From Comamonadaceae bacterium (lineage in GTDB: Bacteria; Pseudomonadota; Gammaproteobacteria; Burkholderiales; Burkholderiaceae_C), in contig JAECRA010000046.1 in NCBI GenBank assembly GCA_015999985.1, forward strand, positions 1 to 34,678: a DNA stretch of 34,678 nucleotides, read 5' to 3'. Position numbers and translations under genes: made by a program. The notes below the pieces were generated by a model. It had not been told where the DNA came from. It worked only from the letters and a program-made list of their open reading frames with translations, and searched no databases. Below are positions 1 to 34,678 of this stretch, one piece after another. The first letter of the stretch is position 1. Each line of letters starts with the position of its first letter.

Positions 1-270
1 ATCGCGCAGCTTCTCCGACATGCCACATCCGCGTGTGTCATAGCGAAGCACAGGCCTGGTGATTTCAGGGCGGCTGAGCAACCGATCCCAACTATTGAGA
101 CTACCGCCCATCTCGTGGATGAACACCACCGGAGCGCCGGCCACCGGAGCGCCGGCCACCGGTTCGCCGGCCACCGGTTCGCCGGCCGCCGGTTCGCCGG
201 CCGCCGGAGTGCCGGACCCTGGCCGGAACTCATACCGGATCGTGTTGCCGGCGACATCTGCCCAATTCAT
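1..270 (-). CDS. Alpha/beta hydrolase, N-terminal 90 codons (cut by window edge)
   Basis: The frame runs on the minus strand from an ATG at 270 and is open to the window edge. It shows the usual start of an alpha/beta hydrolase of the 3-oxoadipate enol-lactonase-like type: a first strand around NTIRYEF, an oxyanion-hole segment PVVFIHEMGGSLNSWD, and the RYDTRGCGMSE turn after strand 4. The nucleophile elbow and catalytic His lie outside the window, so activity cannot be judged. Between GSG and PVVFIHE sits an Ala/Pro/Gly-rich insert encoded by a 15-bp tandem repeat (listed separately); without it the sequence would read straight into the strand, so the insert probably forms a surface loop. 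The gene is divergent from the LysR gene, which may control it. The substrate is unknown. Confidence 0.8.
   Translation of the reverse strand, partial: MNWADVAGNTIRYEFRPGSGTPAAGEPAAGEPVAGEPVAGAPVAGAPVVFIHEMGGSLNSWDRLLSRPEITRPVLRYDTRGCGMSEKLRD
127..216. repeat. Six-copy 15-bp tandem repeat inside the hydrolase gene
   Basis: Six consecutive 15-bp units start at 127, 142, 157, 172, 187 and 202, with core CACCGGAGCGCCGGC. Units 1-2 are identical and units 3-4 are identical; 5 and 6 vary by a few bases, the last being the most diverged. Because 15 is a multiple of three, the array stays in frame on the minus strand and encodes repeats of the kind PVAGA / PVAGE / PAAGE. Copy-number change by slippage would lengthen or shorten the loop without breaking the reading frame. 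Confidence 0.95.
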
Positions 271-321
271 TGTCGTCTCCTATTTGGCGCTGAAGTTTAT
301 AAATGGAATTCAGATCAATCC

Positions 322-339
322 ATAGTCGTGATCAACTAT
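322..339. promoter_or_regulatory. Candidate LysR-type operator in the divergent intergenic region
   Basis: A perfect 5-bp inverted repeat, ATAGT-N8-ACTAT, lies in the 99-bp gap between the hydrolase and LysR start codons, ending 30 bp before the LysR ATG. LysR-type regulators bind interrupted dyads of the T-N11-A kind, and this dyad contains such a pair. The assignment rests on position and symmetry only; the short arms could occur by chance. Confidence 0.4.
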
Positions 340-369
340 CGGATATTCGATCCCTCTATAGTTCGAGAT

Positions 370-1305
370 ATGGACTTCAGCCAACTGAAACATTTTGTTT
401 GCATTGCGCAGCTTGGAGGTTTCAGCAAGGCTGAGAGGGCACTTGACATCTCTCAGCCCTCCTTGAGTCGGCAGATGCGCCTTCTCGAAGAGGATCTCAA
501 CACCAAGCTGTTTCTGCGCACCGGTCGTGGAGTGGCCTTGACCCCCACCGGGGAAGCGTTTCTCCCGCACGCTCAAGCCATCCTGGATGCCATCGCGAAT
601 GGACGGGAAGCGCTTAGAAGTGCCAGTTCCGATCTCACGGGCAAGATTTCCGTCGGGCTGGTTCCTCGCCTGGCCAGGGTTCTAACCCCTCCGCTGGTGA
701 CCGCGTTTCGTGCCCGATTCCCCAACGCCACCATCTCCATCATCGAGAACAAGACACCTAACCTGGTGACTGCGCTGAATCTGGGCCATGTGGAAGTGGC
801 CGTGCTTTTCAACCTGGAAGAACTCGACGAGCTTCTGGTGGAACCTCTGACCGAGGAGCACTATGTACTCATAGGTCTGCGTTCGGGTGGGCAAGAGCTC
901 CCTTCGAGCATCCCCTTCGAAGAACTCGCTCACTTTCCATTGATTCTTCCTTCCCTGTCGAACTCGATTCGCGCCAATTTGGAGTTGACCCGACGCCGAA
1001 CCAATACCCCCCTGAATGTCGTGGTGGAAGCCGACACCATGTTGGCCGTGTTTGACCTGATCCGCCTGGGTATTGGGTACAGCGTCGTGGGTCACGGCGA
1101 GGCCAAGCTGGCTCAAGCCAGCAATGAGTTCACCAGCGCGCGCATTTCGGGCATGGGCTCGCGCAACATCACCTATATGGCGCGATCACGCCGCCTGCCA
1201 TCTACCTACCTGGGCGAGGCGGTAGCGGGGCTCATCAGAGAGTTGAACCTGGCCGCGTTGCTGGGGGCCGATCCTGTGCAGCCAGACAATGGAAGTCACG
1301 GCTAG
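370..1305 (+). CDS. LysR-family transcriptional regulator
   Basis: A 311-residue protein, typical for the family. Residues 1-60 form the winged helix-turn-helix, with FSKAERALDISQPSLSRQMRLLE matching the LysR signature. The remainder (about 90-300) is the periplasmic-binding-like effector domain. I took the ATG at 370 because it places MDFSQLKHF at the normal family N terminus; the frame is open back to 115, but that part runs through the hydrolase gene's tandem repeat and has no LysR-like content. It is divergent from the hydrolase gene, the classic layout for a LysR regulator and its target, so it probably activates that gene in response to an aromatic or organic-acid metabolite. The inducer cannot be read from sequence. 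Confidence 0.92.
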   Translation: MDFSQLKHFVCIAQLGGFSKAERALDISQPSLSRQMRLLEEDLNTKLFLRTGRGVALTPTGEAFLPHAQAILDAIANGREALRSASSDLTGKISVGLVPRLARVLTPPLVTAFRARFPNATISIIENKTPNLVTALNLGHVEVAVLFNLEELDELLVEPLTEEHYVLIGLRSGGQELPSSIPFEELAHFPLILPSLSNSIRANLELTRRRTNTPLNVVVEADTMLAVFDLIRLGIGYSVVGHGEAKLAQASNEFTSARISGMGSRNITYMARSRRLPSTYLGEAVAGLIRELNLAALLGADPVQPDNGSHG

Positions 1306-1332
1306 GAGACAGGCTTTTTTCGGGTGCGCTGA

Positions 1333-2178
1333 CTACCGCGCACCCATTCGCACCAGCCGCGCCGCCTCTTCAGCCCGGGCATCGTCCACCTCACGCAGCA
1401 CAGAGCCTACATCCACAGATTGTTTAGAGCGTTCAAAGCGGCCCGTCAGTACCGATTCAACCGACAGCACGCCGCTATGGTAGAGGCTCCAGATCTCTTC
1501 GCCGTAACGTGTCCTCAACAATTCGGGCGCGAACTGACCGAAGAAATTCTTGAGGTTGTTCACGTCGCGCAGCAGCATGCGTTGGGCGTGGTTGTTGCCT
1601 GCAGCGTCAACGGCCTGCGGCAGGTCGATCACGACGGGGCCGTCGGCTGCGAGCAGGATGTTGAACTCGGACAAGTCGCCATGCACCACCCCGGCACACA
1701 ACATGCGAACCACCTCCTTGATCAGCGTGGCATGGTGCCGCACCGCATCTTCGGGGCTGAAAACCACATCGTTCAGGCGTGGTGCGGCGTCACCGTCAGC
1801 GTCGGTCACCAATTCCATCAGCAATACGCCGTCGCAGAAGTTGTAGGGTGTTGGCACCCGCACACCTGCCGCCGCCAGGCGGTAAAGCGCGTCGACCTCA
1901 GCGCTTTGCCAGGCGGCTTCCTGCTCCTGGCGGCCAAACTTGCTGCCCTTGGCCATGGCGCGGGCTGAACGAGAGTTCTTGACCCTGCGGTTTTCGGTGT
2001 AGTCCACGGCTTGGCGGAAGCTTCGATGGGTGGCTTCCTTGTAGATCTTGGCGCAGAGGGTGTCATCCCCAAGGCGCACCACGTACACCATGGCCTCCTT
2101 GCCGCTCATCAGTTGGCGCACCACGGTATCGATCAGGCCTTCTTCGACCAGCGGTTGCAATCTTGGCGGTGTTTTCAT
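1333..2178 (-). CDS. RIO1-type serine protein kinase
   Basis: A 281-residue single-domain RIO kinase. Visible elements are a nucleotide-binding segment SGKEAMVYVV (about 25-34), the probable ATP-contacting Lys in CAKIYK (Lys44), the catalytic loop HGDLSEFNIL (His166, Asp168, Asn173) and the metal-binding Asp in VIDLPQ (Asp185), which replaces the DFG motif in RIO kinases. The segment KNSRSARAMAKGSKFGRQ is the basic stretch common in bacterial RIO1 proteins. Bacterial RIO1 proteins occur in many proteobacteria, but their substrates are mostly undefined; no target is suggested by the neighbours. The gene converges on the LysR gene with a 27-bp gap and ends a group of unrelated minus-strand genes. 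Confidence 0.9.
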   Translation of the reverse strand: MKTPPRLQPLVEEGLIDTVVRQLMSGKEAMVYVVRLGDDTLCAKIYKEATHRSFRQAVDYTENRRVKNSRSARAMAKGSKFGRQEQEAAWQSAEVDALYRLAAAGVRVPTPYNFCDGVLLMELVTDADGDAAPRLNDVVFSPEDAVRHHATLIKEVVRMLCAGVVHGDLSEFNILLAADGPVVIDLPQAVDAAGNNHAQRMLLRDVNNLKNFFGQFAPELLRTRYGEEIWSLYHSGVLSVESVLTGRFERSKQSVDVGSVLREVDDARAEEAARLVRMGAR

Positions 2179-2251
2179 GGGGGCTATTTTGCGCTAGTGT
2201 CGTGAGTTGGAAGTTCGCTGAAAAAACAAGTCTGCCGAAATCGGTGTCAGG

Positions 2252-3118
2252 CTAGCCTGCATCGTGCTCTTCATCTCTCTCCCATTCGGGGGCAGAAAAT
2301 GAATGGAGGTTCTCAAAAGCCCAGCGTTCCCGGAACCCCCGATCAGACTCATGGCGCCAAATGGCTTCTTGGACTTCTCTCAGTTCCGTAAGCGGTAGAC
2401 CTTGCTCTAGATCGTCCAAAACGATGATGGGGACAGTGGGGCCTCCGTCTTTTCCACAGTACTCCACCCAGAACTTGATGTGGCTTTGAAGCAAGGTGAG
2501 TGGATTTCCGGTGGAGTAAGGCTCGAGCTCCCATTCCAGACGCTCATTCAGATCCGACAGGTCGTTCTTGATATCGATTTGAAGAACGGTGTCGAGGTTC
2601 GAACTTGACGTGCTCTTCGCTTGCGAAGAATTACTGTAAATCCTGAATAATCCCTCCAGAGACTCTTTATCTTTCAGCAACCCAATTTGACATTGACGGA
2701 GCTTTTCCAACTCCGCCTTCGTGAAAACGCATCCGATACGAAAAATATCATCCCTGCTTGCAAAGGATTTTTTGTATCGTTTGATTGCTATTTTATTCAA
2801 TATTACTGCTTGTTTAACTTCTTCGCTATTATCAAGTCTTCGTAACTGCTTTCCTATTTCATCCAGATCTTCTTCAGAAAACTGCGAGACAATATTCTCG
2901 TTTGAAGAAATTATTTTTACTTTCCGCATAATTTCAAAATTACGCCGAATTTCTTCGAGCTCACTTGACATATCATCAACAGGGGATAGAGACGGCGCTA
3001 GACTTTCCCCTTCGTTAATTCCCACGGCCGGCAATGAGTCAACGTTATCAGACTGCGCCAGAAGCTTGGATTGCTCAGAAACAGGCATTGAGCCATTGAA
3101 GGGATCAATAGGAGGCAT
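2252..3118 (-). CDS. Hypothetical protein, paralogue of the adjacent upstream gene
   Basis: A 288-residue protein of no family I recognise. It has no signal peptide or obvious membrane segment, is rich in charged and helical stretches and ends in an acidic tail (EWERDEEHDAG). It aligns by eye with the protein encoded at 3164-4162: MPPIDPFNGSMP against MPAFDSSVASMP at the N terminus, ELEEIRRNFEIMRKVKI against ELEAIQTGFELIRKWRI, and IKFWVEYC...VPIIVLDD against LQFWGEIL...VAIVDQYS near the C terminus. The matched N termini support both start codons, although neither has a clear Shine-Dalgarno sequence. Base composition is visibly more AT-rich than in the flanking genes (runs such as ttattcaatattactgc), suggesting acquisition. 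Function unknown; a secreted or toxin/immunity-type protein is possible but unproven. Confidence 0.75.
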   Translation of the reverse strand: MPPIDPFNGSMPVSEQSKLLAQSDNVDSLPAVGINEGESLAPSLSPVDDMSSELEEIRRNFEIMRKVKIISSNENIVSQFSEEDLDEIGKQLRRLDNSEEVKQAVILNKIAIKRYKKSFASRDDIFRIGCVFTKAELEKLRQCQIGLLKDKESLEGLFRIYSNSSQAKSTSSSNLDTVLQIDIKNDLSDLNERLEWELEPYSTGNPLTLLQSHIKFWVEYCGKDGGPTVPIIVLDDLEQGLPLTELREVQEAIWRHESDRGFRERWAFENLHSFSAPEWERDEEHDAG

Positions 3119-3162
3119 AGTTACTCAGAATTATATTAATTCAGGTGGCAAAAAATTGCGCA

Positions 3163-3177
3163 CTCACCAAAGGTGAG
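3163..3177. terminator. Small hairpin with T-run between the two paralogues
   Basis: A perfect 6-bp inverted repeat CTCACC-AAA-GGTGAG overlaps the stop codon of the upstream paralogue. Read on the minus strand it is followed within a few bases by a run of six T. The stem is short, so it may act as a weak terminator or attenuator between the two genes rather than a full stop. Confidence 0.35.
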
Positions 3178-4162
3178 GAGGAATGAGCTCTTCGCGACCT
3201 TCCTCTACGGAGCTCGAACTCTCCAGATCAGTCACTTCGAAATCATTCCATCGTCTATCTGCCGACTGTTTTAACGCGATCAAACTCCCTGTCTCCGGAG
3301 TGGTTTGGTTGGAAATCTTGTCAAGGGGCGGAGGAAGTGTGGGAAGCGCCTTATGGGGCCGAGAATACTGATCGACAATTGCCACAGAAATCGGCCTCTC
3401 TGACCATTTGAGAATCTCACCCCAGAATTGAAGGCCGCTTCTGCTAAGCGCACCATCACCTTGACGGCCATTAAAAAACAAGCTACCCCACGATTCTCCA
3501 GCCTGATTGGGCGCGTCGCGATGTATTTTTATAGGAACAGATTCTCTAAAATCAGGGTAAACTTTGACATATTTCTCTAAACAGTATTTAGCTTCTTCAT
3601 AGATTTCCATAACTGGATCCCATACGACCAGAAGCGTAAGAAATTTATCTCGAGCCTGCTCCATCAACTTCAGTTCGTCAATAGTCAGTATCAAACCCGT
3701 AAGACGCGGAGCTTGCACCGAATTTTTGGAGAAACGATCTAAATAACGATTCTCGGCGCACCGCAATAAACTTTCCATATTTTTGTATATGGTCAGTTCC
3801 GATGCAGACTTGGTGAGCCTGTGGATAACATCCAAGTCAAAACCGCACAGAACACTTCTCGCGGACGTTGAAAAGCGAACAATCCTCCACTTTCGAATCA
3901 ATTCAAATCCGGTTTGAATCGCTTCCAATTCTTTGAGAGAATCTGCGTTGGTCAACGGAATATGAGTAGACGCAATATCCTGCGCGATGCCGAGTCTGCA
4001 ATCGTCGCTGTCGCTCAAGAGCGAAGCTCTGGTGCCCGCGGCCTCGACAACGGTCACCCAGGAATGGGTTCCTGGCACTACGGTGGCGGGTTCGGCTCGA
4101 TTTTCAGGCGTGAAGTTCCGCGGGGTAGGCATCGATGCAACGCTGGAGTCAAATGCAGGCAT
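3164..4162 (-). CDS. Hypothetical protein, first of a paralogous pair
   Basis: A 332-residue protein without recognisable domain, signal peptide or membrane helix. The first ~85 residues are low-complexity and probably disordered; a helical core begins near LKELEAIQTGFELIRKWRI. It shares this core, a central helical region and a C-terminal FW(G/V)E...VA(I/V) block with the 288-residue protein encoded 45 bp downstream, so the two arose by tandem duplication and have diverged strongly. Both genes are more AT-rich than the surroundings. There is no good ribosome binding site before the chosen ATG; it was kept because the first dozen residues match the paralogue. An effector, toxin or phage-derived protein is conceivable, but nothing in the sequence decides this. 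Confidence 0.72.
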   Translation of the reverse strand: MPAFDSSVASMPTPRNFTPENRAEPATVVPGTHSWVTVVEAAGTRASLLSDSDDCRLGIAQDIASTHIPLTNADSLKELEAIQTGFELIRKWRIVRFSTSARSVLCGFDLDVIHRLTKSASELTIYKNMESLLRCAENRYLDRFSKNSVQAPRLTGLILTIDELKLMEQARDKFLTLLVVWDPVMEIYEEAKYCLEKYVKVYPDFRESVPIKIHRDAPNQAGESWGSLFFNGRQGDGALSRSGLQFWGEILKWSERPISVAIVDQYSRPHKALPTLPPPLDKISNQTTPETGSLIALKQSADRRWNDFEVTDLESSSSVEEGREELIPPHLW

Positions 4163-4459
4163 AGGTTGGTTAACTGATCTTCGAGGATCCCCTGAATCAA
4201 GTTTGCTTCAACGCTTACCCTGAATGAAGGTTGCAGAGACAAAGGGGTTGACCACGACAAACGCGCTGCAAGAGGACAGGCAGCGCGGTAGAAATTCAAC
4301 CCACAAGAAGAAATGGCAACTTAAGGACTGAGTTCACACTCGCCGTTTCGCCCAATGAGTAACCAACGGGGGGCTCTCAGTTCCTTCTCAGAGCCAATTT
4401 TTCTCAGCGACCCCTTTGCAAAGCCCAACGCGGACGCCGGGCTGCCTTCAGGGTAATGC
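4163..4459. other. Intergenic stretch with two hairpins, downstream of the ABC transporter operon
   Basis: No credible gene in these 297 bases. Two inverted repeats are visible. At 4263-4286, GCGCTGC and GCAGCGC flank a 10-base loop. At 4372-4395, GGCTCTCAG and CTCAGAGCC (one mismatch) flank a 6-base loop and are followed on the plus strand by AATTTTT. Either may help end transcription leaving the transporter operon on the minus strand, though on that strand neither has a good T-run. The promoter of the gene ending the region (start 4162) should also lie here, but no convincing -35/-10 pair was found. Confidence 0.4.
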
Positions 4460-5491
4460 TCAAACCACGGCGACAGGTCCGCTCTCTGCCACCGCGTCTG
4501 TACGCAAACAGCGCGCCCAGTGATTGCTTGACATATGCACTGGCGCAGGTTGCGTGTGACGACAGCGCTCTTCGGCCCAACTGCAGCGCTCGGCGAAGGC
4601 GCAACCCGCAGGCAAGGCGGCGAGATCGGGCGGCGAGCCGCCAATGGTTTCGAGCCGGCTGCCGGGCGCAAGGGCACCGTGCGCGCGACTCTTGAGCAGG
4701 GCCACGGTGTACGGGTGGCGTGGCGCCCGGATGAGTTCGCGCGCAGTGCCTTGCTCCACAATGCGGCCCGCATACATCACGGCGATTCGATCGGCCACTT
4801 CGACCGCGGCGCCGATGTCATGCGTGACGAACAGCACGGACAGACCCAGGTCCCGCTGCAATTCACGCAGCAGCAGCAATATCTGAATCTGCACCGTGGC
4901 GTCAAGCGCTGTGGTTGGTTCGTCGGCCAGCAATACCTGAGGCCGGCAAGCCAGGGCAAGTGCAATCATGGCGCGCTGGCGCATACCGCCAGACATTTCG
5001 TGCGGGTAGGCCTGCAGTCGACGCTCGGGGCTCGGGATACGAACTCGCTCGAACAATTCCAACGCACGACGCTGCGCCTCTGCCTTGGACACCGGTTCGT
5101 GCCGGCGGATGGTTTCGACAATCTGCGCGCCTACGGGGTAGACCGGATCCAGCGCCAACAGCGGCTCCTGGAAAATCATGGAAACGAATTTTCCGCGGTA
5201 GTCTGCCAGTTCTCGGTTGGACATGGCCAGCACGTCGCGGCCGGCCACCCGTACCTGGCCCGTCACCTGGCTGCGACGCGGCGGATGCAGGCGCAACAGA
5301 GTGCGCATGGTCACGCTTTTGCCGGAGCCCGATTCTCCGATCAATGCGACGACTTCACCCTGGTTCACGTCGAGGCTGACCCCATTGACGGCGTGCACAG
5401 GTTTGCGCCCACCAGTGAACGTTACGTGCAAATCACTCAGGTGGATGAGAGGCTCTGTAGCGGTATTCATGGACAGTCCTTGCGCGTTCAT
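4460..5491 (-). CDS. Peptide/nickel-type ABC transporter ATPase (OppD/DppD-like)
   Basis: A 343-residue ATPase energising the importer encoded upstream. Motifs are complete: Walker A GESGSGKS (52-59), Q-loop Gln108, signature MSGGM (166-170) preceding RQR, Walker B LLADEP (Asp190, Glu191) and switch His224 in FVTHD. The C-terminal oligopeptide-transporter extension is present, with RHPYTVALL and the Cys-containing segment CAFAERCSWAEERC seen in DppD/OppD proteins. The start overlaps the stop of the OppF-like gene by 4 bp (ATGA); a second in-frame ATG seven codons in is less likely. It is the last gene of the operon and pairs with the OppF-like ATPase as a heterodimer on the inner face of the cytoplasmic membrane. 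Confidence 0.95.
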   Translation of the reverse strand: MNAQGLSMNTATEPLIHLSDLHVTFTGGRKPVHAVNGVSLDVNQGEVVALIGESGSGKSVTMRTLLRLHPPRRSQVTGQVRVAGRDVLAMSNRELADYRGKFVSMIFQEPLLALDPVYPVGAQIVETIRRHEPVSKAEAQRRALELFERVRIPSPERRLQAYPHEMSGGMRQRAMIALALACRPQVLLADEPTTALDATVQIQILLLLRELQRDLGLSVLFVTHDIGAAVEVADRIAVMYAGRIVEQGTARELIRAPRHPYTVALLKSRAHGALAPGSRLETIGGSPPDLAALPAGCAFAERCSWAEERCRHTQPAPVHMSSNHWARCLRTDAVAESGPVAVV

Positions 5492-6549
5492 GCCGGCAGC
5501 GCTTCTGGGTGGCCGCTACCACGCTGGTGGATCAAACACGCGACCGACTGCTGTGCGCGAAGCACACGAGGTGGCTCAATGCTCGAACACACCAACGCGG
5601 CATGAGCGCAACGTGGGTGAAACCGGCAACCAGCAGGCGGGTCTATGGGGTTGGGCGGATCACCAGACAGCGGCACCTCTTCGGTCCGATGGTCTGGATC
5701 CATGGAAGGCATGGATGACAGCAACGCATTGGTGTAAGGATGCGCGGGATGCTCGAACAGCGCTTCAGAAGGGCCCACCTCGGCCACTTGGCCCAGGTAC
5801 ATGACCATTACCCGGTCGCTGATGAAACGCACTACGTTGAGATCGTGGCTGATGAACACATAGGTCAGACCGAACTCGGCCTTGAGATCCAGCAGCAGGT
5901 TGAGCACCTGCGCTTCAACAGACTTGTCGAGCGCGGACACGGCTTCGTCCAGAATGACCACGCGCGGCTGAAGCGCCAGTGCGCGCGCAATGTTCACACG
6001 CTGGCGTTGGCCACCGGAGAGCTCGTGGGGATAGCGCTCAGCGAAGCGAGCAGGCTCCAGGCCTACCCGCGCCAGCAGGTCATGCGCTCGCGCCGTCGCT
6101 TCACGCGCCGACACGCCGTGAACACGCGGCCCAAAGGCAATCGAGTCTTCTATGGTCAGCCGGGGGTTCAAAGAGGCGTAACTATCTTGGAACACCATCT
6201 GCACCTGGCGCCGAAATTCCTTGAGCGGCAACTCGCGGCTGCCCACGACACGGCCGTCAAACACCACTTCTCCGGCACTGGGCTCAATCAGTTGCATCAG
6301 CAGCCTGGCAGTTGTCGACTTGCCACAGCCGGACTCGCCCACCACACCCAGCGTCTCGCCTTTCATGACCTCGAAGTCCACGCCATCGACCGCGCGCACG
6401 ACCTTGCCGTGCCCGCCAAACAGGGGCTTGCCTTTGGACAGCGCGAAGTGCTTTTTAAGTCCCCTCACCTGCAACAGCGGTTCGGCTTGATGGTCTGTGC
6501 GGGCGCCCGAGAACTGCTCAGCGGCACGGGTCAATGTTTCAATCGACAT
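5488..6549 (-). CDS. Peptide/nickel-type ABC transporter ATPase (OppF/DppF-like)
   Basis: A 353-residue ATPase, partner of the OppD-like subunit. It contains Walker A GESGCGKS (71-78), Q-loop Gln121 in [12 protein letters not shown] (the SLNPR run is typical of OppF), signature LSGGQ (177-181), Walker B with Asp201-Glu202, and switch His235 in FISHD. The C-terminal extension includes [15 protein letters not shown] and a CRFHPRC motif. The gene lies only 5 bp downstream of the DppC-like permease gene and overlaps the next ATPase gene by 4 bp, consistent with translational coupling. Here the F-type gene precedes the D-type gene, the reverse of the common opp/dpp order. Confidence 0.95.
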
Positions 6550-6554
6550 ACAAC

Positions 6555-7448
6555 CTAGCCTTTGTTGTCCATGGCCGAGCGCAGGCCATCAGACAGAAGA
6601 TTGAACGAAATCGACGTGATGAAGATCATCAGTCCCGGCAAGGCGGCAACCCAAGGCTGCACATAGATCGCAGTGCGCAATGTATTGAGCATCAGACCCC
6701 ATTCTGGCTCTGGAGGTTTGACTCCCATGCCAAGAAAAGACAGACCGGAGGCCAGAATCATGGAAACAGCGATCAAACTGGTGGAGTACACGAAGATCGG
6801 GCCCAGGACATTGCCGAGCACATGTTCGCGCACGATGAGAAACGGACTCGCGCCGGTGGCACGCGCCGCTTCCACATAGTCTCGACCGCGCACCTGTGTG
6901 GTCACTGTCTCGGCGATACGCGCGATCTGCGGAATGAACACCACGGTCAGTGAGATCAGCGAATTCAAGACACCAGCACCCAACGCACCAGAAAGCGCAA
7001 TGGCCAGCAGTACGGAGGGGAATGCGTAGAACACATCGACCGTTCTCATGATCACGCTGTTGACCGCACCACCAGCATATCCGGCGGTGATGCCAATGGC
7101 TGATCCGATCACGAAGGCGCAAAGGACGGGCGTGATTCCGATGAAGAGCGATAGCCGCGCCCCCACGATCAAGCGCGACAGCAGGTCACGGCCCAACTCA
7201 TCGGTCCCAAGCAGGTGGCCCTCTGTGCCTATAGGCTTGAGGCGCTTCAGCATGGACGCCTGATAGGGATCGGCCGGCGCAAGCCAGGGCCCGAACACGG
7301 CCAGGGCAATCAGCACCAGCACCATCACGGCAGCGCCTATGGCCACCGGGTCGCGCTTCAACCTGAGCCATACAGATGCCCAGTATCCGCGCCCGCGTGA
7401 GACAGGGGCCGCGGACAGATTGGGCGAAGAAGAGAGCAAGGTACTCAT
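6555..7448 (-). CDS. ABC transporter permease (OppC/DppC-like)
   Basis: A 297-residue inner-membrane permease. It has an N-terminal cytoplasmic tail with SVWLRLKRDPVAIG, a first helix (MVLVLIALAVFGPWL), the segment HLLGTDELGRDLLSRLIVGARLS that is near-universal in OppC/DppC proteins, further helices, and the EAA loop EAARATGAS that docks on the ATPases. I chose the ATG at 7448 because it has AAGGAG about 8 bases upstream and gives the normal N terminus; the frame is open further upstream, but that part overlaps the DppB-like gene. It forms the translocation pore with the DppB-like permease encoded just upstream. Confidence 0.95.
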   Translation of the reverse strand: MSTLLSSSPNLSAAPVSRGRGYWASVWLRLKRDPVAIGAAVMVLVLIALAVFGPWLAPADPYQASMLKRLKPIGTEGHLLGTDELGRDLLSRLIVGARLSLFIGITPVLCAFVIGSAIGITAGYAGGAVNSVIMRTVDVFYAFPSVLLAIALSGALGAGVLNSLISLTVVFIPQIARIAETVTTQVRGRDYVEAARATGASPFLIVREHVLGNVLGPIFVYSTSLIAVSMILASGLSFLGMGVKPPEPEWGLMLNTLRTAIYVQPWVAALPGLMIFITSISFNLLSDGLRSAMDNKG

Positions 7449-7474
7449 CTCAATGTGCTCCTTCAATTCATTGA

Positions 7475-8428
7475 TCAAGCGCGCTCGATCCGGGGATCGA
7501 GCAAGGTTTGCAGAATGTCCACCAGCAGGTTCAGCACCACGAAGAACATGGCCAACACCAGGATCGTGCCTTGCAGCAGCGGCAGGTCGCGCTGAAAGAT
7601 GGCGGCGTTGAGCAAAAAGCCGGTTCCAGGCCAATTGAAGACGGTCTCGATCAGGATGGAGCCGCCGAGCAGGTAACCCAGTTGCAAGCCCATTACGGCC
7701 AGGGCGGTGGGCGCAGCGTTCTTGACCACGTGGCAGAAGATGCCGAAGTCTGTGAGCCCCTTCGCGCGCAGGCCCACGACGAATTCCTGCGCCAGGATGT
7801 CAGCCACCAAGGCACGCACAGTGCGCGCCACAATGCCCATGGGAATGACTGCCATGGTCAAGGCCGGCAGCACCATGAACTTCATCTGCTCAAGGCTCCA
7901 TCGGGACTCGCCCGCGCCCGGTGAGCCAGCACCGGAGGCTGGCAACCAACCCAGGAGCGACGAAAACACAATGACCATCACCATGCCCAGCCAGTAGTGC
8001 GGCACCGATACGCCGAGCACAGACACCACAGATGCCGCCCGGTCGATCCATGAGTTGCGGAAGTAGCCCGCCACAAAGCCGAACAGGCAACCGAGCGTGA
8101 AGCCGATGGCCATGGCGACCACAGCCAGGCGCAGTGTGTGGCCCACTGCGGTGATGACTTCATCCACCACAGGCCGACTCGTGGCGATGGACGTACCCAG
8201 ATCGCCTTGCAGGGCACGCCAGATCCAGCTGAAGAACTGCTCCGGCAAGCTGCGATTGAAACCATAGAGTTCGCGCAACTGCGCCTGCAGTTCAGCCGTC
8301 GCGTCCGGCGGAAGCACTGCCACCAGCGGATCGCCCGGTGCCAGATGCACCAGCGCAAAGCAGACCAATGCAACACCCACAATGGTGGGCATGGCATGAA
8401 CGAGACGGCGCAGGATGTAGGCGAACAT
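7475..8428 (-). CDS. ABC transporter permease (OppB/DppB-like)
   Basis: A 317-residue permease starting MFAYILRRLVHAMPTIVGVAL, the standard OppB/DppB opening with first membrane helix. Further family marks are HLAPGDPL, the GDLGTSI segment, the EAA-type loop around GLRAKGLTD, and the C-terminal TVFNWPGTGFLL and DPRIERA end. About six membrane helices can be read. It lies 83 bp after the solute-binding protein gene and 26 bp before the DppC-like gene, in the usual A-B-C order. No substrate can be assigned from permease sequence alone. Confidence 0.95.
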   Translation of the reverse strand: MFAYILRRLVHAMPTIVGVALVCFALVHLAPGDPLVAVLPPDATAELQAQLRELYGFNRSLPEQFFSWIWRALQGDLGTSIATSRPVVDEVITAVGHTLRLAVVAMAIGFTLGCLFGFVAGYFRNSWIDRAASVVSVLGVSVPHYWLGMVMVIVFSSLLGWLPASGAGSPGAGESRWSLEQMKFMVLPALTMAVIPMGIVARTVRALVADILAQEFVVGLRAKGLTDFGIFCHVVKNAAPTALAVMGLQLGYLLGGSILIETVFNWPGTGFLLNAAIFQRDLPLLQGTILVLAMFFVVLNLLVDILQTLLDPRIERA

Positions 8429-8511
8429 AGAAAAGCTGATAGAGCGTGGGATGGACGGGACCGCAGACGATTGTTTTAAGTTCGCCGCGGCACCGCCCTG
8501 TGCTTGAAGTT

Positions 8512-10176
8512 TTAGTCTTTGGTCATTGTGGCGATGTCGATGTACCAGCTGCGCGGCTGCACGACATTCTTCACCTTCGATGACATGGCGCGGGGGCCGA
8601 CGTCGTGGGCTACGAAGATGAAGGGTGCGTCTTCAACCATGCGCGCATGGAGCCGGCCCAGGGCGGCATCACGGGACTTATCGTCGAATGAAGTCCGCGC
8701 GTCGGCCACCAGCTTGTCGACCTCGGCATTGTCATAGTAGCCCCAGTTGTTGGAAAGCGGTGGCACGGTTTTGGAAGATGCAAAGCGTACCAGTCCGAAG
8801 AACGGATCCATCGCCGAGAAGCTGACGTTGATGGCGTTGGAGCCGTGTGCGGAGGTGTCCTTGGGGCCAAGGCGCCAGTTGGTGGAGAGCGTGTTCCATT
8901 CGACCACGTCGAACTCCACATCGAAGTAGCACTGTTTGAGCGATTGCTGGACCGCTTCGTTCATCGGCAGAGGTTGCATCTGTCCGGAACCGGAGGCAGA
9001 GATCTGCACCTTGACCTTCAGTGGCTTGGCAGCGGAGTGCCCGGCCTGTTGCATCAATGCCTGCGCTGCCTTGACGTCGTATTTGATGTCAAATTTTGGA
9101 TTGCCCCACCATGGGTGGCCAGGTGGGACGACCCCTTTGGGCTCAGCCATCATGCCGCCAAGCATGGACTTCATACCCGCACGATCCACACAAAGGTTGG
9201 CCGCGTGGCGTACACGTTTGTCCGCCCACGGCGATCCTGGCACCATGGAAAGCTGCCACGGCCACACGTGCGGCTGCGCATTGGAATGAATCACGAACCC
9301 GCGCTGCTTGATCATGGGGATGGAATCCGGAGAGGGCGCTTCGATCCAGTCCACCTGATTGCCCAGCAGCGCTGCCGTGCGCGCATTGGCTTCAGGCATA
9401 GGCAGCAGCACGACCTTATCGAGCTTGGGCGTACGTTTAGGGTCCCAGTATTTTTTGTTGGCGACCAGTTCGAGGCGTTCGCGTGGAACAAGCCTTGTCA
9501 TTCTGAATGGCCCGGTACCGGAAGCATCTGCCGCAAAAGCAGCCCAGGCTTGCTTGGCACGCTCCGCTGGATCAGACACACTGGCAGGCACGCCTTTGAG
9601 CTTTGCGGCCCAATGTGTGGGAGACGCCATGAACAGGTTGATCAGGTTCATCGGCAAGAACGAGTCTGGTTCGCTCGTGGTCAACTCGACAGTCATGTCG
9701 TCGATTTTTCGAGCTGAGACCAGCGTGGGAATGCGCGATGTGGTCACACCCACCTGGCTGGCATCAAAGTGTGGCGCGGACTTGTCCAGCACTTTCTGAA
9801 CGTTCCAGACCACGGCATCCGCGTTGAAGGTGGAGCCATCATGGAACGACACGCCTGGGCGCAGTTTGAACACCCATTTGGTCTTGTCTTTGGCATCGAC
9901 TTGCCAGCTCGTGGACAGCGCCGGAATCAAAAGGCTCGGGCCATCTGCCTTGGACAGGTCCCATTGAGTGAGCGCGTCATACATCGGTATGCCGGTGAAG
10001 CGCGTTCCTTCCAGGCCCTGATCAGGTTGGCCAAGTGTGCGAGGAACATCGCCCACAGTCATGGCAATGCGCAAGGTCTTCTCCTGAGCGTGCGCCGCGT
10101 TCATCAATGAAAGCAAACAGATCGCAGCGCCAGCGGCGACGGACTTCAGCGGTAGGCGAGAAGGAATACGGTTCAC
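8512..10176 (-). CDS. Periplasmic solute-binding protein, peptide/nickel family (SBP_bac_5)
   Basis: A 554-residue extracytoplasmic binding protein of the DppA/OppA class. I place the start at the GTG at 10176: AGGAG stands about 8 bases upstream, and it gives a clean signal peptide (basic NRIPSRLPLK, hydrophobic AAGAAICLLSLMN, cleavage after AHA). The mature part begins QEKTLRIAM and has the family layout, including WVFKLRPGVSFHDGSTFNADAVVWN in the first lobe and YDNAEVDKLVADA near the C terminus. The ORF extends upstream to 10251, but without ribosome binding site or sense. It delivers the ligand to the DppBC-like permeases. The ligand is unknown; the amidase and hydrolase genes just upstream suggest an amide, peptide or amino-acid conjugate. 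Confidence 0.93.
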   Translation of the reverse strand: MNRIPSRLPLKSVAAGAAICLLSLMNAAHAQEKTLRIAMTVGDVPRTLGQPDQGLEGTRFTGIPMYDALTQWDLSKADGPSLLIPALSTSWQVDAKDKTKWVFKLRPGVSFHDGSTFNADAVVWNVQKVLDKSAPHFDASQVGVTTSRIPTLVSARKIDDMTVELTTSEPDSFLPMNLINLFMASPTHWAAKLKGVPASVSDPAERAKQAWAAFAADASGTGPFRMTRLVPRERLELVANKKYWDPKRTPKLDKVVLLPMPEANARTAALLGNQVDWIEAPSPDSIPMIKQRGFVIHSNAQPHVWPWQLSMVPGSPWADKRVRHAANLCVDRAGMKSMLGGMMAEPKGVVPPGHPWWGNPKFDIKYDVKAAQALMQQAGHSAAKPLKVKVQISASGSGQMQPLPMNEAVQQSLKQCYFDVEFDVVEWNTLSTNWRLGPKDTSAHGSNAINVSFSAMDPFFGLVRFASSKTVPPLSNNWGYYDNAEVDKLVADARTSFDDKSRDAALGRLHARMVEDAPFIFVAHDVGPRAMSSKVKNVVQPRSWYIDIATMTKD

Positions 10177-10231
10177 TTGAGTGCTCCTGGAGGACGTGGA
10201 AGAAATGGTTTTGATTTGGACGTGAGGAAAG

Positions 10232-10265
10232 AAAAAAGCCGAATTCAGCATGGCCTTAACCGGCT
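10232..10265 (-). terminator. Hairpin plus T-run inside the operon, at the end of the amidase gene
   Basis: On the minus strand AGCCG and CGGCT pair around the amidase stop codon and are followed immediately by six T. The stem is five perfect pairs, extendable by a wobble pair, with a large loop. This resembles a weak intrinsic terminator placed between the enzyme genes and the transporter genes, and could set different transcript levels for the two halves. No clear second promoter is visible in the remaining ~55 bases before the binding-protein gene. Confidence 0.4.
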
Positions 10266-11605
10266 CTCAACCTATCCTGCAATTGCTGTGCCACAGCAAG
10301 CAACAGAGCGTCGGACCCGGTGGCCATGCTGACGGAAACGCCTACTGGCATGCCATTGGCTGCGAGTTCAGCGGGCAGGCTAATCGTAGGCATGTCGAGG
10401 TAGCTCGCGAGCATCGTGTTTTGAAGAACGCGTGCGTTGCAAGATGCGAACCACGCGGCATCTTCATTCAGCGGCCCAATCTCTGGAGCGGTCATACAGA
10501 CCGATGGATAGAGCAGTATTTCGCCGGTCGGCAGATCGGCCTGCGACCGGGCAAGCAGGGGCGTACGCCGTGCGCGTATCTCTGCCGAAGACGCATCGCT
10601 CAACTGAGCACCCAGCTTCATCCTGGCAGCCACCCGTGGGTCGACCAGATTGAGACGGTCGCTGCGCAACAGTTCATGATGTACCTGGGTTGCTTCCACG
10701 GCCACCAGGGTACCGTGCTGATCAAACAGGTCACGCGTTTGCTCGAACGCGGCGAAGTCGCGCTCCACTACCTTCAAGCCTTGCTTGCGAAGCAGGCTCA
10801 ACACGGCATCGAAGACCACCTGTACTTCGTTTGTGTTGGCCGCGAGCGCGCGCCCTTTGGGTACGATGAATGTGCAGTCGCTAAGTTCCAGTGTTTGGGC
10901 AGCCGTGCCTGTGAGCACGGTGTCCAGCAAACTCGCGTCACGTACGTCTCGAACAAGCGGACCCGCCGTGTCCAGCGAAGGTGCCAGTGGGAACATGCCG
11001 CCAGTCAGATACCTTCCATGACTGGGTTTGAAACCTACGAGACCTGTGAACGCTGCCGGCACGCGCAGCGAGCCCGACGTATCGGACCCCATGCCGCAGG
11101 GGACCCAGCCACGAATCACCGCAGCGGCACTGCCGGATGAAGATCCTCCCACGATTCGGGGCGTCTTCGGATCCCAGGGATTGATCGGTGTTCCAGCGAA
11201 GGAATTGATGCCCAGACCGGAGTAGGCGAACTCACTCAACCCCGTCTTGGCGACGCTGAGCACGCCAAGCGATTCCAGCTGCCGGACCAGCGCGGCGTCT
11301 TCTATTGCGCTAGTTGCATGCTCCCTGACCGCTGAGCCACAGGTGGTGATCTGGCCCGACATGTCGAACACGTCCTTCCAGACCATGGGCAGGCCATCCA
11401 CCGCACTCAGCGGTTGCCCCTTGCGCCAACGCTCCGCGCTGGCTCGTGCGGATACCCGTGCTCGCTCAAGCGTGAGCGATGCAATCACCCCTGGAGCTTT
11501 TGCACTCTCGTTCTGTATGCGCTCGATGCATGCTTCCAACACATCCATCGGATTGGTGCTGCGTGCGCTGTAAGCACGTGAGAGGCCAACAATGGTGGTG
11601 GTCAT
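10256..11605 (-). CDS. Amidase (amidase-signature family)
   Basis: A 449-residue serine amidase. The Ser-cisSer-Lys triad is visible: Lys77 in VWKDVF, the GGSSSGS loop (154-159, supplying the cis-Ser), and nucleophile Ser179 in GSDTSGSLR. The segment FAGTPINPWDPKTPR before the loop is characteristic of the family. The start is the ATG at 11605, which overlaps the stop of the upstream hydrolase gene by 4 bp; upstream in-frame codons lie inside that gene. Such enzymes hydrolyse amides to acid plus ammonia or amine, and GatA also belongs here, but no GatB/GatC is present. Context suggests a catabolic cytoplasmic enzyme acting on the imported substrate or on its breakdown product. Confidence 0.93.
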   Translation of the reverse strand: MTTTIVGLSRAYSARSTNPMDVLEACIERIQNESAKAPGVIASLTLERARVSARASAERWRKGQPLSAVDGLPMVWKDVFDMSGQITTCGSAVREHATSAIEDAALVRQLESLGVLSVAKTGLSEFAYSGLGINSFAGTPINPWDPKTPRIVGGSSSGSAAAVIRGWVPCGMGSDTSGSLRVPAAFTGLVGFKPSHGRYLTGGMFPLAPSLDTAGPLVRDVRDASLLDTVLTGTAAQTLELSDCTFIVPKGRALAANTNEVQVVFDAVLSLLRKQGLKVVERDFAAFEQTRDLFDQHGTLVAVEATQVHHELLRSDRLNLVDPRVAARMKLGAQLSDASSAEIRARRTPLLARSQADLPTGEILLYPSVCMTAPEIGPLNEDAAWFASCNARVLQNTMLASYLDMPTISLPAELAANGMPVGVSVSMATGSDALLLAVAQQLQDRLRAG

Positions 11606-12555
11606 GCGCGAACTTCCAAAGCCGGCGTTTCCACCACATGTGCCGTCGCCCATCGTGCCAATTCAGTGGCGAGCGCTTCCTCTGCACCCATGTACCAGTG
11701 ATTGCCCGCAAGGACGACGCTCTCAAATGAAGCGGCTCGTGCAGCCCGCTTCTTCAAAAGTTCCAAGGCCGATGCGGTACCGCCTTCGCCGACGATTTCA
11801 CCCTGCTGTCCGTACACGGCCAGTATGGGTGTCGTGACCTGCTCGAGCGCAAGAAACGCCGTTGAAGATTCACGGCCAAAGAAATCGAACGTGTCTGCTG
11901 CACTCGCCTCTTCGAAGCGGTCCAGCAAGGTCTGGGCAGATACACGCTGGCGCAGCAAGCCGATGACGCAGTCTTCCCCCATGAGACTGCGGCCTTCTCC
12001 TTGTGCAACCTTGGTGCGCGCCTCAGCCATGAACTCTTCAAAGCGCTGCTCACCGTGCAAGGCCACAAACGCGCCCTTCAGATCCGGGGCGGAAGCCAGT
12101 ACCAAGCCTTTGACCCGAGTATCCTGGGTTTGAGCCAGATAGTGGGTCACCTTGGATGCGCCCAACGAATGTCCCAGAAGAATGATGGGGCCGGAGGTGC
12201 ACTTGGTCGCGTAGTCGATCCACGTTGCCAGGTCGCCCACGCTTTCTTCAAAGCGCTCATAGGCTGAGCCACCCAGTCGGTATTCCAGCAAATGGCCCTG
12301 GCGTGCCATGGAGATGTTGCCCTGTCCGCTGGAAGCGATGGACAGCACATGAAAAGTGCTCAAGGGCGAGGTGGTCTTGAAAAACTCGAAGACGAAGCTC
12401 GTGTCCAGGTGACCACTCAAACCATGCAGGCACAGCAGCAAAGGCGCGTCGCTCCGGGCACGCGTGTGGAAGCCGCACATCTCAACCCCTGATGGGGAAA
12501 TGACCCGAACCAGATGCCCTGCCCGGTCCCAGTCTAGCGCCGTACTGTTGCTCAT
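11602..12555 (-). CDS. Alpha/beta hydrolase, first gene of the amide/peptide operon
   Basis: A 317-residue hydrolase with the oxyanion strand LLLCLHGLSGHLDTS (His44-Gly45), the nucleophile elbow LLGHSLGAS (Ser130) and a C-terminal catalytic His in AGNHWYMG (His286). It has no signal peptide and so probably acts in the cytoplasm. It is the first gene after the divergent promoter region shared with the IclR regulator and overlaps the amidase gene by 4 bp, so the two enzymes are probably made together. An ester, lactone or amide bond could be its target; the family alone does not fix the substrate. Confidence 0.88.
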   Translation of the reverse strand: MSNSTALDWDRAGHLVRVISPSGVEMCGFHTRARSDAPLLLCLHGLSGHLDTSFVFEFFKTTSPLSTFHVLSIASSGQGNISMARQGHLLEYRLGGSAYERFEESVGDLATWIDYATKCTSGPIILLGHSLGASKVTHYLAQTQDTRVKGLVLASAPDLKGAFVALHGEQRFEEFMAEARTKVAQGEGRSLMGEDCVIGLLRQRVSAQTLLDRFEEASAADTFDFFGRESSTAFLALEQVTTPILAVYGQQGEIVGEGGTASALELLKKRAARAASFESVVLAGNHWYMGAEEALATELARWATAHVVETPALEVRA

Positions 12556-12585
12556 GTTTTTTTGTGTTGACTGCGTTTGTAGTCT

Positions 12586-12621
12586 CGAAATTCGGAACTA
12601 CACTATCGATATACGGAACTA
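12586..12621. promoter_or_regulatory. Candidate IclR-type operator: paired CGGAACTA boxes
   Basis: In the 147-bp gap between the divergent hydrolase and IclR genes, the octamer CGGAACTA occurs at 12593-12600 and again at 12614-12621. The copies are exactly 21 bp apart, two helical turns, so they face the same side of the DNA. The first overlaps a CGAA-A-TTCG inverted repeat at 12586-12594. A -10-like TATTAT for the IclR gene begins at 12620. IclR-family proteins usually bind as tetramers to repeated or palindromic sites in such divergent regions, which fits autoregulation plus control of the operon. Confidence 0.5.
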
Positions 12622-12702
12622 TTATGCTTTTGCTGTCACAATGCCGTCAAGAAAAACTTCAACGCTTTTTTTGGCCACCCCGGCCTTGTGCTTCAATAAA
12701 CC

Positions 12703-13521
12703 ATGGAAACTTCGACTGATCCCAAAGCACCAGCGGTCCTGGAGAGGCAGCTGTTGATCATGGAATTGCTCAGCCAGCACCCTGAAGGCCTGGTCTTCAG
12801 CAAGATGCGGGAGAGCCTGGGGCTTCCCAAAGCCACGTTGCATAGACTGCTGAGTGGTCTGCTCCACGCGGGATGCCTGGAGACCGACCCACCATTGAAT
12901 GAAGCTGACGAAGGCTCTTCGGCCAGACGCATCTATTGGCTGGGGCCGCGCATAGGACGTTTACTGGGAGCAGCCGCATCACCCAACCGCCTGGCAACGC
13001 TCTCACAAGGCATCTTGCGCGAGCTGGCCGAGCAATTCCACGAAACGGCGTTTCTCAGCATGCTGCGCGGCACAAAGATCGAAAGCATCATGATGATGAC
13101 GCCGCCGAGGGACTGGTACGGCTACGTCAACCCGGGCCATCTGATGCCTCCGCATGCTGCGGCATCGGCCAAGGCCATCCTTGCCTTTCAACCCGATGAC
13201 CTGGTCCGGCAGATCTGCACCGAACCTCTTCCGGCGCTGACTCCCAGGACACTGACGACGGTGGAAGCGCTGCGAGCCGAACTGGAGAAAGTGCGCCGCA
13301 CGGGCATCGCCTGGTGCATGGAGGAAATCGACCGTGGTCTGATCGCGGTGGCCGCCCCGGTGCCCCTGGCTCAGGTGGGCGTGATCCTCTCGGTTTCCCT
13401 GGTGGGTCCGACCGATCGCATGAAACACACCGACAAGGCGGCGATGACCCAGGCCCTGAAAACAGCTGCCAGCCGCCTGGCCACCCTCTACGCCGGGCAA
13501 CTTAGTGCGGAAACCTCGTGA
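12703..13521 (+). CDS. IclR-family transcriptional regulator
   Basis: A 272-residue protein with the family's two-part layout. The N-terminal winged helix-turn-helix (about 10-70) contains KMRESLGLPKATLHRLLSGL. The C-terminal effector domain (about 90-265) includes LRELAEQFHETAFLSMLRG, the ASAKAILAF helix and a late GIAWCMEEIDRGLIAVAAPV strand, all normal for IclR proteins. It is divergent from the hydrolase-amidase-transporter operon and is followed 92 bp later, on the same strand, by the aspartate-dehydrogenase-like gene. It probably controls both directions. The inducer is unknown but should be the transported substrate or an intermediate. Confidence 0.93.
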   Translation: METSTDPKAPAVLERQLLIMELLSQHPEGLVFSKMRESLGLPKATLHRLLSGLLHAGCLETDPPLNEADEGSSARRIYWLGPRIGRLLGAAASPNRLATLSQGILRELAEQFHETAFLSMLRGTKIESIMMMTPPRDWYGYVNPGHLMPPHAAASAKAILAFQPDDLVRQICTEPLPALTPRTLTTVEALRAELEKVRRTGIAWCMEEIDRGLIAVAAPVPLAQVGVILSVSLVGPTDRMKHTDKAAMTQALKTAASRLATLYAGQLSAETS

Positions 13522-13613
13522 GCCCAGTCCCCTGAGAGTTCGCCGCTGGCTGTTTTCAATCGCTGCATGAGCGCTGACCTGCCATGCCTCGTTCACCTTC
13601 GTCTTTAGAAATC

Positions 13614-14423
13614 ATGATGCAATCGATCGCCCTTATTGGATATGGCGGCACAGCACAGACTGTGGTGCAGGAACTCGTCAAGGAAGTGGGCACCGCCAGG
13701 AGGAGCCTACATGTCGTCGTCCGGCCCGGCAAGCTCGATCACTACAGGAGCATGGTCCCCCCCGGTGTACAGGTCATGGACAGCCTGGCTTCTTTACCTG
13801 ACGACGTCGGGCTGGTGATCGAAACCGCTGGTCATTCTGCGGTCCTTCAGTACGGGCGCGAGGCGCTGAGCCTGGGCAAAAATTTTGGACTGATTTCCTC
13901 CGGCGCCCTGGCGGACGAGGCGCTACTCAACGATCTGCGGACAGCTTCCACGGACAGCGGCAAGCACCTTCTCGTCTTCAATGGTGCCATGGCGGCCATG
14001 GATGCGCTCACCAGTGCCAAAGCAGCCGGCTTGCAAACAGTCTGCTACACCGGCATCAAGCCGGCCAAGGCGTGGGAAGGGACCCCTGCGGCAGAACAGT
14101 TCGACCTCAACGCCCTGACCGGACCCACCGTGATCTTCGAAGGCAGCGCCAGGGAGGTTGCGCTGGCCTACCCCAAGAACGCCAATGTGGCCGCCACGGT
14201 GGCCCTGGCTGGCATAGGCATGGAAAAAACCTCCGTGCGACTCATTGCCGACCCGCATGCTCTGGTCAATCGCCACCGCCTGGATGGCACCAGCCCCTTG
14301 GGCCGATTTGAATTTGAAACAGAAGCACTGCCTTCTGCGTCCAACCCCAAGACTTCGAGCAGCACCGCCTACAGCATCGTCGCCTACCTTCGCGGTGGCC
14401 CCAACGCATTGCGGCTGGCCTGA
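13614..14423 (+). CDS. L-aspartate dehydrogenase-like NAD(P)-dependent oxidoreductase (NadX/DUF108 type)
   Basis: A 269-residue protein. The N-terminal Rossmann fold begins IALIGYGGTAQTV. The C-terminal part carries the family hallmarks YPKNANVAATVALAGIG, ADPHALVNRHRLDG (catalytic His candidate His221) and ALPSASNPKTS. Known members convert L-aspartate to iminoaspartate or oxaloacetate with release of ammonia, or run in reverse. The usual SGA near mid-protein reads NGAMAAMDAL here. I chose the ATG at 13614 (or the next codon) to start just before the Rossmann strand; an upstream ATG at 13584 gives ten extra residues without a ribosome binding site. No NAD-synthesis genes are nearby, so with IclR and the amidase operon beside it a catabolic role, perhaps on a different amino acid, is more likely. 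Confidence 0.85.
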   Translation: MMQSIALIGYGGTAQTVVQELVKEVGTARRSLHVVVRPGKLDHYRSMVPPGVQVMDSLASLPDDVGLVIETAGHSAVLQYGREALSLGKNFGLISSGALADEALLNDLRTASTDSGKHLLVFNGAMAAMDALTSAKAAGLQTVCYTGIKPAKAWEGTPAAEQFDLNALTGPTVIFEGSAREVALAYPKNANVAATVALAGIGMEKTSVRLIADPHALVNRHRLDGTSPLGRFEFETEALPSASNPKTSSSTAYSIVAYLRGGPNALRLA

Positions 14424-14439
14424 AGGCCGCTCAGACCAA

Positions 14440-15354
14440 TTAGGCCGTTAGCCGCTCCATCGCCTCACGGTACTTGGCGGCCGTTCCCGCGATCACATCC
14501 GATGGCAGCACCGGGGCAGGTGGTGATTTACTCCATGGCTTGCCATCTACCTCGGCCTGCTCCAGCCAGTCGCGCAGGAATTGCTTGTCGAAACTGGGCG
14601 GGTTGATACCTTCCTGGTAGCTATCGGCAGGCCAGTAGCGCGATGAATCCGGTGTCAGCACCTCATCCATCAACACCAACTCGCCTGCATCATCCAAGCC
14701 GAACTCGAATTTGGTGTCGGCAATGATGATGCCCTTTTTCAAGGCGATGGCGGCAGCACGCTCGTAGAGTTGGATGCTGATGCCGCGGATCTTCTCGGCC
14801 AAATCCAGGCCAATCATCTCAACCGTGCGCTCGAAGGTGATGTTCTCATCGTGCTCGCCCATTTCCGCCTTGGCGGCGGGCGTGTAGATCGAATGCGGGA
14901 GCTTGCTGGCGTTGTTCAAACCCTCAGGCAGCGGCACACCACACACAGAGCGGCTTTCCTGGTATTCCTTCCAGCCGCTGCCGGCCAGGTAACCTCGCAC
15001 CACCGCCTCTACGGGGATGGGTTTCAAACGCTTGACCAGCATGCTGCGGCCAGTGACCTGAGCCACTTCGTCGGCAGAGACCACGCTCTCTGGCGCATCA
15101 CCCGTCAAGTGGTTGGGCACAATGCCCTTGAGCTGTTCGAACCACCAGAGTGCCATCTGGGTCAACAACTCCCCCTTGCCGGGGATAGGCTCGCCCATGA
15201 TGACGTCAAAGGCACTGATGCGGTCGCTGGCGACCATGAGAATGCGGTCGTTGCCAACGGCGTAGTTGTCCCGAACCTTGCCGCGCGCGAGCAGCGGCAA
15301 GCTTTGCAGGGAGCTGGTGTGCAGAGCAGAGGTGTTCGGGGAAGCGGCAGTCAT
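14440..15354 (-). CDS. purC: Phosphoribosylaminoimidazole-succinocarboxamide synthase (SAICAR synthase)
   Basis: A 304-residue enzyme joining CAIR and L-aspartate at the expense of ATP in purine synthesis. Signature segments are [49 protein letters not shown] (given here in parts), [10 protein letters not shown] and [13 protein letters not shown]. Length and N terminus fit the longer proteobacterial form. It is separated from the upstream fba gene by a strong terminator, so it has its own promoter in the short gap or depends on read-through. It converges with the aspartate-dehydrogenase-like gene with 16 bp between. The purE/purK genes, which I recall often following purC in Comamonadaceae, are not present. 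Confidence 0.97.
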
Positions 15355-15377
15355 GAATGGGTCCTTGCAATCGCATT

Positions 15378-15413
15378 AAAAAAAGCTGCGGGCCTTGAAG
15401 GCCGGCAGCTTTT
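15378..15413. terminator. Strong intrinsic terminator after fba
   Basis: A 16-bp inverted repeat with one mismatch: AAAAGCTGCGGGCCTT pairs with AAGGCCGGCAGCTTTT around a tiny loop. On the minus strand it is followed by a run of seven T, so it should end fba transcripts efficiently. The A/T flanks on both sides make it potentially bidirectional. Confidence 0.9.
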
Positions 15414-15427
15414 GCACTGAACAGCTC

Positions 15428-16492
15428 TTATTTCACCTGCTGTGCCAGCTCGCCTTTGGCGTACCTGTCAGCCATCACTGAGAGCGATACGCCTTTGACC
15501 TTGGCGCCCTGACCTTCGCATCCGAACTCGAGGTAGCGTTGCTTGCAAATGGCCTTGGCGGCTTCGCGAGCGGGCTTCATCCATTCGCGCATGTCGAACT
15601 TGTCGGGGTTTTGGGCCTGGAACTGACGCACCGCAGCAGTCATGGCCAGGCGGACGTCGGTGTCGATGTTGATCTTGCGCACACCATGCTTGATGGCTTC
15701 TTGAATCTCGGACACCGGCACGCCGTAGGTTTCCTTCATCTTGCCGCCATACTGGTTGATCAGAGCCAGCAATTCCTGCGGTACAGACGACGAGCCGTGC
15801 ATCACCAGGTGGGTGTTCGGAATACGCGCATGGATTTCCTTGACACGTGCAATGGCCAGCACATCACCTGTCGGGGGGCGCGTGAATTTGTACGCGCCGT
15901 GGCTGGTGCCGATGGCGATGGCCAGGGCGTCGAGCTGGGTTGCCTTCACGAACTGCGCGGCTTCCTCAGGGTCGGTCAGCATCTGGTCATGGCTGAGCTT
16001 GCCTACTGCGCCCACGCCGTCTTCTTCACCTGCCTCGCCAGTTTCCAGGCTACCCAGGCAACCAAGTTCGCCTTCCACCGTGGCTCCCAGCTTATGGGCC
16101 ATGGCAACGACCTGACGCGTAACGTCGACGTTGTAATCAAAATCGGCCGGGGTTTTGCCGTCCGCCCTGAGCGAGCCGTCCATCATGACCGAGCCAAAGC
16201 CCAATCCGAGAGCGCCTTGGCAAATTTCCGGGCTGGTGCCGTGATCCTGGTGCATGACCAGTGGAATGTGCGGATAGGCTTCTGCGGCAGCGGCGATCAA
16301 ATGCTTGATAAAGCTCTCGCCCGCGTATTTGCGTGCCCCTGCGCTGGCTTGCAAGATCACAGGCGCGCCCACCTCATCAGCGGCAGACATCACTGCCTGC
16401 ACCTGTTCCAGGTTGTTCACGTTGAAGGCTGGAATGCCGTAATTGTTGGCTGCTGCGTGATCGAGCAGTTCGCGCATGGAAACGAGAGGCAT
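15428..16492 (-). CDS. fba: Fructose-bisphosphate aldolase, class II (Calvin-cycle subtype)
   Basis: A 354-residue zinc aldolase interconverting fructose 1,6-bisphosphate with DHAP and glyceraldehyde 3-phosphate. Visible are the zinc/active-site segment [10 protein letters not shown] (Asp83, His84), GTSHGAYKF and VMHGSSSVP with further zinc-binding His residues, and NIDTDVR for phosphate binding. The starting block [27 protein letters not shown] is typical of the CbbA-like subtype common in betaproteobacteria, where it usually serves glycolysis and gluconeogenesis. It sits in a cluster with pyk and pgk. Expression probably starts near the TAAAAT element at 16558-16563. Confidence 0.97.
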
Positions 16493-16557
16493 GGTGGGGT
16501 TCGTCGAGGAAAAGATGGGAAAAGGGCTACGACAACATCAACCCTGATGAACTTGGT

Positions 16558-16563
16558 ATTTTA
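16558..16563 (-). promoter_or_regulatory. fba: Possible -10 element of fba
   Basis: TAAAAT on the minus strand, preceded by GGG and lying about 65 bp before the fba ATG. No good -35 hexamer is present at the usual distance, so this is a weak call. The pgk gene has the same hexamer about 50 bp before its ATG. Confidence 0.3.
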
Positions 16564-16786
16564 CCCGCGGTGTGCGAGCTCCACCTCTCAGCTTTGGTGC
16601 CCAGCTTTTGGCGCGGCCAGACCCTGTTCATGACCGTTGACGCGAAAATCCCTGGCGCCCCGCTCTCGAGGGGCCTTGTGTCGGCCTGGAGCACAAAATC
16701 ACACCAGGATTCACCATCAGGTCGCTGCCTGCGCACTGTCCGACCCAAATTGCCCCTGTACCAGAATCTACGTGAGACACACCCAA

Positions 16787-16814
16787 TTGCGTAATAATGT
16801 TTCAATCGTATTAA
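16787..16814 (+). promoter_or_regulatory. Likely sigma-70 promoter of the IPTL-CTERM gene
   Basis: TTGCGT (-35, 16787-16792) and TATTAA (-10, 16809-16814) are separated by 16 bp in an AT-rich stretch, and end about 20 bp before the ATG at 16833. If the downstream start at 16866 is used, the leader would be about 45 bases. Confidence 0.5.
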
Positions 16815-16832
16815 TAGGTTCCAAGCTTCATC

Positions 16833-18269
16833 ATGCACTCCCCGACACAAAAATGTCTCACCAGGATGGAATGCGCGGACACTCGCAAGCCTGAGAAGTT
16901 TTGGAGCCTAGGGCTGCTCGGCAAAGTTCTTTCTGCCTTGGTGCTAAGCCTCCTGGTGGGGCAAACCGCCGTACAGGCACAAAGCGTCCTGTTCCTGCAC
17001 ACCACAGAAGCTCCGGCAGATGCGATCTACGCATTCGACAATATCAGGCAGGAGTTCATTGACGCGGGAGCTACGGTCACTCAGCAGGGCGGCCTCAACG
17101 CAGCCGGCAGCGTCACCCCGGCAACCTTTACCGCCGTGGGAGGGGGACGATATGACATTGTCATCATGGCCAGCGCCTATGTTTTGATTGACCCCTCCAA
17201 TTGGACACAGATCAACCAGGCTATTCAGCAGCGGCTTGCCAACGCGTTCATCATGTTCAACGATGGTTGCTGTGTGTCTGCCAACGTGAGCGCCATGGCA
17301 CAAAGCATTGCGGCTACAGGAGCCTTCACGCCCTCGCTGGGGACCACAGCCCTCGGCACCAAACTGTTGACGGTGCTTAACGCCAACTCTTCCTATAGCG
17401 GATCCTTTTCGGGACTGAATCCGTTTGCTGGTGGGGATGTGACTTACTTCAACAATGTTCCTGAGGAAAATGCACTGTACCTGGCCCCCGGGTCGCCACA
17501 ACCTGCCCAGGACAGCACAGTCAATGATGTATACGGCTTGCTTGTACCGTTATCTCAATCGTATGCCGGGGCGGGCGCCTGTGTATTTGCCACGGTAGAC
17601 GTCTCACCGTTTGCAGACCCGACGGGGGGTCTGTATGGGTCAGGAATCTATACACCGGAGAACAAAGGCAAAGTGGGACCAGCTTTTCTGAACGCCATTG
17701 CGGCAGGTGGCGCGTGCGGCATACCCGCTTCCATCACAAAGACCTTTGCGCCCACCAGCATTGGCCCCGCAAGCGCTTCCACACTGACCATCACAGTTCA
17801 GAACTTAGGGCAGACTCCGGTCAGCGGACTTGATGTCACCGACAACCTGCCGTCCCCACTCGTGGTGGATGGTTCTGCCAGCACGACTTGCGTCGGCGGT
17901 GTTCTATCAGCCACAGCAGGCTCTACCAGCGTATCACTCACAGGCTCCACCCTCCCCATGGGTGGGTGCACCATCACCGTGCCCGTGCGCTGGCCGGAGG
18001 CACAAGCGGCGCTTTGCGCGGCACCGGGCACCAGTGTCACCAACACCATCACCCCCGGGACAGACTTCACCACCAGCCAAGGACAGGTCAATACCCCTGC
18101 CACTGCCACGCTGAGCTGCCTGGGCGATCTTCCTGTCATTCCAGTGGACCCCGTCGCCCCGGTGACCGCAGTACCGACGTTGTCTCAACTGGCGTTGGCG
18201 GCGCTGGCGCTGCTGCTCGGCTTTGCTACCTGGGGGCAACGGCGAGTCAAATTCGCAAGCGGTAAGTAG
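16833..18269 (+). CDS. Exported protein with DUF11-like repeat and IPTL-CTERM sorting tail
   Basis: A 478-residue predicted surface or periplasmic protein. A signal peptide is plain (LGKVLSALVLSLLVGQTAVQA, cleavage near residue 49). Residues ~50-295 form an alpha/beta region (SVLFLHTTEAPADAIYAFDNI onward, with YDIVIMASAYVL) that I do not assign to a family. Residues ~298-350 match the bacterial DUF11-type beta repeat (ITKTFAPTSIGPASASTLTI). The last 32 residues are VPTLSQ, a hydrophobic helix and a basic WGQRR tail: the IPTL-CTERM signal, thought to be processed by an exosortase-like enzyme. No exosortase gene is in the window. Start uncertain: ATG 16833 or the in-frame ATG at 16866, neither with a good ribosome binding site. 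Confidence 0.85.
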   Translation: MHSPTQKCLTRMECADTRKPEKFWSLGLLGKVLSALVLSLLVGQTAVQAQSVLFLHTTEAPADAIYAFDNIRQEFIDAGATVTQQGGLNAAGSVTPATFTAVGGGRYDIVIMASAYVLIDPSNWTQINQAIQQRLANAFIMFNDGCCVSANVSAMAQSIAATGAFTPSLGTTALGTKLLTVLNANSSYSGSFSGLNPFAGGDVTYFNNVPEENALYLAPGSPQPAQDSTVNDVYGLLVPLSQSYAGAGACVFATVDVSPFADPTGGLYGSGIYTPENKGKVGPAFLNAIAAGGACGIPASITKTFAPTSIGPASASTLTITVQNLGQTPVSGLDVTDNLPSPLVVDGSASTTCVGGVLSATAGSTSVSLTGSTLPMGGCTITVPVRWPEAQAALCAAPGTSVTNTITPGTDFTTSQGQVNTPATATLSCLGDLPVIPVDPVAPVTAVPTLSQLALAALALLLGFATWGQRRVKFASGK

Positions 18270-18290
18270 ACAAGTCGGCATCTTGCGATG

Positions 18291-18327
18291 AAACCATGAA
18301 GCCCGGATGAACCGGGCTTCATGGTTT
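18291..18327. terminator. Perfect 16-bp stem hairpin between convergent genes
   Basis: AAACCATGAAGCCCGG and CCGGGCTTCATGGTTT pair perfectly around a 5-base loop, starting 21 bp after the IPTL-CTERM stop codon and 75 bp beyond the pyk stop on the other strand. There is only a short T-run (TTT) in the stem end, so termination may be partly Rho-assisted or the structure may protect 3' ends. Position and symmetry make it a shared terminator of both convergent transcripts. Confidence 0.75.
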
Positions 18328-18401
18328 GGAACCGTGAGCGCTGACACTCATTTTTCGAGAGCTCAGCCGCTGGCAAATGACCCGCGCTCCAAGACTCCTA
18401 A

Positions 18402-19835
18402 CTACCCCACTCGGCAGATCTTGAGCATGTTGGTGCCACCCGGCGCGCCCATGGGTTCGCCGCAGGTGATGGCGTAGACATCGCCCGTCTCCACCACACC
18501 CTGACGTTTGAGATGGCCTTCCGCTTGCGCCAAGGCTTCATCGCGGTGGGCGCTGGTGTCCATGAGCATAGGGCGCACGTTGCGGTACAGCGCCATCTTG
18601 CGCTGGGTACCAATCTTGGGTGTGAGGGCGTAGATGGGAATGCGTACGCGGTGACGGCTCATCCACAGGGCGGTAGAGCCGGAATCTGTGAGCGCCACGA
18701 TAGCTTTGGCACCCAAATGGTAGGCGGTGAACAGCGCGCCCATGGCAATGGACTGGTCTATGCGTGTGAAAGTCTGACCGGTGAAGTCAGCATCAAGCTC
18801 CATGGAATCATGTGCCTCGGCAGCCTCGCAGATCTGCGCCATCTGCTGCACCGTTTCCAAGGGGTATTTGCCCGCGGCGGTTTCGGCGCTCAGCATTACT
18901 GCGTCGGTGCCGTCGAGTACGGCATTGGCAACGTCGCTTACCTCCGCGCGGGTGGGCACGGGGTTGGTGATCATGCTCTCCATCATCTGCGTGGCCGTGA
19001 TCACCAGCTTGTCTGCGGCGCGCGCCATGCGAATCATCATCTTTTGCAGGGCCGGGACCGCTGCGTTGCCAACCTCCACGGCCAGATCACCGCGCGCGAC
19101 CATGATGCCGTCACTGGCTGCAAGGATTTCCGCCAACCGGGGAATGGCCTCGGCGCGCTCAATCTTGGCGATCAGATAAGGTTTATGGCGGTACTCGGCG
19201 GCCGCAACGGTGCAGAGCTGGCGCGCCATTTCCATATCAGTCGCATTTTTGGGGAAGCTCACGGCGACGTAGTCGGCCTGGAAGCTCATCGCAGTCTTGA
19301 TGTCTTCCATGTCCTTGGCGGTGAGCGCGGGTGCCGTCAAACCGCCGCCTTGCTTGTTAATGCCTTTGTTGTTCGAAAGCTCGCCGCCCATCTTGACGAT
19401 GGTGTGCACAGCGTCTCCCCGCACCGCATCGACGGTGAGCACAATCAAGCCATCATTGAGCAGCAGTGTGTCGCCAGCCTTCACATCTCGCGGCAGCTCT
19501 TTGTAATCCAAGCCAACGCCGCCCAAATCGCCAAGTTCCTTGCGGCCGGCATCCAGCACGAAGGGAGCGCCGGGCTCCAGCATCACCTTGCCATCGGCAA
19601 ATTTACCGACGCGAATTTTGGGTCCCTGAAGATCCGCCATGATCGCTACTTCACGTCCCGCACGCTCTGAGACTTCACGCACCAGACGGGCGCGCTCGAT
19701 ATGGTCTTCGGCCTTGCCGTGACTGAAATTCAGGCGGACCACATTGACGCCGGCGCGAATCATTTCCTCCAGAAGTACTGGGTCGCTAGAGGCAGGGCCA
19801 AGCGTGGCAACGATTTTTGTGGCGCGATAGGTCAT
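18402..19835 (-). CDS. pyk: Pyruvate kinase
   Basis: A 477-residue enzyme making pyruvate and ATP from phosphoenolpyruvate and ADP. Family marks are RATKIVATLGPASSDP at the N terminus, VRLNFSHGKAEDH, the active-site segment YLIAKIERAEAIPRL (catalytic Lys region), GIMVARGDLAVEVG and the ATQMMESMITNPVPTRAEVSDVANAV stretch (the last quoted as family landmarks). The C-terminal allosteric domain is present and complete. AAGGAAA stands before the ATG as ribosome binding site. It lies between the IPTL-CTERM gene and an AT-rich ORFan, in a cluster with fba and pgk. Confidence 0.97.
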   Translation of the reverse strand: MTYRATKIVATLGPASSDPVLLEEMIRAGVNVVRLNFSHGKAEDHIERARLVREVSERAGREVAIMADLQGPKIRVGKFADGKVMLEPGAPFVLDAGRKELGDLGGVGLDYKELPRDVKAGDTLLLNDGLIVLTVDAVRGDAVHTIVKMGGELSNNKGINKQGGGLTAPALTAKDMEDIKTAMSFQADYVAVSFPKNATDMEMARQLCTVAAAEYRHKPYLIAKIERAEAIPRLAEILAASDGIMVARGDLAVEVGNAAVPALQKMMIRMARAADKLVITATQMMESMITNPVPTRAEVSDVANAVLDGTDAVMLSAETAAGKYPLETVQQMAQICEAAEAHDSMELDADFTGQTFTRIDQSIAMGALFTAYHLGAKAIVALTDSGSTALWMSRHRVRIPIYALTPKIGTQRKMALYRNVRPMLMDTSAHRDEALAQAEGHLKRQGVVETGDVYAITCGEPMGAPGGTNMLKICRVG

Positions 19836-20062
19836 GTATGGCTTTTCCTTGAGTGAATATGCATTCTGGCATGCTCAGAGGGCAGCGGGATGACGGCACT
19901 TCGTGATCCATCATCAAATCATGCGCATCTACTCGCGCATCGATGTAGCAACCTTGGGTTTTCGGGGTTGGCAGGGCGTGAGAGCTACACCCCGCGTTGA
20001 AAGGTAATAGCTAAGCTTGAGCAATCCCAGGGCATGAGGGCAAGCTCGATATAAAACCGGTG

Positions 20063-21445
20063 TCACTGCGCCAGGAACGGGTCTACATATTTACCAATAT
20101 GCCCGCTGAGATGTGAATAGGTAATCTCTCCTTGCGGGCGCATTTGCGGATCAACTTGTGGATTACCAGCGGAATATTCAATACTTAATTTCAGATCACC
20201 TTCTCGAATTTGCAAAATCGGTTTCCCACTAGCAGATAACAATCCCTGCTCACTTTCTACCGCTATCTCCATGTATTCTGCCATCGCATGGAATGGCATA
20301 TTTTCACTCTTATCAAATTCCACTAACACATCCAACTTCAAATTACCGTCCACGCCTCTGCTTACTTCGTATTTTGCCCTCAGTTCCTCCTGGATAACCG
20401 CTGAGTTTAATTGCACGCCTTTCACGGCTCTATTCCAAATAATGCCATTGGTAGTTTGAACGCAAGTTTTCTTAATAAACTCGACTTCGTTCTTTGAACA
20501 ACCTAGCGCTTCGCTGGCTGCGACGAACTGCTCCTCGTTGCTACAAAAAACCCCACCCAAAAATACTCCGGTGCGAGGCAAATCCTTTTCCCATTGCGTC
20601 AATTGCTCGGAGTCGATCGCTTGTCCAATGACCGCTTGCAACTGATCCTTGATGGCATGCTGCTCGAATTGCACATCATGCTGATCAAAAAACAGTTCTC
20701 TCTTCGTGGTCTCAAATCTGAAATTTTCTCCATCACCAAGATCGATGGCAAATGCAATCCTCCCCGCATCTCCACCTGACACTTCCTGCTGTGTGAAGTT
20801 GCTTTTGTAGTCGTCTCCCACCAGAGACTTCAACCTCTCAAAAGACTGAAACTTCAGCCGAGCAGAAGTTTCCGGAGAATAAAGGTCAAAGGCTAGTTTT
20901 CTAAGTTCAGTGCGATTAGTGCCGCCACACATGTCCAAAAACCGCAGAACAATCCGCTCGAAAAACCCCCCTATGCTGTCTCGATCCGCACCGCGCCCCA
21001 CAGAAGACTTGACGCTGGCAAGGTCGCTGCTTCGGATAAAGCCCTGCAAGGTAACTTCTGTTTCCGGTGCAGATTGTTCTTCAGGCGCTGAATCTGCACT
21101 TCTAAGCATCTTTTCGAGCTTGTTGCGCGTGGCTGCAGTTAATTCACCATAGTTGGTGCCTTTGGCCGCCGCGATGGCCCCAGCTCCTGGAGAATCAGAC
21201 AAGCGCTGAGTCACCCTGTCTTGCATCTGAGCTATTTTTTCGTCGCTCCAGCCCATCAACTGCTTGTTTTCCTTGGCATCGCCGAGCAGTTGCTGAGACC
21301 GGTCCCCGTTCCCTATGGAGTAATCGTGGTCGTTGTAGCTAACGATCTGCGTGACGGCGCCACCCTCGGGGCGGGAGAGTTCCGCATGCTTTTCACCTTC
21401 AATATAAGCCGCTGCGTCGCGACTGGGGTTGGCATGGATAGGCAC
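20063..21445 (-). CDS. Hypothetical protein, AT-rich ORFan between pyk and pgk
   Basis: A 460-residue protein I cannot assign to a family. I chose the GTG at 21445 because AGGAG lies 7 bases upstream; the open frame also has an upstream GTG at 21475 without such a site. There is no signal peptide or membrane helix. The first ~130 residues are polar and probably disordered (SRPEGGAV..., APEEQSAPETE); the rest looks globular, with a helical block GGFFERIVLRFLDMCGGTNRTELRKLAFDLY and later beta-rich parts (KLDVLVEFDKSENMPFHAMAEYMEIAVE, split by turns). Base composition is clearly more AT-rich than the flanking glycolytic genes. A disordered N terminus and foreign composition would fit a type III-type effector, but no hrp/PIP-type promoter was found, so this stays speculative. 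Confidence 0.75.
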   Translation of the reverse strand: MPIHANPSRDAAAYIEGEKHAELSRPEGGAVTQIVSYNDHDYSIGNGDRSQQLLGDAKENKQLMGWSDEKIAQMQDRVTQRLSDSPGAGAIAAAKGTNYGELTAATRNKLEKMLRSADSAPEEQSAPETEVTLQGFIRSSDLASVKSSVGRGADRDSIGGFFERIVLRFLDMCGGTNRTELRKLAFDLYSPETSARLKFQSFERLKSLVGDDYKSNFTQQEVSGGDAGRIAFAIDLGDGENFRFETTKRELFFDQHDVQFEQHAIKDQLQAVIGQAIDSEQLTQWEKDLPRTGVFLGGVFCSNEEQFVAASEALGCSKNEVEFIKKTCVQTTNGIIWNRAVKGVQLNSAVIQEELRAKYEVSRGVDGNLKLDVLVEFDKSENMPFHAMAEYMEIAVESEQGLLSASGKPILQIREGDLKLSIEYSAGNPQVDPQMRPQGEITYSHLSGHIGKYVDPFLAQ

Positions 21446-21664
21446 TTCAAAACTCCTGGTCTTTGGAATCTGCACATGAAAGCGTCATACGGCTGGGTAG
21501 CGCGCAAGAGCTCCGGTGGAAGCTCAATGCTCTCATGAATAAGTAGTAACCGGCGGATCGTTTAAGTTCCATCCGCACCTCTCTGAGGCTGTTACATGCT
21601 TCAGACATGCTCATGCGCCCCGCTCAGTGCAAATTCCAAGCGTCAGGAATGTGCCGGTGACCAC

Positions 21665-22861
21665 TCAGGCCTCGGCAGCTCTTTTAGAAAGTATCTCGAA
21701 TGCGGGCAAAGTTTTGCCTTCCAGCACCTCCAGGAAGGCCCCGCCACCTGTTGAGATGTAGCCTACCTCTTTCTCAATGCCGTATTTGGCGATGGCTGCC
21801 AGAGTGTCACCCCCACCTGCAATGCTGAAGGCAGAGCTGCCGGCGATAGCTTTGGCGATGGTCCTGGTGCCGTTTTCAAAAGGAGCCATCTCGAAAACAC
21901 CCACGGGGCCGTTCCAGACGATGGTGCCTGCGGCCTTGAGTTGCGCAGCCAGGCGCTCGGCTGTTTGGGGCCCAATGTCCAGGATCAAGTCATCAGACGC
22001 CACATCGGCCGACTTCTTGACCACTGCGGGCGCATCGGCCTTGAATTCCTTGGCGGTGACCACGTCAGTGGGAATAGGCACTTCAGCGCCGCGCTGTTTC
22101 ATGGCGGCGATCACGGACTTGGCCTGGTCCACGAGATCCGGCTCTGCCAATGATTTTCCAATGGGCAGGCCCTCTGCCAACATGAAGGTGTTGGCAATGC
22201 CGCCGCCCACGATCAGTTGGTCGACCTTGGAAGCCAATGCTTGCAAGATGGTGAGCTTGGTGCTCACTTTGCTTCCGGCCACAATGGCCACCAAGGGGCG
22301 CTTGGGCTGGGCCAGCGCTTTTTGCAAAGCGTCGAGTTCAGCAGCCAGCAGCGGGCCGGCACTGGCGGTCGGCGCAAATTGCGCAATCCCGTAGGTGGTG
22401 GCTTCAGCACGGTGAGCGGTGCCGAAGGCATCGTTCACGTAAATGTCGCAAAGTGCTGCTAATTTTCTCGAAAGAACTTCATCGTTCTTTTTCTCGCCTT
22501 TGTTGCAACGGCAGTTTTCAAGCAGGACCACCTGGCCGGGCTCGACCTGTACGCCATCCGTCCAGTCACGCAGCAAGGGAACTGGGCGACCCAATAGTTC
22601 AGCCAGGCGCTCGGCCACGGGTGCCAATGAGTCTTCGGGCGTCAACACGCCTTCTGTGGGACGGCCCAGGTGACTTGTGACCATGACCGCCGCGCCAGCG
22701 TCCAGCGCCATGCGGATGCAGGGGACGCTGGCTCGGATACGGGTGTCTTCGGTAATGGCGCCTGCCTCATTTTGCGGAACGTTGAGGTCAGCACGAATGA
22801 AGACGCGCTGGCCTTTAGCCTTGCCTTGAGCACACAGATCGGAGAAGCGGATGACGTTCAT
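21665..22861 (-). CDS. pgk: Phosphoglycerate kinase
   Basis: A 398-residue enzyme transferring phosphate between 1,3-bisphosphoglycerate and ADP in glycolysis and gluconeogenesis. Landmarks are [14 protein letters not shown] (substrate-binding Arg/Asp/Asn), [13 protein letters not shown], the [13 protein letters not shown] segment, [16 protein letters not shown], the [13 protein letters not shown] hinge and the nucleotide-binding [15 protein letters not shown] near the C terminus. The usual Asp-Ala-Phe-Gly-Thr-Ala-His-Arg run is intact. It starts 122 bp downstream of the small membrane protein gene on the same strand; its own promoter probably lies in that gap. Confidence 0.97.
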
Positions 22862-22908
22862 GCTGGAAATCGAGGGGGGTTGATGAAAAAATGATGACGA
22901 ATCCCTGA

Positions 22909-22914
22909 ATTTTA
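22909..22914 (-). promoter_or_regulatory. pgk: Possible -10 element of pgk
   Basis: TAAAAT on the minus strand about 50 bp before the pgk ATG, inside a short CCCT-N7-AGGG dyad. The -35 region is poor (TGGCTT at 16 bp). The same hexamer precedes fba. Confidence 0.3.
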
Positions 22915-22983
22915 GGGAGTTCGAGGCGAGAAGCCATCCGCACCCTCATCCAACCTGCGTGAAAGAGCCTCTGAAAGTCGCCC

Positions 22984-23121
22984 TCACGACACCCCACGCC
23001 AGTAAAGGATGGACAACAACACAATCAATAAGAGCACGAGGACCTCACCTTTTGCGATGCGGCGCTCCGCCTTCAGGTCGATGGCCTGAAGACGCTCGAA
23101 TTCGGATTCACTCTTGTTCAT
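22984..23121 (-). CDS. 45-residue single-pass membrane protein coupled to the glycosyltransferase
   Basis: The short frame starts at an ATG that overlaps the glycosyltransferase stop codon by 4 bp (ATGA), which is strong evidence that it is translated. The product has a charged amphipathic N-terminal half (MNKSESEFERLQAIDLKAER) and a single hydrophobic helix (EVLVLLLIVLLSILYW) ending in RGVS, so it should sit in the inner membrane with the long tail in the cytoplasm. I know no family for it. Small membrane partners are common in synthase-dependent polysaccharide systems (PgaD is one, though it has two helices), and coupling to the glycosyltransferase suggests such a role here. Confidence 0.7.
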   Translation of the reverse strand: MNKSESEFERLQAIDLKAERRIAKGEVLVLLLIVLLSILYWRGVS

Positions 23122-24596
23122 TTCAAGATGGTTCCCTTGCCGGTTTTGGGCGTTTTGTCCCAGCGCATTTCGGCTTTTCGCCACTCGGCCACCATGGCTG
23201 CCAACGCCACGGCGCAATTGAACGGGCCATAACCTACCAGCAGCAGCAGAGGGTCACGGAGCCAGTTGGGCCCCCCCGCTCGCTCCAGCCGATAGACACC
23301 CCAGGCGGCCAGCATGCTCAGGCTGGTCCAGGAAAAAATGAAATAGCGCAATCCATCCCAAAGGTAGGTGGTCACGGCGCTGGAACCAGGCGGCGGCCAC
23401 AAAGATACCCATTGCGGAGGCAAGCTGGACAAAATCATGATGGCCAGGGTGATGAGTCCGGGGTAGGCCAGCCCCTCGAACCAGGTCCTGCGTGCAGTGG
23501 CGGGATCGATGACGAAGGAAAAACCAGTCACAAAGAGATGGACGAGAAAGGTGGTGATCCATAGTCCACCGAGCGCCTTGCGAGCCAGATCGGGCTCGAT
23601 GAAGTCCAGCCAGAGCAAACCGATGGACGAGCCAATCATCAAGAGCGGCATGAGCACGATACTGAAGAACACCAGGCCAAACCAGAAGCTGCCCAGGCCC
23701 GGGTGCACCCCAGAGCGAAACCAGAGGTGGCGGTAGGCCGCACCCAGCTGCAAGTTGCCACGCGCCCAGCGCAGGCGTTGCTTCCATAGAGAGACCAGGC
23801 TTCCTGGCTCCTCCGCCCACACCACGGCATTGCCGTCAAATACGGCCAGGCGGCCTCCGAGCTGCGTGCGGAACGTGGTGAACGTATCTTCAGCCAGTGA
23901 CGTGGTGTCTATACGCCCACCAATGGCCAGCATGTTTTCGCGGGTATGCAGTTGCGCGCCACCGGCCAGGCATGCAAGCGCGCCCGTGACGTTTTGCGCC
24001 CTCCGCGCCGCAGCCTGCGCAGTGATGTACTCGAACGCGATGAAGCGGCACACCAGATTGTCTGGCTGGCTTCCTTCTTTGATGTAGGCGGTCACTGCGC
24101 CTACTTTGGGGTTAGCCAGGTGGCGCGTCATGCGGCGCAGCGTCAGCGGTTCGAACAGCACGTCTGCGTCCATGATCATGACCGCCTGGGCCCAGGTCTC
24201 TGCCAGGACGATGTCCAGGCCATGGTTGAGCGTATGCGACTTGCCTTGTCCGCCTTTTTCACGGCGCAAATGAAAAACACGGCCGGGATACTGCGCCATC
24301 TTCTGCTGCATCAGTTCGGGCGTGTGGTCTGTACTGGCGTCATCCACCACATACACGCGTACCGCGTCTGATGGGTAGGACATGCTCATCAATGAATCTA
24401 CCGTCGCGCCCAGGCTGGGTCCCTCATTCCAGGCCGGCACAATAAATGCCACGCGCGGCGTGTAATCTCTGCATTGGTCCAAGCGATGGCGTCCGGCATG
24501 AAAGCCCACCAGTGCAAATTGCAGAAACGACACCACCACCGGGAGCGTTCCTAGCGCGACCAGTATCAAAGGAATGAAGGCGATGGCGGAGTTCAT
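23118..24596 (-). CDS. Membrane-embedded family 2 glycosyltransferase (processive, PgaC/cellulose-synthase-like)
   Basis: A 492-residue inner-membrane glycosyltransferase. An N-terminal helix (IPLILVALGTLPVVVSFLQF) is followed by a cytoplasmic GT-A domain with FIVPAWNEG, the UDP-sugar Asp pair VVDDAS (Asp85-86), the metal-binding MDAD (143-145), the acceptor/base motif LAEDTFT (Glu236-Asp237) and the QRLRW motif (273-277) that marks processive synthases. Several helices follow from about residue 295. I took the ATG at 24596; an upstream in-frame codon adds 11 polar residues with no signal. The small membrane protein gene overlaps its end. It probably polymerises and exports a polysaccharide; a sugar specificity cannot be read. 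The family resembles E. coli YaiP and PgaC. Confidence 0.9.
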   Translation of the reverse strand: MNSAIAFIPLILVALGTLPVVVSFLQFALVGFHAGRHRLDQCRDYTPRVAFIVPAWNEGPSLGATVDSLMSMSYPSDAVRVYVVDDASTDHTPELMQQKMAQYPGRVFHLRREKGGQGKSHTLNHGLDIVLAETWAQAVMIMDADVLFEPLTLRRMTRHLANPKVGAVTAYIKEGSQPDNLVCRFIAFEYITAQAAARRAQNVTGALACLAGGAQLHTRENMLAIGGRIDTTSLAEDTFTTFRTQLGGRLAVFDGNAVVWAEEPGSLVSLWKQRLRWARGNLQLGAAYRHLWFRSGVHPGLGSFWFGLVFFSIVLMPLLMIGSSIGLLWLDFIEPDLARKALGGLWITTFLVHLFVTGFSFVIDPATARRTWFEGLAYPGLITLAIMILSSLPPQWVSLWPPPGSSAVTTYLWDGLRYFIFSWTSLSMLAAWGVYRLERAGGPNWLRDPLLLLVGYGPFNCAVALAAMVAEWRKAEMRWDKTPKTGKGTILK

Positions 24597-24733
24597 GCGG
24601 AGAGCCTGACCGTGGTGCACGCCAGACAATGGGTAGCATAAGGCACTTCACCAAAAAACCCCGTCATTGACGAGCAGTCTGAGGCCTGATGGACGGGCCC
24701 CTAGCCCCCACATTTCAACAACAGAACCAATCC

Positions 24734-25702
24734 ATGAGAATTCTCTTGACGGGCGCAGGCGGCCCCTCCGCCATCAGTGTGTGGAAGAGCCTGCGAGACG
24801 ACCACCAGATCTTCATGGCCGACATGGACCCCAAGGCGACTGGCCTGTACCTGGTGCCCGCAGATCAGCGCCTGGTCGTGCCACGCGGCGATTCGCCCTC
24901 TTTCGTCGATCACACCTACGAAGCCTGCCGTTCGCTGGGTATCGAACTGCTGATTTGCACGGTAGATGCCGAACTGGCGCCTCTGGCGCATGCGCAAGCG
25001 CGGTTCGAGGCCATCGGCGTGCGCCTGCCTCTGTCGCCCCTGCCAGCTCTGGAGTTGTGCCGCGACAAACTGGGCTTGCTGGACAAGCTCAAGGGAGTGG
25101 TCCCGGTGCCGGACTACACCGTGGTGGATGCCGACACGCAAAACAAGCCCCATGTGTTTCCCATGTTCGCCAAGCCCCGCGTCAGCGCCGGCTCGCGCGG
25201 CGCCACCGTCATAGCAGATGCGGGGGAGTTGCGAGCCCTGCCGCAAGATGGCTCCTATCTTCTGCAAGAGTTGCTGCCGGGAGACGAATACTCGGTCGAC
25301 GTCTATCTGAAGGCCGATGGCGCCGCCATCGCAGCAGTGCCGCGCGTGCGCATGAAGACAGACTCCGGCATTGCCGTGGCTGCACGCACGGTGCACGATC
25401 AGGACGTCATAGACGCCGCCATTCGGGCGGCGCAGACTGCAGGTATCCGGTATGTGGCCAATGTGCAGTTCAAACGTGCCGCCGATGGCCAGGCCAACCT
25501 GCTGGAAATCAACCCTCGCTTTCCCGGCACGCTTCCGCTCACGGCAGAAGCAGGCGTCGACCTTCCCAACTTGTTGGTAGCTGAGGTTTCAGGCCAATCC
25601 ATGCCCACCGGTCTCTTGCCATTTAGAGAGCGCATGGTGGTGCGCTATTGGTCCGAACAGTTTTTCGATCCCCAGGAGTGGAGGCAACTGTGCGGGAACT
25701 AA
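24734..25702 (+). CDS. ATP-grasp family enzyme (carbamoyl-phosphate-synthase-like fold)
   Basis: A 322-residue protein starting MRILLTGAGGPSAISVWKSL, an N-terminal Rossmann-like pre-ATP-grasp domain. The ATP-grasp core is seen in FPMFAKPRVSAGSRGATVI (ATP-binding Lys and glycine-rich loop), SYLLQELLPGDEYSVDVYL and the metal-binding NLLEINPRFPG. Such enzymes join a carboxylate, activated as acyl phosphate, to an amine or thiol. The start was placed at 24734, where the conserved strand begins. It is divergent from the glycosyltransferase gene (137-bp gap) and overlaps the phosphatase gene by 13 bp. It may attach an amino acid to a sugar of the polymer or make an activated precursor, but the substrate is unknown. 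Confidence 0.85.
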   Translation: MRILLTGAGGPSAISVWKSLRDDHQIFMADMDPKATGLYLVPADQRLVVPRGDSPSFVDHTYEACRSLGIELLICTVDAELAPLAHAQARFEAIGVRLPLSPLPALELCRDKLGLLDKLKGVVPVPDYTVVDADTQNKPHVFPMFAKPRVSAGSRGATVIADAGELRALPQDGSYLLQELLPGDEYSVDVYLKADGAAIAAVPRVRMKTDSGIAVAARTVHDQDVIDAAIRAAQTAGIRYVANVQFKRAADGQANLLEINPRFPGTLPLTAEAGVDLPNLLVAEVSGQSMPTGLLPFRERMVVRYWSEQFFDPQEWRQLCGN

Positions 25703-26274
25703 GGCTGTGGCTGGTCAGGCACGGGCAAAGTACCGCCAATGCCGGAGCCCCTGCGAGCGACCCCCTGCAAACGCCTTTGACCAGCCTGGGCCTCGAACAG
25801 GCCCGCGCAGCAGCGCTTCAAGTGGGTGTGGCGCCCGATCTTCTGGTGGCATCCCCTATGCGGCGCGCCGCCCAAACCGCAGACGCGCTGCACGCGCGCT
25901 GGCCAGAGACCTCTCGTGAGACTTGGCCCATCAGCGAATTCACTTACTTGAGCCCTCCGCGCTGCATTGGCACCACAGGGCCGCAGCGCAGCGAATGGGT
26001 TTCCGACTATTGGGACCGATGCTTGCCAGAACATGTGGATGGCGAAGGTGCTGAATCTTTCGCTGCGTTCATGTCCAGGGTCAGAGACTTTCATGACCGC
26101 GCGACAGCGCGAGGCGGTTTTATCGTCGCGGTGGGACATGGGCAGTTTTTTCGCGCCTATGCGTGGGCCCGGTCCCTGGCCTTTGCAGCGACGCCTGAGA
26201 CGATGCGGGAGTTTCGCCGCCGCGAAGTCGCAGATCCTATGCGCAATGGAGAAATTGTGAAGATCCCGTCATAA
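25690..26274 (+). CDS. Histidine phosphatase family protein (phosphoglycerate-mutase-like)
   Basis: A 194-residue phosphatase. The catalytic RHG motif is in LWLVRHGQSTAN (His11), the phosphate-pocket segment ASPMRRAAQTA follows (Arg58 region), and the second catalytic His is in VAVGHGQFFRAY (His150). The start is a GTG at 25690 with GGAGTGGAGG just upstream, overlapping the ATP-grasp stop by 13 bp, so translation is probably coupled. Phosphatases of this branch remove phosphate from sugar phosphates or similar small molecules. In this setting it may finish or balance the ATP-grasp reaction or trim a phosphorylated precursor; that is inference. Confidence 0.88.
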   Translation: MRELRLWLVRHGQSTANAGAPASDPLQTPLTSLGLEQARAAALQVGVAPDLLVASPMRRAAQTADALHARWPETSRETWPISEFTYLSPPRCIGTTGPQRSEWVSDYWDRCLPEHVDGEGAESFAAFMSRVRDFHDRATARGGFIVAVGHGQFFRAYAWARSLAFAATPETMREFRRREVADPMRNGEIVKIPS

Positions 26275-26360
26275 GAGCAGGATCTGTGACCACCTGAACG
26301 CGACCAATGTGTGAGAGCTCTGTGTTCAGGGTTTAGCGGCCAACGTCGAACGACCAACCG

Positions 26361-27383
26361 TCACCGCTCGCACTGCCGAACGACTTCCATAGGCTCTGCC
26401 ATGCCATAGCCGGTATAGCGCCCCCAATAGCGCGCTGTGGCGCGAATGTGGTCCGCGTCCATACTTGCGCTGCGAGAGACCTGGCTGTGATAGGCCGCAA
26501 TGGCATCCACCTTGGTCCCGATATGGCTGGAGATGTCGATGAACAGGTTGGGCCTGAATTCAATGGTCGACGAAGGTGCCTGGTAGCAATACACGTTGGG
26601 AATGTCGCGCGCGCCCACAATGCTTGCCAGATGCGTATTGCGATGGTCCTGATGAGCGTCATGGCGCGAATGGGTGTACACGTGTGTGGGCGAGACGGCG
26701 CGCACCACTTCCTCAATCAGGCCAATGGTTTCAAGGCCTTCGGAAATGCGTGCATCCGGAAGTTCGCCAATTTCCAGGCGAGCCCCCAGCAGCGCCGCTG
26801 CGCGCTGCGCCTCTGCGGTGCGTACCACCGCGTCACCGCCATTGGTGCCGCGGCTAAGCGTGAGGATAATCACTTCATCACCCCGGCTATGGTGCCTTGC
26901 AAGCGCGCCGCCGCAGCCGATTTCCACATCGTCGGGGTGAGCGCCGACGGCGAGAACGGTTTTGCGTTCGTTCAGCAAACGCCGGCGTGAGTCACGGGCC
27001 AGCACAAAAACCTGCTCCAGGAATTCATTTCTGGCCAGAGGCCTGAACAAAAGGCCTTCTGCCCGGTGGCGCAGTGCCCGACGCACCGCATCCATTCCTT
27101 GCTCGCGAGCGATGGCAAGAACCGGCGTGCCGTGGCCACTGAGTCGGATATCGTCGCTGAGGCCCACCACAGCCGCGGGCTTGGCGTCCATATCGGCAAC
27201 GATCAAGTCCCAGCGCTGCTTGCGCAGTTGCAAAAGACCCTCGGCGGAACTCTCGCAATGAAGGACTTCTATTTCACCTGTGCCTTCAAGCCAGGCACGT
27301 ATAAGAAGCGCTTGCTCATGGTCAGGCTCCACGAGCAGAACTTTGAAAGGGTCCAAAGTGAGGTATTGCACAGCGGGCCTCAT
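26361..27383 (-). CDS. Receiver-domain / PIG-L deacetylase fusion
   Basis: A 340-residue two-domain protein. Residues ~13-130 form a response-regulator receiver fold: acidic pair region VEPD (Glu19, Asp21) and phospho-acceptor candidate Asp64 in IVADMDA. The usual Thr/Ser after strand 4 is Ala92 and the conserved Lys is Arg114 (LLFRPL), so normal switching is doubtful. Residues ~142-330 are a PIG-L/LmbE zinc deacetylase with AVGAHPDDVEIGCGG (His149, Asp151, Asp152) and the zinc-binding HDAHQDHRNTH (His244, His247). These enzymes remove acetyl groups from N-acetyl sugars. The start is the ATG at 27383, overlapping the YaiO-like gene by 4 bp. It is cytoplasmic, so it probably acts on a precursor rather than on exported polymer. 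Confidence 0.9.
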   Translation of the reverse strand: MRPAVQYLTLDPFKVLLVEPDHEQALLIRAWLEGTGEIEVLHCESSAEGLLQLRKQRWDLIVADMDAKPAAVVGLSDDIRLSGHGTPVLAIAREQGMDAVRRALRHRAEGLLFRPLARNEFLEQVFVLARDSRRRLLNERKTVLAVGAHPDDVEIGCGGALARHHSRGDEVIILTLSRGTNGGDAVVRTAEAQRAAALLGARLEIGELPDARISEGLETIGLIEEVVRAVSPTHVYTHSRHDAHQDHRNTHLASIVGARDIPNVYCYQAPSSTIEFRPNLFIDISSHIGTKVDAIAAYHSQVSRSASMDADHIRATARYWGRYTGYGMAEPMEVVRQCER

Positions 27384-28480
27384 TTCCAGTAAAGGCGCCA
27401 ACCCAGTTCCAGCTCAGACTCTCTTTTGAAGGAGTTGTAGCGCGCGGTGACCAGCAGCGCGTTATTGCGGCCCACGGGAATGACCGCTCGGCCATGCACA
27501 TCGTTGAAATTCGGGTTGGTTCCGTGGCTGGCCCCCAGCACGAGCATGGCGCCCGCATTGTTGCGATAGAACAGGTCTGCCACCACGGCGTGAGAGTGAC
27601 CAAAATCAGGGGTATAGCCGGAGTAAAGCGTCGTTGTAAGAGCCCAAGGCCCCACCAGACTCACAGTAGCGCCGGCCTGCACCAAACGATTACCCCACCC
27701 GGGACCGAAGCTTTTGCGGACAGCACCAAAGACTTCCCAGCGCTGGTTCAATTGCTTGGACACCGAGAGCTCAAGCCGCTGCTCGGTTGGCGAGTCCTTG
27801 CGGTCCCGGTTTTCGTAGACAAGCCCCAAGCCATAGTCACCAGGGACCTGCCAGCGGTAACCCAGACGCAGCACATTCGAAGGCAGGCGTGAGGGATCGA
27901 GCTGGTTGGCCACCAACAATTCGCGGCTGTTGTGATGCAGCCCTAGTTCAAATGAATTCCTGGCGTCCAGGGCTGCTTTCAGGCTGACACCCCCACCCCA
28001 GGCAGATCCGGTTTCGTTGTGAACACGGCTTCCCACGACATCCATATGAAAGCGATGAGTGGCGTCCGTACCCGCGAGTCCTGCGGCAGCTTCTGCATTG
28101 GCTGGCTCGCGTGCCAACACCGCGTTGAAGCCATTGCGTGCGGTGTCGGTCTGGTAGTTGGCCAGCGCGATCCAGGCCATGCCATTTTGGGCGTCTATAT
28201 CCTGCGGGTCACGCTGGAGCATTTGATCGTAGATAGTCCGCGCGTCGTGCAGACGATATTGCGCGCGAGCCACGCGGGCCAGACCCAGCAAGGCGGGGCG
28301 AGAGACGGAGTCCAGCTCCAAAACTTGCTTGTAGAGATTTTCTGCGGCGTCGAAGTCGCCGGATTGTTCCAGTGTGGTGGCCCGCTCAAGCTGGGACTGG
28401 ATGGGCACTTGGGCCAGTGCCATGGGGCAAGCGCAGGAGACAAGCAGCGCGGCGAAAGCCACGCGCATCGCGGACATCAT
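27380..28480 (-). CDS. TPR protein with YaiO-type outer-membrane beta-barrel
   Basis: A 366-residue exported protein. The N terminus (MRVAFAALLVSCACPMALA) is a signal peptide; cleavage may be after ALA, or LVSC could serve as a lipobox. Residues ~27-135 are about three TPR repeats (ERATTLEQSGDFDAAENLYK, PALLGLARVARAQYRLHDAR and following). From ~140 the sequence alternates short amphipathic strands ending in an aromatic C terminus (LELGWRLYWK), as in outer-membrane barrels of the YaiO family. The start is the first ATG of MMSAMRV; the ribosome binding site is unclear. TPR plus barrel is also the layout of PgaA, the export pore for poly-N-acetylglucosamine. Translational coupling to the deacetylase supports a polysaccharide export role. 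Confidence 0.85.
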   Translation of the reverse strand: MMSAMRVAFAALLVSCACPMALAQVPIQSQLERATTLEQSGDFDAAENLYKQVLELDSVSRPALLGLARVARAQYRLHDARTIYDQMLQRDPQDIDAQNGMAWIALANYQTDTARNGFNAVLAREPANAEAAAGLAGTDATHRFHMDVVGSRVHNETGSAWGGGVSLKAALDARNSFELGLHHNSRELLVANQLDPSRLPSNVLRLGYRWQVPGDYGLGLVYENRDRKDSPTEQRLELSVSKQLNQRWEVFGAVRKSFGPGWGNRLVQAGATVSLVGPWALTTTLYSGYTPDFGHSHAVVADLFYRNNAGAMLVLGASHGTNPNFNDVHGRAVIPVGRNNALLVTARYNSFKRESELELGWRLYWK

Positions 28481-28597
28481 GATCAGTAGGGGTGGAGAAA
28501 TGGTTGTCCAACTGTAGGCCCATACCTTCAGCACCTCTTGCGCCGAAACGACAGATGCGTGAATTAGTGCCGCTTTACCGCCCGGACGAACCCGTGT

Positions 28598-28945
28598 TTA
28601 CCATCCAAGCCACAAACGCAAGGGCAAATACACCGCCATACCGACGCCAATGGTCGCGGGCAGAACCAAACTGCTGCGTCGGCGCCAGAAATAGAAGGCT
28701 GTGGCCGCAATGGCCGCCAGCACCCGCGCGTCCCGCCAGGGCGCGGTCAGCTCGCCGTCCAGCATGAAGATATCTGGGGTGATGACGGCGGCGAGCGCTG
28801 CAATAGGGGCATATTGCAAACCCCTCTGAGCCCAGTAGGGCAGCTTCCAGGGCCGCTCCGAAATGAAGAAAAAGCTGCGCGTGACCACACTGATGACCGT
28901 CAGTCCCAGAATGACCAGCAGGGTCCAGCCGTCCGTCTCAGCCAT
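28598..28945 (-). CDS. azlD: AzlD-family branched-chain amino acid transport subunit
   Basis: A 115-residue inner-membrane protein of four predicted helices (WTLLVILGLTVISVVTRSFFF, LQYAPIAALAAVITPDIFML and two more). This is the small partner of AzlC in the exporter of branched-chain amino acids known in several bacteria. I use the ATG at 28945, overlapping the azlC stop by 8 bp with GGAG upstream; an ATG five codons earlier is possible. It lies last in the fmt-azlC-azlD run, 117 bp before the YaiO-like gene. Confidence 0.9.
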   Translation of the reverse strand: MAETDGWTLLVILGLTVISVVTRSFFFISERPWKLPYWAQRGLQYAPIAALAAVITPDIFMLDGELTAPWRDARVLAAIAATAFYFWRRRSSLVLPATIGVGMAVYLPLRLWLGW

Positions 28946-29771
28946 TTTTTTGCTCTCCATCGGCTGGCGTCGTTGATGGCCGACGCGGAGGTATGCGGCT
29001 GTACGGCTCCAGCAGGAGGCAAACCGCCACGGCCACGGCGATGGCAGCCACGATGTTGAGCCGGTAAGGCAGGCCGTACACGGTTACCGCAGCGGCGCCC
29101 GCGACCACGGCAGACAATACGCGCAATCGCGTGCTGGCCAGTGAACAGGCCATGCCCAACAAGGCCAGTATGCCGGCGAACTCGAGCCCCCAGCGCGCTG
29201 GGAAAGCGTTGCCTACGAATATACCCAGCAAGCTCATACTCTGCCAGGCAGCCCAGTTGGTGATGTTGCCACCCCATAGGTAGGCCATCTGCGCGCGCTG
29301 CTGATTGTCCGTTTGTGCGGGGTGCGGGAAACGGCTGGTGAACAGGACGTAGGTGACGTCACCGGTGAAATAGCCCAGGTGCAAGCGCTTGAGCCTGGGC
29401 AGGAACATGAAGTAATCGCGCAGATGCAGGCTGAACACCACAAATCGCAGATTGACGCAAAACGCGGTGGCCAGAATCACCCAAATGGGAGCGCCGGCCG
29501 CAATCAGCGGAATGGCTGCCAATTGAGCGCTGCCGGCATACACGAGCAGCGACATCAAAACGGCCTCCGTGAGGGACATGCCAGACTTGACCATAGCCAC
29601 ACCGGTCATGAACGACCAGGCCGTCAAGCCTACGGACACCCCCGCCATTTCGCGCGCGCCGACCCAGTAGAGGGGGTGGCGTGCGATACGGGAAAAAGCA
29701 TCGACTCGGCGCGACAGCCAGGTGCCCACGCGACCGCGTGGCTTCATGCCGGGAGGCACGGGCATGGTCAT
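28938..29771 (-). CDS. azlC: AzlC-family amino acid exporter subunit
   Basis: A 277-residue inner-membrane protein. Family landmarks are [29 protein letters not shown] in the first helices, [13 protein letters not shown], and the [18 protein letters not shown] segment. The N terminus up to about residue 35 is a cytoplasmic extension rich in Arg and Pro. The ATG at 29771 overlaps the fmt stop codon by 4 bp, so it is probably translated together with fmt. Together with AzlD it should export branched-chain amino acids or analogues; the exact substrate is not readable. A link to fmt is operon position only. Confidence 0.92.
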
Positions 29772-30811
29772 GTTGCCATCCCACCGCCCAACAACTCCCC
29801 CACCGCGAGAGGAAAGCCACGTAGAAGATCGGCAGCGGAAAGACGCTTGCCGCCGGGGCGCTGCAACTCCGTCAGGCGAAGCACGCCGCTTCCGCACTGC
29901 ACCGCGATGCCGGTGTCGTCTACAGACAGGATTCGGCCAGCGTCTGCACTGGCTTCCACTTCAGCTTCATTGGAGTGGCTGGACGCCTGAGAACCGGCCA
30001 GGTTTGCAGCCCAGATTTTGAGCGGTGCACCGTGCGCCACCGTACCCGCACCCGGAAAAGGGTTGAAAGCACGGATTCGCCGCTCTATGGTCTCCGCCGG
30101 AAGCGACCAATCAATGGCAGCTTCCTGCTTTTCTATCTTGTGCGCATAGGTGACGCCAGCTTCTGGCTGCGGCGTGGCCGTCATGCCTTGACGAGCGGCC
30201 AACTCCAGGGCTTCGACGATAAGCCGCCCTCCGATCACCGCCAGTTTGTCGTGCAGCGTACCTGTGGTGTCGCCAGGAGCAATGAGCAGCTCTTCCTCAA
30301 GCAGCATGTCCCCGGTGTCGAGGCCGGCATCCATCTGCATGATGGTGACACCGGTTTGCTTGTCCCCCGCTTCGATCGCACGGTGGATGGGCGCGGCGCC
30401 ACGCCAGCGCGGCAGAAGGCTGGCATGGATGTTGAGGCAACCCAGCCAGGCAGTCGCACCGGCCAAGCGCCGCGCAGTGGCGCCATCCAGCACCCACTGC
30501 GGAAGGATCAAACCGTAAGCCGCCACCACCAATACATCGGCATCCGCTGCCTCCAGGGCGGTGAACGCCTCCTGAGCATCTTGCGGAAACTTGCCATCCA
30601 GCCGCAGGCTGCGCGGTTGTGCCAGGGCGATACCGTGGTCCAGAGCGAACTGTTTGACAAGCGAGGCTTGCAGCTTCATGCCTCGCCCTGCGGGCCGGTC
30701 GGGCTGCGTCAGGACGAGGGGGATGGAATAACCGGCGGCATGCAACTGGGCCAATGCCACGCTGGCAAATTCCGGCGTGCCGGCGAAGGCGACTTTCATG
30801 GGAGAAGACAT
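29768..30811 (-). CDS. fmt: Methionyl-tRNA formyltransferase
   Basis: A 347-residue enzyme that formylates initiator Met-tRNA with 10-formyl-tetrahydrofolate. The N-terminal [13 protein letters not shown] strand, the catalytic region [16 protein letters not shown] (Asn, His) with the following [17 protein letters not shown], and the C-terminal domain ([12 protein letters not shown] onward) are all present. Between these, EKQEAAIDW is the usual linker. The start at 30811 gives four residues before MKVAF; the internal ATG at 30799 is an alternative. No clear ribosome binding site is seen before either. It is downstream of def, the deformylase that reverses its effect on proteins, with a lipoprotein gene between. 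Confidence 0.96.
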
Positions 30812-30835
30812 TCAAGGATCAGGAGAAGGGAGGAG

Positions 30836-30885
30836 TTAGAAGGTGTGAATGAGTCCGGCATGGGGCATTCGGTCACACCTTCTAA
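30836..30885. repeat. Perfect 13-bp inverted repeat upstream of fmt
   Basis: TTAGAAGGTGTGA (30836-30848) and TCACACCTTCTAA (30873-30885) are exact reverse complements around a 24-base loop. The structure lies 25 bp before the fmt ATG on the minus strand and has no T-run, so it is not an ordinary terminator. It could be a hairpin in the fmt leader, a transcript-processing site or a protein-binding site. Confidence 0.7.
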
Positions 30886-30945
30886 GGCCGCAGAGCAGGG
30901 TATGTTCACACTGAATTGACCCTGCTCGCTCTCAAACCGTTTTCA

Positions 30946-31515
30946 TCAAGGAGCGCGATCGTCTGGAAGAGGCTCGTCTCCGGTGCTGTAGCCACGCACC
31001 ACGCCCTGGGGATCAATATCAATGAAGAGCAAGCGCCAGGTAGGGCCTTCGGTGAAGCGCCACACCCAGATATCGCCCTTGAAATTGTGCACACGCTGAA
31101 TACGCGCTGGTTTGCCGTATTCACACAGCGCATCTTCGCGTGTCCAGCGATTGGGCTGTATGCGTTGCCCGAAAAGGCCTTCATTCATGGCCTCCTCGGC
31201 ACGTACCAGACGCCCGTGCCCGTCCAGATCGACGTTGTAGACGCTTTGGCCTGAGGGCTGCGTGGAATATTGCAGGCGCTCACCCTGGTTGGCAGCCTGC
31301 GGAGCAGACGAAGATACAGCCCCACCGGGCAGGCAGCTAATGGGTAAGGATGCCGTGGGATTGGAAAGCCCGTAACGCGCTGTTGGCTTTCCCAGGGCTT
31401 GAACTACATCGGCGCGGGGTGTGCCCGCTGGGATCTGCTCAGGACGCGTGACACACCCGGCCAGGCCGACGACCAAAAGGATCGCAGCACTGGGAGAGCG
31501 CCAGGACCAGGCCAT
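30946..31515 (-). CDS. Lipoprotein with two SmpA/OmlA-like (BamE-like) repeats
   Basis: A 189-residue predicted lipoprotein: short signal peptide with lipobox GLAGC, lipidated Cys21, mature part in the periplasm, probably at the outer membrane. Two similar segments are visible: IPAGTPRADVVQALGKPTARYGL near residue 27 and WTREDALCEYGKPARIQRV near residue 125. Each looks like the start of a SmpA/OmlA (BamE) unit, in which a helix is followed by a G-x-P turn and a strand. The ATG shares one base with the def stop codon (TGATG), so the two are probably cotranscribed. Its role is unknown; a part in envelope assembly is a guess from the fold. Confidence 0.82.
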   Translation of the reverse strand: MAWSWRSPSAAILLVVGLAGCVTRPEQIPAGTPRADVVQALGKPTARYGLSNPTASLPISCLPGGAVSSSAPQAANQGERLQYSTQPSGQSVYNVDLDGHGRLVRAEEAMNEGLFGQRIQPNRWTREDALCEYGKPARIQRVHNFKGDIWVWRFTEGPTWRLLFIDIDPQGVVRGYSTGDEPLPDDRAP

Positions 31516-32042
31516 CAGGCGTTCTCCCGGCGGTCCTGTTTGTCCAATTTATCTTGCTTGAGCAGCTTGGTTTTGATGCGGTTTTGCTTGAGGGGAGAAA
31601 GGTACTGCACGAAAACCTTGCCCATGAGGTGGTCCATTTCATGCTGAATGCAGACTGCAAGCAGATCATCGGCTTCGATTTCGCGCGAGCGCCCTTCCGC
31701 GTCCAGAGCCCTGACCTTGACGCGCGCGGCGCGCTCGACGCCGTCATAAATACCGGGCACGGAGAGACAGCCTTCGTCACCTTTGAGCAGCTCTTCACTG
31801 GACCAGACGATTTCAGGATTGATGAGCACCATGGGGGCGTTGCGCTCTTCCGATACGTCAATCACGATGAGGCGCTCGTGCACGTCCACCTGTGTAGCGG
31901 CCAGGCCAATGCCCTTGGCTTCGTACATGGTATCGAACATGTCGGTGATCAAGGCCCGGATGCGCGCATCAACGGCCTGCACTGGTTTGGCAACCTTGTG
32001 CAGACGCGCATCGGGATAGCGGAGAATGGAGAGCTGAGCCAT
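31515..32042 (-). CDS. def: Peptide deformylase
   Basis: A 175-residue metalloenzyme removing the formyl group from nascent proteins. All three motifs are intact: GIGLAATQ (44-51), EGCLS with metal ligand Cys92, and QHEMDHLMG with ligands His134 and His138 and catalytic Glu135. The ATG at 32042 gives the common start [11 protein letters not shown]; the open frame has a TTG two codons earlier. The C-terminal tail is rich in Lys and Asp. It is divergent from the LysM gene with a 135-bp gap and leads a minus-strand run ending in fmt, azlC and azlD. Confidence 0.97.
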
Positions 32043-32177
32043 GTGCAATGCAAATGAAGATGTAGCTATTTTCGCTATTTTTCAACTTCCGCGCTGGCGA
32101 CCTTGTCCTTTTTCGTTGCTTGAACAAGGACTTGAGTGCAAAAATGTGCAGTGCTTTGTGAAGTGTAGGCCTAAATA

Positions 32178-33476
32178 ATGAAAATCAGCTCTAAACCAGG
32201 CCTCGGCCTAAGCAGCGCATTGGCCTTGAGTGGGCTGGCCCTGTTGCCTGTAGCCGAGGTCATGGCCCAGCAAACGCCTCGCTTTCCCGTGACGGCGGAG
32301 CAGCGCAATATGGCGACACAGGTGGCGCAGGCCGGTGTGCCGCTCACCGAACTGGCCGCCGATGCCCCCGAAGAGTACACCGTTCGCCGTGGCGACACGC
32401 TGTGGGGCATATCTCGCCAATTTCTCCGTTCACCATGGCGCTGGCCTGCCCTGTGGGGAATGAACCTTCAGGAAATTCGCAACCCCCACCTGATTTACCC
32501 AGGCCAGCAGCTCTACCTGGATCGCTCAGGCGGTCTGGCGCGACTGCGTGTGCGTGGCGCCCAGGATGCCAACGAGGTACCCACAGTACGCGTGTCTCCC
32601 CGCAACCGTATCGAAGTGCTGGGTGGCGGTCCATTGCCGACCTTGCAGCCTCACCTGATTGAGCCGTTTCTTTCAGAGCCTCTGGTGGCGGATAACGAAA
32701 CGTTCGAACGCGCAGCGCGCATCGTCGCCACGAATAACGAGCGCCGCGTGCTGCTGGCCAAAGGTGACCGCGCTTACGCGCGCGGCCCTGCGGACGCGCC
32801 TATGCTGCTGGCGCCAGGCCTGCCCACGCGCTACCGCATCTTCCGTGATGCCAAGCCTCTGACAGACCCTGATTCAGGTGAAATTCTGGGCTATGAGGGC
32901 CAGTACATGGGCAGCGCCGAACTGGTGCGCGGCGAAAGTGAAGTTGCAGAAGTGATCCCCACCCGTGTGGACGCGCCGCCGCCTCCTCCTGCCGGTCCTG
33001 CTGCGGGCGAACAAGTGCCTGAGGCCATGGTCAACAAGACACCGGACACATTCCCAGTACCTGCGACCATCACCATCCTGACCAACAAGGAGGAAATGCG
33101 TGCGGGTGATAGGCTGCTGCCCGAGCCGGCCCGTGATTTCCGCAACTACGCCCCCCATGCGCCTTCCGTACCGGTCGACGCCCGCGTCGTGTCCGTCTAT
33201 GGCAGCGCGGTGCGCTATGCGGCGCAGAACCAGGTGGTGGTGATCAACAAAGGACTGCGCGACGGCATAGAGAACGGCCATGTGCTGTCCCTGCTGTCCT
33301 CCGGCGCACGCATGCTGGACAAGACGCTCCAGGAACGTGGCGAAATGATTCAGTTGCCAGATGAGCGCAACGGCGTTGCGCTGGTTTTCCTGCCGTTTGA
33401 GCGCGTGTCTTACGCCTTGGTGATGGAGATCGAGGACCCTGTGCAGGTGGGTGACAAGTTGGTCAATCCACGCTGA
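32178..33476 (+). CDS. LysM-domain exported protein
   Basis: A 432-residue protein with a signal peptide (GLGLSSALALSGLALLPVAEVMA, cleavage before QQTP). A single LysM domain follows at about 66-115 (EYTVRRGDTLWGISRQFL ... HLIYPGQQLYL), so it should bind peptidoglycan. The remainder has no domain I recognise; it is Pro-rich around residue 275 (PPPPPAGPAAGE) and has strand-rich parts such as YAAQNQVVVINKGLRDGIENG. This gene beside dprA and opposite def is a layout I recall from Burkholderiales. It ends one base before the dprA ATG (TGA ATG), so the two are probably cotranscribed. Its role in cell envelope biology is undefined. Confidence 0.9.
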   Translation: MKISSKPGLGLSSALALSGLALLPVAEVMAQQTPRFPVTAEQRNMATQVAQAGVPLTELAADAPEEYTVRRGDTLWGISRQFLRSPWRWPALWGMNLQEIRNPHLIYPGQQLYLDRSGGLARLRVRGAQDANEVPTVRVSPRNRIEVLGGGPLPTLQPHLIEPFLSEPLVADNETFERAARIVATNNERRVLLAKGDRAYARGPADAPMLLAPGLPTRYRIFRDAKPLTDPDSGEILGYEGQYMGSAELVRGESEVAEVIPTRVDAPPPPPAGPAAGEQVPEAMVNKTPDTFPVPATITILTNKEEMRAGDRLLPEPARDFRNYAPHAPSVPVDARVVSVYGSAVRYAAQNQVVVINKGLRDGIENGHVLSLLSSGARMLDKTLQERGEMIQLPDERNGVALVFLPFERVSYALVMEIEDPVQVGDKLVNPR

Positions 33477-34678
33477 ATGCCGGGCACCACTTCTACCTCA
33501 CTCCCCTCCACCGCCGCGCGAGCCACCATGGAGCGCGAAGAGTTGGCCGCCTGGCTCAGGCTGGAAATGACGCCGGGAGTCGGCAATGAAAGCGCACGCC
33601 GGCTGTTGGCGGCATTCGGTCTTCCTCAGGCTATCTTCGAGCAAAGCACGGCTGCGCTGGGGCAGTTTGTCAACGCTGCGCAGGCCAAGGCGCTGCGTCA
33701 GGAGCCGCCCGAGCTGGCCACGCAGTTGCAAGTTACCCTGGATTGGCTGGCCGCAGAAGGAGACGGCCCGGCGCGGAGAATCGTGACGCTCGGCGATAGC
33801 GATTACCCCGTCAGCCTGCTCGCGATTGAAGACCCGCCCTTGATGCTTTACCTGCTGGGGCTGGTCTGTGAATGGCCCTCGCGTGCGCTGGCCATGGTCG
33901 GAACGCGTAATCCCACGCCGCAGGGCAGTTTGAACGCCCAGCAGTTTGCACGCGCGTTTGCCAGTGCAGGGCTGACGGTGGTGTCAGGTCTTGCGCTGGG
34001 GGTTGACGGTGCTGCCCACGAGGGTGCACTGCAGGGCTACCAGGCTGCGCCAGGCGCCAACCCTCTGGCCACCATCGCCATTGTGGGTACCGGGCTGGAT
34101 CGCGTGTACCCGCGCCAGCACCTTGAGCTGGCGCATCGCATTGCACGCCACGGGTTGATCGTCAGTGAATATCGTCTGGGCACGCCGCCCCTGCCGCCCA
34201 ATTTTCCAAAGCGCAATCGACTGATCTCGGGGCTGTCGCGAGGCACTTTAGTGGTTGAAGCCGCTCTGCGGTCAGGCTCACTCATTACCGCCAGGATGGC
34301 CAGCGAGCAGGGCAAGGAAGTGTTCGCCATTCCCGGATCGATTCACGGGACGCAGTCGCGCGGATGCCATGCTTTGATCAAGCAAGGGGCCAAGCTGGTG
34401 GAGAACGCGCAGGACGTGTTGGAAGAACTGCACTGGCCTGCGGCTCCTGTGGCTGCGGCTGCGACTGCGCCGACTGGCCCTGCTGCCGACGGGCAAGCGC
34501 GGGCGGCTACGACTGTCGGCAGTGAAGGAGATGTATTGCTGAGGGCGTTGGGGGCGGATCCGGCTAGCCTGGATGCCCTGCAGGCGCGGACGGGGTTTCC
34601 TACGCCTTTGTTGCAGGCTCGGCTGTTGGAGTTGGAATTGGCTGGGGTGGTGGCTCGGATGCCGGGGGGGTTGTTTCA
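33477..34678 (+). CDS. dprA: DNA-processing protein DprA, cut by the window edge
   Basis: The frame is open from ATG 33477 to the end of the window (400 codons). It shows an N-terminal helical domain (LAAWLRLEMTPGVGNESARRLLAAFG), then the Rossmann-like DprA core: GDSDYPVSLLAIEDPPLMLY, AMVGTRNPTPQG, TVVSGLALGVDGAAHEGAL, TIAIVGTGLDRVYPRQH, FPKRNRLISGLSRGTLVVEA and SGSLITARMASEQGKEVFAIPG. A short Ala/Pro linker leads to the C-terminal winged-helix-like domain (DALQARTGFPTPLLQARLLELE). Only a few residues are likely missing. DprA loads RecA on incoming single strands during natural transformation. An internal ATG at 33528 is an alternative start. Confidence 0.95.
   Translation, partial: MPGTTSTSLPSTAARATMEREELAAWLRLEMTPGVGNESARRLLAAFGLPQAIFEQSTAALGQFVNAAQAKALRQEPPELATQLQVTLDWLAAEGDGPARRIVTLGDSDYPVSLLAIEDPPLMLYLLGLVCEWPSRALAMVGTRNPTPQGSLNAQQFARAFASAGLTVVSGLALGVDGAAHEGALQGYQAAPGANPLATIAIVGTGLDRVYPRQHLELAHRIARHGLIVSEYRLGTPPLPPNFPKRNRLISGLSRGTLVVEAALRSGSLITARMASEQGKEVFAIPGSIHGTQSRGCHALIKQGAKLVENAQDVLEELHWPAAPVAAAATAPTGPAADGQARAATTVGSEGDVLLRALGADPASLDALQARTGFPTPLLQARLLELELAGVVARMPGGLF

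Follow-up and report, generated by a model that had tools for sequence, protein, structure and literature searches.

A set of six adjacent genes in a Comamonadaceae bacterium is a real, coherent and recurring unit. A GT2 synthase, an ATP-grasp ligase, a PIG-L deacetylase that is usually fused to a receiver domain (REC) and a one-helix membrane protein recur together in both the Pseudomonadota and the Actinomycetota. On balance, and with modest confidence, we favor the reading that the unit functions in the manner of a synthase-dependent system, exporting a polysaccharide of amino sugars, with acetyl groups removed and most likely replaced by another acyl group in the cytosol. The initial annotation had proposed an undescribed synthase-dependent exopolysaccharide system with parallels to both Pga and the E. 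coli yai genes; the observation holds, on firmer ground than first described, and the outline of the interpretation stands, but the E. coli parallel falls and the parallel to PgaB is weak.

To our knowledge, few synthase-dependent polysaccharides are known. The gene set is apparently undescribed, as no description of it was found in the literature searched, which lay largely outside subscription journals. With a core common to Gram-negative and Gram-positive bacteria, what may be a new surface polymer becomes cleanly accessible to genetics, as do a micro-protein partner for which the family libraries gave no match and, for many carriers, a sugar-modifying enzyme that a histidine kinase could apparently switch directly. 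Given that the set recurs in distantly related bacteria, new surface material could be sought in them.

Layout and recurrence of the gene set

The window, which is the whole stretch of 34,678 nucleotides that was analyzed, comes from a draft genome of 4.3 Mb that is 79% complete. Positions 22984-28480 are filled by six genes in three overlapping pairs, on the minus, plus and minus strands (Table 1). The ATG of the small ORF overlaps the GT2 stop codon, the ATP-grasp gene overlaps that for the histidine phosphatase, and the TPR-barrel gene overlaps that for the REC-PIG-L protein. The six genes in three short transcription units described in the initial annotation are all confirmed. Pfam matches are strong for five of the six proteins, with E-values of 1e-28 for the GT2, 1.3e-28 for the ATP-grasp, 1.8e-19 for His_Phos_1, 5.4e-26 for the PIG-L domain and 6.2e-9 for Response_reg. 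Neither a PilZ domain, in agreement with the first reading, nor a CE4 domain is among the Pfam matches of the six proteins. A scan for promoters and terminators gave sites no more frequent than in shuffled sequence.

Table 1. Genes of the six-gene block, with positions in the window
Feature	Position	Strand	Basis
45-aa single-TM membrane protein	22984..23121	-	ORF after GT2; [DN]xxxE motif ahead of helix
Processive-type GT2 synthase, 492 aa	23118..24596	-	Pfam PF13641; DAD, ED, QRLRW, WDKTxK motifs; hydrophobic stretches
ATP-grasp ligase, 322 aa	24734..25702	+	PF15632 and PylC-like N domain
Histidine phosphatase branch 1, 194 aa	25690..26274	+	PF00300 (His_Phos_1)
REC (non-canonical here) fused to PIG-L type N-deacetylase, 340 aa	26361..27383	-	PF00072 and PF02585
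TPR domain and predicted 14-strand outer-membrane barrel, 366 aa	27380..28480	-	TPR Pfam matches; AlphaFold2 model

The block is flanked by azlD and pgk. A congener (G015) keeps the fmt-azlC-azlD and pgk flanks and has a single ORF of 343 aa between azlD and pgk rather than the six genes; therefore, the block was gained in the window's genome or lost in the congener. A second congener (G146) has pgk, and azlC, azlD and fmt were not found in the 16 kb examined.

In a set of 150 genomes from this family, a close full-length REC-PIG-L protein (54%) turned up in just one besides the window's own, G105. The locus there has the same genes together with an HPt protein and a hybrid histidine kinase. 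This locus, L032, is the same genome region as L033, and only the latter was counted. When the REC-PIG-L pair was used to query named genomes, at least 80 loci emerged, 44 of which (L033-L075 and L088, chosen by rank before counting) are treated as full-type, including five (L036, L064, L066, L069 and L072) for which the entry match covered the PIG-L part or little more. The full-type loci include a GT2 of at least 150 bits in 34 cases, an ATP-grasp of at least 110 bits in 38, a PHP enzyme in 28, a histidine phosphatase in seven and a TPR-barrel in ten. The other 36 loci, which match in the PIG-L part only, have no GT2 of at least 150 bits, PHP, histidine phosphatase or TPR-barrel; one (L080) has an ATP-grasp of at least 150 bits, and a distant GT2 (71-130 bits) lies near the PIG-L gene in 18. 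Five full-type loci (L057, L062, L068, L071 and L073) carry REC-PIG-L without a GT2 or ATP-grasp at the thresholds used. Whole genomes were searched behind 34 of the 44 loci, and a GT2 of more than 450 bits is present in 28, twice at a distance from REC-PIG-L (on the same contig for L045, on another for L054). The remaining six, which have no GT2 ortholog, are L057 (108 bits only), L062, L067 (a draft of 1.7 Mb), L068, L071 and L073.

Because this first sample had been picked by REC-PIG-L, the survey was redone from the GT2. An actinobacterial order has the GT2 in 13 of 297 genomes, with up to five candidates scored per genome; two of the 13 loci were already known, and in all 11 new ones PIG-L, ATP-grasp and PHP genes adjoin the GT2. 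An alphaproteobacterial order has it in 11 of 76 genomes, and the seven loci that are new (four were known) all contain the TPR-barrel, REC-PIG-L, ATP-grasp, histidine phosphatase and small ORF. The initial annotation had suggested a search of gene neighborhoods, and the unit recurs at 18/18 new GT2-ascertained loci of two phyla; nowhere among the loci examined are the six genes scattered in the way that would mark an accidental grouping.

Distribution is nonetheless rare and patchy. The GT2 occurs in one of 29 genomes of the genus and two of 200 of the Comamonas family; at E<=1e-60 it is found in at least 1/398 genomes of the phylum and at least 1/399 of the order, namely the window's own genome, both being lower bounds with up to three candidates per genome scored among the matches listed. 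No GT2 relative was found in viral and plasmid sequences; three plasmid matches to the REC-PIG-L query cover 57-66% of it. A GT2 tree of 49 rows groups ten Pseudomonadota rows on one side, although with support (82/66) that is not strong, and Actinobacteria plus one myxococcal row on the other.

Component proteins

The QRLRW motif reported at first reading is present in the window's GT2. Across an alignment of 41 of 52 sequences, every relative keeps Q, R, R and W of QRxRW as well as DAD and ED (41/41). By hydropathy, the N-terminal and the C-terminal part each have hydrophobic stretches, and together with the motifs these suggest an inner-membrane glycosyltransferase synthase. All 41 relatives match the NCBIfam family PgaC_IcaA (best E 2.3e-40). 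The same family is the top match for the window's own GT2, which scores 108 bits where the cut-off is 422.3. NodC is among the nearest families, at a score far below its cut-off, and BcsA is only a distant sequence relative. The initial annotation had allowed that the GT2 might be a conserved enzyme of another pathway; no NCBIfam cut-off that names one is reached.

The 45-residue membrane partner noted earlier is real, and is conserved across phyla. Behind 42 of 50 GT2 orthologs lies a separate ORF that encodes 43-92 aa and a single hydrophobic helix; this count allows a CTG start (used by two of the 42) and leaves out L057 and L143. In 39 of the 42 the ORF starts one base before the GT2 stop codon. 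Counted without CTG, as for the controls, it follows the GT2 in 40/51 cases, as compared to 1/51, 1/58, 2/39, 1/7 and 1/11 after other genes. Two Legionella genomes have the small protein fused to the GT2, and L140 has an open frame downstream that lacks a usual start. It was not found after five of the 50 orthologs (L042, L063, L065, L141 and L142), and in L042 the contig ends within the region that follows the second GT2 copy. A profile built from 34 actinobacterial copies was run on 14 Gram-negative and myxococcal loci, in 4684 frames; seven ORFs that follow a GT2 rank at the top, with the window's copy fifth (E = 0.36), the fused copies and that of L139 fall lower, amid unrelated frames, and the L037 copy is absent from the listed matches. 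For the window's protein, position therefore outweighs score. A 52-copy alignment has an invariant glutamate, with Asp or Asn four residues before it in 52/52, a descriptive count given that the alignment was anchored at this [DN]xxxE motif. The small protein, queried without its first Met, has no match in Pfam or NCBIfam.

The PIG-L protein of the window has the metal-site residues H, D, D, H and H (the AHPDD motif and a second His motif) and scores 92 bits against a cut-off of 28.2 for PF02585. Its relatives of solved structure, BshB1 among them, remove acetyl from GlcNAc compounds; the NCBIfam BshB1 family also matches, but under its cut-off. Because no signal sequence is apparent on reading the protein and a receiver is fused in front, the deacetylase is likely cytosolic. 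The receiver and PIG-L domains seen in the initial annotation were both found by Pfam; that the receiver is degenerate in the window had escaped it. The phospho-accepting Asp is kept, but Thr is replaced by Ala, Lys by Arg and the acidic pair is altered, such that the protein departs from the canonical response-regulator residues (acidic pocket, phospho-Asp, Thr/Ser and Lys). Within an alignment of 36 of 58 sequences, 24 rows have the canonical residues, and the 12 that are non-canonical include the window and L138, which has no receiver. A relative of histidine kinases lies near the unit at many actinobacterial loci, with the two examined by Pfam being PAS histidine kinases, and an H-NOX protein and a hybrid kinase adjoin the unit at the Marinicella locus L041. 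Given the canonical residues in 24/36 rows and the nearby kinases, the receiver therefore probably acts as a genuine switch in many carriers; in the window, where the residues are altered, it is probably either a relic or an atypical switch.

The closest solved relative of the ATP-grasp enzyme by sequence is 2pn1, followed by carbamoyl phosphate synthases and, further down, by VanA, D-Ala ligases, amino-acid ligases, carboxylases and PylC (30 of 53 sequences were aligned). Such relatives would fit the activation of an acid, with no particular substrate indicated. The phosphatase slot beside it is filled by a histidine phosphatase in most Gram-negative loci and by an unrelated PHP enzyme in Actinobacteria. 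The former occurs in 7/11 Gram-negative REC-PIG-L loci and 7/7 GT2-ascertained alphaproteobacterial loci, and its Arg-His and second His are invariant in 8/8. The latter occurs in 27/33 actinobacterial REC-PIG-L loci, in 11/11 GT2-ascertained ones and in the myxococcal L045, with metal-type His and Asp invariant in all 14 aligned of 39 sequences. The presence of two unrelated folds in one slot suggests selection on the reaction rather than on the protein. Neither phosphatase was found within the DNA examined around the unit in L035 and L041, and therefore a phosphatase beside the unit is not needed everywhere; L039 and L140 also have none, but both are contig ends.

Of the TPR plus YaiO-type barrel described at first, the TPR domain is present and a barrel is predicted; the YaiO family (PF19413) is absent among the window protein's matches at E<=10, and among the best 25 of 38 families listed for ten barrel relatives. 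The AlphaFold2 model (pLDDT 89.1) has helices at residues 27-140, in accord with the TPR Pfam matches, and 14 strands at residues 144-365. The barrel half aligns to OmpG, FadL and CymA among the best 50 structure matches listed. PgaA, BcsC and AlgE are outside those best 50, which has no bearing either way. Ten of 12 sequences were aligned. The TPR-barrel tracks the outer membrane: among the loci examined it is found only in outer-membrane bacteria, and in none of the 44 actinobacterial loci. Neither this pattern nor the use of unrelated phosphatases was visible to the initial annotation.

Proposed pathway and alternatives

In the reading that we favor, the GT2, held with its 45-residue one-helix partner, would polymerize a nucleotide sugar and pass the chain through the inner membrane. 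The PIG-L protein would take acetyl off an N-acetylated amino sugar in the cytosol, acting on the precursor or the nascent end, and the amine thus exposed would, on chemical grounds, most likely receive a different carboxylate (an amino acid, for example) from the ATP-grasp enzyme. A phosphate on this PIG-L/ATP-grasp branch would be taken off by the phosphatase. For bacteria with an outer membrane, the TPR domain would guide the chain across the periplasm and the 14-strand barrel would form its exit. Where the receiver of a lineage is canonical, a neighboring histidine kinase would probably switch the deacetylase and hence the polymer chemistry.

The roles of a synthase-dependent pathway, as set out in PMC9601211, are a synthase, a TPR protein and a barrel of 16-18 strands. 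Because the barrel here has 14 predicted strands, the unit is said to work like such a system, as a variant, rather than to be a member. It shares a synthase, TPR and outer-membrane barrel with the cellulose (Bcs) and alginate systems, but the other enzymes differ, none of the six proteins matches PilZ and BcsA is only a distant relative. The E. coli yaiO/yaiX/yaiP/yaiS neighborhood likewise groups a GT2, a PIG-L protein and a barrel; however, the 10 kb around the yai genes of K-12 contain a broken acyltransferase gene, and the annotation there shows neither an ATP-grasp enzyme nor a histidine phosphatase, a TPR protein or a receiver. Although the families had been matched at first to yaiO, yaiP and yaiS, pairwise comparison gives 31% over 99 aa for YaiP, nothing for YaiO and a PIG-L match alone for YaiS (36% over 152 aa), such that YaiP and YaiO are not orthologs. 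As judged by sequence, the gene set is neither Pga nor yaiOPS.

A broader proposal is put forward only tentatively, as we hold it to be less probable than not by a wide measure: that the unit may represent a widespread, unnamed class of amino-sugar surface polymers, with acetyls exchanged inside the cell for another acid prior to export, an exchange enzyme that is itself a two-component response regulator (in one lineage beside a NO-sensing H-NOX) and a one-helix micro-partner of the synthase in nearly all carriers.

Instead of a long polymer, the unit might export a short product, either a glycolipid or an oligosaccharide, a reading that is unlikely but deserves serious weight. Nod factor is made by de-acetylation of a GT2 product by NodB and then acylation by NodA, inside the cell, and a NodC-like GT2, a deacetylase and an acylating enzyme in that order resemble this scheme. 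The GT2 has NodC among its nearest families, and small sugars are the substrates of the solved PIG-L relatives. However, the deacetylase and ligase families differ from those of the Nod system, and the GT2 is far under the NodC cut-off. Moreover, an export barrel is present here, and a TPR domain with a barrel, found only where an outer membrane exists, is the usual exit of long polysaccharides according to PMC9601211.

Less probable still is a scheme in which a soluble small molecule is the joint product of the PIG-L, ATP-grasp and phosphatase, with the GT2 polymer unrelated and only co-regulated. The model would be mycothiol or bacillithiol, for which N-acetylglucosamine is de-acetylated and then ligated. 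The PIG-L fold is shared with BshB and MshB, the PIG-L profile matches BshB1 among solved structures, and the ATP-grasp is of a generic carboxylate-amine ligase fold. Yet the PIG-L protein is under the family cut-offs, carries a receiver and adjoins a polysaccharide synthase, and the GT2 accompanies these enzymes in every one of the 18 new GT2-ascertained loci.

A diverged PNAG (pgaABCD) system is very unlikely. Roles parallel to PgaC, PgaD, PgaB and PgaA had been drawn in the initial annotation, and in outline they are similar to those of PgaABCD from E. coli and Bordetella, with an inner-membrane GT2 that has PgaC_IcaA as its best NCBIfam match, a small membrane partner, a deacetylase and a TPR-porin. 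PgaB, according to PMC5933820, where roles are given for PgaA-D, is a periplasmic CE4 enzyme, whereas the deacetylase here is a receiver-fused PIG-L protein that is apparently cytoplasmic, which makes that parallel weak. The GT2 falls well short of the PgaC/IcaA cut-off, the six proteins have no CE4 match, the partner is a single helix of 45 residues, an ATP-grasp and a phosphatase come in addition, a barrel of 14 strands is predicted, and the same core is present in Actinobacteria.

Accidental neighbors, for which the rare and patchy occurrence (one of 29 genomes of the genus) might speak, can be dismissed as next to impossible, as GT2-ascertained loci already contradict this, the block sits between azlD and pgk where G015 has none, and its content is conserved in two phyla.

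REC-PIG-L genes and sensor kinases

The REC-PIG-L fusion, a receiver domain joined to a PIG-L type N-deacetylase, is found near histidine kinase relatives at five loci (L057, L062, L068, L071 and L073), where no GT2, ATP-grasp or phosphatase gene was found at the thresholds applied (at least 150 bits for GT2 and 110 bits for ATP-grasp). Perhaps these loci represent a second use of the fusion. In Marinicella (L041), the REC-PIG-L operon is divergent from genes for an H-NOX protein and a hybrid histidine kinase, and NO input via these adjoining genes is possible.

Related clusters and duplicated genes

Consecutive PIG-L, ATP-grasp and GT2 genes are found at L103, L083, L082 and L076 with just 28-42% identity; these clusters are of a related type, yet different from the six-gene unit. 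Locus L042 carries a tandem pair of GT2 synthase genes, each a close relative. Genome G905, which also carries L034, has a second REC-PIG-L copy that adjoins a GT2 gene (L139).

Neighboring reading frames

The 470-aa ORF of the window has no match in a Pfam search, and its G+C content is 49.3%, versus 58.9% for the window. The congener G015 has a 343-aa ORF whose C-terminus looks similar, by eye, to that of the IPTL-CTERM protein of the window.

Coordinates of the features discussed
Feature	Location	Context
DUF7933 + DUF11 + IPTL-CTERM sorting motif protein	window 16833-18269	
470-aa ORF	window 20063-21475	between pyk and pgk
343-aa ORF	L146 4020-5051	G015, between azlD and pgk
Hybrid histidine kinase	L041 9-1688	Marinicella
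H-NOX (haem-NO-binding) protein	L041 1673-2224	Marinicella
Tandem GT2 genes	L042 12987-16005	
Second REC-PIG-L copy	L139 163-1128	G905
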